From NCBI GenBank assembly GCA_029975295.1, contig JARKPK010000089.1, forward strand, positions 1 to 64,000: a DNA stretch of 64,000 nucleotides, in the 5' to 3' direction. The notes beneath the pieces are model-generated. The model ran no database searches. It saw nothing but the letters and a program-made list of their open reading frames with translations, and had not been told where the DNA came from. The position numbers were made by a program, and so were the translations under genes. Shown here one piece after another: positions 1-64,000 of the stretch (position 1 is its first letter; each line of letters opens with the position of its first letter). The stretch comes from Thermoguttaceae bacterium (lineage in GTDB: Bacteria; Planctomycetota; Planctomycetia; Pirellulales; Thermoguttaceae).

Positions 1-178
1 AAACCGGTTGTTCCTCTCAGTTCATCCTTCGCTTCAACCTATCGTTTTCGTCTAGAGTTGATCTCGGGTGGTTCAACAGGGGCTCATGCCGACTATTGTT
101 GAATCCCTCTTTCCGAACATGCAATCACTCCGGTTTTCCGATCAAGCAATCGCGCCGGAAGGAATGGAATAGGGGCAG

Positions 179-2014
179 ATGGCGCTTCGCTCCGACATTC
201 TTTTGATCCAACTGCCGATGCCGCCGCTGGGAGCGGAGGCGGTATCGGAAAACGTCCCCTTGGCCGCCGGCTGCTTGACCGCTGCGATACCGCGGCAACG
301 CGACGGCCGGGCGGAAATCGCCATATTGCCCGGCGCCGAAGCCAACGATTTCGGCGATGCCGCCCTGCTGCGCGCAATCGTAAACCGCGAGCCAGCCGCA
401 ATCGGCTTCACCTGCTACCTTTGGAACATCGAGCGAACGCTTTGGCTCTGCCGACAAATCAAGGAGCGGCTGCCCGACACGGTTATTCTATTGGGCGGGC
501 CTGAAATCCAACCCGAAAATCGCTGGGTGTTCGGCGAGGGAGGATTCGACGCAGCCGTCGTTGGCGAAGGCGAGGAGGCGTTCCGCCAATGGTTCGCCGT
601 CCGGCGCCGGCGAGCCGCTTGGCCCGATGTGCCCGGACTGTGGGTCGGGCCCACCTTTGCCCGGCCGCGCACGCCGGCGCCGCCGGCTCAACTCGCAAGG
701 CTGCGATCGCCGTACTCGGCGGGTGTTCTCGCCCCGCAAGACACCATGTGGCTCGAGACCGCTCGCGGTTGCCGCTACCGTTGCAAGTTCTGTGCGTACC
801 ATCAAGGCCGCCGCACGATTCGGCAGTTTTCGATGGATGAGATTCGAGCGAACCTCCGTTTGGCCCTCCGCAGTTCCGTCCGCGAGGTGTTCCTGCTGGA
901 TCCCACGCTCAATCAGCGTCCGAACTCTGCAGATTTCGTCGAACTGCTTGCCGAGGAGAACCGCAACCGAAAACTTCGATTCTCGGCAGAGCTTCGAGCG
1001 GAAGGGGTCAATGTCTTTCTCGCACAGCGATTGCGCAACGCCAACTTTGCCGAGGTCGAGATCGGTCTTCAAAGCATCGAGCCGGCCGCGCAGGCTGCTA
1101 TCGGACGCCGAGTCGATCTCGACGCTTTCGCCCGAGGCGCAAGGGCATTGCGGTCGGCCGGCATTCGCACCCGAGTCGATCTGATCCTCGGTTTGCCCGG
1201 CGACACGATGGATTCGCTGCAACGGGCCATCGATTTCGTTGTCGATCGCGAGCTATTCGATGAACTTCAGCTCTTTCCCCTTTCGCTGCTGCCCGGCACG
1301 CCGCTGGCCGCCGAGGCCGAGCGATGGGGCCTGCACGCCCAGCCGCGACCTCCCTACTATGTTGTCGCCAACGCGGCCGTCAACTGGCTGGAGATCGCCC
1401 AGTTGGTGGACGAAACGCAACGTCGGCTCGGCATCGAGTTCGATCCGGCCCCGCTACCGCCCGAGTTCGCCGAGCGATCGGCCGATATGAAGGGAAAGGC
1501 CGCGTGGCATACGAGCAACGCCGGTGCAAACGGTTGCTGGTCTATGCGGCGGATCGATCTGGACCGTGCGCCCCGAGGCGGCCGTTGGAAGGCGGCATTA
1601 TCCCAGCCGCCCTATCCGACCGTTGCCGCCACTCTTTATCTGCGAAGTCAGCGATTTCCAATCACCCGGCAACTTGCCGCTGACATCGTGCGATTCGTGA
1701 TCGACCAAAACCCATTCATCACACTGACGGTGGTGCTCGAAGCCGACGAACACCCCGCAGAACTCTCGTCCGAAATCGTCGCCCAGCTTCATGCGATCTG
1801 CCGCGAGAAGATCGGCTATCTGGATCGGATGCTTAGCGTGCAGACCGACCGCCGTCGGGGAAGCCGACGGATCGTCGTTGCCGTCCCCAAAGCCCAACGC
1901 GGAAACCTGGGTCGCCGCTGGAGGCGAGCAATCGAAACCTGGGCCGAGATCGTGTGGACGAAGCGTCCGCCCCAAGCCGCACGTCGGCAGCGCAACGACT
2001 CGGAAATGCGATGA
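179..2014 (+). CDS. B12-binding-type radical SAM protein
   Basis: The 611-residue protein has the layout of a cobalamin-binding-type radical SAM enzyme. An N-terminal Rossmann-like region (about residues 1-150) contains VILLGGPEI and VVGEGEEAF, typical of B12-binding folds. It is followed by a radical SAM core with the cluster motif C198-x3-C202-x2-C205 (RGCRYRCKFC). The downstream motifs EIGLQS and DLILGLPGD fit the SAM-barrel strands of this superfamily. The ATG has a purine-rich GGGGCAG just upstream. The substrate cannot be told from sequence; such proteins act as methyltransferases or in cofactor and lipid modification. It converges on the EF-hand gene, with 34 nt between the stop codons. 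The last ~130 residues (after about 480) match no domain I recognise. Confidence 0.85.
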   Translation: MALRSDILLIQLPMPPLGAEAVSENVPLAAGCLTAAIPRQRDGRAEIAILPGAEANDFGDAALLRAIVNREPAAIGFTCYLWNIERTLWLCRQIKERLPDTVILLGGPEIQPENRWVFGEGGFDAAVVGEGEEAFRQWFAVRRRRAAWPDVPGLWVGPTFARPRTPAPPAQLARLRSPYSAGVLAPQDTMWLETARGCRYRCKFCAYHQGRRTIRQFSMDEIRANLRLALRSSVREVFLLDPTLNQRPNSADFVELLAEENRNRKLRFSAELRAEGVNVFLAQRLRNANFAEVEIGLQSIEPAAQAAIGRRVDLDAFARGARALRSAGIRTRVDLILGLPGDTMDSLQRAIDFVVDRELFDELQLFPLSLLPGTPLAAEAERWGLHAQPRPPYYVVANAAVNWLEIAQLVDETQRRLGIEFDPAPLPPEFAERSADMKGKAAWHTSNAGANGCWSMRRIDLDRAPRGGRWKAALSQPPYPTVAATLYLRSQRFPITRQLAADIVRFVIDQNPFITLTVVLEADEHPAELSSEIVAQLHAICREKIGYLDRMLSVQTDRRRGSRRIVVAVPKAQRGNLGRRWRRAIETWAEIVWTKRPPQAARRQRNDSEMR

Positions 2015-2048
2015 CGAAACGCCGGCGATGGCCTGCCGCGATCATCAA

Positions 2049-3482
2049 TCAACGGCCTCGCTCACGTTCCGGAGGACCGCCGCGTTCCGGGCTGCCACGA
2101 TCAGAACCACCTCGATCGGGGCCACGAAATGGCTCGCCGCGATCGCTTCGTCCCCATCGAGACTCGCCGCGGTGTTCGCTGCTGCCACTGCTGCCGGAAC
2201 TACTGCTACTACTGCCGCTGTTGCCGGCACTACTGCCACTGCTGCTGCTTCCACTGCTGGGGCTAGCGCTGCTGCCGTGGCCACTGCTGCTGGTCGTGGT
2301 GCGGGTTCCCGATGGGCCCGATGAACTAGTCGCCTTGTCCTTGTCGCTGCGCAGGACCTCCGTAGGCACGATAAATCCGTCGCCATTGATGTCGTGCTTG
2401 AAATACTCGGCCAACTTGCTTTCGTTCCATTCCTGACTGAACTCAGCCATTGAAACCTGCCCGTCGCGATCGATGTCCTTCTTCAGGAACCACTCAGGCA
2501 GTCCGCGGGGCAACCGGTCGATGGGAGAGGGAACGGGCACTCGATAAACGGGCTGCTTCGGCTCTTCTTTCTTCGAGCGTTCGCGTTCCCGTTCTCGCTC
2601 GCGTCCGCGATTGTCGCCGCCCGAGGAATTGCCCGAGTGCGACCCCGACTTGCTCATCTCGACCAGCCAGGTGAACAGTTCATCAAACGAGATGACCCCG
2701 TCGCCGTTCTTGTCGGCCGCTTTGGGGTTGTTGCTCATTTCATGGTACTCGTCCTTCTCGAGCACGCCGTTGCGGTTCTTGTCGTATTGCCCGAAAAGCT
2801 GCTTCGCGTAGTCGCGATATCGCTGATCGTCGCCCTGGCTGGACGTACTGCCACCGCCAGAGCCGCCGACAGACGCACCGACTGGCCCAGAGGTCGTCGC
2901 AGCAACCGGCCCAAAACCGGGAACAACCGGCGCGGCCGGCGCCACGCCAAACCCCGGCACTGCGGGAGCAACACTGGGTGTCGAAGAGCTGCCCGAGGGG
3001 GCTCCCGGAGGTCCGCCGGTGCCCGGCGGGCCACCACCCGGAGGCCCACCGCCCCACGGACCACCTGGCGGGCCACCGCCCCACGGTCCGCCCGGAGGCC
3101 CACCACCCCACGGACCACTGGGAGGGCCGCCCGGCGGGGTGCCGCCGGGCGCGGCTGCCTGAACCGCATTGGTGTAATATCGCTGCAATCCCTCGCGCAC
3201 CCGGTCCATCGCAACCGGGTAGTGGACGGGAAGCCCGGCCCGCTGCAACATCCGCTCAACAAAGTATTGCCGCCGACCCGTGCACTCGTCGGCCTCTAAC
3301 ACCCCGTTGTGGTTGGCATCTAATTCCGCCAAAAAAAACTCCGCCCGCCGGAATCGTTGTTGAGCCTCTTCGGCCGAGCGCGGCGGCTCGTCGCGGTATT
3401 GACCGAATGCCGCGTCAACGGTAAGCACAGCGACGACAAGCAGCACCAACACTTGTCGAAGCAAACGCAATTGCGCGTTCAT
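2049..3482 (-). CDS. exported EF-hand protein with Gly/Pro/Trp and Ser-rich linkers
   Basis: The 477-residue protein begins with a signal peptide (MNAQLRLLRQ then VLVLLVVAVL, cleavage near AFGQ). I chose ATG 3482 over the upstream in-frame start at 3536 because GGGAG lies 8 nt before it and the signal peptide then starts at the N-terminus. Five EF-hand loops are visible: DANHNGVLEADE, DKNRNGVLEKDE, DKNGDGVISFDE, DIDRDGQVSMAE and DINGDGFIVPTE. They are separated by a tandem GPWGGGPPG linker, a Pro/Val/Ala stretch, an RERERERE run and a long Ser/Gly tail ending in Arg/Gly-rich sequence. Calcium binding in the periplasm or at the cell surface is the likely role, by family inference. EF-hand secreted proteins are abundant in planctomycetes. 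Confidence 0.85.
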   Translation of the reverse strand: MNAQLRLLRQVLVLLVVAVLTVDAAFGQYRDEPPRSAEEAQQRFRRAEFFLAELDANHNGVLEADECTGRRQYFVERMLQRAGLPVHYPVAMDRVREGLQRYYTNAVQAAAPGGTPPGGPPSGPWGGGPPGGPWGGGPPGGPWGGGPPGGGPPGTGGPPGAPSGSSSTPSVAPAVPGFGVAPAAPVVPGFGPVAATTSGPVGASVGGSGGGSTSSQGDDQRYRDYAKQLFGQYDKNRNGVLEKDEYHEMSNNPKAADKNGDGVISFDELFTWLVEMSKSGSHSGNSSGGDNRGRERERERERSKKEEPKQPVYRVPVPSPIDRLPRGLPEWFLKKDIDRDGQVSMAEFSQEWNESKLAEYFKHDINGDGFIVPTEVLRSDKDKATSSSGPSGTRTTTSSSGHGSSASPSSGSSSSGSSAGNSGSSSSSSGSSGSSEHRGESRWGRSDRGEPFRGPDRGGSDRGSPERGGPPERERGR

Positions 3483-4401
3483 AAACGCAGCTCCCACTGC
3501 CGAAAAGCCTGTCCAAAGCGCAATCCGGTCTGCCAAGGCCGGGCGAGCTGATCATGAAGGTTTGGCACAACCCGCAGGGTGTCCACACTTCCCACGTTCA
3601 TAAGCAGCCAAAATGCAAACCTTACAATTTATCCGCGCTCATTGCGCGAAATTGATCGCCCGGCAATCACCCCCACAACATCACGAATCGCAAAGGGGCG
3701 ATCCCATGCGAAACAGACAATTGCGGATCTCGATGCCATGCCTCGCACATCGACAACCGCTGATCGACGAAAACCGCGGCGAACCCACCAACATCGATAC
3801 GCCAACTACTCGCCGCACCATCATTCAGTGTAACGGCCTCCGACTTATGAGTCGAATCGAATCGCCTGGCCGCAACCGCTAGGTACGCGTGATTGCAACC
3901 CCGGTAAGGTGTCGCTTCAAGCAACAGGCGACCCGTCCGCTTGCCATGCGACCTTTTGCCAATGCCTCCAACCCATTGAACACCGAAGTTTCGGTAAAGT
4001 AACGTGTTAGACGAGATCGGGAATTCTGGGATTCTCGGACCGACCGGCCTCGGCCAAAAGGCCCAGTCGAGGTGATAACCGGCTCGCAGCAGGGCACGAA
4101 TGCCGGCAGCGGCCGGGTCGCGAACAAGTCAAACAGCGGTCAACGACACCACCCACACCAGGGGCAAACCGGGAGTCTGGATGACCCTTTATGTGTTTCT
4201 GCAATCGGCGGCTGGCACAATCACGCTGGCACGAATGCATTGGCAATTCTAAGAATCGGGTCGGTTCTGATTTGCCGTTCGGATCGGGCGAAACCGTTCT
4301 CTTCCAATGGTGTTAGAGAGTCTGAGGGCGCAGTGCGGTCGTCGCAAGTGACTGCGTCATCTATTCAGCCCCCCCCATCTTATCAAGAAGGGAGTGCGAA
4401 G
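3483..4401. other. long intergenic region
   Basis: This 919-nt stretch separates two divergently transcribed exported-protein genes. Open frames here are short, Arg/Pro-rich and without ribosome binding sites, so I call no gene. A weak sigma-70-like pair (TTGAAC at 3976 and TAACGT at 4000, 18-nt spacer) points toward the LTXXQ gene but would leave a 400-nt leader. No repeat or tRNA is visible. Confidence 0.5.
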
Positions 4402-5208
4402 ATGAGTCGAGTTTGTACGGTACTGGGAGTCCTCGCGTTGACGTTGCTGTTTGCCGCCAGTGCCATGGCGCAGCCTGGTGGCGGCCGTCGCCAAGGCCCG
4501 GCTGGCCCCGGAATGGGCGGCCCGGGTGGTCCCGGAATGGGCGGCCCGCTGCAATTGCTCCGCTTGGAGCAGGTGCAGAAAGAGATCGAATTGGTGGACG
4601 ACCAGAAGGCTAAGTTGCGTGAGCTGGGTGAATCGACTGCCCGCGACATGCGCGAGGCCTTCTCGGGCATGCGTGATCTGACCGAAGAACAGCGCCGCGA
4701 GCGGATGGAGGAGCTCCGCAAGAAGGCCCAGGAACGCGAAGCCGAATTGGCCAAGAAGATCGAAGCGATTCTCCTGCCCCACCAGCTCAAGCGGCTCAAG
4801 GAAATCAGCATCCAGGTTCAGGGGCTGCGCGCGTTGAATTCGGCCGAGGTCGCGAAGGAACTGGGCATTACCGAAGACCAGAAGGCCAAAATGGAGGGCA
4901 TCCGTCGCGAAGTGACCGATCAATTCGCCAAGATGCGTGAGGAAATGCAAGACCTGTCGCCGGAACAACGCCGCGAGCGGTTCCGTGAAATGGGCGAAAA
5001 GATGCGCGAAACGCAACAACAGGTTGAGGAGAAAATCCTCAACGTGTTGACGGCCGAGCAGAAAGAGAAGTTCGAGGCGATGAAAGGCAAAAAGATCGAC
5101 ATTGACATGCGCCAGATGATGGGCGGGCCTGGCGGCAACCGTCGCGGTGGCGAAGGCGGCGCAGCCCCCGGCGAACGACGTCGTCCCGGCGGTGGTCAGC
5201 AGAACTGA
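4402..5208 (+). CDS. exported LTXXQ-motif (Spy/CpxP-like) protein
   Basis: The 268-residue protein has a clear signal peptide ending AMA-Q near residue 23. ATG 4402 has GAAGGGAG 7 nt upstream; the frame is open further upstream, but that part lacks signal-peptide character. After a short Gly/Pro/Met linker the mature protein is strongly helical and charged. It carries repeated LTXXQ-type motifs (LTEEQRRER, ITEDQKAKM, LSPEQRRER, LTAEQKEKF), the hallmark of Spy/CpxP-like periplasmic helical proteins. The C-terminus is Gly/Arg-rich. Planctomycetes carry many such proteins of unknown role. A periplasmic chaperone or stress role is only family inference. An intrinsic terminator follows 76 nt after the stop. 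Confidence 0.85.
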   Translation: MSRVCTVLGVLALTLLFAASAMAQPGGGRRQGPAGPGMGGPGGPGMGGPLQLLRLEQVQKEIELVDDQKAKLRELGESTARDMREAFSGMRDLTEEQRRERMEELRKKAQEREAELAKKIEAILLPHQLKRLKEISIQVQGLRALNSAEVAKELGITEDQKAKMEGIRREVTDQFAKMREEMQDLSPEQRRERFREMGEKMRETQQQVEEKILNVLTAEQKEKFEAMKGKKIDIDMRQMMGGPGGNRRGGEGGAAPGERRRPGGGQQN

Positions 5209-5283
5209 TCTCTCCCCCAGTACGGTTTATGGCACAGCCATCGACCATGGGGTAGCATAGATGTCTGGCTTGATGGCCAAAGG

Positions 5284-5314
5284 CAGCCCCCCGATTCGTT
5301 CGGGGGGCTGTTTT
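5284..5314 (+). terminator. intrinsic terminator of the LTXXQ gene
   Basis: A perfect 11-bp stem (5284-5294 with 5300-5310, CAGCCCCCCGA / TCGGGGGGCTG) has a 5-nt TTCGT loop and is followed by TTTT. It lies 76 nt after the stop codon at 5208. Confidence 0.85.
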
Positions 5315-5963
5315 GCCTACACGAGGGCCGATCTGCCTGTTCTGCCGTGCAAAGCTCGCGGCCGAATCGGCCCAAACCGGGGCACCGATCGAACGATGCG
5401 GGAGAGGGACGAGGTCCCTGCGATCTGTCCGCGGCGTTCCGCCCCGCAATCGTTGCCCGCCCGTGGCCGCTTTGGCTTGCGGTTCGAGACCATGTCGCGA
5501 CGGGCAGTGGCATCGCGCCTAATGGCCGACGGCCCGCCTTGCCGGGTGGAATGGCATGCTGGCCGATATTCGCGCCCACGCGCGGCGGTTCGCATACATG
5601 CTGACGACCGGGCGATTGGCCGCCCCTGCCAAAGCACGATCAATCGAATGTTTTCGATGAGCCCCCGCGTTCCCTTTTGCGCGGCTTGCAGAGACGTTGC
5701 ACGAACCGGAGAATTATCGCTACGCTTGAGTCCGGCTCTGGTTAAGATAGATTAGAGGGGGAGCCGGTACTGAGCCGGGCTAGCGCGACAACGCTTCCTT
5801 CCGTCGTTGCTTGCAGCCAACCGTTTGCCCCGCCGCATCCTCCTCTGAACGAGCGATTGAACCGCAATGTCCCGAGGCCGCCCGGCCAACAATGGGCAAA
5901 AGCCCATGTCACGGGTCGGGCGTTTGGCCCCTGCTTCGCCGTGAAAGGGAAGTTGGAATCCGA
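5315..5963. other. intergenic region upstream of the gsp operon
   Basis: This 649-nt region has no supportable gene. The only regulatory candidate is the sigma-70-like pair listed separately near 5726-5753. The frame open upstream of gspE from 5811 lacks family similarity before residue M52 and is treated as leader. Confidence 0.45.
5726..5753 (+). promoter_or_regulatory. possible promoter of the gsp operon
   Basis: TTGAGT at 5726-5731 and TAGATT at 5748-5753 are separated by 16 nt, 210 nt before the gspE start. The match to the sigma-70 consensus is moderate. I list it because it is the best candidate in the spacer. Confidence 0.3.
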
Positions 5964-7673
5964 ATGGACGCTACCGATATTTTGCTGAAGAAGGGATTGC
6001 TGTCGCCGCAGCAAGTGGAGCAGGTCCGCGCCACGCAGTTCGAGGGAATGCGCGCGGACCAAACGGCCGTTCGCCTTGGCCTCATCAAAGAAGAAGACGC
6101 TTTGCGGGCGATCGGCGAAGCCCTGGGGCTTGAGTTTGTGGACTTGACCGAAACCGAAATCGACTTCTCGCTGCTCAAGGGTTTTCCCACTCGTTTTATT
6201 CACCGGGCCAACCTGTTCCCCATCCGCCGCCGAAACGGTTCGCTCACCGTCGCCACCGCCGATCCCGTCAATCTCTATCCGATCGACGAGCTAAGCGCGG
6301 CCACCGGGCTAAGCGTTATTCCCGTTCTGGCGGCCTCCAACGAAATCGCCAAACTGATTAAAACCCACCTGGGCGTGGGAAGTGAGACGATCGACGGCCT
6401 GCTGGCCCAGGCGAACGACGGCGTCGAACTGCTCGAAGAAATCGAAACCGACGGCTCCGAACTTTCGGAGATGGCCCAAGAGCCATCGGTGGTTCGGTTG
6501 GTCAACGAAATCCTCCTCGAAGCCATTCAATCGCGCGCCAGCGACGTTCACATCGAGACCCAACAGCACGGCCTGAGCGTTCGCTACCGCATCGACGGCG
6601 TTTTGCATCCCCAACCGATTCCGCCGGAAATCAACCGCTTCCAGGCGGCCATCATCAGCCGTCTGAAAATCATGGCGCGGTTGAACATTGCCGAGCGACG
6701 TCTGCCGCAGGACGGACGCATTCAGTTGAAGGTGTCGGGCCGCGATGTCGATGTCCGCGTTTCTGTGATTCCGATGATCCACGGCGAAGGCATCGTCCTC
6801 CGTTTGCTCGACAAGGGGGCGATGGAGTTCGCGCTGCGCCGATTGGGCATGGAGCAGGACACCTACGAAACGTTCCACGAGCTGATCCAACTGCCCCACG
6901 GCATCATCTTGGTCACCGGGCCGACCGGGTCCGGCAAGTCAACAACGCTCTACAGCGCCCTGCTGGAGATCCGCAGCGGTGAAACCAAGATCATCACCAC
7001 CGAAGACCCGGTGGAATATCAACTCGACGGCATCAACCAGATTCAAATTCATCCGAAGATCGGACTGACGTTCGGCAACTCGCTGCGAAGCATCCTTCGG
7101 CACGATCCCGACATCATCCTGGTGGGCGAAATCCGCGATTTGGAAACCGCCGAGAATGCCATTCAGGCGTCGCTCACCGGGCACCTTGTTTTCAGCACGC
7201 TGCACACCAACGATTCGGCCGGCGCCTACACTCGTCTGGTCGATATGGGGGTCGAACCGTTCCTGGTTTCCAGCACGGTTGAAGGCGTCATGGCTCAGCG
7301 ATTGGTCCGCGTGTTGTGCAAAGAGTGCAAAGCGCCCTATCACCCCCGCCGCGACGAGTTGCCCGCCGACTTCCCCTGGGATCGTCTTCCGCCGGGCGGG
7401 GTCTTGTATCGCGCCGTCGGTTGTCGGCAGTGCCGTCATGTGGGCTATGTCGGCCGAGTCGGCCTGTTCGAGCTGATGGTAACGACCGATCGCATTCGCC
7501 AGCTCGCGCACGAGCGCGTCAGCACTTGGGAGATTTATCGCGCCGCCTTGGAAGAGGGCATGCGCAATCTGCGCGACGACGGCTGGTTGAAGGTGCTTGA
7601 CGGCCGCACCTCCGTTCAAGAGGTCGTGCAGGCGACAAAAGCCAATACCGTACGAATGACCACGCACAAGTAG
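5964..7673 (+). CDS. gspE: type II secretion / type IV pilus assembly ATPase GspE
   Basis: The 569-residue cytoplasmic hexameric ATPase powers pseudopilus assembly. An N-terminal GspE-N domain (about 1-150) precedes the ATPase core. The core has Walker A GPTGSGKSTT near residue 318, an Asp box around EDPVEY, Walker B DIILVGEIRD near 381 and a His box (STLHTND). A tetracysteine zinc knuckle (CKEC near 451 and CRQC near 487) is typical of GspE. The frame is open from 5811, but I place the start at ATG 5964 because the preceding 51 residues are unlike the family and a purine-rich AAAGGGAAG precedes this ATG. It is the first gene of gspEFGHIJK, 7 nt before gspF. Pilus-type PilB is the alternative, but the GspG-K partners favour type II secretion. 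Confidence 0.93.
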   Translation: MDATDILLKKGLLSPQQVEQVRATQFEGMRADQTAVRLGLIKEEDALRAIGEALGLEFVDLTETEIDFSLLKGFPTRFIHRANLFPIRRRNGSLTVATADPVNLYPIDELSAATGLSVIPVLAASNEIAKLIKTHLGVGSETIDGLLAQANDGVELLEEIETDGSELSEMAQEPSVVRLVNEILLEAIQSRASDVHIETQQHGLSVRYRIDGVLHPQPIPPEINRFQAAIISRLKIMARLNIAERRLPQDGRIQLKVSGRDVDVRVSVIPMIHGEGIVLRLLDKGAMEFALRRLGMEQDTYETFHELIQLPHGIILVTGPTGSGKSTTLYSALLEIRSGETKIITTEDPVEYQLDGINQIQIHPKIGLTFGNSLRSILRHDPDIILVGEIRDLETAENAIQASLTGHLVFSTLHTNDSAGAYTRLVDMGVEPFLVSSTVEGVMAQRLVRVLCKECKAPYHPRRDELPADFPWDRLPPGGVLYRAVGCRQCRHVGYVGRVGLFELMVTTDRIRQLAHERVSTWEIYRAALEEGMRNLRDDGWLKVLDGRTSVQEVVQATKANTVRMTTHK

Positions 7674-7680
7674 CGACGCC

Positions 7681-8880
7681 ATGCCCGATTTCGCCTATGT
7701 TGCCCGCGACACCCAAGGCAAACGCGTCAGCGGCACGATTACGGCCGTTGGCCGCCGCGAGGCGGCCGCCGCGCTGACGAGCCGATCGCTTTTTCCCTTG
7801 GAAATCCAGGCGGCGCAATCGGTGTCGCTGGCCCGAGTTCGCCGAGTGCCCGCCCAGCTTCTGGCCACCACCTACGCCCAAATGGCCGACTTGCTCCGCA
7901 GCGGCGTTCCATTGCTGCGGGCGCTGGAAGTGTTGCAGAAACAGGCTTCGCACCAAGGGCTCCGGCAGATACTTGAGCAAGTGCATCATCAGGTGGAAGA
8001 CGGCGCCACGCTGGCCCAGGCGATGGGCCGCTTCACGCATGTCTTCGGCGAGATGGTGGTCAGCATGGTGCGGGCGGGCGGCGAAGGCGGGTTTCTTGAA
8101 GAAGCCCTGACCCGTGTCGCCGAGTTCACCGAAGCGCAAGAAGACCTCAAGAAAAGAACGGTCGGCGCCATCGTGTATCCGGCCGTCTTGGCCGTGGTGG
8201 GCACGCTGGTGGTCGCCGGGCTGATTATCTTCGTCGTCCCCAGGTTCGCCGAGTTGTTCGACCGGCTGCGCGAACGCGGCCAACTGCCGGCGCTGACCGA
8301 CGGCCTGCTTTGGCTTAGCGGCGTGCTGCGCGTTTGGGGCATTCCGCTGGCCGCCGGATTGATCGGCGGCACGTGGGCGTTTCGCCGCTGGCTGCGCACC
8401 GAACACGGAAAGAGTTGGTGGGACGCCCTGAAATTGAAGATCCCCGTGGCGGGCGGCATCTTCCTCGACTTGGCCGTGTCGCGATTCTGCCGCGTGCTGG
8501 GAACCCTGCTGCGCAACGGCGTGCCGATCATCCGCTCGCTGGAAATCGCCGCCGACGCCGCGTCGAATCGGGTGCTGGCCTTGACCCTGCTCGAAGCGGG
8601 CGAAAGCGTTTCCGCCGGCGAAACCTTAGCCGAACCGCTGGCTCAGAGCGGCCGGTTCCCGCCCACGGTGATCGAAATGATCGCTGTGGCCGAGCAGGCC
8701 AACAACCTGGAGAATGTGCTGCTTTCCATCGCCGACGGCCTGGAGCGGCGCACGTGGCGCAAACTCGATTTGGCGGTCCGCTTGCTCGAACCGCTATTGT
8801 TGGTCATCATGGCAAGTGTGGTGTTGGTGGTGGTCATTGCCTTGTTGCTGCCCGTTTTGAAGATGAGCATGACGGTGTGA
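7681..8880 (+). CDS. gspF: type II secretion inner-membrane platform protein GspF
   Basis: The 399-residue polytopic protein forms the inner-membrane platform that couples the GspE motor to pseudopilin insertion. It has the duplicated GspF layout: an N-terminal MPDFAYVARDTQGK start and two cytoplasmic helical domains (each with a leader resembling LLRSGVPLLRALE and LLRNGVPIIRSLE). Three hydrophobic segments lie near residues 160-190, 215-235 and 365-395. It starts 7 nt after the gspE stop and is surely co-transcribed with it. A 460-nt spacer then separates it from gspG. Length is normal for the family. Confidence 0.93.
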   Translation: MPDFAYVARDTQGKRVSGTITAVGRREAAAALTSRSLFPLEIQAAQSVSLARVRRVPAQLLATTYAQMADLLRSGVPLLRALEVLQKQASHQGLRQILEQVHHQVEDGATLAQAMGRFTHVFGEMVVSMVRAGGEGGFLEEALTRVAEFTEAQEDLKKRTVGAIVYPAVLAVVGTLVVAGLIIFVVPRFAELFDRLRERGQLPALTDGLLWLSGVLRVWGIPLAAGLIGGTWAFRRWLRTEHGKSWWDALKLKIPVAGGIFLDLAVSRFCRVLGTLLRNGVPIIRSLEIAADAASNRVLALTLLEAGESVSAGETLAEPLAQSGRFPPTVIEMIAVAEQANNLENVLLSIADGLERRTWRKLDLAVRLLEPLLLVIMASVVLVVVIALLLPVLKMSMTV

Positions 8881-9340
8881 CGTGCCCGATCAACTGCGGT
8901 TTGACGTTTTTCCGATCGACTGCTCAAATCGACGAAAGCGATGCATCCGGGCGTCAAGAGCGTCACCCTCTTGGTCCCACGGTTGGACCGAACAACGTGA
9001 TCCGAGAACGCTCGACGCCAACGCATCACCGTGGAAACGTATCTCTGTGGAAAGGTGCAACGAACAAGAATCGCGGTGAATCGGCGTTCGGCCGCGATAT
9101 ACAAGTAAGGCGATTTTTCGAACAACGTCTTGACGATGGCCGGCCACCGCAGGCGCTGCACACCCGAGCGTTGTGCATATATCGGAGCTTGGCACACCTG
9201 CAGCCTCGGGGTGATTCCGGCCCATTGCGGCCACGTGCGAGGCGGCTGGGCGTCGGCTTGACGGCGGAGCTGTTCGATCGGTCGTGATCATGAGTCTATT
9301 TGAAACAGACAATAACCACTGTGCCCTCGGAGGTGATTCC
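8881..9340. other. spacer between gspF and gspG
   Basis: This 460-nt region lies inside the secretion gene cluster. No open frame with coding character, clear terminator or strong promoter is visible. Its length suggests gspG-K may have its own promoter. Confidence 0.4.
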
Positions 9341-9775
9341 ATGAATCGTCGGTTTGCTTCGCGGCGTCGCCGCGGTTTCACGCTGATCGAAGTGTTGTTG
9401 GTTTTGGTGATTCTGGTCTTGCTGGCGTCGATGTCGGTGCCGCTCTACCAGTCGTACCAACGGCAGGCCAATTTCAAGGCCGCCAAGAGCCAGATCGGCC
9501 TGTTCGAAACGGCCATCGAAGGTTTCCAGTTGAATATCGGGTCGTATCCCACAACCGAGCAAGGTTTGGGCGCGTTGCTCGGTCCACCGGCCGACTTGCC
9601 GAACCCGGCAAAATGGGAAGGCCCGTACTTGAAAGGCAATGAGATTCCGCTCGACCCGTGGGGCACGCCGTATCAATACCGTTTTCCCGGCGATCGGAAC
9701 CCGACCGGCTACGATCTCTGGTCGCTCGGGCCCGATCGCACGGACGGCACCGAGGACGACGTCGGCAACTGGTGA
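9341..9775 (+). CDS. gspG: major pseudopilin GspG
   Basis: The 144-residue protein is the main subunit of the type II secretion pseudopilus. The type IV prepilin leader RRRRG/FTLIEV is followed by the hydrophobic helix LVLVILVLLASM, with the conserved Glu at +5. The C-terminal half carries the GspG signature: YPTTEQGLGAL, LDPWGTPYQY and SLGPDRTDGTEDDVGNW, the last being the calcium-binding loop of the major pseudopilin. I chose ATG 9341 because CGGAGGTG lies 7 nt upstream; an in-frame ATG at 9284 lacks this. The leader is expected to be cut by a prepilin peptidase encoded outside the window. Confidence 0.95.
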   Translation: MNRRFASRRRRGFTLIEVLLVLVILVLLASMSVPLYQSYQRQANFKAAKSQIGLFETAIEGFQLNIGSYPTTEQGLGALLGPPADLPNPAKWEGPYLKGNEIPLDPWGTPYQYRFPGDRNPTGYDLWSLGPDRTDGTEDDVGNW

Positions 9776-9927
9776 CGGCGCGGACATCGCGCCGCGCCGG
9801 CTGTGCAATGCGGCTTCGACTGCGCGCCGCGTTTGCGGCGCCGCAGCCGTGAGGCGACCATTGCGGCGCACGACGGGTCGGATCCGCTGGGCCCCGATCG
9901 TGCGTCCAAAGACAGAATGATTTCGAC

Positions 9928-10548
9928 ATGACGCACTTGCGGCGTTCAAATTCGTTGCGATTCGGAAGGCGCCGGGCACTGACGCTGATCGAAGTGCTCC
10001 TGGTCCTTGTCGTGCTGGTCATCACAGCCTCCTTCAGTTGGCCGTTGCTGACACGCGCGTTCGAGTCGCAGCGGTTGCGATCGGCGGCCGACTTGGTTCG
10101 AGCCCGGCTGACTCGGGCCCGAATCGAGGCCATCGAGACGGGCCAGACCTGCCGGTTCCAATACAGTGTGGACGGAAGGCAGTTTTCCATCAAAACGGAG
10201 AGCGGCAGTGCCGAAACGGCGGGCGACTCCGAATTGCAGGCAGCCCTCGGAGTGACGCGGGCCGAGCGTCGCCTGTCGGGCGAGCTGCCCGAAGGGATCA
10301 CCTTCGCCCCTCCGCCCGACGCCGACATGGCAATGCCGGCAAGCAACACCGGTAATCCCGACGAGGGCGGCAGCGGAGACGCCGAGGGCGGCTCTTGGTC
10401 GCCGCCGATCTATTTTCACCCGAACGGCACCACGTCCAGCGCGGTCATCCGGCTGCGAAACGCGCACGGCCGGGCGCTGGAGCTGACGCTTCGGGGTGAA
10501 ACGGGAGTGGTGACTGTCAGTGACGTTTTTGCAGACGAATCGCTTTAG
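9928..10548 (+). CDS. gspH: minor pseudopilin, GspH-like
   Basis: The 206-residue protein has a prepilin leader and helix (GRRRA/LTLIEVLLVLVVLV) followed by a globular beta-rich region, in the gspH position between gspG and gspI. The residue before the predicted cleavage site is Ala rather than the usual Gly, which is uncommon but tolerated by some prepilin peptidases. The length fits GspH, the minor pseudopilin that joins the pseudopilus near its tip complex. Residues about 130-155 form a Gly/Asp/Pro-rich loop. The symbol rests on position and on the LRSAADLVRARLTRARIEAI stretch, which resembles GspH/FimT proteins. Confidence 0.82.
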   Translation: MTHLRRSNSLRFGRRRALTLIEVLLVLVVLVITASFSWPLLTRAFESQRLRSAADLVRARLTRARIEAIETGQTCRFQYSVDGRQFSIKTESGSAETAGDSELQAALGVTRAERRLSGELPEGITFAPPPDADMAMPASNTGNPDEGGSGDAEGGSWSPPIYFHPNGTTSSAVIRLRNAHGRALELTLRGETGVVTVSDVFADESL

Positions 10549-10644
10549 CCTTGGGCCGCAATGGGCATTGAGGCTGGTAGATTGAGTCGTCAACTTATGC
10601 TGGGTTGAACCCGGGGCAATCGCGCCATTCGTTCCGGTGATGAC

Positions 10645-10669
10645 GACTCGGCCCCTTCGGCGCCGAGTC
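10645..10669 (+). other. stem-loop between gspH and gspI
   Basis: GACTCGGC (10645-10652) pairs perfectly with GCCGAGTC (10662-10669) around a 9-nt loop, about 100 nt after gspH. No T-run follows, so it is not a convincing terminator. It could be a processing or attenuation site between cistrons. Confidence 0.35.
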
Positions 10670-10705
10670 ATTAGGGTCGTGCGTTTGGAATCAAGGTGAT
10701 TAGCC

Positions 10706-11272
10706 ATGAACCACAGCGCGCCGAAAGCCCACCACCGGCTGATCCCATGCCCCGAACGATGCGATGGGCCAGCCGGGCGAAAGACGCATCGGCTCGTTGG
10801 CCAAGCCGATCTGCCGGCAAGCGGCGTTCGCCGATCGCGGCAACGCAATGCCGGCGGCTTCTCCTTGCTCGAAGTCATCCTGGCCATGGCCATTTTGTTT
10901 GTGTCGGTGGCAATCATCGGCGAGTTGATGCGGTTCGGTCTGAATAGCGCCCGCGCCGCGCGAGACAAAACCAAAGCAATCCTGCTGTGCGAGAGCCTTC
11001 TGAATGAAATCGTGGCCGGCATCACGCCCGCCGAGTCGTTCACCGATGTGCCCATCAGCGATATCGCTGGCGAAGACGATGCGAATTGGACCTGTTCGAT
11101 CGAGACTCAGTCACTTGACAGTTCCGGGCTTGTGAGTGTTACGGTCTTCGTGCGGCAGTTGACGACAAACGATCGTCCGCCGATCGAGGTTTCGTTAACC
11201 CGTTGGATTGCCGACCCATCGTCGGCTGGCACGTCGACGGCATCTGAGTCGAGCACGGAGGGCCAGCAATGA
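10706..11272 (+). CDS. gspI: minor pseudopilin, GspI-like
   Basis: The 188-residue protein has an unusually long hydrophilic leader of about 50 residues before the prepilin cleavage motif NAGG/FSLLEVILAMAILF. The ATG is preceded by AAGGTGA. In type II systems GspI initiates the tip complex with GspJ and GspK. The gene overlaps gspJ by 4 nt (ATGA), indicating translational coupling, and keeps the canonical H-I-J-K order. The long leader could mean that the true start lies downstream, but no ATG with a better ribosome site is evident. Confidence 0.8.
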   Translation: MNHSAPKAHHRLIPCPERCDGPAGRKTHRLVGQADLPASGVRRSRQRNAGGFSLLEVILAMAILFVSVAIIGELMRFGLNSARAARDKTKAILLCESLLNEIVAGITPAESFTDVPISDIAGEDDANWTCSIETQSLDSSGLVSVTVFVRQLTTNDRPPIEVSLTRWIADPSSAGTSTASESSTEGQQ

Positions 11273-12717
11273 CGACGCTGATTTTGCGAAATACCAGACA
11301 ATCGCGCCGGCCAGTGCCGTCGCCGCGGAATGCCGCTGGCTTCACGCTTCTCGAAATGTTGCTGGCCTTGGGGCTGTCGGCCGTGGTGATCGGCGCCATC
11401 GCCATGGCGGTAGACATTCACTGGCGCGTGCTCGACGCCGGCCGCCGCGACGTGGAAGAAGCCCAGCTTGCTCGGGCCATTCTCTGCCGCATGGCCGACG
11501 ACATTCGCGGCGCCGTCCAATACGATCCGCAACAGGCCGAGAAACTGCTGGGGCAAGTAGTGCCGTCGCCGACCGACGCCGGCTCATTGGCTTCTGCCGC
11601 AGGGCTCAATACGGCGGAGGTCCAATCGGCGATGTCGGAGTTGGGGGCCGATTCATCACAAGACCCTTCGTCGTGGGTGCCGCCCTCCATTCCCGCGCTC
11701 TACGGATCGACCGACGTGCTTCAGGTCGACGTCAGCCGTTTGCCCCGGCTCGACCAGATCAGCGCCGCGGTCGAGGCCGATCCCCTTTCGCCGCTGGCCC
11801 AACACCTGACCGATGTGCAAAGCATTGCGTATTACCTCGGCGTCGGCGGAGTGACGGGCGCCGGCGGATCAGCCGAAGGCACGAATCCGGCACCGGCGGG
11901 CCCGGCTGCGCAGGGCGGATTGTTCCGCCGCCAGCTCGATCGGGCGATCACCGCTTGGGCCGCCGAACAAGGAACGCTGAGCAACGTTGACACTCATTTG
12001 GAGCCGATTGCGCCCGAGGTTGTGCGGCTGGAGTTCAGCTACTACGACGGGTCGGGTTGGTATTCGGAATGGGATTCGGTGGCGGCCGGCGGCTTGCCCA
12101 CCGCAGTCGAGATCGCCATTGCCCTGCGTCGGCCGCCGAAGTCGCGCGGCGCCGCGTCGTGGTTCCGCGCGGCCGCAGAGAACGAAAGCGAGGAATCGGG
12201 CATCTATCGCATGCTGGTGGTCTTGCCCGGCGCGCATGCGCCCTCGCAGGCGCCCGAGAGCACGTCTAGCGAAGACGAGAGCGGCTTGACCGACGAGATG
12301 GGTGACGACGGTTCGGGCTCCGATTCGGCCGCCGGCGACGATGCAAGCGGTGACGCCGGTGGCGGCGGCGGACGGCGGGGTGGAGATGGATCGCAGGGCG
12401 GTGGCCGCGGCGGCATGGGATCCACACCGCCCGGCGAGGGCCAAGACGATCCTTCGGCCGACGAGGGCGGCCAGCGATCGCGCGGGCGGCCCGGTGGTGG
12501 CATGGGCGGACGCGGCGGTGGGTTCGGACGTGCCGGAGGAGGGGGCGGCGGCGAAGGCGGCTTTGGACGCGGCGGTGGCATGGGCGGCGGCCGAGGTGGC
12601 GCAGGTGGTGGCATGGGCGGCGGCCGGGGTGGATTTACGCCAGGCGGCGGATTCGGCGGTGGTGGCGCGCCGACGGGCTCCCCGAGCGGCGCCGGCGGCG
12701 GAGGCGCGCAGCCATGA
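11269..12717 (+). CDS. gspJ: minor pseudopilin GspJ-like with long Gly-rich C-terminal tail
   Basis: The 482-residue protein starts with a prepilin leader NAAG/FTLLEMLLALGLSAVVIG and a globular region up to about residue 325 (VRLEFSYYDGSGW is typical of GspJ). The final ~150 residues are Ser/Asp-rich and then almost pure Gly/Arg/Pro/Met repeats (GRGGMG, GGGMGGGRGG and similar). Ordinary GspJ proteins are about 200 residues, so the tail is a large addition. GspJ binds GspI and GspK at the pseudopilus tip. The gene overlaps gspI and gspK by 4 nt on each side. The tail is in frame and has the same base composition as the operon, so it is probably real. Confidence 0.82.
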   Translation: MTTLILRNTRQSRRPVPSPRNAAGFTLLEMLLALGLSAVVIGAIAMAVDIHWRVLDAGRRDVEEAQLARAILCRMADDIRGAVQYDPQQAEKLLGQVVPSPTDAGSLASAAGLNTAEVQSAMSELGADSSQDPSSWVPPSIPALYGSTDVLQVDVSRLPRLDQISAAVEADPLSPLAQHLTDVQSIAYYLGVGGVTGAGGSAEGTNPAPAGPAAQGGLFRRQLDRAITAWAAEQGTLSNVDTHLEPIAPEVVRLEFSYYDGSGWYSEWDSVAAGGLPTAVEIAIALRRPPKSRGAASWFRAAAENESEESGIYRMLVVLPGAHAPSQAPESTSSEDESGLTDEMGDDGSGSDSAAGDDASGDAGGGGGRRGGDGSQGGGRGGMGSTPPGEGQDDPSADEGGQRSRGRPGGGMGGRGGGFGRAGGGGGGEGGFGRGGGMGGGRGGAGGGMGGGRGGFTPGGGFGGGGAPTGSPSGAGGGGAQP

Positions 12718-14312
12718 AGCCGCGCACAAGTCCGCTCAGCGTGATTGATTCCGCATCCCTGTTGCATCAGGGAACAGGCGGTTCATCTTCGCCAAGGCCG
12801 CGCCGAGCATTAGTGCTGATCTTGGTGATGGTGGTCGTCGCCCTGTTGACACTGGGCGGACTGACCTTCTCCGAACTGATGCTCAACGAGCACCGCGCTG
12901 CGGTGCTGGTGGTTCATCAGGCACAAGCCCGCGCCGCGGCTGACTCGGCCATCGAAGCGGTCCGCTACTTCCTTGCGCTGCCGATCGATGTGCAGCACGA
13001 GATGGGCGGCTGGTACAACAACGAACAGCAGTTCCGCGGCGTGCTCCTGCGCGAGGATGAAGATCCTCGCGGGCGCAGCCGCTTCTCCATCGTCGCCCCG
13101 ACCGCTGACGACGGATCGGGATTCGCCGGCATCCGCTACGGCATCGAAGACGAGTCGACCAAGCTCAACCTCAACGCCCTGGCGGCCATCGAGAAGAAAA
13201 CCCCGGGAGCCGGGCGCGACTTGCTGCTGGCGCTGCCGGGCATGAGCGACGACATCGCCGACGCTATTCTGGATTGGATGGATGCCGACGACGAGCCTCG
13301 CGAGTTCGGCGCGGAAGTGGACTATTACCTGGGGCTCGATCCGCCCTATGTTCCCAAGAACGGGCCGCTGGAGACGATCGAAGAACTTCTCTTGGTTCGC
13401 GGCGTAACGCCGGCGCTGCTCTTCGGAGCCGACGCCGACCGCAACGGCTTCGCCGATTCCGACGAGGCCCTGATCGCGGCCGAGGGCGCCGACAATTCAG
13501 ACGGCCGGCTGAATCGCGGATGGGCCGGTTATCTCACGCTATGCAGCCTGGAAAAGAACACCCGGCTCGACGGCTCGGCCAAGATCGACGTCAATCAGTC
13601 GGACATGCAGAAGCTGTACGACGAACTGGTTGAAGCGCTCGGCAACGAAGATTGGGCGGCGTTCATCGTCGCCTACCGCCAGAACGGGCCCTATACGGGA
13701 ACCCGGCCGGGTGAATTGATTTCGGGCAAGACGCCGGATCTCAAGCAGAAAGGGGTGGTGAAACTCAGCACCATTCTCGACCTGATCGGCGCACGTGTCC
13801 AAGCCCGTTTTCCCGGCGAGCGGCAGGCGGTGGTGCTGGAGTCGTTTTTTCCCGAAGTCCCCGGCGTGATGAACGTCTATCTGCCTCTGTTGATGGACAA
13901 CCTGACGGTGAATCCGCAGAAAGTGATCCCCGGCCGAATCAACATCAACCAGGCGCCGCGCGCCGTGCTGGAAGGCATCCCCGGCATGACCGGCGAGTTG
14001 CTCGATACCATTCTTTCGCAACGCGCGGTTGACCCGGTCGAACGCGATCCGGGGCGCGACTACGAAACCTGGCTGCTCACCGAAGGGCTGGTCTCTCTCG
14101 ACGAAATGAAGACGCTGATGCCCTTCGTGTGCGCGGGAGGATCGGTTTTCCGAATTCAAGCCGTTGGGTACTTCGACGGAGGCGGACCATCGGCGCGCGT
14201 CGAGGCTATTATCGACACCACCGAATCAAAGCCGAAGCTGATCTTCTGGCGGGATCTAACGCACTTGGGACGCGGCTTTTCGCTGGAGACCCTGGGCGTC
14301 GGCGGATTCTGA
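12714..14312 (+). CDS. gspK: type II secretion tip protein GspK-like
   Basis: The 532-residue protein begins with a hydrophilic leader and one hydrophobic helix (RRALVLILVMVVVALLTLGG), then a large periplasmic domain. The middle has YGIEDESTKLNLNAL and MSDDIADAILDWMDADDEPR, hallmark segments of GspK. The C-terminal half has a ININQAPRAVL helix-hairpin-helix-like segment found in many GspK relatives. The +5 Glu of normal prepilins is absent, as is usual for GspK. It is longer than enterobacterial GspK (about 320 residues), partly through a duplicated helix-hairpin region. The start codon overlaps the gspJ stop (ATGA). It is the last gene of the operon. Confidence 0.88.
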   Translation: MKPRTSPLSVIDSASLLHQGTGGSSSPRPRRALVLILVMVVVALLTLGGLTFSELMLNEHRAAVLVVHQAQARAAADSAIEAVRYFLALPIDVQHEMGGWYNNEQQFRGVLLREDEDPRGRSRFSIVAPTADDGSGFAGIRYGIEDESTKLNLNALAAIEKKTPGAGRDLLLALPGMSDDIADAILDWMDADDEPREFGAEVDYYLGLDPPYVPKNGPLETIEELLLVRGVTPALLFGADADRNGFADSDEALIAAEGADNSDGRLNRGWAGYLTLCSLEKNTRLDGSAKIDVNQSDMQKLYDELVEALGNEDWAAFIVAYRQNGPYTGTRPGELISGKTPDLKQKGVVKLSTILDLIGARVQARFPGERQAVVLESFFPEVPGVMNVYLPLLMDNLTVNPQKVIPGRININQAPRAVLEGIPGMTGELLDTILSQRAVDPVERDPGRDYETWLLTEGLVSLDEMKTLMPFVCAGGSVFRIQAVGYFDGGGPSARVEAIIDTTESKPKLIFWRDLTHLGRGFSLETLGVGGF

Positions 14313-14453
14313 CGCCCCGAGACACGGTGAGCCGGCCGGCAGCCGGGCCGTTCATCACCGGCAAAACTCGCCGATGATTGCAGAACCGCGCCAAGTCGCC
14401 ATGGGCGAGGCGGAGTGCGACTGAGCCGCTGGCAGCAGTCGGCGGGAATGGAA

Positions 14454-14486
14454 AAAGCCGGCGCGCCTCAGCGGCGCGTCGGCTTT
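14454..14486 (-). terminator. bidirectional-type terminator hairpin
   Basis: A 14-bp stem (14454-14467 with 14473-14486, one G-T wobble) has a 5-nt loop TCAGC. On the minus strand it is followed by TTTTTC, ending the small exported gene that stops at 14605. It may also stop gspK transcription on the plus strand, where only TTT closes the stem. Confidence 0.7.
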
Positions 14487-14604
14487 CGTGCCCGAAGCCT
14501 GCTTCGATCTGCCCCATGCCCTCGCTGAAGACCGAATCGATCCGCTGGTGCGTTGCACTGCCCCGCCTTGGCGAATCGCCCCCCGCCGGTCTCGACGCGG
14601 CAGC

Positions 14605-15012
14605 CTACTTCTCAGCCGAATTGCTTCGCGGCAGGATCACGTAGTTGTGGCCCACGGCGTTCCACTGGTAGGGGAACGCGCGGTTGGTTGACGCCCAGTA
14701 GGGCGAATAGTCGCCATTGAACGGATCGGGCGAACTGCGGGGACGGGAATTCGACATGCCGAACCAACGCATGGCAGCCAGTCGGTTCTCTCGCTGCTGC
14801 TGCTGGAACTCGGCGTTGCGACGAACCGCCAATCGCGGGTCGCTGTAATTCTTCATGTACTGCTCGTAGAACCACATTTCCGGAGTTGGGCTGAGCTGGC
14901 CCGACACCTGCGAACCGGCGACCGAAGGAGCCGCACGGCCCGGCTGCTGCGCCTCGGCCGCCTGGGCGCCGCACCACGCCAACGCAAACGACAAAACGAT
15001 GAACAGTCTCAT
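14605..15012 (-). CDS. small exported protein of unknown function
   Basis: The 135-residue protein has an N-terminal signal peptide (MRLFIVLSFALAWCGAQA, cleavage near AEA-QQ) and a GGGGGATAGGAA ribosome site just before the ATG. The mature part holds a Tyr/Arg/Gln-rich segment (EMWFYEQYMKNYSD, RRNAEFQQQQREN) and ends with aromatic residues (DYSPYWASTNRAF). I recognise no catalytic motif. Similar short Tyr-rich exported proteins occur in planctomycetes, so I treat it as conserved hypothetical. It is a single-gene unit with the terminator at 14454-14486. Confidence 0.75.
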   Translation of the reverse strand: MRLFIVLSFALAWCGAQAAEAQQPGRAAPSVAGSQVSGQLSPTPEMWFYEQYMKNYSDPRLAVRRNAEFQQQQRENRLAAMRWFGMSNSRPRSSPDPFNGDYSPYWASTNRAFPYQWNAVGHNYVILPRSNSAEK

Positions 15013-15314
15013 TTCCTATCCCCCCTGAATGGCCGAACAACTCCGCCTGCGGCACGTTGTCCCGCTAGGAAGAAATTCGGATGCGCGAGGGCGTTCGGAT
15101 TAGAGAACTTTTGGCGAAAATGCGGAAAGAAACGCCCCGCCTTGAACCGCCTGCGGCCCGAAGGCCCTTCCTGTTGACGCCGAGGATGACAACGCATCAG
15201 GGCCGACCAACGGAAGACCGCTGGTTCTTGGGTCGTCTCAGAGTTCCCGGGGCGCATCGATTCTCTGGCGATCAACGGCACAACCAAGGCGGTCGCTTCG
15301 CTGGCCGAGAAGAT
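15013..15314. other. intergenic region
   Basis: This 302-nt stretch lies between two minus-strand genes. Open frames crossing it are not convincing. It should contain the promoter of the small exported gene, but no clear -35/-10 pair was found. Confidence 0.4.
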
Positions 15315-16289
15315 TCAGTAGTTCGGCGTCGGCGGGCGGTAATCCGACCAACGGATCGCGCGGAACCAATCCACCGTGCGTCGCAGCCCCTCGCTCAGCG
15401 GAATTGTCGGTTGCCAACCGAGCCGCTGCCGGGCCAGCGTAATGTCGGGCTTGCGCTGCGTCGGATCGTCAGCAGGCAAGGGTTGTGAGACCATCCGCGA
15501 TCGTGCGCCGGTCATTTCGATTACCAGCTCGGCCAATTGGCGAATGGTAAACTCGTCGGGATTGCCCAAGTTGATCGGTCCGATGCAGTCGCTCGGACTG
15601 TTCATCATGCGCACCAGGCCTTCGATCAAATCGTCGCAGTAACAGAACGATCGTGTTTGAGAGCCGGAGCCGAAGATCGTAATGTCCTCGCCGCGCAGCG
15701 CCTGGCGGATGAAGTTCGACACAACCCGCCCGTCGTACGGATGCATGCCCGGACCATAAGTATTGAATATCCGTACGATCCGAACATCGAGTCCGTTTTG
15801 CCGGTGATAGTCCATAAAAAGCGTTTCGGCGGCGCGCTTGCCCTCGTCGTAACACGCCCTCGGTCCGATCGGATTGACCGCCCCGCGGTAGGTTTCGGGC
15901 TGGGGATGCACCTCGGGGTCGCCGTAAACCTCGCTGGTCGAGGCCTGGAGCACCCGCGCGCGGCACCGCTTGGCCATCCCCAAAACGTGAATCGCCCCTA
16001 ACACGGACGTCTTCATCGTCTTGATCGGATTGTACTGGTAATGCCCCGGAGCAGCGGGACAGGCAAGATTGTAGATCTGATCGACCTCCAAAAAGATCGG
16101 CAGCGTAATGTCGTGGCGAATCAGCTCGAAGTTCGGTTGGCTGAGCAGATCGGCAATGTTCGTCTTCTGACTCGTGAAGAAGTTGTCGAGGCAGATGACA
16201 TCGTGCCCCTCGGCCACCAGCCGCCGACAAAGATGCGACCCCAAGAAGCCGGCCCCGCCGGTAACCAAGATGCGTTTGCTGTTCGACAC
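15315..16289 (-). CDS. uxs: UDP-glucuronate decarboxylase (UDP-xylose synthase)
   Basis: The 324-residue short-chain dehydrogenase/reductase uses NAD to decarboxylate UDP-glucuronate to UDP-xylose for envelope or exopolysaccharide synthesis. Seen: the Rossmann motif [10 protein letters not shown] at residues 10-19, [30 protein letters not shown], the catalytic YDEGK (about 146-150), and [21 protein letters not shown], which together mark UXS rather than GalE or dTDP-glucose dehydratase. I chose GTG 16289 because GGAGG lies 8 nt upstream; the in-frame ATG at 16364 would add 25 residues unlike the family. The length matches bacterial UXS. It is monocistronic here, with a 302-nt spacer before the next minus-strand gene. 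Confidence 0.93.
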
Positions 16290-17204
16290 GAGCGCAACCT
16301 CCACGATAGGGAACTCACTTCTGCCGTCCTCTGCGTCGCACACCGCCGAATGGCCGGCCGGCACCCGACATCAAACTCGCGTCAATCGAAATCGAAAGCA
16401 TGCCGGAATTCAACGGCCCGCCCCCCCCAACACCATGCCGTCCGAACCCTATCCCCCGCGTCAAGAGGAAAGCCCTCAACCCCCTTTTTGGCATTTACAA
16501 TTACCACCATTTAGGGTAGTGCTCTTCCGGCCGAACGCGAAGACCGCACACAGGAACAAGATACCTGCCGAACCGTTTCAGCCGCCCGAGCGAGAAACCC
16601 GCCGATCGCCGCAACTGATTCTAAATTATAGCTTTAGAAAAAGCCAAATCGTCACTTTTCGCGTTCTGCCATCGAAGCATCGCCATTTCTTACCGTCAGC
16701 ACGATGCAACCCGAGCCGAGCTGAACACGAATATTTCGCTGAGAGTTGATGTTATTGCTTCTAGCATTGTTCGGCAACGGCTGCTAATATATTATCAGTA
16801 AAGTAAGTTTTTCTGACCTACTTCTAGCGGGGGTGGGTCGCATTGGCGTCGTCTGACGTGGGGGAGGTCGGGTCCGTCAGTGGTCGAGTGATGGTTTGGG
16901 CGGCAGAGCGGTCTCTTGGGGCGGACTTCCTGCGTTTTCGTCCGCGCAACAGCTAGCATTCCTCGCTTGCTGTTCGATTTCTACCATTGGGTGGGCTAAA
17001 GGTCTGCGCCCACGGACTCTCGTTGGAGGGCGTAATCGGAGAATCTGCGTTTTTTCGCATTTCTCCAATTACAACAGCGAAATCCGTGAGCGTTCATTGC
17101 CCGCCCCTCCGACCAGACTCGCGCCCCGCAGGCATTCCGCCGGCGCCCTCTTGTGCAAACGTGGTTGTTGTAATCAAGAACAGATGGCAGGGGAGGTGTG
17201 CGTC
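16290..17204. other. long divergent intergenic region
   Basis: This 915-nt region lies between uxs (minus) and the response regulator (plus). It is AT-richer in 16490-16830 than its surroundings. A possible plus-strand promoter (TTGTTC at 16767, TATTAT at 16790, 17-nt spacer) and the long hairpin listed separately at 17032-17072 are its only visible elements. The frame open upstream of the regulator from 16896 lacks receiver-domain similarity. Confidence 0.45.
17032..17072 (+). other. long imperfect hairpin upstream of the response regulator
   Basis: Nested pairs GTAAT/ATTAC, GGAGAA/TTCTCC and TGCG/CGCA close a loop of six T residues, about 15 bp in all, with small internal mismatches. No T-run follows, so it is not a normal terminator. 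It lies 133 nt before the GTG start at 17205 and may be a cis-acting leader element. Confidence 0.4.
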
Positions 17205-17819
17205 GTGAATGATGACATTGCCGTGTTCGTCGTTGATGAAGATCCTGTGTTACGCGACGGCGTTTTGATTCTTCTCCGTTCACGATTCTCTCAGACAGAG
17301 GCGTTCGGCGACCTTGAATCGATGTGCCGAAAGATGGCGACGGGCCGAGCAACATGCATTCTTGTCGATCTTCTCACGCAGACGCCGGGAGGCGTCGGTC
17401 CGGTTCGCTACCTCAAGCAGCGAGGGATCGACGCGCCGATCATTGTTGCTTCGGCCAACGCCGGACTGAGCGACGTCATCCAGGCCTTCCGCGACGGCGC
17501 TGCGGATTTTGTTCAGAAGCCCTATAGCGAAGTCGATCTGCTCGGGGCGGTCACCCGTGCTGCCGAAGCCGCGCGGCGGATCGCAAGCTCGGCCGGCTTG
17601 AAGGCTCATGTTCAAGATCGTTTGCAGCGTCTTTCGCCCGGAGAACGCGAGGTGCTCGGTTTGTTGCTCCAAGGCTTCTCCAATCGGGAGATGGCCGCCC
17701 AACTCGGCATTAGCATTCGCACCGTGGAGGATCGCCGCGCCCGGCTCATGCGAAAAATGGCGGCCGAGTCGCTGGCGGAAATGGTCCAAATGGTGGCCCT
17801 CGCCGGATTCAGCCGGTAA
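17205..17819 (+). CDS. FixJ/NarL-type response regulator
   Basis: The 204-residue protein has an N-terminal receiver domain (acidic pocket VDEDP, predicted phospho-acceptor Asp in CILVDLL near residue 58, conserved Lys in VQKPYSE near 103). Its C-terminal LuxR-type helix-turn-helix reads LSPGEREVLGLLLQGFSNRE, followed by AAQLGISIRTVEDRRARLM. The start is GTG 17205, with GGGGAGG 8 nt upstream; the longer open frame adds non-homologous sequence. Proteins of this shape are FixJ/TodR-like transcription activators. It converges on a hybrid histidine kinase, but shared function is only inference because the genes are in opposite orientation. Confidence 0.88.
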   Translation: MNDDIAVFVVDEDPVLRDGVLILLRSRFSQTEAFGDLESMCRKMATGRATCILVDLLTQTPGGVGPVRYLKQRGIDAPIIVASANAGLSDVIQAFRDGAADFVQKPYSEVDLLGAVTRAAEAARRIASSAGLKAHVQDRLQRLSPGEREVLGLLLQGFSNREMAAQLGISIRTVEDRRARLMRKMAAESLAEMVQMVALAGFSR

Positions 17820-18061
17820 TGGCCATTGGCTCTAATTTTTGCCGATCGATTTCGGCAACCGTCAGCCCACAGCGCCCAAACGGCGATCTTGTCGCGGGAA
17901 CGACTACCGTTCGTTCCGCGCACTGCCGCCGATTCGTCCAGCCATGGATGCGACATCGGCGTCGGCCGCATACGATCTCTCGCCTTGATCCGATTTTACT
18001 CGCAGGATCGCCCTTCTCGCTCGGTCTTCCGCGCACCGTTGCGATTCACTGCCGACCGGCG

Positions 18062-20296
18062 TCAGTCTCGCTGTCCAGCCGGGGCGCCGAGATGGCGTGC
18101 GATCAGGGCCAGCAACGCCTCGCGTCGAATTGGCTTGGTGGCGAATTCGTTGCAGCCGGCATCGAGGCACTGCCGCTTCGCTTCGCTGAAGGCATGAGCC
18201 GTCAAGCCGATGATCGGCATCGAGTATCCTTCGGCTCGAAGCTGCTGCGTGGCCGCGGCCCCGTCGAGCAAGGGCATTTCCAGATCCATCAAGATTAAGT
18301 CGTAGGCAAGCGAAGGCGATCTGGCGGCCGCGCAAGCCTCGTGGCCGTTGCATACACAGTCAACCACGGCTCCGGCCTTGCGTAAGATCAAGCTGATCAG
18401 CCGCGCGTTTTCGACACTGTCTTCCGCCAAGAGAATCCGCTTGCCTGAAAGATCGACCGGCTCCACTCGGTCGCCAAGGTTGAACGGCCCCGTCCTGCTG
18501 TCGGTCGTGCGTTCGCCAATCGGCAGTTGCAGGGTGAATTTGCTTCCGACACCCAGACGGCTCTCAGCCGTCAACGTTCCACCGAGCATTTCGGCCAGTT
18601 GACTGCTAATCGCCAGTCCCAACCCCGTGCCGCCGTACTTGGTGCTGATATGGCGATGAGCCTGAACAAACGGTTGGAACACGCGAGCCAACTGTTCGGC
18701 TGTCATCCCAATGCCTGAGTCTTCGACAACGAATGCGATTGCGTCCGCACAGTCGGAACTGCGGCCGACCCACAACCGCACGCGGCCCGATTCGGTGAAC
18801 TTCACCGCATTTCCCAAGAGGTTGATAAGGATCTGACGCAGACGGCGGGCATCGGTGACGATCGAGTCCGGCAGATCGTCCGCGCACTCCACGGAGAACT
18901 CCAGGCCTTTCCGTTTCGCCCGTTCTTGGACGATGGGGCGAACAGCGCTGATCGCCTCGAAGGGCGAGCAGGCTTCTCGGTCGATCGTCATGCTTCCCGA
19001 CTCGATCTTCGACAAGTCAAGCAAATCGTCGATCAGGCGGAGAAGATGGTCGGCTCCCTCGGCAATGGCTTCCAACGATTGGCGTCTCAAGTCGGGTTCC
19101 ATAGCGTCGTCGTGGCGAAGCATCTCTGCGTAGCCGAGGATGGCCGTCAACGGCGTACGCAGCTCATGGCTCGTGTTCGCCAAGAACATGCTTTTTGCCT
19201 TCGACGCTTCGGTGGCCTTCACGGCATAGGCCTCGATCTCGCGATTGGCCTGTTGCAGCGCGACGGTGTAGTCCTTCAGTTCGCGCTCGCGCGCGCGAAG
19301 CGCGTCGGTCATTTCCGCGGCCATGTGTTCGGCGAGGTCGCGGGTGTGATGGGCCGACCATAGCAATCCGAACAAAAGTCCGCTTACAGACAGTCCGGTC
19401 AGAAAAACGACAACCGGCCAAGTTCGATCGACGGACGCCTCAAAGTCGGGCAGCGACGAAACCTCGATCCAGTAAGCCGCGCCAAGGCCCGACATGCTCA
19501 GCGCCCGATTGAACACCGGGCAGCGTTGTGCCGGAGTCCCGGCCGATTGGTTGTCGAATAGCAACCTTGCCGCCTCGGGCGAGCCGCCGAACAGCCGAAC
19601 TCGCAATTGCGGCGACGCGTGTTCCCAAAGGTTTTGCGTCAGTTCGGCCAGATCGATGACCCCAACAGCCCACCCGCAAAGCACTCGTTGTCCGGCCTCC
19701 TCGGCGCCCTCCCGGTCAATGGAGTTCCTGCCTGCCCCCAGTTCCAATGGAGCATTCTCGGGAGACTCCGATTTCTCCTTCTGCTGACTGACGGAGTGAA
19801 TCATCACCAGATGCCGGCACCCCTCCGGACACGGCAGGACGGCCAAACCATCGGTCGTTCCCGGCCAACTTCCGGCGGACTGAGCCCTGGCGACAAACTG
19901 TGTCGCACGTTGAATTCGCTGCGAATGCTCGGAGCGCGCCCCGGTCTGCGCGCCGGACCACTGATACTTGGTATTCTGTGTGTCGGCATCAACAAACGCC
20001 AAAGCAGCCAATCCCGTGCGGCGTTGCGGAATCCGCAGCCCGTCAATCAAGGTGCTCCACTCGTCCGGATCTACATTCTCGCTCGCCTCAAACAACAGTC
20101 CAATGCTGCCGACCGCTTCTTCGCACCTCTGGAGTCTATTGGTCAGCTCCGCCCGAGCGAACTCGGCAAACATATCGAACTGGCGCTCGTGATTGCGATA
20201 CGCGTTGTCGCGCGCACTTTGCCAGGTGATGCTGGTCAGGATGAGCCCCAGCGCCAAGCCGCCCCACGGTGATATCAACGTAAGCCAACGCTTCAT
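18062..20296 (-). CDS. membrane CHASE-like hybrid histidine kinase
   Basis: The 744-residue protein has a first membrane helix (WGGLALGLILTSITW), an extracytoplasmic region of about 280 residues resembling a CHASE sensor domain, a second helix (WPVVVFLTGLSVSGLLFGLLW), a coiled coil, a HisKA phospho-acceptor (NTSHELRTPL), a HATPase domain with NLLGNAVKFT, DSGIGM and GGTGLGLAIS boxes, and a C-terminal receiver (acceptor Asp in LILMDLEMP, Lys in ATKPI). It should phosphorylate itself and relay to its own receiver; the output partner is unknown. I chose ATG 20296 because the transmembrane helix then begins near the N-terminus, although no strong ribosome site precedes it. The frame is open upstream to a TTG at 20443. 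Confidence 0.9.
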   Translation of the reverse strand: MKRWLTLISPWGGLALGLILTSITWQSARDNAYRNHERQFDMFAEFARAELTNRLQRCEEAVGSIGLLFEASENVDPDEWSTLIDGLRIPQRRTGLAALAFVDADTQNTKYQWSGAQTGARSEHSQRIQRATQFVARAQSAGSWPGTTDGLAVLPCPEGCRHLVMIHSVSQQKEKSESPENAPLELGAGRNSIDREGAEEAGQRVLCGWAVGVIDLAELTQNLWEHASPQLRVRLFGGSPEAARLLFDNQSAGTPAQRCPVFNRALSMSGLGAAYWIEVSSLPDFEASVDRTWPVVVFLTGLSVSGLLFGLLWSAHHTRDLAEHMAAEMTDALRARERELKDYTVALQQANREIEAYAVKATEASKAKSMFLANTSHELRTPLTAILGYAEMLRHDDAMEPDLRRQSLEAIAEGADHLLRLIDDLLDLSKIESGSMTIDREACSPFEAISAVRPIVQERAKRKGLEFSVECADDLPDSIVTDARRLRQILINLLGNAVKFTESGRVRLWVGRSSDCADAIAFVVEDSGIGMTAEQLARVFQPFVQAHRHISTKYGGTGLGLAISSQLAEMLGGTLTAESRLGVGSKFTLQLPIGERTTDSRTGPFNLGDRVEPVDLSGKRILLAEDSVENARLISLILRKAGAVVDCVCNGHEACAAARSPSLAYDLILMDLEMPLLDGAAATQQLRAEGYSMPIIGLTAHAFSEAKRQCLDAGCNEFATKPIRREALLALIARHLGAPAGQRD

Positions 20297-20760
20297 TAAA
20301 GGCCCATTCAGTCGGAAAACCAGCGTCTCTTTCGAACGGCTCGCCGTTGCGGAGCGGCAAACCATCCCATCAGGCGTCGCGCAGCGCGCACGCCCGGCGC
20401 GCTTGCCGCGGCAAACATGCCCATATTCGAGCATAGGCCACAATTCGCTTGAGCAACGGACGATTCACGTGGAGAACCGCAAGTAATCGCTTTGCGGAAA
20501 TCGATTCGCCAGAAACCAGCCGCATCCCGCCACAATCGTTCAGTTCGATTGATCCCGCACAATCCGAACGACCCCCGCCCCTTCCAGCCGAAGACCGTTC
20601 GTTTTGCTGATCGACGTTCAAGAGACCAACGGAAGCGGCTCCATCGATGCGCAGACCAATCGCGCAACGAGGCTGATCAACGGCGAGCCGGCTTCGGTGG
20701 GCAAAACGCGATTACGCGCAACTCGTCGGACCCCAAAGCACGGTCAATCAGTGACGGACC
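20297..20760. other. intergenic region
   Basis: This 464-nt stretch lies between mtnA and the histidine kinase, both on the minus strand. I see no gene, terminator or clear promoter. Part of it may encode extra N-terminal residues of the kinase if an upstream start is used. Confidence 0.4.
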
Positions 20761-21828
20761 TCAAGAGACGCCGCCGTTTTGCGGGCCACAAACCGCCCGA
20801 ACCGCCGCCTCGCCGACCGGCTGAATGACTCCGTTTTCGGTGACGATCGCCGAGATCAACTCCGCCGGCGTCACGTCAAACGCTGGATTGAAGACGCCGA
20901 TTCCTTCCGGCGCAATACGACGAGCCCCCCATTGGGTAACCTCCTGCTCATCGCGTTGTTCTATGGGAATCATCTCCCCGCTGGCGATGGTCAAATCGAA
21001 CGTGCTGGTCGGCGCCGCCACATAGAATGGAACCTGATGCGCGCGGGCGAGCACTGCCAAACCGTAGGTGCCGATTTTGTTCGCCGTGTCGCCGTTGGCG
21101 GCGATGCGGTCGGCCCCGACAATCACTGCCGACACCCGCCGCTGCCGCATCACCACGGCGGCCATCGAATCACAGATCAGCGTTACCGGCACTCCTCGGC
21201 GGTGCAGTTCCCATGCGGTCAAACGCGCCCCTTGAAGCAGCGGTCGCGTTTCATCGGCAAACACGCTGATCTTCTTCCCTTGCTCAACCGCTGCATAGAT
21301 CAGGGCCAGCGCTGTGCCGTAGTCGCCCGTAGCCAGTCCGCCCGCGTTGCAATGCGTGAGAACTGCCGTGCCGTCTGCCAAAAGTTTGGCTCCATGTCGG
21401 CCGATCGCTCGGCACATGCGGCCGTCCTCTTCGCAAATGGCATGGGCCTCGGCCAGCACCGCCTCGCGCCACTGACTCGCCGGGAGATCGCCAAGGCGTC
21501 GTGCCGCCTTCTGCATCCGTTGGAGTGCCCAAAACAAATTCACCGCTGTTGGACGGCTGCCGGCAAGCCGCTCGGCCGCCGCGTCGAGCCGCGCGATCAA
21601 CTGCTCGACCCTGCCCGAAGCGCCGCGCAAGCTCAAGCACACACCATAGGCGGCGGCAATTCCAATCGCCGGCGCCCCGCGCACCTGAAGCGTTCGGATT
21701 GCATGCCACACCTGATCGACTTCATGACACTCGATCTCCACGAACTCCACCGGCAAGCGTGTTTGGTCGATCAGACACAAACATCCATCGACGCCCCCCT
21801 TCCAGCGAAGGGTTTGAAAATCCATCAT
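20761..21828 (-). CDS. mtnA: methylthioribose-1-phosphate isomerase
   Basis: The 355-residue enzyme of the eIF2B-like superfamily converts 5-methylthioribose-1-phosphate to methylthioribulose-1-phosphate in methionine salvage. Seen: TLQVRGAPAIGIAAAYGV near the N-terminus, the catalytic Cys region THCNAGGLATGDYGTALALI, and the catalytic Asp in VIVGADRIAANGDTANKIGT, followed by PFYVAAPTSTFDL. Tandem ATGs occur at 21828; AAGGAAGCG precedes them. The length is normal. No other methionine-salvage gene is adjacent. In bacteria lacking the full pathway, MtnA can serve a salvage shunt for methylthioadenosine or 5-deoxyadenosine by-products of radical SAM enzymes, and a radical SAM gene lies divergently next door; the link is speculative. 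Confidence 0.93.
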   Translation of the reverse strand: MMDFQTLRWKGGVDGCLCLIDQTRLPVEFVEIECHEVDQVWHAIRTLQVRGAPAIGIAAAYGVCLSLRGASGRVEQLIARLDAAAERLAGSRPTAVNLFWALQRMQKAARRLGDLPASQWREAVLAEAHAICEEDGRMCRAIGRHGAKLLADGTAVLTHCNAGGLATGDYGTALALIYAAVEQGKKISVFADETRPLLQGARLTAWELHRRGVPVTLICDSMAAVVMRQRRVSAVIVGADRIAANGDTANKIGTYGLAVLARAHQVPFYVAAPTSTFDLTIASGEMIPIEQRDEQEVTQWGARRIAPEGIGVFNPAFDVTPAELISAIVTENGVIQPVGEAAVRAVCGPQNGGVS

Positions 21829-22149
21829 CGCTTCCTTTTATTCTGAAGTTCGACGGTCGGGATCAATAAGCTGTTCGTCCGCGGCCTCCACGGCGCCCCG
21901 CTATCGAAAAGCAACAAGCCCGACCATCGGAAGGCCGATTCCGCACGCCGCAGCGCACCGGCGAAACGACCCGCGTTCCCCGCCAATCGGCAGACAACAT
22001 TGGTCGCCTTGATGCGGCTTGCAACCGACTTCGCCACCTGGTGAAGCGGCGGCAACGCCCAGCACTCAAGGCCGATCGGCGAGTTCTGAAGGTATCAGTC
22101 GGCAAACAGGGCTGTCAATGAGGGAGCAGACTCCCTGCTCACGCTCAGA

Positions 22150-22199
22150 ATAGCCCAACGCGCCCAACCAACAGAATCTCTGTTTCCGCGCAGGGCTAT
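22150..22199. other. structured stem-loop in the mtnA/ygiQ spacer
   Basis: Three stacked helices are visible: ATAGCCC/GGGCTAT (outer), GCGC/GCGC (middle) and ACAGA/TCTGT (inner, 3-nt loop), 16 bp in total within 50 nt. It could be a leader structure or a protein-binding palindrome. A TTTTG follows about 7 nt later on the plus strand, too weak to call a terminator. Confidence 0.4.
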
Positions 22200-22272
22200 C
22201 CGGGCATTTTGTTGTCTCTCCAACGAGCAAGGGGCGCTGACGTGCGGCCTGATCTTTCGCCGAGTCGCGCCC

Positions 22273-22278
22273 TATAAT
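22273..22278 (+). promoter_or_regulatory. candidate -10 box for the ygiQ-family gene
   Basis: A perfect TATAAT lies 166 nt before the chosen start codon at 22445. A recognisable -35 is poor (CTGATC region near 22250). It argues against translation starting at 22277. Confidence 0.4.
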
Positions 22279-22444
22279 GGGAACGGACGTCGCGGGACCT
22301 TCAATTTGCCGGGTTTTGTTCCGCGACCTCCAAACGCCGCGAGGTTCTGGCGCCGTTGCGACCGCGGTTGCATCGCGTTCACTGCTTCACGGGGCGTCGG
22401 ACATCCACTGCCGTTTCCGCATGCAGCTTTACGGTTACCGTCCC

Positions 22445-24616
22445 ATGCCGCAAGCCATCGAAGAGCATCGCGCCTCGCCGCTGCCGATGTCGGCGGACGA
22501 AGTGGCTCAGCGCGGCTGGGATGTTGTCGATGTGGTGTTCGTCACCGGCGACGCCTACGTCGATCACCCCAGCTTTGCCATGGCGTTGTTGGGTCGGGTG
22601 CTCGAAGCCGAGGGGTTCCGCGTGGCCATCCTTAGCCAGCCCGACTGGCGATCATGCGCCCCGTGGCGGCAGTTTGGTAGGCCGCGGCTGTGTTTCGCGG
22701 TCAGCGCGGGCAATCTCGACTCGATGCTCAATCACTACACAGCGGCGCGCAAGGTTCGCAACGACGACGCCTACTCGCCCGACGGCGAGCCCGGCCGCCG
22801 GCCCGATCGCGCAACAACTGTCTACTGCCAGCGAGCCCGCGAGGCGTATCCCGATGTGCCAATCATTGCCGGCGGGGTTGAGGCCAGCTTGCGACGCATT
22901 GCACACTACGACTACTGGAGCGACAAGGTTCGTCGGTCGATCGTTTTCGACGCCAAACCGGATTTGCTCATCTACGGCATGGGCGAGAAAACGCTGTCGG
23001 CCGTCGTACGCGGACTGGCTCAAGGCGCAACGATTTCCCAATTGCGCGGCATCCGCGGCGCAGCGTACCGCATGGGGGCGCGCGAAGCGGCCGCTTGGCG
23101 GAGCGAATACGAATCGCTTCCGCCGGAGGCTCGCTCCGCCCGGCCGGCAGCGACACCCGCAGCTCCGACGCCGCCCGCTTCGACACCGGCAGCCGAGCCG
23201 TCCGACAAACTGAGCCAAGCCTCGGACAACGCCCCCGACATCGGCCCGCCCGTTGTCGTCCAGCAGCAGTTCCCCGCGCCGCCGCCACCGCAACAATCCG
23301 TGCTGCTTCCCAGCTTCGAGCAGGTGTCGGCTGACAAGAACGCGTTTTGGGAGATGACGCGGTTGGTCGAGCGCGAATTGAACCCGTTCTTGGCTCGGCC
23401 CTTGGTACAGTTTCACGGCCGCGAGGCTGTCGTTGTCAACCCGCCTTCGCTGCCGCTGAGCAGCGACGAACTCGACCGCGCGTACGATCTCCCCTTTACG
23501 CGCAAGCCGCACCCAAGCTACGGCCGTCGCAGCATTCCGGCGTTTGAGGTTGTCCGCAACTCCATCCAGATAGTGCGCGGCTGCTTCGGCGGATGCAGCT
23601 TCTGCTCGCTCACGGCCCACCAGGGACGAATCATTCAGAGCCGTAGCCCCGGTTCGGTGTTGGCCGAGGTCCGCCGTGTCGCCCGCGAGTCGTCGGGGGT
23701 AATCAGCGACTTGGGCGGGCCAACCGCCAATATGTATGCGATGGGTTGCTCCGACCCCGAAGCGGCCGCGCGATGCCGGCGGCCCAGTTGCCTGTTCCCC
23801 AAGAGATGCAAACTGCTTTCAACCAATCACGGCCCGCTGCTCAAGCTGCTTGAAGCCGCGGCAAATGTCCCTGGCGTCCGTAAGGTGCTGATTGCCTCGG
23901 GCATTCGCATGGACTTGGCGTTATGCGACCCGAGATTCATCCGCGCCGTTGCCCAAAAACATACCGGCGGCAAGTTGAAAGTTGCGCCCGAACACTACTC
24001 GCCCGGAGTATTGGCACGAATGCACAAGCCGGGCATCGAGGCCTTCGAGCAGTTTGCCGCCGTCTTCGCCGAGGCCGCATCAGGCGCGGGCAAGTGCGAA
24101 CAGCTCGTCCCTTATTTCATGGCCGGCCACCCGGGCTGCTCGCTCGACGACATGATTGAGTTGGCTCTCTATCTGAAACGCACGGGCTACCGTCCTGAAA
24201 AAGTGCAAGACTTCATCCCCCTGCCCATGGAGCCGGCCACGTGCATGTACTACTCCGGCCGCGATCCGCGCACCGGAGAAGCGGTTGAGACGGCGCGCGG
24301 CGAGCGGTCTAGACGCCTGCAACGGGCACTGCTGCAATTCTTCAGGCCGGAGAACGATGCCGACGTTCGCGCGGCGTTGGAACTGGCCGGACGAACCGAC
24401 CTGATCGGCGATGGCCCCCAGTGCTTGATTCCGACACGCCCGCCAAGAAAGGCCGCGGCAACGCGTCGGGCTGGGGCCAAACAGCTTGCCCGCCGCGAGA
24501 ACGCCCCTCCCCAGGCGAAAATCAAGAAGCCCGCCACAGAACGCAACGCGCCGAAAGGCTATCGCCCCGGGAGAAGCACGGCGCGACGCCAGATAAGACC
24601 AAACCGCAAAAAATGA
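22445..24616 (+). CDS. ygiQ: YgiQ-family radical SAM protein
   Basis: The 723-residue protein matches the UPF0313/YgiQ family. The N-terminal part PLPMSADEVAQRGWD, then VTGDAYVDHPSF, aligns with the family start, so I chose ATG 22445 rather than the frame opening at 22277, which overlaps a TATAAT. The radical SAM cluster is CFGGCSFCSLTAHQGR (C-x3-C-x2-C). Downstream are SDLGGPTANMY, a Cys-rich stretch (CRRPSCLFPKRCK), LKVAPEHYSPGVLARM and PYFMAGHPGC, all typical. About 60 Pro/Ala-rich residues (near 270-330) form a linker absent from most relatives. The C-terminus is Lys/Arg-rich. The biochemical role of the family is not established. It is probably monocistronic. Confidence 0.9.
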   Translation: MPQAIEEHRASPLPMSADEVAQRGWDVVDVVFVTGDAYVDHPSFAMALLGRVLEAEGFRVAILSQPDWRSCAPWRQFGRPRLCFAVSAGNLDSMLNHYTAARKVRNDDAYSPDGEPGRRPDRATTVYCQRAREAYPDVPIIAGGVEASLRRIAHYDYWSDKVRRSIVFDAKPDLLIYGMGEKTLSAVVRGLAQGATISQLRGIRGAAYRMGAREAAAWRSEYESLPPEARSARPAATPAAPTPPASTPAAEPSDKLSQASDNAPDIGPPVVVQQQFPAPPPPQQSVLLPSFEQVSADKNAFWEMTRLVERELNPFLARPLVQFHGREAVVVNPPSLPLSSDELDRAYDLPFTRKPHPSYGRRSIPAFEVVRNSIQIVRGCFGGCSFCSLTAHQGRIIQSRSPGSVLAEVRRVARESSGVISDLGGPTANMYAMGCSDPEAAARCRRPSCLFPKRCKLLSTNHGPLLKLLEAAANVPGVRKVLIASGIRMDLALCDPRFIRAVAQKHTGGKLKVAPEHYSPGVLARMHKPGIEAFEQFAAVFAEAASGAGKCEQLVPYFMAGHPGCSLDDMIELALYLKRTGYRPEKVQDFIPLPMEPATCMYYSGRDPRTGEAVETARGERSRRLQRALLQFFRPENDADVRAALELAGRTDLIGDGPQCLIPTRPPRKAAATRRAGAKQLARRENAPPQAKIKKPATERNAPKGYRPGRSTARRQIRPNRKK

Positions 24617-24864
24617 AAGGCGGCTCAGTCGGCTGGGGGATCGCAATCGGCCGCGGCGCATCAAGGGTGGTCGTTTGTCCGAAGGCGGAATTTTGTTCAG
24701 CGACCGCAGGCGATGAAGCTATCGGAGGTCGCCGCGACGGTAGTGATCGCGTCATGCGATTTCTAAGCGCATCGAGGCGTTCGCAGTGTAGATGGTTGTT
24801 CACTCCTTCAGTACGACAGCGCAGACAGCCCGACTGCGTGGAACAGTGCTGACATTCTCCCCGC

Positions 24865-25149
24865 CTACGACCATCGGCTGTTTTCGTCCACCCAGCCGAT
24901 TGCCTCCCAGTACCAATAGACAGCCAGCAAGAAGATCAGGCCCGGCCAGAAACCGATCGCCGCCGTGCCGAACAACAGCAGCAGCGAAGCGGCCAGATAT
25001 CCCCAGGCCGTGCGTCGCGTCGGTATCTTCCAGAGGCCGATACGCACCCAAAGCGGCCAATCGTCGCGCGGACTCGATATGCGCGACTCCGTTTGCGGCG
25101 ATGAGAACGGGTTGAGCCCCTCAGACCGACTCGGCAGCGACGAGGTCAT
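24865..25149 (-). CDS. small membrane protein of unknown function
   Basis: The 94-residue protein has a polar N-terminal half and a C-terminal hydrophobic region with two probable membrane helices (YLAASLLLLFGTAAIGFW and LIFLLAVYWYWEAIGW), rich in Trp and Tyr. ATG 25149 was chosen from three close starts (TTG 25167, ATG 25155, ATG 25149). It converges on the YgiQ-family gene. I recognise no family. Coding is supported mainly by the coherent membrane pattern, so certainty is moderate. Confidence 0.6.
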   Translation of the reverse strand: MTSSLPSRSEGLNPFSSPQTESRISSPRDDWPLWVRIGLWKIPTRRTAWGYLAASLLLLFGTAAIGFWPGLIFLLAVYWYWEAIGWVDENSRWS

Positions 25150-25544
25150 AGGCATTCCATCCAACAACGCAGAGGTTGGCCGTCTCCCCCAACGGATTCC
25201 GCCCGTGCGGAAAACAACCGCGGGCGAACAGCACCCTGCGGTCGTTCAAAAGGCAAATCATGCGCCGAGTCGCCTGAAGGGAGAAAGACCGCGGTTTTTC
25301 GGCCCAATCGCCGTTGTTTGCGTTGATTTTCGGAAACGTAGGCCAACCCCGCGACGCCCAAAGTCATCGTCGATTCCGAGGCGGACGGCGGCAGAGACGA
25401 TTGCCGGCAAGACGCCGGGCGCAACAGGCGGGCGATTCGTCGGCGACCCCGCGGTCAAACCCGGGTAGTCAAACCCGGGCATTCGATCTCGGCCGTCGAT
25501 CCTACGCGTTCAACCCGCCGAGGCGGTCAACCTGCGGTCGCCAC
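25150..25544. other. intergenic region with a 14-bp tandem repeat
   Basis: This 395-nt region has no supportable gene. A repeat GTCAAACCCGGG occurs at 25454 and 25468 (period 14 nt), close to the stop of the downstream-strand uridylyltransferase gene. Short Pro/Arg-rich frames here were rejected. Confidence 0.4.
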
Positions 25545-26975
25545 TCACGACAGAGCGGCAGGATCGACTTCTACCGGCCCATCGGGAGAGAAGTAGGTGG
25601 GGCGAACAACTCGGGCGCCGCGGGCCGATTTGCGCGCCGCCTCGTCCGCATCGAGCGCCCAAAGCGGCGAGATTTCCACTGCCGCGGTTTCCGAAAGTCG
25701 AACGCCCGCGTCCGAAAGCCAGCGGCGATGCAAGTCGATCATCCGTTCACGAACCCACTGCGGCGAATCGGTGGCCGATCCCGGAGCGTTCTTCAACGGC
25801 GAGAAGGCCTCAGCCGGATCGACCTCGACAACCAATCCCTTTCGAGCGTGCGGCATCAGGTCGAAAATGAAACGCTCGAACTTGATCGCATTGGGTGCGG
25901 GCGGATCGATCCGGCGACCTTCATCGTCCAAGAAGGGCACGCGCTTATGGGCCAGATGGAACGGCAACGCTTGCCGATCAGTCACCGAGCGGCGGAGCAG
26001 GTCAACATTGATCACATGCACGGCAATGCTGCCGGCCCAAACCATCAGCGAGCCATCGGCCGAGCGAAGCTGCGCGAACTCGTCGGGCAGGTCGCTGTAC
26101 TCGACAACATGCAGTCGCCCGTCGACCGAAACAACGTTGCCTACTCGGTCTTCCGGCGATCGTTTGGCGACGACTTGCGACGACATCTCCGCGCCGCGAA
26201 GCAGATGCAGCCCGAGAAACCACGGATCGAGCGCAGCCGCCAAGGGATTATCGACCTGAAAGTAGAGAATGTGCTCGATCCCGCGCCGAGCCAATTCATC
26301 CAAGCCGCCGCTGCGCGCCAGCGCGGCAGGCATGCCGCCGTGGCCGTCGGGGCTTTCGGCTACGTGATCTTCGGCGTCGAGCAGCAAACGGCCGTCGGCG
26401 GCCGACACCGCGGGCATCGTGCCCTGACAGAAGATAAACAGGTCTTCGGCCGGCAATCCGAAACGATCGTTTCGAGCGAGGAACTCGCGCGTCTCGGCGT
26501 CGGTGGCCGGGCTGGTCATCACAAACAGCGGAAGCCCTGCGCCGCAACGACGCGAGGTGGCAAGCACCTTTTCCACATGAATCTGAAACAGCGTTCGGCG
26601 CGAGAGCGGCCCGATCGGGAACAACCCTTTGGGGTGCTCGAAGCCGAGCCGGGTTCCCTGACCGCCGGCGACCACCATTGCTGCCGCTCGGCCTGCCGCC
26701 AAGGCCGAAAGCCCCACCGAAGATGCCTCGGCCGCAAGCTCCGCCCGATCGGCCAACCGAATCGCCGGCAGCGGCTCCATCCGCTCCAACAATCGGCCGA
26801 AATCGGCAACGTCGCCGCGCCGGGCATACAACCGGGAAATTTCGGCAAAATCAATGCGGGCAAGTTGCGACGCCAGCGATGTGCGATGGCTTTCGCTCAA
26901 ACGGTCCCAGAACCGCAACACGTGCGATTGCCCGAACGGACCTAAACGATTGAGCAGTTCATCGCGATCATTCAT
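25545..26975 (-). CDS. UAP1/UGP2-type UDP-sugar pyrophosphorylase
   Basis: The 476-residue protein belongs to the UDPGP family (eukaryotic-type UDP-N-acetylhexosamine pyrophosphorylase). It carries the nucleotide-binding signature VVAGGQGTRLGFEHPKGLF, the sugar-binding segment LPLFVMTSPATD, QVDNPLA with the metal-binding Asp, and KFERFIFDLMP. It would make a UDP-sugar (UDP-GlcNAc, UDP-GalNAc or UDP-glucose) from UTP and the sugar-1-phosphate in the cytoplasm. I chose ATG 26975; the upstream ATG at 27038 is possible, but neither has a strong ribosome site. It follows yraN by about 200 nt on the same strand and may be the tail of that cluster. Which sugar it uses cannot be read from sequence. 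Confidence 0.88.
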   Translation of the reverse strand: MNDRDELLNRLGPFGQSHVLRFWDRLSESHRTSLASQLARIDFAEISRLYARRGDVADFGRLLERMEPLPAIRLADRAELAAEASSVGLSALAAGRAAAMVVAGGQGTRLGFEHPKGLFPIGPLSRRTLFQIHVEKVLATSRRCGAGLPLFVMTSPATDAETREFLARNDRFGLPAEDLFIFCQGTMPAVSAADGRLLLDAEDHVAESPDGHGGMPAALARSGGLDELARRGIEHILYFQVDNPLAAALDPWFLGLHLLRGAEMSSQVVAKRSPEDRVGNVVSVDGRLHVVEYSDLPDEFAQLRSADGSLMVWAGSIAVHVINVDLLRRSVTDRQALPFHLAHKRVPFLDDEGRRIDPPAPNAIKFERFIFDLMPHARKGLVVEVDPAEAFSPLKNAPGSATDSPQWVRERMIDLHRRWLSDAGVRLSETAAVEISPLWALDADEAARKSARGARVVRPTYFSPDGPVEVDPAALS

Positions 26976-27178
26976 AGCCGATAATGTAGCAGGAGGGGCA
27001 GTCTTGCCAACCGGGCCGTCCGTAACTGAATCGGGCATGGCTTAGTTCAGCCGACACGTGGAGGCCGCAGGCTCGCCTCCGATCGAGCCCGCGTGTTCAT
27101 CCCGAGAACGAGCACGCAACCGATTCGCGCGTTCAACGCACAATCGGCCCACGGCTTACAACTCCGTTCTCACGGGGG

Positions 27179-27643
27179 CTACGAGAAGAACCCCTCGCAG
27201 CCGACGGCCTCGAAGGCGTTGCGCGTCAACTCGATTTCGGGCTGCCGCGAAGAGGGCGGCCATACGATTGCAACCACATCGAACCGGCAAGGGCGATCGA
27301 GAAGCCGGTGCCGCTTCAGATAGAGCAACGCCGCAAGGGTCATGCGGCGCTGCTTCCGCAAGTCGACGGCTTCGCCCGGCAGGCCCCGCTGGTTGGAAAC
27401 TCGAGTTTTCACCTCGACGAAGACGATCGTCGAACCATCCCAGGCCACCAGATCCAACTCACCCTTTGCGTAGCGGACGCCCCGGGCGACGATCCGATAG
27501 CCCAGGCGTTGCAGAAACCTCGCGGCGCACTTCTCGCCCGCCCGCCCCAAATCGTCGTCGCCGAGTTCCGACGGCGGCGGCCGCCGGCACGCGTTTGCCA
27601 ACTTCCGCCCCAGGGAACAGACCAAGCCCCAAAGCCCGCCCAC
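27179..27643 (-). CDS. yraN: YraN-family (UPF0102) nuclease-like protein
   Basis: The 154-residue protein matches the UPF0102 family, which has a restriction-endonuclease-like fold. Seen: GRAGEKCAARFLQRLGYRIVAR at about residues 33-54, then the catalytic-type motif GELDLVAWDG...IVFVEVKTR with conserved Asp, Glu and Lys, and RMTLAALLYLKRH. It sits downstream of rplS, its usual position in many genomes. The role is unknown; nuclease activity is inferred from the fold. The frame covers the whole domain with an added 30-residue N-terminal stretch. Confidence 0.9.
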   Translation of the reverse strand: MGGLWGLVCSLGRKLANACRRPPPSELGDDDLGRAGEKCAARFLQRLGYRIVARGVRYAKGELDLVAWDGSTIVFVEVKTRVSNQRGLPGEAVDLRKQRRMTLAALLYLKRHRLLDRPCRFDVVAIVWPPSSRQPEIELTRNAFEAVGCEGFFS

Positions 27644-27722
27644 GGCGACTACCCTCTACCAAGACCTCGGCAAATGGGCGCCCGACGAGCACGATCGGCA
27701 TCGAACCGCGGCGAGCAATCGG

Positions 27723-28142
27723 CTACTCGCCATGCAGGCGTTTCGCGTGCTTGGCACGGGCGGATTCGGCATAGCGATCTCGCTTTTCGGCGTTGACCCG
27801 GCGTTCCTTCAAACGAACGGCCTTGCCGACGCGGTCGCGCAGGTAATAGAGCTTCGCGCGGCGGGCGACGCCCGAACGCTTCACCTCGATCTTGGCGATC
27901 CGCGGCGAATGCACCGGGAACTTTCGCTCCACCCCCTCGCCCTGCACAATGCGGCGAACGGTGAATGTTGCGCGTGTGCCCGAACCGGCCTTGGCAATCA
28001 CCAGCCCGCTGAAGATCTGAATGCGCTCTTTGTCGCCTTCCAAGATCCGGCAGTGAACGTCAACCGTGTCGCCGATCTCAAAGTAGGGCAACTCGGGCTT
28101 CAAACTTTCGCGCTCGACGGAATTGATCAATCGCTGGCTCAT
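27723..28142 (-). CDS. rplS: ribosomal protein L19
   Basis: The 139-residue protein of the large subunit lies at the 30S-50S interface. The family pattern [44 protein letters not shown] and [18 protein letters not shown] is complete, with a basic C-terminal extension ([18 protein letters not shown]) longer than in E. coli (115 residues). The ATG at 28142 has AAGGGA 8 nt upstream. It follows trmD, the common order rpsP-trmD-rplS, with a 310-nt spacer. Confidence 0.96.
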
Positions 28143-28452
28143 CAGCAGTATCCCTTTCTTTCAGCCGACGACGGAAAGCTCTCCCGCGTCGCACCGCATG
28201 CCAACACTATTCGATGTTTCGTTGGTCCGCTCGTTTGTTTCCGCGTTTCAGGCGACAGGCAAACGCAAACGCTTCGAACCCAAACGGTCCGTTCCGGTTT
28301 GACATCGCCTGTTCGCAATCAAGTGCCCCGGCTATCGGCCCAATCGAAACCGCACGGCCGCTGCTGCCGCGAGGCCGGCGCCGCCCCGATTCCGATCGGC
28401 CGACAATCCTTGCGGTGGTCTGCTCGGCCGCCACTGCAATAACTACTTGCCG
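28143..28452. other. trmD-rplS spacer
   Basis: This 310-nt stretch lies inside the minus-strand cluster. A 75-codon Arg-rich frame crosses it but has no family similarity or ribosome site. No terminator was seen, so transcription may continue into rplS. Confidence 0.4.
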
Positions 28453-29142
28453 CTACTCCGACAACAGATCCGGGCGGCGGGCGCGGGTCCGCCGCAGGCT
28501 GTCCTCATCGCGCCAGCGTTCGATTGCGCCATGATCACCGCTGACGAGCACGTCCGGCACCGCTAGGCCGCGAAACTCTCGCGGCCGTGTGTATTGTGCA
28601 TGTTCCAACAACCGCCCTGGGCCGGAAAACGAATCGCTTTCGCTGCTGTCTTCGTCGCCCAACACCCCGGGAACCAGACGGATCACCGAGTCGATCACGG
28701 CCATGGCCGCCACTTCGCCGCCGTTGAGCACAAAGTCGCCCAGCGATATCTCGTCGGGTTCCAGCAACTGACGCACCCGCTCGTCGAACCCTTCGTAACG
28801 GCCGCACAACAGCAACAGCCGCGGCCGCGAGGCGAGTTCCTCGACGACCGCTTGGGTGAGCCTTCGCCCCTGGGGCGTGAGCATCACCACATGCCCTGGC
28901 TGCGGGGCCAGCGGTTGAACCGCCTCGACGCACGCCAAAACTGGTTCGACCATCAGCACCATGCCCGGACCACCGCCGAACGGCCGATCGTCAACCTTCC
29001 AATGCCGCTTGTCGGGCGACCAATCGCGGATGTTGTGCAGCACGACCGAAACCAAGCGGGCTTCGATCGCCCGATTCAACAAGCTCTGACCGAGGTATCC
29101 GCGAAATATCTCGGGAAACAAGGTAAGAACGTCGAATCGCAT
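28453..29142 (-). CDS. trmD: tRNA (guanine-37-N1)-methyltransferase
   Basis: The 229-residue SPOUT methyltransferase adds a methyl group to N1 of G37 in tRNAs to prevent frameshifting. Seen: the start [38 protein letters not shown], the trefoil-knot SAM-binding segments [14 protein letters not shown] and [12 protein letters not shown], and [19 protein letters not shown] with the catalytic Asp region. The length is normal. It lies between rpsP (42 nt away) and rplS. No rimM gene separates rpsP and trmD, unlike E. coli. Confidence 0.96.
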
Positions 29143-29184
29143 GGCCGCTACACGCCACCCGCGGCAAGCCGGGCGCCCTAACGA

Positions 29185-29580
29185 CTACTCGCCGGCAGAG
29201 TCGGCCGACACCGGCGATTCCGCCGCTGCCGCGGTTTCTGTCGCTGCCGCCTTCGGGGCGCGCAACGGCGGCCGACGATGCCGAACCTGGGCCAACCGAT
29301 CGATCGCTGCCCGCTGGGCTTCGACGTGCGTGCCGCCCAAGCCGTACTTCTTGATCAACACCTTCACTTTGTCTGAGGGCTGCGCGCCAACGCTCAGCCA
29401 GTAGCTGATGCGCTCGCCCTTGAGCAGAGCGCGGGCGTCGGTTTCGGGCACTAAGGGGTCGTAGGTGCCCAGCTCCTCCAAAACGCGACCGTCCCGCGGG
29501 CGCCGCGAGTCCATCGCGCAAATGCGATAAAACGGGCGGTGCTTTCGCCCCATCTTCTTCATTCGAATTCGTACTGCCAC
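29185..29580 (-). CDS. rpsP: ribosomal protein S16
   Basis: The 131-residue small-subunit protein has the family start AVRIRMKKMGRKHRPFYRI. Translation probably starts at GTG 29580, preceded by GAGGAACGA; the longer open frame to 29688 adds residues absent from the family. S16 proper ends near residue 85, and an Ala-rich tail (AAATETAAAAESPVSADSAGE) follows. The gene sits between ffh and trmD in the minus-strand cluster, 42 nt before trmD. Confidence 0.95.
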   Translation of the reverse strand: MAVRIRMKKMGRKHRPFYRICAMDSRRPRDGRVLEELGTYDPLVPETDARALLKGERISYWLSVGAQPSDKVKVLIKKYGLGGTHVEAQRAAIDRLAQVRHRRPPLRAPKAAATETAAAAESPVSADSAGE

Positions 29581-29749
29581 TCGTTCCTCCTCATTCAGGT
29601 CGAAATCGCTGCGCCGCCGACCGCTTCGCAGCGTTGGGCAATCGGCGGTCTGTTGAATGATGTTCGTCGTTCGGGTCGCCTCCGGCAACGCCCGCCAACC
29701 GGCCAGGGGCGATCCGTTTCCGCATCTTGCCTGGAACAGCGACTACGGA

Positions 29750-31225
29750 TCACTTGCGTTGCTCCCGGCGGCGCCGCCGTTCTTCCTTTTCTCGCTGTTT
29801 GCGCAATTTGGCCTTCTCGGCAGAGGTAAGTCGCTTGCCCGTACCGATCTTCTGCTTGGCAAGCCTTGCTCCGGGGTCAAGCAACCCGCCTTGGCTCAAC
29901 TGCTGCATGGCACGCATTCGCTCGATCGGACCCAGCGAAGCCATGCGGCGCATCATATCGGCCATCGGCTCAAACTGTTTCACCAATTCACTCACATCGT
30001 GCGGCGCCACCCCGGCGCCCGCGGCGATCCGTCGCCGCCGGCTCTGGTCGATCACCTCGCTGGGGTTGCGGCGTTCTTCGAGCGTCATCGCATCGATGAT
30101 GCCCACCAACCGACGCATGTCCGACTCGACGTCCTTGTCGCCGAACATCTCCGTCAGCCCACCGAACCCGGGCAGGAAGCTGAGGATCTTGTTCAAAGGG
30201 CCCAGCCGCTTCGTTTGGCTGAGCATTTTTTTGAAGTCGTCCAGGGTGAACTCGCCCTCGCGGAGCTTCTCTTCCTGTTTGCGCAGTTCCTCGGCATCGA
30301 GCTTCTGCTGAGCTTGTTCGACGAGGGTCAGCACGTCGCCCATGCCCAGAATACGGCCCGCCATCCGATCGGGATGAAACTCCTCCAGAGCGTCGAGATG
30401 TTCGCCCGTTCCGATGAACTTGATCGGAACCCCGGTCACCGCCTTCACCGACAGCGCCGCGCCGCCGCGAGCGTCGCCGTCGAGCTTGGTCATGATCACG
30501 CCGTCGAGTTCCAACGCGTCGTTGAACGCCTTGGCGCTGTTGACGGCATCTTGGCCGGTCATGGCGTCGACAACCAGGTACACCTGATCCGGGCCGAGCC
30601 GCCGGTCGATCTGCCGAAGTTGCTCCATCAATTCGGCATCGATGTGCAATCGGCCGGCGGTGTCGAGAATAACCACGCTCACGCCGCCCTGCTTGGCCTG
30701 GCGGACGGCCGCCTGGCACAACGCCACCGGATCGGAGGCCGTCGGATCGGCGAACACCTTCAGCCCCAACTGGCCGCCGAGAACCTGCAACTGATCGATG
30801 GCCGCCGGGCGCTGAAGATCGGCCGCAACCAGCATAACCTGCCGGCCGCGTTGTTGAATCATTCGGCCCAATTTTCCGCAGGTTGTCGTCTTGCCGGAGC
30901 CCTGCAGCCCGCACAACATCAACACGCTGACATCGCCCTTGAGATGCAGCGAATGATCAACCGGGCCCATCAACTTGACCAGCTCGTTGTACACGATGCC
31001 GATCAAGTGCTTCGTCGGGTCGAGCGACTTGAGCACTTTTTCGCCCAACGCCTGCCGGCTCACCTCGGCAGTGAACTGTTTGACGACGGAAATGCTCACG
31101 TCCGCTTCGAGCAGCGCGCGCTGAACCAAAGCCATGCCTTCCTGCATGTTGGCTTCGGTCAGCTTTCCGCGTCCCCGCAGGGTGCGAATCGCGGAACTCA
31201 GGCTTTCCTGCAAGCTCTCAAACAT
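29750..31225 (-). CDS. ffh: signal recognition particle protein Ffh
   Basis: The 491-residue GTPase binds SRP RNA and targets nascent membrane proteins to FtsY and SecYEG. It shows the N domain, G1 [14 protein letters not shown] near residue 106, G3 DTAGRL, G4 [13 protein letters not shown], and a Met-rich M domain ([20 protein letters not shown]) followed by a basic tail ([20 protein letters not shown]). The length is normal to slightly long. First gene of ffh-rpsP-trmD-rplS-yraN. The 169-nt spacer before rpsP contains no visible terminator. Confidence 0.97.
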
Positions 31226-31741
31226 CGCCCAACCGTCCCACTGCCACGGCTGCCATGCCGACCGGCCCAGCCAGCCGCCGGCTCGTCCTTCTCAAATGCC
31301 CTACGCCTGTCGTCTCTAACAACCGTCCAAACCCGGGCATGCCGCACCAAAGCAAAGGCTGCTCCACGAAACGCAGAAAAACGCGCGCGGACCGCCCCCA
31401 TTGCGCCTCCAACGCTCCGGCGCTGGCGGCGCGTAATCCAATAATTTAGCCGGTCGGGGGGATGTTTGGCAATCCTACCCGCGCCAAGATCGCTAGATTC
31501 GACACGAAAATCTGTACCGATTGCGTAAAATAAAATATGGATCTGAAGCGACTGCCGACTCTGTAGCCGATAGTCCCGATATACGTCTGCCACAAACCCG
31601 CTTTAGGCATGGTGGCACACCACCCAGAATGACTGCCGAAACAGCGGTCTGTGGCTGCGGTTCGTGCCGTGCATGGAAGTCACGGCCTCGCTGCTGCACG
31701 GAGGTCGGCTGAACGACCGACTGTGTCGGGGGGTCTATACC
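31226..31741. other. divergent intergenic region
   Basis: This 516-nt spacer between ffh (minus) and the DUF1573 gene (plus) is AT-rich near 31500-31545 (for example TTGCGTAAAATAAAATATGG), which may hold promoter elements for either gene. No clear spacing-correct pair was found. No gene is supported. Confidence 0.4.
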
Positions 31742-32728
31742 ATGCGCTACGTTCCTTCGGCTCTGATGCTCATTGTATTGGCGGGGGCGACATCGGCTCG
31801 GGCGCAAGACTGGGCCCGACAGATGTTCAAAGAGTCGCGGCACGACTTCGGCACGGTGGCGCGATTCGCCAAGACCGAGTTCGCCTTCTCGTTCAACAAT
31901 CCGTACGTAGAGGACGTACATGTCGCCTCGGTTCGATCGAGTTGCGGTTGCACAAGTGTCCGAGTCGAAAAGCCGACGCTGAAGACGTACGAAACGTCAG
32001 CGATCGTCGCCACGTTCAACACCCACCTGTTTTACGGCAAGCGAGGAGCCACAATCACTGTCACCTTCGACAAGCCGTTCTATGCCGAGGTTCAGTTGCA
32101 GGTGGCCGGAATGATCCGTTCCGATCTTGTTCTCGACCCGGGCTCGGTGATTCTCGGCACGGTCGAGCAAGGGCGCGGCGCCGAGGCTCATGTTGCCGTT
32201 CAATGCCACAGTCGCAGCATCGGGCCGGTGACTGTCGCCAAACCATCCTCCCCGTATCTAACCGCGCAGATTACCCCGCGGCCACAAGGCAACAGCCTAT
32301 TCGGCTACGATCTGGCCGTCAGCCTCTCGCCCGACGCGCCCGTAGGTTATGTCAACGAAACCCTGCTGCTGAATACCGGCGACGGCGCCACGGTGCCGCT
32401 GGCTGTCGAGGGGCGGATTGAGGCGGCGATTTCCGTCAGTCCTTCGCCTCTGTTCTTGGGCGCATGCGAGCCCGGGGCCAGCGCCACGAAGCAATTGATC
32501 GTCAAAGGCGCAAAACCGTTCCGTGTCGTCAGTGCCGAGTGTTCCGATCCGGCCGTCGAAGTGGATTGCCGGGCGGGCGCCGCTGCCGCAAAGACTTTGC
32601 ACATCATCCCCGTTCGCTTCACCGCCGGCGCTTCTGCGGGAGCCTTCCAAGCAACGGTCCGACTGCAAACCGATGCCGCCGATCGCCAGCCGATCGAGGT
32701 CCCCGTTTTCGCCAAAGTCGGGCAGTAG
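31742..32728 (+). CDS. exported DUF1573-family protein
   Basis: The 328-residue protein has a signal peptide (MRYVPSALMLIVLAGATSARA-Q). GGGGGG lies 8 nt before ATG 31742, so I prefer it to the frame opening at 31664. The mature N-terminus has HDFGTVARFAKTEFAF and the hallmark SSCGCTSVRVEKP (about residues 65-77) of DUF1573, an immunoglobulin-like ASH/PapD-type beta domain. A second DUF1573-like beta repeat follows at about 215-320 (SPSPLFLGACEPGASATK). Planctomycetes encode many of these, of unknown function, thought to be structural periplasmic proteins. It is monocistronic. Confidence 0.85.
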   Translation: MRYVPSALMLIVLAGATSARAQDWARQMFKESRHDFGTVARFAKTEFAFSFNNPYVEDVHVASVRSSCGCTSVRVEKPTLKTYETSAIVATFNTHLFYGKRGATITVTFDKPFYAEVQLQVAGMIRSDLVLDPGSVILGTVEQGRGAEAHVAVQCHSRSIGPVTVAKPSSPYLTAQITPRPQGNSLFGYDLAVSLSPDAPVGYVNETLLLNTGDGATVPLAVEGRIEAAISVSPSPLFLGACEPGASATKQLIVKGAKPFRVVSAECSDPAVEVDCRAGAAAAKTLHIIPVRFTAGASAGAFQATVRLQTDAADRQPIEVPVFAKVGQ

Positions 32729-32816
32729 TGCCTGCCCGAGGCGACCTGCCGCGGGATTCAGATCGAACGGCCCAGCGACAAACTGGCCCTTGGCCAACCG
32801 CTGTTTGCCGCCAGCC

Positions 32817-33029
32817 TCAGAGATTCTGCCGGCCCGCCGGCCGAACTCCGTGCGGCTGGTCCGGTGGCGATGGCGGTTGCAACTGCACAAGCCCATCGGA
32901 GTCTGCCGGATCGCACCCTGCGCCCTGGCACGGGCCGCAACCGCTCCGCAGAAAGAGCCGGCGGACCAAATAGCCAGCGGCGAAAGCGACGATCACCGCC
33001 ACGGCGATTCCATCCCAAAAATCCGTCAC
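32817..33029 (-). CDS. FeoB-associated Cys-rich membrane protein
   Basis: The 70-residue protein starts at GTG 33029, with GGAGGA 6 nt upstream. One membrane helix (IAVAVIVAFAAGYLVRRLFL) is followed by a short Cys motif CGPCQGAGC, the pattern of small FeoB-associated Cys-rich proteins that resemble FeoC in position. It follows feoB by about 100 nt on the same strand, supporting a role with the ferrous iron transporter. The exact function (iron-sulphur sensing or partner stabilisation) is inferred. Confidence 0.8.
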   Translation of the reverse strand: MTDFWDGIAVAVIVAFAAGYLVRRLFLRSGCGPCQGAGCDPADSDGLVQLQPPSPPDQPHGVRPAGRQNL

Positions 33030-33132
33030 GGCCTATCCTCCGCCATAACACGCATCTCGATCGCGCAAGCGAATCGCGGCCGGAGATTTCGTCCACACCG
33101 CGCCGAAAAGCCTTGGGCCAGTCGTGCCTTCC

Positions 33133-35448
33133 TCAGGCCCATCGCAAAGCCAACCAAGCGGCAATTTGATAGGTAGCCAGCGCCCCGACGTAGGCCAGTG
33201 TCGTCATATAAGCGAAGGCGAAGGCAGGCCAGCGCCAGCTATTGGTTTCGCGGCGAATCACGGCCAGCGTCGCCCCGCACTGGATGCACAAGGCGAAGAA
33301 CACCATGATCGAAAGAGCGACCGGCACGGTAAACGCCGGTTCGTCCGATCCGTCTCGCCGAACCGATCTTAATTGGCGCGACACCCGATCGATGTCTTTA
33401 TCGGCGGCTTCCTCAAGATCGCCGAACTGGTACATCACCCCCATCGTCGCCACCACAACCTCGCGTGCCGGAAACGAAGCCATCACGGCACAGCCGATGC
33501 GCCAGTCCCAGCCGAGCGGACGGACGACCGGCTCGATCCAACGTCCTGCCGAGGCCAATAGGCTGTGCTGCTGGAACTCCATGTCGATGGCGCGAGACAG
33601 TTCCGCCAATTGCTCGTCCAGCGAGGTCCGCCGCGGATCGTCTTCCGCGAGGTCGGCCGGCAGCGCGGATCGAACGGCCTCAATCGCTTGGCGTTGGGCC
33701 AGCAACGGCCCAACCGTCGGCGTGTTGCGCGGGAAATAGAGAGCGGCCCACACCAAAACCGAGATCGCCAGGATCAACGTGCCCGCCGTCCGCAGGAACA
33801 CCCACACCCGCTGCGCCACACGCATGACAACAACGCTCGCCGAGGGTCGCTTATAGCTGGGCAGTTCGAGCAACAGCGGTGGGCTTTCGCCGCGCAAAAC
33901 GGTCCGCTTCAGCAGCAACGCCGTCGCGACAGCCGCGACGATTCCCAAAAGATAGAACAGCCCCAGCACCAGCCCTTGCAACCCTACGATTCCGTAAACC
34001 CAGCGGTAGTCGGGAATGAACGCTCCGATCAGCAGTCCGTAAACAGGCAGGCGGGCCGAGCAGGTCAACAGCGGCGCGGCAAAAATCGTCGCAAGCCGAT
34101 CGCGTTCGTCTTCAATAACGCGCGTGGCCATAATGCCCGGCACGGCGCAGGCGAAACTCGAGAGCATCGGAATAAACGACTTCCCGCTTAGCCCGACGCG
34201 AACCATCAGGCGATCCATCAAGAACGCGGCTCGGGCCATGTAGCCGCAATCTTCGAGAACCGCGATGAACACAAAGAGGATGGCGATCTGCGGCACAAAG
34301 ACGACGACGCTGCCCACGCCGGCGATCACCCCGTCAACAATCAGATCGCGGAGCGCCCCCTCGGGAAGAATGTGAGAGGCCGCCCCGCTAACCGCATCAA
34401 CACCAGCGGCGGCCGCATCGATCAAGGGTTTGGCCCCCAAAAACACCGCCTGAAACATCACCGCCATCACTGCGGCAAACACCGCCAGCCCAAAGATCGG
34501 GTGGGTGAGAAAGCGGTCGATTCGATCCGTGGCGGTCGGCGGGCGATCGGCGGCGACCGACACCACGCCATCGAGAACCCGCTGCGCCCATGCGTAGCGC
34601 GACGGCGGCTCGACGCCCGGCAGTTCCACCCCCGCCTCGCCCAACCGAGCGCGCGCCGAATCGAGCAGCGACAGCCAGCGGCTGCGGGCAGCAGGGTCGA
34701 GTCCGCAATGCATTCGCCCGTGAACGTCCAACAACATGCGGCGGACCATCCCCCGGCGGAAGCGCCGACAAGCGCAGCGGGGCATGCCGCACGAATCGAA
34801 CTCGCCTTCAAGCAACTCCGCCTCGCGTTCGAACTCCGCGGGGAACACTTGCTCCAACTCGGGCGGCGGAGTGCCCCGGACCCGCAACAGCGCGGCCTTG
34901 ATCTCATCAATTCCGATTCCGCGATGGGCCTGGGTAGGCACAACCGGCACCCCCAATCGCCGTTCCAACAGCGAGCAATCCACGCGCATCCCGCGCCGCT
35001 CGGCAACGTCGACCATGTTCACGGCCACAACCATGGGCCGGCCCAGCTCGATCAACTGACTGAGCAAGTAGAAGTTGCGGCAGAGGTTCCCGGCGTCAAC
35101 AACGCAAAGAATCGCATCGACCGGTTGATCGCCATCGATCCGCCCCAAGAGCACATCGAGCGCCACCTGTTCGTCGCGCGATCGAACCGCCAGGCTGTAC
35201 AAACCGGGCAAGTCAATCACTTCGAACTCTTGTCGCCCGGCGCGCATTCGCCCCAACTTTTTTTCCACCGTAACGCCCGGGTAGTTGCCCACGTGTTGAT
35301 GAACCCCGACCAGCGCGCTGAAGAGCGTGGACTTGCCCGTATTCGGATTCCCCATCAGCGCGACGCGCATCGTCGAGGGAAATGGGACGGCAGTGCCGGC
35401 AGACTCAGCCCCGCTTCGGGCGGAAGGATCGTGGCGTTGCTCGAACAT
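33133..35448 (-). CDS. feoB: ferrous iron transporter FeoB
   Basis: The 771-residue inner-membrane protein imports Fe(II). It has an N-terminal G-protein domain (G1 GNPNTGKST at 33-41, G3 DLPGLYSL, G4 NMVD), a helical GDI-like spacer, then two Gate domains with FVPQIAILFVFIAVLEDCGY, KSFIPMLSSFACAVPGI and FPAREVVVATMGVMYQFG, characteristic of FeoB. Eight to ten membrane helices are expected. The gene lies 89 nt after feoA and upstream of the small Cys-rich partner, so feoA-feoB plus partner form one unit. The start at 35448 has only a weak ribosome site; M27 is an alternative. Confidence 0.95.
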   Translation of the reverse strand: MFEQRHDPSARSGAESAGTAVPFPSTMRVALMGNPNTGKSTLFSALVGVHQHVGNYPGVTVEKKLGRMRAGRQEFEVIDLPGLYSLAVRSRDEQVALDVLLGRIDGDQPVDAILCVVDAGNLCRNFYLLSQLIELGRPMVVAVNMVDVAERRGMRVDCSLLERRLGVPVVPTQAHRGIGIDEIKAALLRVRGTPPPELEQVFPAEFEREAELLEGEFDSCGMPRCACRRFRRGMVRRMLLDVHGRMHCGLDPAARSRWLSLLDSARARLGEAGVELPGVEPPSRYAWAQRVLDGVVSVAADRPPTATDRIDRFLTHPIFGLAVFAAVMAVMFQAVFLGAKPLIDAAAAGVDAVSGAASHILPEGALRDLIVDGVIAGVGSVVVFVPQIAILFVFIAVLEDCGYMARAAFLMDRLMVRVGLSGKSFIPMLSSFACAVPGIMATRVIEDERDRLATIFAAPLLTCSARLPVYGLLIGAFIPDYRWVYGIVGLQGLVLGLFYLLGIVAAVATALLLKRTVLRGESPPLLLELPSYKRPSASVVVMRVAQRVWVFLRTAGTLILAISVLVWAALYFPRNTPTVGPLLAQRQAIEAVRSALPADLAEDDPRRTSLDEQLAELSRAIDMEFQQHSLLASAGRWIEPVVRPLGWDWRIGCAVMASFPAREVVVATMGVMYQFGDLEEAADKDIDRVSRQLRSVRRDGSDEPAFTVPVALSIMVFFALCIQCGATLAVIRRETNSWRWPAFAFAYMTTLAYVGALATYQIAAWLALRWA

Positions 35449-35537
35449 GACTCTGTGCGCGAAGTTCCCTCACCCTGCCGGCGCCGGTCGCCCAGCCCGA
35501 AGCGGCCGACGGTTGCGACCACGCCCCCCATGCTCGC

Positions 35538-35783
35538 TCACACGCGATGCGGCATCGGTTCGACAAAAACTTGCAACTGACGGTCTTGCCTGAAGCACAC
35601 CTTGCTTTCGCCCAACTGAAAGATGCACGGCGTTCCCGGCCGGAACATGCGCACGGTTACGCCCGGCCGCAGCCCGAACTCGGCCAACCGATGCACATGC
35701 TCGGCCTTGCCATGAATGCGCACAATGCGGCCCGCTTGCCCGGCAGACAGATCGCAAAGCGGGCAGTCGGCGTTACTAATCAT
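35538..35783 (-). CDS. feoA: ferrous iron transport accessory protein FeoA
   Basis: The 81-residue SH3-like protein works with FeoB in ferrous iron uptake. It shows LCDLSAGQAGRIVRIHG, the turn EFGLRPGVTVRMF, and a basic QDRQLQVFVEPM C-terminus, typical of FeoA. The ATG at 35783 was preferred to TTG 35792. It is the first gene of the iron-uptake unit. A Fur-like inverted repeat lies about 310 nt upstream. Confidence 0.92.
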   Translation of the reverse strand: MISNADCPLCDLSAGQAGRIVRIHGKAEHVHRLAEFGLRPGVTVRMFRPGTPCIFQLGESKVCFRQDRQLQVFVEPMPHRV

Positions 35784-36208
35784 CGTTGTCAACCTGTTTC
35801 TTTTCTTCTGTGTCGCGTTGTTGGCGACGATCCGGCGAACCGCCTCGTATTGCCCGGCCCGTCACACCGACGCCGACCGCTACCGACCCTTCGGAAGGTT
35901 CGGCGCAACAAACCGCCGGTTTCGTGCAACGTGCCGGCAAACGCGAAGGTTCCTCACTTTCGGAGGATCACAAGGCGGGGCAATCGATCATCGCTTGGGA
36001 TTGCCCAGAAGGTTTCCCGAGCCGATGCCACATGCCCGACAAAAAAATCCTTTGCCGCCCCCCCAAGTTCGATCGTCGCCGTAACAACGGAAACTGAGAA
36101 TCAGTCTCAATATTTCGTTTATACCGCGCACCGGCAGAGCCGACAAGTGGAATCGCAGGTGTCGCCGCCGTTGCCGTCAAAAAATCGGTACGGACGGCTC
36201 GATCGCGC
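35784..36208. other. feoA upstream region
   Basis: This 425-nt spacer upstream of feoA contains the Fur-like box at 36095-36109 and otherwise no visible gene. The distance to feoA means either a long leader or a second promoter closer to the gene. Confidence 0.5.
36095..36109. promoter_or_regulatory. Fur-like box upstream of feoAB
   Basis: TGAGAATCAGTCTCA is a 7-1-7 inverted repeat (one mismatched pair) resembling the Fur consensus TGATAAT-N-ATTATCA. It lies in the only spacer before feoA, which supports iron-dependent control. A TTGAGA on the minus strand within the box could be a -35 element that Fur would cover. Confidence 0.5.
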
Positions 36209-37201
36209 CTAATTCGGCCGCGCGATCACCACCACAGCAAGCTTCCGCACCTCACCCCGACGCCGGACCTCCAGCGGCAAAGAGTCGCCCGGCAACGCCT
36301 CGGCCAACGCTGAGTCGATCTCGGCGGGCTGTTCGATACGGCGGCCGGCAATCGAAATCACCAGGTCGCCCGGTTCCAGCGGCGTCTTGACGCCGTCGTT
36401 GATCGTCTCGACTCGGCAACCGTCGGCCGAAGAGGCGAATCGCACGCCCAGCGAGGGTCCGGCTCCGCGGAGCCATCCTCCCCACGCCTCGCCGCGGCAA
36501 AGGCGATCCCATTGGTCGCGGGCGGGCTGAGCCTTTGAGAACAATGTGCCGCCGAAGCGACTCCGCCGAGTGAGCACGCCCACAACACGGCTGTCGGCGT
36601 CGAGCAGCACGGCGCCGCTCTGCGCCGGTTCCGGCAAGTCTTCGGCCCAAAGGGTGCCGTAAAAAGCCGACTCGATCCAAAGCGGCGTGGCGCGGGCCGT
36701 CTGCTCGGCCCCTTGAGCAGGCTGCCACCAGGCGGCATAGAAGTGCCGCTCTCGGCGTTCTTCCCATGCGGCGAAATCGAGGCTTCTCAGGTTCACCTTT
36801 TCCCGCAGCCGCAGCAACCCCAGGTTGTTCGCGCGATCGATCCCCGCCGCCTCAGCATGAACTTCACGACCATCGTGCAACAGAACGCGAGCAGACGCCC
36901 CGGGCTTGCCCAAAAGATGCCCTGCGGTGAGAACCCAGTTGCCATCGCCCACCAAAACGCCGTTGCCCCGCCGCTCCTCGACAACCACTCCGACGAAGCT
37001 CTCCCGAGTGTGCTTCTCGATTTGTTCCAGCGAGCCGCGGCGCGCTTCGGCATTGCCCGAGTGCCACGACAGGTCGGGCGGCAGCCAGCGGAGGTCTTCG
37101 TGCCTCCGCAGGACATAGACGTGATCGACCAGCAGATCCTGGCCGTCAGGCACATCAAAGACGATCGCCTCCAATGAGCCGTCGCCGAAATCACCGATCA
37201 A
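36209..37201 (-). CDS. C-terminal part of a split NPCBM-trypsin/PDZ protein
   Basis: The 330-residue frame continues, without frameshift, the gene that stops at a TAG at 37261-37259; 19 sense codons separate that stop from the TTG at 37201. The beginning (GDFGDGSLEAIVFDVPDG) completes a carbohydrate-binding-like beta domain begun in the upstream part. A degraded trypsin-like domain follows (His in VLTAGHLL, Asn in NNLGLLRL where Asp is expected, Ser in QSGAVLL) and then a PDZ domain at the end (GDLVISIAGRRI). It may be translated on its own from a poor start, made by readthrough, or be half of a pseudogene. No signal peptide is present in this part. Confidence 0.65.
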   Translation of the reverse strand: MIGDFGDGSLEAIVFDVPDGQDLLVDHVYVLRRHEDLRWLPPDLSWHSGNAEARRGSLEQIEKHTRESFVGVVVEERRGNGVLVGDGNWVLTAGHLLGKPGASARVLLHDGREVHAEAAGIDRANNLGLLRLREKVNLRSLDFAAWEERRERHFYAAWWQPAQGAEQTARATPLWIESAFYGTLWAEDLPEPAQSGAVLLDADSRVVGVLTRRSRFGGTLFSKAQPARDQWDRLCRGEAWGGWLRGAGPSLGVRFASSADGCRVETINDGVKTPLEPGDLVISIAGRRIEQPAEIDSALAEALPGDSLPLEVRRRGEVRKLAVVVIARPN

Positions 37202-37258
37202 ATCCCGAGTGTAAAGGAACCAAACGTCGTGGAGCGGATCGTTCGAAACGCGTTGCGC

Positions 37259-39367
37259 CTAGGCGGCAAGCGGCGGACCCTGCCCAAATTCGAAGATCGC
37301 CGGCCGATCGTTTTGCTCGGGCTGAAAACCGACGCCCAACCGTCCCCCACCGCGCTTGCGCAGCGCCATGCGCAACATGCGGAACTCGCCCAGCCGCGGA
37401 TCCGATCGGATGGCCAGAGGCTCGTCGATCCGCAGCCGATAACGGCCGCCCGCCGGCAGCCGAATACACTTGCGCCCGGTGTAATGATCGGTGTCGATTA
37501 CTTCTGGCTCTTTGCCGCCGGCCAGCGGGGAAAACACGGCCCCCTCGTCTTCGTCGAACAAACGAAAGACATGAGGTAGTTGCGGAGCCCAATCCAATCG
37601 ACGCCAATGCACGCTCAGCCGCTGATCGGCCGGCCGCTGTTCCACTTCAAACGAAACACGGTGCCCGGCAAACCGATCGATCGGAATCGCCAGCATGCGC
37701 TCGTCGCCGGCACGGCCCACCGGCGCCTCGAAACTGGCGATCGGTTCTCCGGCCACACGCACATCGAGCCGTGCCTTGTCGCTGTAGTCGGCCCGCACGC
37801 TGCACCCCAAAACCAACCAACGGCTTTCGGGGGGTACCGTTGCGCTTTGGCGAAGCACGAACGACGCGCCTTCGGCCGCCGCTTCGGTGACGAACAGCCC
37901 CCGATCCGGGCCCGTGTCGTCGAACACCGTGCGCAACCGCACCGAGCCGCCGGTCAGCGGCGCGACGTCCCAGGAGCGCCATGCGACAATTCCCAATTGC
38001 AAGCGCGCAGCGACTTGGCGGGCCAGTTCGTTCCGATCGAGCTCGATGTATGGGTCGATCAGGTTGCACATGTCGCGAATGTTCAACGGGTCGGCCAATT
38101 CGGGAGCGTCGCGCGGCATGGCGTCGAACTGCACCACCAAGACCCCCGCCCCGTTCGTGGCAGGCAGCGCCAATTCACCGGTGTCGAAGATCTCGGTCGA
38201 GCCGACGATCACCGGGCTTTCGTACAACGCCTTGCCGCTCGCCGCGCCCACGAACAACCGTAATCGCACGCAGCCGCCTTCGCCCGCGGAACTGTCGATG
38301 CCGAAGCAAGTGCGCACCTTCCGCGCGCTGCCGGGCAAGGGGAAGTGCAACTCGGCCGACGCATGAACGCCGAAGCCCCAACCACCCGACTGTCCGCCGC
38401 ACGAAAGCCGCTTGCCCGTGATGTTTCGATCGGCCTGCCAATGCCCGGGTCCGCCAATCATAGGACTGAACACCGCCTTGGCCGGACTGATCCGACTGAG
38501 CGGCACTTGGTGCGGCGCGAACGATCGATAATAGACGACCGTGCGATGGGGAATCCAAAGCAAACTCAGCGACCACGCCGGTTGCAGGGCGTGAAACCAG
38601 CGGGGCGACTGCTCGCCGGGCGAGGCTTCTTTGGCCGAAAATCGCGACAGCGACGCGGTGATCCGCAGTCCGCCGACCGTCTCGATTTGCAACAGCGGCT
38701 TGTCCAAGTCGGTTGTGCCGACGGCCAGTTCGTCGTAGTACGACTCCCAGAAATCCTTCCGCGGCAGATGCAGCTCGGCAATCTCGTCAAACGAGGCCCG
38801 CCGCGCCCCGTCTTCCGTCAGCATCCGCACCCCGGCAGGCTCGAACCGGACGGCCCGAAACCGCAGCACTCGCCCGTCTCGATAGAACAAATGCCCCGGC
38901 TCATAGCGATCGGCAAGGCCGCTGCGCCGCTGCCAAACAACGCGCTGCACGAACCGTTCATCAATGCCGATGTCGTCCGCCCGTCGGTCTTCCGGATGCC
39001 GAATGCTCGTCGAAGGCTGGACCGTGAAGTGGGCCGGAAGCGCGCGGTTCTGATACACCCCCGCGGCCCGATAGCCCGTCACCGTTCCCGGAAAGCGATC
39101 GCCGGCGGTCATCTCGACAAACGATTCCGGCGGTTTCCCCGGCGGCAAGCGGCGATCGCAAACCCACATCACCGGCCGATCGGGGGCGAATAGCAATCGA
39201 TCGCCCACTCGCGGCTGGGATTCGGCACTGTGCCAGTCGGCCAGTTCATCGTGTTCCAGCCGCGTTCCATCCCACCAACGCGCTTCGTATCGAGCGGGAG
39301 TCTGCCCCCAACTCGATTGCCCCAAAACAACAAGAATGATCAGGCCGATCCAGCTTTGGCGAATCAT
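37259..39367 (-). CDS. exported NPCBM-like domain protein (N-terminal part, ends at in-frame TAG)
   Basis: The 702-residue product begins at ATG 39367 with a signal peptide (MIRQSWIGLIILVVLGQSSWGQ). About residues 270-470 form an NPCBM/NEW2-like beta domain (GGWGFGVHASAELHFPL, then LVVQFDAMPRDA, RDMCNLIDPYIELD). A second carbohydrate-binding-like domain begins near 590 (EDEGAVFSPLAGG, RMALRKRGGGRLGVGF) and is cut short by TAG at 37261-37259 in the middle of its beta strands. The same frame then continues for over 340 codons into the downstream gene. The full fused reading frame would be 1052 codons from ATG 39367. NPCBM domains suggest glycan binding at the cell surface. Confidence 0.75.
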   Translation of the reverse strand: MIRQSWIGLIILVVLGQSSWGQTPARYEARWWDGTRLEHDELADWHSAESQPRVGDRLLFAPDRPVMWVCDRRLPPGKPPESFVEMTAGDRFPGTVTGYRAAGVYQNRALPAHFTVQPSTSIRHPEDRRADDIGIDERFVQRVVWQRRSGLADRYEPGHLFYRDGRVLRFRAVRFEPAGVRMLTEDGARRASFDEIAELHLPRKDFWESYYDELAVGTTDLDKPLLQIETVGGLRITASLSRFSAKEASPGEQSPRWFHALQPAWSLSLLWIPHRTVVYYRSFAPHQVPLSRISPAKAVFSPMIGGPGHWQADRNITGKRLSCGGQSGGWGFGVHASAELHFPLPGSARKVRTCFGIDSSAGEGGCVRLRLFVGAASGKALYESPVIVGSTEIFDTGELALPATNGAGVLVVQFDAMPRDAPELADPLNIRDMCNLIDPYIELDRNELARQVAARLQLGIVAWRSWDVAPLTGGSVRLRTVFDDTGPDRGLFVTEAAAEGASFVLRQSATVPPESRWLVLGCSVRADYSDKARLDVRVAGEPIASFEAPVGRAGDERMLAIPIDRFAGHRVSFEVEQRPADQRLSVHWRRLDWAPQLPHVFRLFDEDEGAVFSPLAGGKEPEVIDTDHYTGRKCIRLPAGGRYRLRIDEPLAIRSDPRLGEFRMLRMALRKRGGGRLGVGFQPEQNDRPAIFEFGQGPPLAA

Positions 39368-39463
39368 GCCGCCATTATAACCCGACGCCGCCGACGCGGC
39401 GACTGCCACACTGTTTTGGGCAGCGATTCGGCCCAGCAAACGCGCCGACCGAACACGACGAGA

Positions 39464-40804
39464 TCAGCGCACCAGCGGCAATCGCTGCATCCGAGCCGGA
39501 TCGCCGGGCGGAAGCGGCGCCGACGGAAGGCCGCCGCTCAACGCCGCGCCAGGTGCCCGGGAAACCGCCTGCGCGGACGGCTCATGAACCGGCGCTGCTG
39601 GCGCCGCCTGCGACCGAGCCGGCGGCAGCGGGGCCAATTCGGAAGCGGTTCGCGGGCTAAGCCGCAGCGGGGCCCGGGCTGCCGGAATCGCATCGCCGCC
39701 TTCACGATGATCGTAGTGTGCCGGCACGCTGCCGGCAGGCGGCTGCTCGGACAACCGCTGAGGAGCCGCCTGCATCGCGGGAGCGTGAGACGCAGGCGGC
39801 ATGGGCGCGGACGGAGCATTCGACGGAGGCCCATACACAGCCGCCGCAGAGCGACTGGCATCGGGCAAGCCAACCGGCGCGCCCCAACTTCCCGACGCAG
39901 GTGGTGCATTGCCGCCCCCGCCTGTCGGATACGCGGGATTTGAATCGTGCTGTGGCGCGCGTGCCATTGAGGCCGCGGGACCATACACCGAGGCCGTCGG
40001 CCTCTCCGTTGCGCTGCTCGGCCGTGTTTGCTGCGAGTACTGCGGCAGTGACTGGGTGTCTTGCAGTTTCAACAGCCATTGCTGGGCGGGGGGCATGGTT
40101 GGGTCGGCACGCAGCGCCGCAGAGAAATAGCCCATCGCCTCTTGAGTGTTCCCCTTCTTCTGAAGCAGGAAACCTAAGTTGTAGTATCCCCCGGCCTCGC
40201 CGTGGGCCGCTTTCAGGTGAGAGTATGCCTCGGGAATCCGATTCATCTCCACCAACACGGTCGCCAAGTTGTTCCGGTATAGGGGATTCTGAGGCTGCAG
40301 CGCAACAGCCCTCGACAGCGATCGCGCCGATTCCGCATGTTGGTTCTGGCGCGCAAGGAACAGCCCGAGGTTGTTATGAACGGCCGGCTCGTTGGGGAAC
40401 TGCTCGACAGCCTTTTGGTACAAACGCTGGGCTTCGTCGGGCTTGGCAGTTTTTTCTTTTAGTCCGGCGTAACCGAGTAGAGCAGCCATGTCGTTCGGCT
40501 GAGCCCGAAGGGCCTGAATGTACTGCTGCTCCGCTAGATCCCACTTCCCATGCTGTTCGTACAGTCGCGCCACAGCGACATACACGCCGACACTCGGTTT
40601 GGCTGGTGAGGCCAACGACAACGAATTATCCAGCCTCTCGGGCGGCGGCTCTTTCTTGCCGAACAACTTGTCCACGCCCCCTTTGAACGAATCAGAAAGC
40701 GTCTTCTTCTCCTGGGCAACCAACGACGCGGGTGCTGCGACCAGGGCCGCCACCACAAACGCATTCAGAAAGAAGATGCTCAACCGAATCAACGGGCACC
40801 TCAA
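39464..40804 (-). CDS. exported TPR-repeat protein
   Basis: The 446-residue protein has an N-terminal signal peptide (IRLSIFFLNAFVVAALVAAPASLVAQ). Four to five TPR units follow between about 70 and 240 (for example YVAVARLYEQHGKWDLAEQQ, VHNNLGLFLARQNQHAESAR, YRNNLATVLVEMNRIPEAYS), then a low-complexity Pro/Ala/Ser/Gln tail of about 200 residues. TPRs give protein-protein contacts, here probably in the periplasm. The assigned start is TTG 40804; a TTG four codons later with GAGGTG before it is an alternative. The partner is unknown. Confidence 0.8.
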   Translation of the reverse strand: MRCPLIRLSIFFLNAFVVAALVAAPASLVAQEKKTLSDSFKGGVDKLFGKKEPPPERLDNSLSLASPAKPSVGVYVAVARLYEQHGKWDLAEQQYIQALRAQPNDMAALLGYAGLKEKTAKPDEAQRLYQKAVEQFPNEPAVHNNLGLFLARQNQHAESARSLSRAVALQPQNPLYRNNLATVLVEMNRIPEAYSHLKAAHGEAGGYYNLGFLLQKKGNTQEAMGYFSAALRADPTMPPAQQWLLKLQDTQSLPQYSQQTRPSSATERPTASVYGPAASMARAPQHDSNPAYPTGGGGNAPPASGSWGAPVGLPDASRSAAAVYGPPSNAPSAPMPPASHAPAMQAAPQRLSEQPPAGSVPAHYDHREGGDAIPAARAPLRLSPRTASELAPLPPARSQAAPAAPVHEPSAQAVSRAPGAALSGGLPSAPLPPGDPARMQRLPLVR

Positions 40805-41464
40805 CCGACTCTACCGCCGGCGTCCCGATGGGCGCCAGGTTGCACCAACGGCCTGCACGTGCAGCCCTCTGTGGAAAGCTGCCGACAAGGGGCTCGCTCG
40901 CTCCGACCGTCGAGTTCAGCAGGCCCGTGCTGACCGGGCTGCGCGGAATGACCTAGTCAAGACTCGATCGGCGCGAAGCGACCGCCGCAAAGGACGTGCT
41001 CTAACCGTCAGTCATAGAATCGGCCGATCGTTGCGCGAACTAAAACCGTTTCGGCAAGCTGTAACGATTTTGCCGAACGCACGGCCGCGATCAAGAAACG
41101 GACTTTTCGATCTGAAGCGTCCCCGGGAGCTTGGGGGGCAGAGTCCTCGAAACACACCTGTCCATCGATCAGTCGCACGGGCCGTCCGCAAACGAAATCT
41201 CCGAACTGCTTCTGAGCAAATCGTTTCCGGCGTTGTCACGACTTCGAGAGCAGCGTCGGGCGTCCAGCGTTCGCAAGATTCTCGCGCTGGGCAAACGGAG
41301 GCCACGCGACTTCAGGGCTAGAGCTGGCTTGTGGGCCAAACAGCACTCCGCAACGACAGCAGAGCGACATTGGCCGCCCAAACTGCGCAGAAGTGCGAGC
41401 AAAAGAGGAAAGACCGTTTGGGTCAGCACGGAAGCAGCGTCAGGTCGGTCCGGTCGCGACCGGC
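40805..41464. other. intergenic region
   Basis: This 660-nt stretch lies between two minus-strand genes. Long frames on either strand are Arg-rich and lack ribosome sites. It contains the inverted repeat listed at 41047-41079. No gene is supported. Confidence 0.45.
41047..41079 (-). terminator. possible terminator hairpin of the 41465-42034 gene
   Basis: The arms CGTTCGGCAA / TTGCCGAACG (10 bp, one bulged base) enclose a 12-nt loop. On the minus strand the stem is followed by GGTTTTAG. It lies about 385 nt downstream of the stop codon at 41465. A protein-binding palindrome is an alternative explanation. Confidence 0.35.
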
Positions 41465-42034
41465 CTACTTGCCCGTATCACCAGGCTGTTTAACCTCGGG
41501 CAGCTTCGGCTCTGGAAGCACCGTAATAAACTTGCGGTTCACCCAGTCAACCCGCGCGGCCGAGGTGCCGTCGGCGGGCATCGTAGAAACTACAACACTG
41601 GCCGTCGGTGCGCCGGGCCCAAGCTCTGCCATGTAGTTCCGAACGGCAGCAACGCGCTGATTGGTTTCGTCCATCGAAATCGTTCGATGCACGAACACAA
41701 CGCGTCTTTCCTCGGGAGCGTCGAGAAGAATCCATTGCACCTTGCGACGGCCCGCCTCGTTCAACTGTTGAGTAATTGGATCGAAGTAGGGCTCGGCCAA
41801 CAAGTTCTGGCGTTCCCACCCGTTGGCCACCTGAACGACCATCGGTGCCCGTACAGAAGCAATATCTTGGCAGATATGGGGATACGGCCAGGAATTTCGC
41901 CGGCAAAAGTCCTTGCCAACCAATTCGCACAAAATCCCATCGCCGGCAATCGCTGGACCGCCAAACAGCAGGAACACGAACGCGAAAACCGGAAACACAC
42001 CGAGCAATGCTCGAAGGCTTGCCAACAATCGCAT
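41465..42034 (-). CDS. exported hypothetical protein
   Basis: The 189-residue protein begins at ATG 42034 with a hydrophobic signal peptide (SLRALLGVFPVFAFVFLLFG, cleavage near AIAG). The mature part has two Cys in LCELVGKDFCRR, then PYFDPITQQLNEAGRRKVQWIL and FVHRTISMDETNQRVAAVRNYM. It resembles planctomycete exported proteins with a secretin/OmpA-like GxD spacing, but I recognise no family. The longer open frame (to 42139) lacks signal-peptide features. Confidence 0.65.
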   Translation of the reverse strand: MRLLASLRALLGVFPVFAFVFLLFGGPAIAGDGILCELVGKDFCRRNSWPYPHICQDIASVRAPMVVQVANGWERQNLLAEPYFDPITQQLNEAGRRKVQWILLDAPEERRVVFVHRTISMDETNQRVAAVRNYMAELGPGAPTASVVVSTMPADGTSAARVDWVNRKFITVLPEPKLPEVKQPGDTGK

Positions 42035-42720
42035 CGGTGGGCAGGCAGACCGAACGGACCAATCGGGCCGATCGGTCACCAAATCGGAGTGGATTCCGCT
42101 GGAACAAACGAAAAACAGCATGGCGTTATCCCCCAGCACACTATCGCGCTACGGGTGACTCGGTCGATCGTGCCACCCGAGATTCCCCAATCGCCAGTTC
42201 TTCCCAATTCGTCGTTGTGGCCACCCGCTCTGCATGAGCGCAGCAAGATCGTCGCCATGCAAACCACGCACCGCACCTTTTCGGTTATCGGCAGCTTGGG
42301 GCAACTCTGTCCAGATCGAAAACCCCGCACAACCCTCCTTTTCCACTGCCACCTAGTCATCCCACCTTCCGCTTCATCACAGCTTCCGCAAGACCGATTG
42401 GGAACCACTTCGCGCCCTTTCGGTCCACCCAATCGCCATCGCCAAAATGAAGCCGCGTCGGAGCCCGGGATTTTCGCTCATCGGGGGGTTACAATAGACG
42501 GGCGGACGGACGACTCGAATGTGATCGGGGGTGCTGTCGGCAATTCCGTCTCGCGCGGCTTGCAAGACGTTCTGATCAAACAACTTCACGTGGACGAAGA
42601 CTTGCGAAAGCTGTCGCCAAAGTGCGCATTCAGGGAATGGCCGAGCCTGCGGTCGTCGCGGCTTCGAACGGCGCTACGCGGGTGTGCAACCATAGTTCTC
42701 GCATCAGAGGACCGCCATTT
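42035..42720. other. divergent intergenic region
   Basis: This 686-nt spacer lies between the exported hypothetical gene and the FHA gene. A TACAAT at 42490-42495 is the only near-consensus -10 on the plus strand, without a good -35. The open frames here lack coding character. Confidence 0.4.
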
Positions 42721-43515
42721 ATGGAAGTGAAATTAGTAGTCGTCGGCGGCCGAGCGAACCAACGAGAGATTTCGCTGAAACTCCCGGCCGTAATCGGCCG
42801 AAGCCGCGAAGCAAATCTGACAATCGGCCATTCTTTGGTGAGCCGCAGGCATTGTCTGCTGCACGCGGTTGACGGCCTAGTGGTTGTCCGCGATTTGAAC
42901 TCGACCAACGGCACCTTCTTTGAAAAGCGTCGGGTGATCGAGGCCCCCCTGCTTCCCGATCAGCACTTCTCCGTCGGACCATTGACGTTTCGTTTGGTGT
43001 ACGAATTCGCCGGCGACGCCTCGGCTGTCCCTCCGCCCCAATGGGCACAACAGGAATCGGCCGCGTCGCAAACAGAGGCACAACCTACCAGGGCCTCGGG
43101 CCCGTGGTCGTCGGAACCGGCAGCCCTTGACTCGCGTGTGCTGCAAGTCCCGATTTCAACCAGCGAGCCGGCGGCGACCGATGGGGCTGCCGCGGCTCCC
43201 TCGGTCGGCGAACCGATGGCGGGTGGCGCGCCCCCTGCCCCAGCCGACGAACCGCCAGCCGACGAAATCGAGTTCGAATTCGTCGATGACCCTGCGGAGA
43301 ATCCACCTCAGAGCAATCAAGGTGCCGATGAAGACGCCCCAAACTCCCCGTCGCCCGAATTGTCGCCCGTGTGGCCGCCAACTCTCCCGCGCGGTGCAAA
43401 ACCGCCCACTTCGGCCAACAACCCCGCGCTCGACGAATTGACTCTCGACGATTTCCTTGGCGACGAGGAAGAAGACAAAGAGGAAGACGAAGACAATTCT
43501 CCCAACCGGAGCTAA
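42721..43515 (+). CDS. FHA-domain protein
   Basis: The 264-residue protein starts at ATG 42721 with an FHA domain (about residues 1-95) that binds phosphothreonine. Signature residues are seen in LPAVIGRSREANLTI, SLVSRRHCLL and DLNSTNGTFF. The remainder is low-complexity Pro/Ala/Glu/Asp, ending in an acidic stretch (DEEEDKEEDEDN). It has no membrane segment. The partner kinase is not in the window. A 250-nt gap follows before the RNA promoter at 43765. Confidence 0.85.
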   Translation: MEVKLVVVGGRANQREISLKLPAVIGRSREANLTIGHSLVSRRHCLLHAVDGLVVVRDLNSTNGTFFEKRRVIEAPLLPDQHFSVGPLTFRLVYEFAGDASAVPPPQWAQQESAASQTEAQPTRASGPWSSEPAALDSRVLQVPISTSEPAATDGAAAAPSVGEPMAGGAPPAPADEPPADEIEFEFVDDPAENPPQSNQGADEDAPNSPSPELSPVWPPTLPRGAKPPTSANNPALDELTLDDFLGDEEEDKEEDEDNSPNRS

Positions 43516-43764
43516 TTGCGGTTCCAGCCCCAGCGGCGCGACACAACAGCAACCTGTTTCGCCCTGCGATCGCCGCTTCACAAATCCGCGCGGCGTGCCG
43601 CACGAGCAATAGGACGGCTCGAGCGAACGGCGGAAGCCGGCCTCCCTCAGCCTGGGCCGTTCACCGCCCAACGCACTGCAAACCGAGTGCCAATGCCGCT
43701 GCACAAATCAACTGCTGCCGGTATTCGAGACCCTCGGGCAAAAGCTGGTTTTTTCGGCCATTTC
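43516..43764. other. intergenic region after the FHA gene
   Basis: This 249-nt region has no supportable gene. It ends at the promoter of the candidate RNA. No terminator with a good stem was seen for the FHA gene. Confidence 0.4.
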
Positions 43765-43795
43765 TTGAGCGATCTTGACCGTCTCGACGTATAAT
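43765..43795 (+). promoter_or_regulatory. promoter of the candidate structured RNA
   Basis: A perfect TATAAT at 43790-43795 and TTGAGC at 43765-43770 are separated by 19 nt. Transcription would start near 43802, immediately before the closing helix of the RNA. Confidence 0.45.
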
Positions 43796-43801
43796 TCAAT
43801 G

Positions 43802-44143
43802 GGCGATCGAGCCGGGGCGGCAAGCCAACGTGCGTTACCCGTCGCAGGTTTGCAGTGTTCGGCAAGCCCAGAAAACGCAACCGATTTCGTCCTGGAGAAA
43901 TAAACCAAACTCAATCTCGTCGCGCTAAGTGCCGATGAGTAATTGCGAACAATGGAATCGCGCCTCTCGATTATGGCATTCCGACGGAGGCCCAACCCTA
44001 ACGCGTGAGCCCGGCTCGATACGGCTTGTGCAGCAGCACGCCTGAGCCTCGCTCGTCTCGCAGCGACGCATCCGGTCGCAATCCACGAGAGGCCAGATTC
44101 CAAGGCCGCTTGATTGCCTCGGGCAACAGGCGGCTTTTTCTTT
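43802..44143 (+). ncRNA. candidate structured noncoding RNA of unknown family
   Basis: The region between the promoter at 43765-43795 and the terminator at 44105-44143 has no ORF. Four nested helices form a rod: 43806-43816 with 44010-44020 (11 bp), 43832-43837 with 43999-44004, 43839-43844 with 43982-43987, and 43859-43864 with 43930-43935 (6 bp each). A second hairpin closes 44046-44056 with 44085-44093 (9 bp, 2-nt bulge) around GCGAC/GTCGC. The long stem at the transcript start resembles 6S RNA architecture. I see no tmRNA tRNA-like end, RNase P P4 core or SRP domain IV motif. The plus strand is favoured by both flanking signals. Confidence 0.5.
44105..44143 (+). terminator. intrinsic terminator of the candidate RNA
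   Basis: GCCGCTTGATTGCC pairs with GGCAACAGGCGGC (one bulge, one wobble) around a 3-nt TCG loop and is followed by TTTTTCTTT. It is well formed and on the plus strand, far from any plus-strand gene. Confidence 0.8.
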
Positions 44144-44314
44144 GCGCCGAAGGCTCTGCCGCGCGGCTTTGCAGGCTCTCACTCCGGCGTCAAGCGCGCC
44201 AACAACCGACATTGCCGGTCTGCCGCGTCGCGTATTCCAAGCTGCTGACCCAACGCGGCCCATGCCAGTTTCGCCCCGCAGGCGTCAGACGCGACGCCTG
44301 TTCAGGGCCGATGC

Positions 44315-45796
44315 CTATTCAGAAGCGTTGTCGGTCGATGATTTGCCCGGTTCAACTTTCGCGGGCGGCAAGAAACGGAATCCATTGACCAACTCCGCGT
44401 CCTCGCCATCGAGTTTGCCGGCCAGTTTCTCTTCGACATTGAAAGCGATGACCGCCTGACGCCCGATCGGATCGGTCACATGGAAGTATCTCCATTGCCG
44501 CGGCGAGTCTTCCAAACGCCCTTTCACCACCACGCGCAACACCCTCATTCGCGACGGATTGATCGCCTGCCCGGCGTCCTCAAGTTGCTCGAAGCTCTTT
44601 CCCAACGCCTTCTTCACGTCGGCTTGGAATTCACTCAACGAAGGAATCTGTTCGGCAGGGCGCTTCGGCAACAGCGAAATGCTGGCAAAGGCCACGTACT
44701 CGCCGTCGCGAACAAGCCGAAGGGTGGCCACGTCGCGATGGTAGTTCGTGGCGAACCAATTCCGGCTGTGTTCGATTTTCCAGTCCTTTGATTCCGAAAC
44801 GTGCTCAAGCCGCAGCGATTCGGCCGTGTGTTGCAACGAAAGGCCGGAAAGCTTCGTTTCGTCGAAGGCGGGCGGCGATTCGCAGGGAAGTACCCGGGTT
44901 TGCGCCCGAATGGCCAAGTCGAACTCGGCCCATACTGCGCTGATATCGCAACGCACCTTCGCTGCAACACCCATCCAATCCACGCGCTGCATTCGCCGAT
45001 CGAAACGGTATTTTCCCCGCACTTCAATGCTCCCTGCTGCATCGTTCACCCGCCCCGACGCCGAACCGGCGATCTCGAATCGGACCACAAGATCCGTAAT
45101 CTCGACAACCCGGCAGGAGATGTCGTGCTTGGTCACTTCATCCAATCCGAACAGCGCGGCGACCAGCGCCGCCTCGGGCCGCCACGACGTGCCGACAATC
45201 ACGGCCTCGGCGGGAATCAGACGGTCGAGCAGCGCGCTGTCGCCGATCTGCTTGAGCAAGTCGAACTCCTCGACAGTCAATGGTCCCTGCGGTGAAAAGA
45301 ACGTGATCGCCGGGGCCGACTCGACGACGACATAACGTCTCTGATCGCGCAGGTCCACTTTCTCTTGTTCGCCGCCGATCTTCACTTCGGCACGAGTTGA
45401 CGTGTAATGGCGGAGCGATCGACGAACGTTTTGCCCGGCGGAAGAATCATCTAGTGCTTTCTCGTAGAACTCCAAAGAACACGCCACCTCGACGGGAGTC
45501 TTCTTGTCGCTCTTCTCGGCATTCGATTTCAACGACGCAATCTCACCGCGACGGTCGCCGGCCGCCTCGATCTGAACGGTCACGTGATCAACCGACCCGG
45601 CGACACGGCTCGATTTCAGAACCAGGCCTTTGCTTCCGCTCTCGCCGGCAAAGAGCCCTAAGGGGGTTCCGCACGTCAGCAGCCACAACACGACGACACC
45701 ATGGCAGAACAGCCTTTGTCGATGCCGCACCACTTCGGCAAACCAACCGGTTGACGTTCCCTCACGTGCAACGTTCGAACGTAGTTCTTTTCGCAT
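44315..45796 (-). CDS. membrane-anchored or exported hypothetical protein
   Basis: The 493-residue protein has an N-terminal hydrophobic segment (FCHGVVVLWLLTCGTPLGLFAG) about 28 residues from the start, consistent with a signal anchor or a late signal peptide. The rest is a large extracytoplasmic region with mixed beta and helix character (FFSPQGPLTVEEFDLLKQ, GSIEVRGKYRFDRRMQRVDW). I recognise no family. Similar planctomycete proteins have been annotated only as hypothetical. The ATG at 45796 has no strong ribosome site. Confidence 0.7.
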   Translation of the reverse strand: MRKELRSNVAREGTSTGWFAEVVRHRQRLFCHGVVVLWLLTCGTPLGLFAGESGSKGLVLKSSRVAGSVDHVTVQIEAAGDRRGEIASLKSNAEKSDKKTPVEVACSLEFYEKALDDSSAGQNVRRSLRHYTSTRAEVKIGGEQEKVDLRDQRRYVVVESAPAITFFSPQGPLTVEEFDLLKQIGDSALLDRLIPAEAVIVGTSWRPEAALVAALFGLDEVTKHDISCRVVEITDLVVRFEIAGSASGRVNDAAGSIEVRGKYRFDRRMQRVDWMGVAAKVRCDISAVWAEFDLAIRAQTRVLPCESPPAFDETKLSGLSLQHTAESLRLEHVSESKDWKIEHSRNWFATNYHRDVATLRLVRDGEYVAFASISLLPKRPAEQIPSLSEFQADVKKALGKSFEQLEDAGQAINPSRMRVLRVVVKGRLEDSPRQWRYFHVTDPIGRQAVIAFNVEEKLAGKLDGEDAELVNGFRFLPPAKVEPGKSSTDNASE

Positions 45797-46473
45797 GGCA
45801 GACCGCCCAATGGATTTGTGAAAGGGAATTCGCGCTGCCGCCGAGCCCCTTGCGCAAACGACTTGCGGAATTCAACAAATCGCCCGGCTCGTATGCCCCC
45901 CTTGGAGCAGTGCACAACGAAAAATACAAAACCGCAACACGTTACCGAAACCGACCTGACTCATCAATACGAATAGTGTGTGGGTTGTGGTTGCACTGCC
46001 CAAAACCGTGTCCCCAAGTCGAATGGCGATAGCTGCGAATCCGGGAAAGATTTCGCCGGAACAAAGTTTCACAAACTGTTTTCGTGTAAGCTTTTAGGAA
46101 AGACACACGGACGTTGACCAGAATTCGCCGAAAACCGACGCGGTTTTGCCAACCCAAATGCGTTGCAACTTCGTATTGAATAATGAGTTTTCGCTCGTTG
46201 CTTTTTCGGGCACTTTTTTACACTGCCGGGGCTGTCAAAAACATCGCGCGATTGCTATATTGAGCGTTGGAATAGAGTGAAACGCGATTTGCCCGAATTG
46301 GCGAGGTGTGGCGCTGGGCTGGAAAAGTGGCAAGCTAGCCGTGCCGCGCAGAGCTCCGAGGCTTTACGAGACACTTTGGTGAGGGAAACACCACACCTCG
46401 ACGGTTATGGTTTATTGGACCTGCTGATGGGAATGCGTCGGCAGGCGGCTGATGCCGGAAGGAGGGATCGATC
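45797..46473. other. divergent intergenic region before the sigma factor
   Basis: This 677-nt region is AT-richer than average between 45910 and 46270. It contains the candidate sigma-factor promoter at 46232-46261. No gene is supported. The region may also hold the promoter for the 44315-45796 gene. Confidence 0.45.
46232..46261 (+). promoter_or_regulatory. candidate promoter of the sigma factor gene
   Basis: CTGTCA at 46232-46237 and TATATT at 46256-46261 are separated by 18 nt, about 210 nt before the start codon. Confidence 0.35.
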
Positions 46474-48147
46474 ATGCACCGAGAATACGTCAACCCGGCA
46501 ATTCGAGAGCTCCGCGATCAGTTGGTGCGTTTCGCTCCGCGAGATCGCCGCTGGGAGCAGGTTGCGCAAACCGAACGTCTTCTCTCGGAGATCGCCCCGG
46601 ATCGAATCTACCCGTACGAGTTTCTCTGCTACCGCATCACGAATTACCGTCCGACTGATAACCTCTCTGTCAAAATCATCGGGCGGGAGGTTTTGCACGA
46701 CCTTCGGCTTCTGGTCGAGGATCTCTCGGAGTCGGCCGGCGTGAAGGCGGAGTGTGTCGGTGAGCGCGTTCTGACCATCGAGGAACTCGCAAAGCGTCTG
46801 AACGTTTCGACGAAGACCATAGCTCGATGGCGGCGGCTGGGCTTGGTGAGCCGACGCTTCGTCATGGACGGCCGATCTCGTGTCGGTTTCTTGCAAAGCT
46901 CGGTCGAACGCTTTGTCTCCCAGAACCCCGACAAAGTGCGTCGCGGCAGCCAGTTCAGCCAGATGAGCGAGGAAGAACGCAACTCGTTGATCGAGCGGGC
47001 TCGACGGCTGGCCGCGGCCGGCGGGTATCCGGCCGAGGTCGCCCGGCGGTTGGCCGAGCAAACCGGTCGGAGCATCGAAACGGTCCGATACACACTAAAG
47101 CACTTTGACGAACAGAACCCCGACATTGCGATCTTTCCCGACAGCCGGGGCCCGCTTCCACTGGAAACGAAACGCAAGATTTTCCAGCTCTATCAGCGAG
47201 GAGAGTCCGTGGAGACTCTCGCCCGGCGCTACGGACGCGAGCGAAACAGCATCTACCGCATTATTAACGAAGTGCGGGCGATGCGGGTGCTGGAATTGCC
47301 GCTGGATTTCATCCCGAACAACTCGTTTGCTCGCGTGAAAACACCGTTCCAAGAGCAGCGAATTCTCGGTCCGATGCCCGAGGCCGACGCCGTGGTCAAA
47401 AAGCCTCGGCTTCCCTCGGGCCTGCCCCCTTACTTGGCCAGCCTGTACGAGGTGCCGCTGCTGACCCGAGCGCAAGAGATGCACCTGTTTCGCAAGATGA
47501 ACTACCTTAAGTTCAAGGCGGCCAAATTGCGGACGAAGCTTGATCCCGCATCGCCCAAGTCGTCGTTGATGGATGAAATCGAGCGTTGCTACGATGAGGC
47601 CGTCGAAACGAAGAACCAGATCATTCGCGCGAACCTTCGCTTGGTGGTCTCGATCGCGAAACGACACGTCGGTCCGATCGACAACTTCTTCGAGTTGGTT
47701 AGCGATGGGAACATGTCGTTGATGCGGGCGGTGGAGAAATTCGACTACGCGCGCGGCAACAAGTTCAGCACCTACGCCAGTTGGGCAATTATGAAAAACT
47801 TCGCCCGAACGATCCCCGACGAGCATCGCCGGCGCGACCGTTTCCGGACCACCGAGGCCGAGGTCTTCTCGACCACGCCCGACGAAAAGGCGGAACTGGG
47901 CGATCAAGAGGCCGCCCAAGCTCAGCGCGAATTTCAGATCGAATCGATCCTCAGTTGTCTCGATGACCGCGAACAGGCGATCATCATCAAGCGGTTTGGG
48001 TTGCGCCGCGGACACGAGCCGCTCACCCTGAAGGAGGTGGGCGCCGAGTTGGGCGTTACCAAGGAGCGTATCCGCCAGCTCGAGGCGAGGGCACTGACCA
48101 AGCTCCGCAAAGCCGCCGAGGAAGAAAAGATCGAGTTCCCTTCGTAA
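46474..48147 (+). CDS. sigma-70 family factor with three N-terminal helix-turn-helix modules
   Basis: The 557-residue protein starts at ATG 46474 with GGAGGGATC upstream. The C-terminal half is a group 1/2-like sigma factor: region 1.2 (YLASLYEVPLLTRAQEMHLF), region 2 (IIRANLRLVVSIAKRHVG, KFSTYASWAIMKNFAR) and region 4 (TLKEVGAELGVTKERIRQLE). Region 3 is short and region 1.1 is absent. The first ~280 residues instead hold three helix-turn-helix-like segments: MerR/excisionase-like TIEELAKRLNVSTKTIARW (near 101), EVARRLAEQTGRSIETVRY (near 190) and ETLARRYGRERNSIYRII (near 247). This fusion occurs in planctomycetes. The target promoters are unknown. Confidence 0.88.
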   Translation: MHREYVNPAIRELRDQLVRFAPRDRRWEQVAQTERLLSEIAPDRIYPYEFLCYRITNYRPTDNLSVKIIGREVLHDLRLLVEDLSESAGVKAECVGERVLTIEELAKRLNVSTKTIARWRRLGLVSRRFVMDGRSRVGFLQSSVERFVSQNPDKVRRGSQFSQMSEEERNSLIERARRLAAAGGYPAEVARRLAEQTGRSIETVRYTLKHFDEQNPDIAIFPDSRGPLPLETKRKIFQLYQRGESVETLARRYGRERNSIYRIINEVRAMRVLELPLDFIPNNSFARVKTPFQEQRILGPMPEADAVVKKPRLPSGLPPYLASLYEVPLLTRAQEMHLFRKMNYLKFKAAKLRTKLDPASPKSSLMDEIERCYDEAVETKNQIIRANLRLVVSIAKRHVGPIDNFFELVSDGNMSLMRAVEKFDYARGNKFSTYASWAIMKNFARTIPDEHRRRDRFRTTEAEVFSTTPDEKAELGDQEAAQAQREFQIESILSCLDDREQAIIIKRFGLRRGHEPLTLKEVGAELGVTKERIRQLEARALTKLRKAAEEEKIEFPS

Positions 48148-48308
48148 CCCAGCCCGGCCGCGCCGACTGCCGACCCGCTCGGTCGGGCATGGCGGAGGAC
48201 GAACCGGCCACACAGGGGGGTGGGGGGCGTCAAGCCCCTCAAGATATTCGGCGGGTCCGAAAGACATCAACCGGCTGGAAGGAAAGTCCCGTCGCCCGCC
48301 CAGCGATT

Positions 48309-48336
48309 GGGTTGGTAGTTTCGGAACTATCAACCC
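48309..48336 (+). terminator. possible terminator of the sigma factor gene
   Basis: A 12-bp stem GGGTTGGTAGTT / AACTATCAACCC (one G-T wobble) has a TCGG loop, about 160 nt after the stop. No T-run follows, so termination would need Rho or the stem alone. Confidence 0.45.
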
Positions 48337-48432
48337 TCCCGACAGCCACCCAAACCACCCACCTTAGCCATCTTATCTCCTGGGCGGGCGATGGGGTTCC
48401 GTGGGCATGAAAAAATGTGTGCCCATACGGCC

Positions 48433-48460
48433 TTGCAAGCCGATGGATGTCGGCTATACT
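48433..48460 (+). promoter_or_regulatory. promoter of the tRNA-tuf operon
   Basis: TTGCAA at 48433-48438 and TATACT at 48455-48460 have a 16-nt spacer, 27 nt before the first tRNA. This is the best promoter in the window. Confidence 0.7.
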
Positions 48461-48487
48461 AATCGGTTTGCGATTGCGGTCCAGTCG

Positions 48488-48560
48488 GCTAGCGTAGCTC
48501 AACCGGCAGAGCAGCTGATTTGTAATCAGCAGGTTGTGGGTTCAAGTCCCTCCGCTAGCT
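48488..48560 (+). tRNA. tRNA-Thr (anticodon TGT)
   Basis: The 73-nt cloverleaf has acceptor arms GCTAGCG/CGCTAGC, the D arm with GCTC/GAGC, an anticodon stem GCTGA/TCAGC around loop TTTGTAA, and the T-arm motif GGGTTCAAGTCCC. The discriminator is T and CCA is not encoded. First of four clustered tRNAs, in the position of E. coli thrU. Confidence 0.96.
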
Positions 48561-48759
48561 CGTAGCGAGCCGCCCCTTAATTGGCTTGGCAAGGCGGTCT
48601 GGAGCGCGGGTGGTTGTTCAGGCCGCTGCCGAGGCGGTGCGTCGAGCAAGGGCGCCGGGCGACTTCCATCGGACGCGCGTCACGGTGAATAAGGAGAGTG
48701 CAAGCAGGCAGATTCACGACGCGGCCGGCCGCTAGGGCCCAGCAGCGATCGATATACGC

Positions 48760-48841
48760 GGGCGGTTTCCCGAGCGGTCAAAGGGGTCAGACTGTAAATC
48801 TGATGGCAATGCCTTCGAAGGTTCGAATCCTTCACCGCCCA
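48760..48841 (+). tRNA. tRNA-Tyr (anticodon GTA)
   Basis: The 82-nt class II tRNA has acceptor GGGCGGT/ACCGCCC, anticodon stem TCAGA/TCTGA around loop CTGTAAA, a long variable arm (TGGCAATGCCTTC region) and T arm GAAGGTTCGAATCCTTC. The long variable arm and GTA anticodon identify tyrosine. CCA is not encoded. Confidence 0.96.
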
Positions 48842-48911
48842 CTGTCGCCGCACGTCGTTTCAACCAACGAATTCCGCGCGGTTGCCGGGGTGGACGGCCG
48901 GTGTCGAACTT

Positions 48912-48982
48912 GCGGGTGTAGCTCAACGGTAGAGCGGTAGCCTTCCAAGCTACTTACGAGGGTTCGACTCCCTTCACCCGCT
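48912..48982 (+). tRNA. tRNA-Gly (anticodon TCC)
   Basis: The 71-nt cloverleaf has acceptor GCGGGTG/CACCCGC, anticodon stem GTAGC/GCTAC around loop CTTCCAA, and T arm GAGGGTTCGACTCCCTT. The discriminator is T. It matches E. coli glyT in position and anticodon. Confidence 0.96.
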
Positions 48983-49107
48983 TCGAGGCCAGTGAAGACC
49001 GCGGCGGCGACGGCAAGACAAGCAAGCGAACTTGTTCGGGCAAGAGTTGGCGATGCAGTCGCTGGTGCGAGACGGCGAGCGGATGTCGGCAAGAGTCGCG
49101 CAATCAG

Positions 49108-49183
<76 letters not shown>

Positions 49184-49283
49184 GTGTGTGGGTCGGTCGA
49201 CGCGCGTGCATCGGCATTTGATGTTGGGAACACGTTTTTTCGTAACGACCTGATAGACAAAACGCAGGGAGAAACACGCAGCA

Positions 49284-50480
49284 ATGGCGAAGGAAGTATT
49301 TCAACGGACGAAGCCCCACGTGAACGTGGGCACCATCGGCCACATCGACCACGGCAAGACGACGCTGACCGGCGCGATCCTCGCGGTTCAAACCGCCAAG
49401 GGCTTGGCGAAGTTCAAGTCGTATGCTGATATCGCCAAGGGCGGCACGGTCCGCGACGCGACCAAGACGGTGACGATCGCCGTTGCCCACGTCGAATACG
49501 AGACCGAAAAGCGGCACTACGCCCACATCGACTGCCCGGGCCATGCGGACTTCATCAAGAACATGATCACCGGTGCGGCCCAGATGGACGGCGCAATCTT
49601 GGTGGTTTCGGCCGCCGACGGCCCGATGCCCCAAACCCGCGAACACGTGCTGCTGGCTCGCCAGGTGAACGTGCCCGCGCTGGTCGTCTTCCTGAACAAG
49701 TGCGACTTGGTTGATGATCCCGAGTTGCTCGAATTGGTCGAGCTGGAATTGCGCGAATTGCTCACCAATTACGGCTTCCCCGGCGACGAAGTGCCGATCA
49801 TTCGCGGCTCGGCCCTGCCGGCGTACAACAACCCGGCCGATCCGGAAGCCGGCAAGTGCATCCAGGAGCTGATGGACGCGATTGACAGCTACATTCCCGA
49901 GCCGGTCCGCGAACGCGACAAGCCCTTCCTGATGGCCATTGAAGACGTGTTCTCGATCGAAGGTCGCGGCACCGTCGCCACCGGCCGAATCGAGAAGGGC
50001 ATCATCAAGGTCGGCGACGAAGTGGAAATCGTCGGTTTCGTGCCCACCCGCAAAACGGTGGTGACGGGCGTGGAAATGTTCCAGAAAACGCTCGACCAGG
50101 GCGAGGCGGGCGACAACGTCGGCTGCCTGCTCCGCGGCATCAAACGCGAGGAAATCGAACGCGGTCAAGTGTTGGCGAAGCCCGGCTCGATTACGCCCCA
50201 CACCGAGTTCGAGGCCGAAGTGTACGTCCTTTCGAAGGAAGAAGGCGGGCGGCACACGCCGTTCTTTAGCGGCTATCGCCCTCAGTTCTACTTCCGCACC
50301 ACCGACGTGACCGGAACGGCCCAGTTGCTCGGCGGCGCCGAAATGTGCATGCCCGGCGATAATGTGAAATTGCGGATCGAGCTGATCGCCCCCATCGCCA
50401 TGGAGGCGAACGTCCGATTCGCCATCCGCGAAGGCGGCCGCACGGTTGGCTCGGGCGTGGTGACGAAGATTTTGAAGTAG
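49284..50480 (+). CDS. tuf: elongation factor Tu
   Basis: The 398-residue GTPase delivers aminoacyl-tRNA to the ribosome. G1 GHIDHGKTT begins at residue 19, switch [14 protein letters not shown] follows, then G4 NKCD and the domain II signature [18 protein letters not shown]. The C-terminal [18 protein letters not shown] is intact. GGGAGAAAC precedes the ATG. Length is normal. It is preceded by four tRNAs and followed by tRNA-Trp and secE. The tRNA promoter at 48433 probably drives it. Confidence 0.98.
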
Positions 50481-50806
50481 AACCCGCCTCGGGCCGGGAG
50501 AGTGTTTTCTATCGGCGTCGCCTCCTCGATTTGTCGCGGGGCGACGTCGATTGCAGTTGGCAGCGGCGAGACGGCCGAAACATGCGGCAAGAAGCGAGCG
50601 GTCCTCCGGGCCTAAAGGCGATGGCAGGCCGCTCGGCGAAAGACGCCCGTTCGTCCGCTTGCCCGCTGTCGTTGCCTAGGAGTCAACCTTCGAGACGTCA
50701 ACCAGTCGATCCGGCGGGTCGCACTGGGGGAACAAGGGATTCGGCCGCGGTGGTGGCATCAACCAGCTCCCGGCGGCACGGGTTCCTGTCGCGACGTTTC
50801 GGGCGA
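50481..50806. other. tuf to tRNA-Trp spacer
   Basis: This 326-nt spacer has no supportable gene. In many bacteria rpmG (L33) lies here; no L33-like frame was found. No terminator was seen. Confidence 0.5.
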
Positions 50807-50879
50807 AGGGGTGTAGCTCAATTGGTAGAGCACTGGTCTCCAAAACCAGCGGTTGAGAGTTCGAGTCCCTCCGCCCCTG
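50807..50879 (+). tRNA. tRNA-Trp (anticodon CCA)
   Basis: The 73-nt cloverleaf has acceptor AGGGGTG/CGCCCCT, D arm GCTC/GAGC, anticodon stem CTGGT/ACCAG around CTCCAAA, and T arm GAGAGTTCGAGTCCCTC with one A-C mismatch. The discriminator is G, as in E. coli trpT. It lies between tuf and secE. Confidence 0.96.
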
Positions 50880-51061
50880 CTCAACGATCGGCGGCCGATT
50901 GATTCAACAGCAGCGTCCATCTTGGTCGCTTCGTTGGCCAGCGGCCTGAGGGTGTAGATCTGTGTAGCGTGCCAAAGAACGCACCGTTTTCAACCATTGT
51001 GATTCGTCGCGGATTCTGTTAGGAATCCAGGCGGCGTTAATCAAACCAAGGAAGAGCTTCC

Positions 51062-51484
51062 GTGGCCGGACTTCTGCAAGAGCTTGTGCAAGTCGGCTTG
51101 TACAAACGCAGCCAGGGGCGGATTACCCGTCAGGTGACTTTTGCGGCCTTGGCGGTGGGCGTTGCCATCGGCCTGTTTCGGCTGCATGTGATGCTTTCGG
51201 CCTCAGGTTGGGTCAATGCGTACGGCGGCATCCAATACTGGCTGCCGGCCGTGCTGCTGATCGCCGGAGTCTGGATTGCTTACCGACTGGTGAACTATCC
51301 CAGTTTTGCAGATTTTCTGATCGCAGTCGAAGCGGAAATGGCCAAGGTGTCGTGGCCTTCCCGCTCCGAGCTGACTCGGGCGTCGCTGGTGGTTCTGGTG
51401 ATGCTGATCGTGCTGGCGTTCGTGCTTTGGGGTTTCGATCTTCTTTGGCGTGCCGTGTTCACGTACATCATTCCGATCTTCTAG
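51062..51484 (+). CDS. secE: preprotein translocase subunit SecE
   Basis: The 140-residue protein starts at GTG 51062 with AAGGAAG 7 nt upstream. Three membrane helices are visible (AALAVGVAIGLFRLHVML, YWLPAVLLIAGVWIAYRL, ASLVVLVMLIVLAFVLWGF). The conserved SecE cytoplasmic motif EAEMAKVSWPSRSELTRAS precedes the last helix. The three-helix form resembles the E. coli protein rather than the one-helix type common elsewhere. It forms the SecYEG channel with SecY and SecG, encoded outside the window. nusG follows in the next 120 nt. Confidence 0.95.
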   Translation: MAGLLQELVQVGLYKRSQGRITRQVTFAALAVGVAIGLFRLHVMLSASGWVNAYGGIQYWLPAVLLIAGVWIAYRLVNYPSFADFLIAVEAEMAKVSWPSRSELTRASLVVLVMLIVLAFVLWGFDLLWRAVFTYIIPIF

Positions 51485-51602
51485 TAATTGAAACCGCGGA
51501 AATTGAGAAGCGACTTGGGCGGGCGAAGCACGCAATCGGCCGCTGCGTCGCACTAGCGGCCGCATTGCCTATTGTGTGGACCTATTTAGCGGAATCCTCG
51601 CG

Positions 51603-52610
51603 GTGACGGACGAATTGAATCAAACCAACCAGTTGCCCGACGGGCCTGCGGAGATCTCGGCCGAGCCAGCCGACCGTGGCGAAGTCGCTGCGCCTCTCGG
51701 CGATCAATCGGCGGCCACCGAACCGTCGGCGGAAGTTCCAGTCGCACCGGTACCTGCCCCCGCGATTGGAGCCGACCCAGAGCTTCTGCCCGGCGGAGAC
51801 AGTCCCGTCGCGGCGGATGCCGAGGTGGCGCCCGAGCCGCAAGCGATCGATCACGTGCAGCCCGATGCGACGGCTCCGGCAGATTTTGACCTGCCGACGG
51901 TGGCCGAGTTGCCGGTCGCCGTTGAGAGACCAAGTGTTACAGAGCCCGAGCCAGCGCCGCTGGCGCCGTCGCCTGAGCCGGTGACGGCCGCTGCCGCTCC
52001 AGTGAAGGCGAAAACGTCGGCTTCTGGCCGGCGAAAAGCGGCTGAGGCCGAGCCGAAAGAAGAAAAGCCGAAGTCTTTGAAGATGGATTGGTACATCCTC
52101 AAGGTTCAAAGTAACCGCGAGGAGTCGATCAAAGAAGGCTTGTTGCGCCGGGTGGCCATCGCCGGGCTCGAGTATTATTTCGGCGATGTCATCGTTCCGA
52201 CTGAGAAGGTCACCGAATTCAAGGCCGGAAAAAAACGGGTTCGCAAGCGCAAGCTGTACCCCGGGTACCTTGTCGTGCAGATGGAAATCAACGATGATAC
52301 GTGGTTTCTCGTTCGCGAGACGCCCGGCATCGGCGATTTCACCGGGGCGGCCGGGCGGCCGGCGCCGATGTTGCCGCATGAGGTGTCGCGCATCCTGGCA
52401 AAGCAGGAAGAGAAGAGCGAGAAGGCCCCCAAGCTGAACATCAGCTTCCGGCCCGGCGACCAGGTCAAGATCAACGAAGGCACCTTCGAGAACTTCGAGG
52501 GGCAGGTTCAAAGCATCGACGAACAGAACGGTCGCGTGACTGTGATGATCAATATTTTCGGACGATCAACGCCTGTCGAGTTGGAGTACTGGCAGATCGG
52601 CAGTGTCTGA
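51603..52610 (+). CDS. nusG: transcription antitermination factor NusG with long N-terminal extension
   Basis: The 335-residue protein has a ~160-residue Pro/Ala/Glu/Val-rich acidic extension before the true NusG (about 180 residues). The NGN domain starts at MDWYILKVQSNREESI and includes KRKLYPGYLVVQME and VRETPGIGDFTGA. The KOW domain is at the end (FRPGDQVKINEGTFENFEGQV). It binds RNA polymerase and links it to Rho or S10. The start is uncertain: GTG 51603 (GGAATC upstream) or GTG 51576 (adds nine residues). Both keep the extension, which is in frame with the body. secE precedes and rplK follows. Confidence 0.93.
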   Translation: MTDELNQTNQLPDGPAEISAEPADRGEVAAPLGDQSAATEPSAEVPVAPVPAPAIGADPELLPGGDSPVAADAEVAPEPQAIDHVQPDATAPADFDLPTVAELPVAVERPSVTEPEPAPLAPSPEPVTAAAAPVKAKTSASGRRKAAEAEPKEEKPKSLKMDWYILKVQSNREESIKEGLLRRVAIAGLEYYFGDVIVPTEKVTEFKAGKKRVRKRKLYPGYLVVQMEINDDTWFLVRETPGIGDFTGAAGRPAPMLPHEVSRILAKQEEKSEKAPKLNISFRPGDQVKINEGTFENFEGQVQSIDEQNGRVTVMINIFGRSTPVELEYWQIGSV

Positions 52611-52727
52611 ATCCGGCAGGGCGGACGCGGGTTGCGGCCTTGCGGTCCGCCGGAAGCCGTGTGTTGAACCCAAACGAGCGTTCGCGGCGATCGTCGCAAC
52701 GATACGGCAAGTAAATCGAGTTGAGCG

Positions 52728-53156
52728 ATGGCAAAACAGTTAGTCGGCGAAGTGAAGTTTCAGGTGCCGGGCGGACAAGCGACGCCCGCGCCGCCAGTGG
52801 GTACGTCGTTGGGGCGTTTCGGCATCAATTTGGGTCAGTTCGTTCAGCAGTTCAACGAGCGAACGCGCGACGCCAACGGGATGCCCATTCCCGTGGTGGT
52901 CCGCGTGTATAATGACCGGACGTTCGAGTTCGCGCTTAAAAGCCCGCCGGCCGCGGCTTTGCTGAAGGTGGCTGCCGGCATTGCAAAGGGTTCCGGAGTG
53001 CCCAACAAGGAGAAGGTGGGGAAGGTCACGCGCGGGCAAATCGACGAGATTTGCAAGCGAAAGATGGCCGATCTGAATGCCCGCGACCTGGAGCACGCCC
53101 GACGGATGGTGGAAGGGACGGCCCGAAGCATGGGACTGGAGGTTGTCGACGCATAG
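52728..53156 (+). CDS. rplK: ribosomal protein L11
   Basis: The 142-residue large-subunit protein binds 23S rRNA at the GTPase-associated centre. It begins with the Pro-rich N-domain ([37 protein letters not shown]) and ends with the rRNA-binding C-domain ([20 protein letters not shown]). Length is normal. It follows nusG by 117 nt. A 302-nt spacer separates it from rplA, unlike the tight rplKA pair in E. coli. Confidence 0.97.
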
Positions 53157-53458
53157 CTCTTGCCCGCTGCGGCGTTTTCGGAACGGATTTCGTTCCGCAG
53201 AGCTGCCCCCGGTTTCTGGCGTGCCGGCACCTGCGGCCCTCGGCCGGCAGACCGGCGGGTGTGCAACAAGAGCGATCAGGAAACACTAGTGGGAGGCGAC
53301 GCGAGTCGCCGCTAGTTACCACGACCAAGGTCGATTGGTGCGACTCTTGGCTTGAAGCGATGTGATTCGCGAGCCTTTTTCGTTGGCGTGCGGAGCGGCA
53401 TCGTCGCCATGTCAAGGTCGAGTGATCGGCCCATGAGTAGGAGTTGTGAATAGGCGGT
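53157..53458. other. rplK-rplA spacer
   Basis: This 302-nt spacer between ribosomal protein genes has no gene and no clear promoter or terminator. Confidence 0.45.
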
Positions 53459-54142
53459 ATGGTCAAATTGTCAAAGCGCATGCGGGCGATGGTGCAGAAA
53501 ACGCCCGGCAAGAAGCTGTTGCCGCTGGAAGAGGCGGTATCGCTTCTGAAGACTTTCAACTCGACGAAGTTTGATCAGTCGGTTGAAATCGCCATGCGGT
53601 TGGGCATCGACGCCAAGCAGGCCGACCAGATGGTGCGCGGCTCGATCGTGTTGCCGCATGGCATCGGAAGGACGCTTCGCGTCGTTGTTTTCGCCAAAGG
53701 CGACAAAGTGGACGAGGCCAAGGCGGCCGGCGCCGACGAGGTGGGCGGTCCGGAATTGGCGGAGAAAATCAAAGGCGGCTGGACGGACTTCGATGTCTGC
53801 ATTGCCGCGCCCGACATGATGGGCATCGTCGGCCCGTTGGGAAAGGTGCTCGGTCCACGAGGATTGATGCCCTCTCCCCGCGCCGGCACGGTGTCGCCGG
53901 ATGTGGGCAAATTGGTGCGCGAATACAAAGCCGGCAAGGTTGAGTTTCGCAATGATGCGGGTGGCAACGTGCAAGCAGTCGTCGGAAAACTCAGTTTCGA
54001 CGCGCCGAAGCTTGTCGACAATATCCGAGCCTTCATCAATCACATCCTGGCGATGAAGCCCGCGGCTGTCAAAGGGCAATATGTCAAATCGGTGGCCATT
54101 AGCGCCACGATGAGCCCCGGCATCCGCGTGCAGGTCGCCTAG
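53459..54142 (+). CDS. rplA: ribosomal protein L1
   Basis: The 227-residue protein of the L1 stalk has [58 protein letters not shown] and [10 protein letters not shown], all conserved in L1. In other bacteria L1 represses its own operon; no leader was identified here. The stop lies 13 nt before rplJ. Length is normal. Confidence 0.97.
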
Positions 54143-54155
54143 AAGGAGGTCGTCG

Positions 54156-54710
54156 ATGAGCAAGTACGTGAAGAACCTGATCACCGACCACTTGCGGAAG
54201 CAATTGGCCGGCGTCGACGACGCGTTGCTGGTCAACGTTATCGGTCTGACCGCCAACAACAGCGCACGGCTGCGTGCCGAGCTGCGGAAAAAGAACATCC
54301 AAGTGATGGTGGTTAAGAACAGCCTGGCCCGGCGGGCAGTCGAAGGCACCCGGTTGGCCCCGTTGTTCGACAAGGCGGAAGGTTCTTCGGCCATTTGTTG
54401 GGGCGCCGAAGACATCGTCAGCCTTGCCAAAGAAATCACTCGCTTGGTGAGCGACCCGACGTTCGCGCCGTTCACCGCCAAGGGCGGCGTGATGGACGGC
54501 CAACGGATCAGCGAGTCGGAAGTCGCTGAAGTTAGCAAATGGCCCAGCCGCGCCGAGCAGTTGAGCCTGCTGGTCGGGCAAATCCTTGGTCCGGGCGGGC
54601 GTTTGGTCAGCCAGTTGACGGCCGTTGGCGGAGCGTTGGCCAGTCAGATCGAGCAAAAGAGCAAGCCGAGCGGCGAGGAACAGCCCCCCGCCGACGCTCC
54701 GGCGGCCTAG
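54156..54710 (+). CDS. rplJ: ribosomal protein L10
   Basis: The 184-residue stalk-base protein binds L7/L12 dimers. The start ATG has a strong AAGGAGG 6 nt upstream, right after the rplA stop. Seen: ANNSARLRAELRKKNIQVMV and VKNSLARRAVEGT, then a C-terminal helix (LVSQLTAVGGALASQIEQKS) for L7/L12 binding and a Pro/Ala-rich end. rplL follows 66 nt later. Confidence 0.96.
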   Translation: MSKYVKNLITDHLRKQLAGVDDALLVNVIGLTANNSARLRAELRKKNIQVMVVKNSLARRAVEGTRLAPLFDKAEGSSAICWGAEDIVSLAKEITRLVSDPTFAPFTAKGGVMDGQRISESEVAEVSKWPSRAEQLSLLVGQILGPGGRLVSQLTAVGGALASQIEQKSKPSGEEQPPADAPAA

Positions 54711-54776
54711 GCATGCCGGCATTCGTTTGGAAACATCAACCTAACTCGTTTATTCGTGTGAAAGGACTATTTCGCA

Positions 54777-55193
54777 ATGGCAACCGCAGAATTGACCCGG
54801 GAATTCTCCGCCCTGACCAAGGAATTGGGCGACAAGATCGTCGGCTTGACCCTGAAAGAGGCGAAAGAGCTGAGCGATTACCTCGATGAGGTCCACGGCA
54901 TCAAGCCCGCCGCGGGCGGCGCCGTGATGGTGGCCGGCCCCGTGGGCGGAGGCGCCGCCGAGGAGAAGAAGGAAGAGAAGACCGCCTTCGACGTGATCAT
55001 CGAAGACTACCCCGACGCCAAGAAGATCGGCGTGATCAAGGTGGTTCGCTCGGCCACGTCGCTGGGCTTGAAGGAGGCCAAGGACTTGGTCGAGGCCAAG
55101 CCGGCGAAGGTGAAGGAAGGCATCGCCAAGGAAGAGGCGGAGAAGCTCAAGAAGGAGCTGGAAGAAGCCGGCGCCAAAGTCGCCATCAAGTAG
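54777..55193 (+). CDS. rplL: ribosomal protein L7/L12
   Basis: The 138-residue acidic stalk protein recruits translation GTPases. N-terminal helices ([20 protein letters not shown]) are followed by an Ala/Gly hinge ([19 protein letters not shown]) and the C-terminal domain ([40 protein letters not shown]). It is slightly longer than E. coli L12 (121 residues). A 382-nt spacer separates it from rpoB. Confidence 0.97.
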
Positions 55194-55575
55194 CGACGCT
55201 CGGAATCCGCTGGCGCGCGGCCATGGGCTTCGCCGCCGCGCCGGCATTGGCTTCGCTTTCGACGAACGCGATGCCCGGGTCGGCAGCCGGTTCCACCGCT
55301 CCGACCCGGGCCTTGCCCCGAAGCGAGGCACCGCACGAACAGCCTATAGGTTTCGACTCCCTGCGATCGCCATGATGAACGATCGGGGGCGGGATGGGTG
55401 CGGGCGAGTTTTGATCGACGTGACCAGTTTCTGCAAGTCGTCATCGAACGAACGGCCCAAGTCGGCGCCGCCGGCTTGGGTTTTGCGCGCAGATGCGGCT
55501 CCGCGCGGCGGGCTTGCCCTCTGGTCGATTCTTTCCGCTTTCCGTTTCAGGGTATAGCGAAGGTAGGTGCATTCT
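55194..55575. other. rplL-rpoB spacer
   Basis: This 382-nt spacer corresponds to the attenuator/RNase III region in E. coli, but no clear terminator is visible here. No gene is supported. Confidence 0.4.
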
Positions 55576-59289
<3,714 letters not shown>

Positions 59290-59566
59290 CCTGCCCGCGG
59301 GGCGGTCGGCGCGGCTGGGAGACTCGGTTTCCCGCCACGGCGACCTCGGCGCGGCGCCGGATTGCGGCTTCTGTTGAGCGAGCCTCGTGTCGGGCTTTGC
59401 AAAGCAATGGCAGCCGCGGCGTTCGGCGCGGGCCCAAGCCGAACAACCTCGGCTCGGGCAAAACAGCGACTGGGCGGTGCCAACCCCGTCGCAGACAATT
59501 GTGCGATTGCCGGCGAGTTTGAGAATATCGTGTGTCACTGTCCTCCCCTGTCGAGGAGTCAACGCT

Positions 59567-63904
<4,338 letters not shown>

Positions 63905-64000
63905 ACTGGTCCGATTCGCCTGTTGTCGGGGACTGCTGCAACTCTACCGTTGCGCCACCATCGGCAGCGGCCTCCCCCCATTGCCTGCGGCCGTCCAGTT

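Follow-up and report, generated by a model that had tools for sequence, protein, structure and literature searches.

In the window, the 64,000-nt stretch of Thermoguttaceae DNA analysed here, a conserved RNA core of 149 nt lies on the + strand at 43953-44101, where both covariance models described below find their match and where the genome carries its only copy. Directly 3' of the core's closing helix follows an intrinsic terminator, a GC hairpin with a U run (44105-44143, +). On the 5' side, the conserved element TGCCGAT (43930-43936, +) is a candidate proximal promoter or operator, and TATAAT at 43790-43795 (+) is a candidate distal -10 box. The segment between TATAAT and the core (43802-43952, +), possibly the leader of a longer transcript, is not conserved and carries no fold signal. 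The RNA gene is flanked upstream by a gene for an FHA-domain protein (42622-43515, +) and downstream by a convergent gene for a 493-aa protein without a Pfam match (44315-45796, -). Further along, 46474-48147 (+) encodes an unusual sigma-like regulator of 557 aa, in which MerR-like and other helix-turn-helix domains precede sigma-70 regions 2 and 4 towards the C-terminus, and five tRNA genes (Thr, Tyr, Gly, Thr, Trp) lie within 2.4 kb at 48488-50880 (+).

Comparative analysis of 93 diverse homologues arranges the core as helices P1, P3, P4 and P5 round a three-way junction. P1, which closes the junction by pairing 43955-43969 with 44086-44100 (both +), shows compensatory changes in every pair. 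Covariation likewise supports P3, formed by 44003-44017 and 44044-44061 (both +) with a UCU bulge at 44056-44058, while in the apical hairpin P4 (44023-44042, +; 44023-44031 with 44036-44042) 97.5% of cells are paired. The covarying P5 hairpin, GCGAC-GCAUCCG-GUCGC at 44063-44079 (+), presents a C-rich loop, L5 (44068-44074), and occurs across homologues in the compensatory forms GCGAC/GUCGC, GCGGC/GCCGC and GCAGU/ACUGC. An alternative helix, P2, in which CGAC/GUCG would join the junction to the 3' arm of P5, was ruled out, since covariation backs the P5 hairpin and not P2. The junction strand AUUCCGACGGAGGCCCAACC (43978-43997, +) is near-invariant both in the alignment of 20 homologues (A1) and in that of 93 (A4).

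Over the 40 pairs counted in A4, standard pairs make up 91.5% of cells, and changes on both sides are seen in 37. The alignment reaches a covariation score of 0.566. Shuffles, which ignore relatedness, give 0.208 (sd 0.006), and offsetting one strand of the helices by 1-3 columns, a control that does correct for relatedness, lowers the score to 0.106 or less. A4 was fitted to the structure of the covariance model; the structure itself is independent of this fit, because the minimum-energy fold of the single sequence already contains all the covarying helices, P1, P3, P4 and P5 (43946-44104 alone, z -3.81). The + strand is supported by the inner helices, in which G-U cells outnumber C-A cells by 120 to 33, and the region 43796-44143 folds better than dinucleotide shuffles on the + strand (z -3.76; - strand, z -1.12). 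Judged from this pattern of sequence change, the locus is almost certainly a structured RNA gene, and the gene, the strand and the 3' end at the terminator that the initial annotation had assigned from the sequence are all borne out. Covariation, which it had named as a check, is strong among the 93 homologues, but in a fold other than the one it had put forward.

That fold was a 342-nt RNA spanning 43802-44143 and closed by a perfect 11-bp helix between 43806-43816 and 44010-44020, a pairing considered improbable by chance. The complementarity is real and perfect; its role as a closing stem is not sustained. The 3' arm at 44010-44020 overlaps the 5' strand of covarying P3 (44003-44017), and the 11-bp helix cannot belong to the conserved fold because P3 needs the same bases. 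It would also need the leader, which is not conserved: 43802-43945 folds at z -0.59 and falls outside the conserved block, so that the conserved part is confined to 43953-44101 plus the terminator rather than extending over 342 nt. Nor is a pairing of this length more than mildly unusual: of 2000 dinucleotide-shuffled versions of the region, 62 (3%) contain one as long, and perfect 11-bp inverted repeats turn up in 15 (4.5%) of 335 segments of equal size taken from the window. We therefore give the 342-nt fold next to no credence.

Beyond the helices, the core offers a further long-range contact. CGGA at 43985-43988 in the junction strand is complementary to UCCG at 44071-44074 in L5, and across homologues this C-rich loop has a possible pairing partner in the G-rich strand that links P1 to P3, as GAG-GGA/UCC-A-CUC in one family and GGAGGA/UCCUCC in another. 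The loop itself varies by family (GCAUCCG, UCCACC, UCCACUC, UCUGCC, UCCGUUUU). When partners were swapped between homologues, the duplexes with the own partner were more stable (-4.89 versus -4.51 kcal/mol, sd 0.10), a difference reached in 0 of 2000 permutations, uncorrected for kinship. Because the swap test ignores relatedness, we grade the pseudoknot between L5 and the G-rich junction strand as probable rather than shown. In many homologues, GGAGG in the segment linking P1 and P3 (J1/3, 43980-43991) has two potential partners, a local UCC (UUCCGNCGGAGG) and L5; the local option is missing from one large family. Two mutually exclusive pairings of GGAGG hint at a conformational switch.

The signals surrounding the core would suit an independent transcription unit. 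Of 115 homologues, 102 have a comparable terminator 3' of the core; control segments yielded 5. TATAAT, which the initial annotation had located correctly at 43790-43795, is consistent with a genuine distal promoter in the own family, because a TANAAT box recurs there 90-170 nt upstream more often than expected (13 of 26 loci, 2.2 expected); in the other families the box sits 0-45 nt upstream (30 of 89 loci, 6.5 expected). A simple scan found no sigma-70-type -35/-10 pair, the support for the -10 box coming from the comparison of relatives alone. TGCCGAT stands within 300 nt upstream, in the orientation of the RNA, at 70 of 115 homologous loci, compared with 2.0 in shuffles and 6 for its reverse complement. 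Its distance to the RNA ranges from -5 to -282, TGCAA often stands about 16 nt before it, and its order relative to TATAAT is reversed between the own family and the others. At Thermogutta-type loci (L030), TGCCGAT and the -10 box are fused as GCCGATATAAT. In the own family, TGCCGAT at about -28 may mark a proximal start and thus a transcript of about 200 nt. Tandem promoters, one at the TATAAT box and one at the TGCCGAT box, are well supported by these recurrences, if less certain than the core and its terminator. A regulon defined by the bipartite TTCG-TGCAA-N15-18-TGCCGAT did not emerge from 60 relatives, in which 5 of the 10 exact matches were the RNA's own locus.

How widely is this RNA distributed? 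A DNA search of 60 relatives gave strong matches that fell nearly all within 43946-44150. The covariance model R1, built from the 20 homologues of A1 with the uncertain central region left unpaired, matched 35 of 392 genomes of the phylum, with one copy each and, apart from one weak match, all in the own class. A second model, R2, was built from 51 sequences and included the P5 hairpin; of the 398 genomes of the class that are at least 90% complete, it detected the RNA in 248, always as exactly one copy. The carriers comprise 144 of the 156 genomes of the own order (~92%); the other 104 come from a single additional family (f21), which probably belongs to Planctomycetales. We take the own order to be Pirellulales because the named loci confirmed by the model include Thermogutta as well as further Thermoguttaceae and Pirellulales. 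In the genomes listed for families f22, f118, f119 and f120, R2 detected no copy. When 35 genomes, most of them unmatched earlier, were searched with greater sensitivity, scores in these four families were no better than chance, and several carriers were added from the own order. About 8% of the own-order genomes have no detectable copy, among them one that is a single contig (G041), so the RNA is not strictly essential everywhere. A scan of genome contigs for a 16-base pattern returned mostly chance matches, the covariance model upholding 10 of the 40 loci tested, mainly in Thermoguttaceae/Pirellulales. A weak 26-bit match, L063 from another family, was dropped as probably a coding region.

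None of the known RNA classes that we compared accounts for the locus. Searched against Rfam at gathering and at permissive thresholds, neither the window nor 15 homologous loci gave a family match, in keeping with the unknown class that had been suspected from the sequence; weak matches to ceN40 (E 2.8) and BcKCsr2 (E 1.7) are chance. The housekeeping RNAs of this genome are encoded elsewhere: 6S RNA on G000:C115, tmRNA on G000:C145, RNase P RNA on G000:C181 and SRP RNA on G000:C141. Within the window there is no match to tmRNA (RF00023), and the locus is not matched by RNase P RNA (RF00010) or by the bacterial small SRP RNA (RF00169), likewise a small stand-alone structured RNA but one with a different fold. 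Bacterial Y RNA, the protein-bound partner of Ro60, also has a closing stem and a branched fold; no Y RNA match was obtained in Rfam, and we rejected this identity because no TROVE-domain protein was found in the own genome or in several other carriers. TROVE matches in other genomes are mostly partial, and their distribution does not follow the RNA.

Among candidate RNAs from planctomycetes, the Rhodopirellula-1 motif, which has no Rfam accession, was listed by Weinberg et al. 2010 (PMC2864571) as an ambiguous RNA with a probable cis-regulatory role, found in both Proteobacteria and Planctomycetes. The present RNA, in contrast, is stand-alone, single-copy and not seen outside Planctomycetia, a distinction that is drawn from the description of Rhodopirellula-1 only. 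We found no description of the present RNA in the open-access literature searched. By these comparisons it is a new RNA family, with the novelty at the level of family and fold. That it is a stand-alone structured non-coding RNA of unknown class is strongly supported by the sequence evidence, because the structure covaries, the gene has its own terminator and no coding capacity, and its position is independent of its neighbours.

As for what this RNA does, the best explanation overall, to which we assign a probability of roughly 0.6, is that the stand-alone gene yields a structured RNA working in trans. Action in trans, taken by itself, is very probable from the gene's layout. The product would be a short transcript of roughly 200 nt (~43946-44143), and a start near 43802 may give a longer transcript in the own family. 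Like 6S, SRP or tmRNA, such an RNA could have a protein or a general machine as its binding partner. We put the chances of a mechanism of this kind at about even, and favour it over antisense pairing because the compact fold appears pseudoknotted, near-invariant unpaired bases are scattered over it, and a single copy has been broadly and vertically retained. More tentatively, and with the odds against so specific a version, it could be a lineage-specific core ribonucleoprotein RNA of Planctomycetia that binds RNA polymerase, the ribosome or a planctomycete-specific protein and controls this partner via the pseudoknot between L5 and the junction. Any action would be independent of Hfq, because no Hfq (PF17209) was found in 24 Planctomycetia genomes, with control genomes behaving as expected.

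The most serious competitor is an Hfq-independent base-pairing sRNA, in which L5 (UCCACC and its variants) or a CCAACC junction would open and pair with G-rich ribosome-binding sites of mRNAs. A C-rich hairpin loop adjoining a terminator is a typical layout for an sRNA seed, the gene has promoter-like boxes as well as that terminator, and the pseudoknot holding L5 is weak enough, at about -5 kcal/mol, to open. However, the family differences in L5 track its partner within the molecule and not a fixed target, conservation covers the entire fold rather than a single seed, and none of the 24 genomes has Hfq. We consider this possible but doubtful, at perhaps one chance in a few. The pseudoknot and the near-invariant bases at several single-stranded positions would also suit a trans-acting ribozyme or a free-standing ligand-binding RNA, although neither a cleavage site nor a substrate or ligand has any evidence behind it; to our knowledge, free-standing catalytic RNAs besides RNase P are rare in bacteria, and we regard this reading as improbable. 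Control of the next gene in cis is less likely by far. A three-way junction, a pseudoknot and an adjoining terminator do resemble transcriptional riboswitches, in which P1 and the terminator could act as riboswitch or attenuator, but the next gene here (44315-45796) lies on the opposite strand, as it does in 55 of 109 homologues, against 54 in which it is co-oriented. No neighbouring gene recurs across the families at the homologous loci compared, each genome has one copy, and the terminator is a separate hairpin for which no competing antiterminator was seen. Because the orientation of the downstream gene is even and no neighbours recur, the RNA is neither a riboswitch nor part of an mRNA, and we assign such a role a negligible probability.

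A regulator like 6S RNA had been suggested for this locus at the outset, and a diverged 6S RNA, as second copy or variant, has some general likeness in its favour. Like the RNA described here, 6S RNA (RF00013), about 150-200 nt long, is stand-alone, has a terminator, is usually present once and is broadly retained, and 6S models are patchy in planctomycetes. The suggestion nonetheless fails on several counts: the own genome has a canonical 6S gene elsewhere, above the Rfam cut-off, several other carriers have 6S RNA too, and 6S RNA forms a rod with a central bubble, whereas the present RNA is branched round a three-way junction with a probable pseudoknot. Searched up to E 10, 43750-44160 is not matched by the 6S model, and we think this identity very unlikely.

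For the structured, trans-acting RNA that we favour, a central role in the cell is likely, because of the level of covariation, the single copy in ~92% of the order's genomes and its occurrence in a second large lineage. Planctomycetes are studied for their unusual cell biology, and no transcript-based search for RNA classes of their own turned up in the open literature. With the covariance model, coordinates and pseudoknot prediction reported here, the question can now be tested in culturable carriers. A minor observation concerns 6S RNA itself: RF00013 is patchy in Planctomycetia, with several complete genomes giving no match while several carriers of the new RNA have both, and planctomycete 6S RNA may need a better model.
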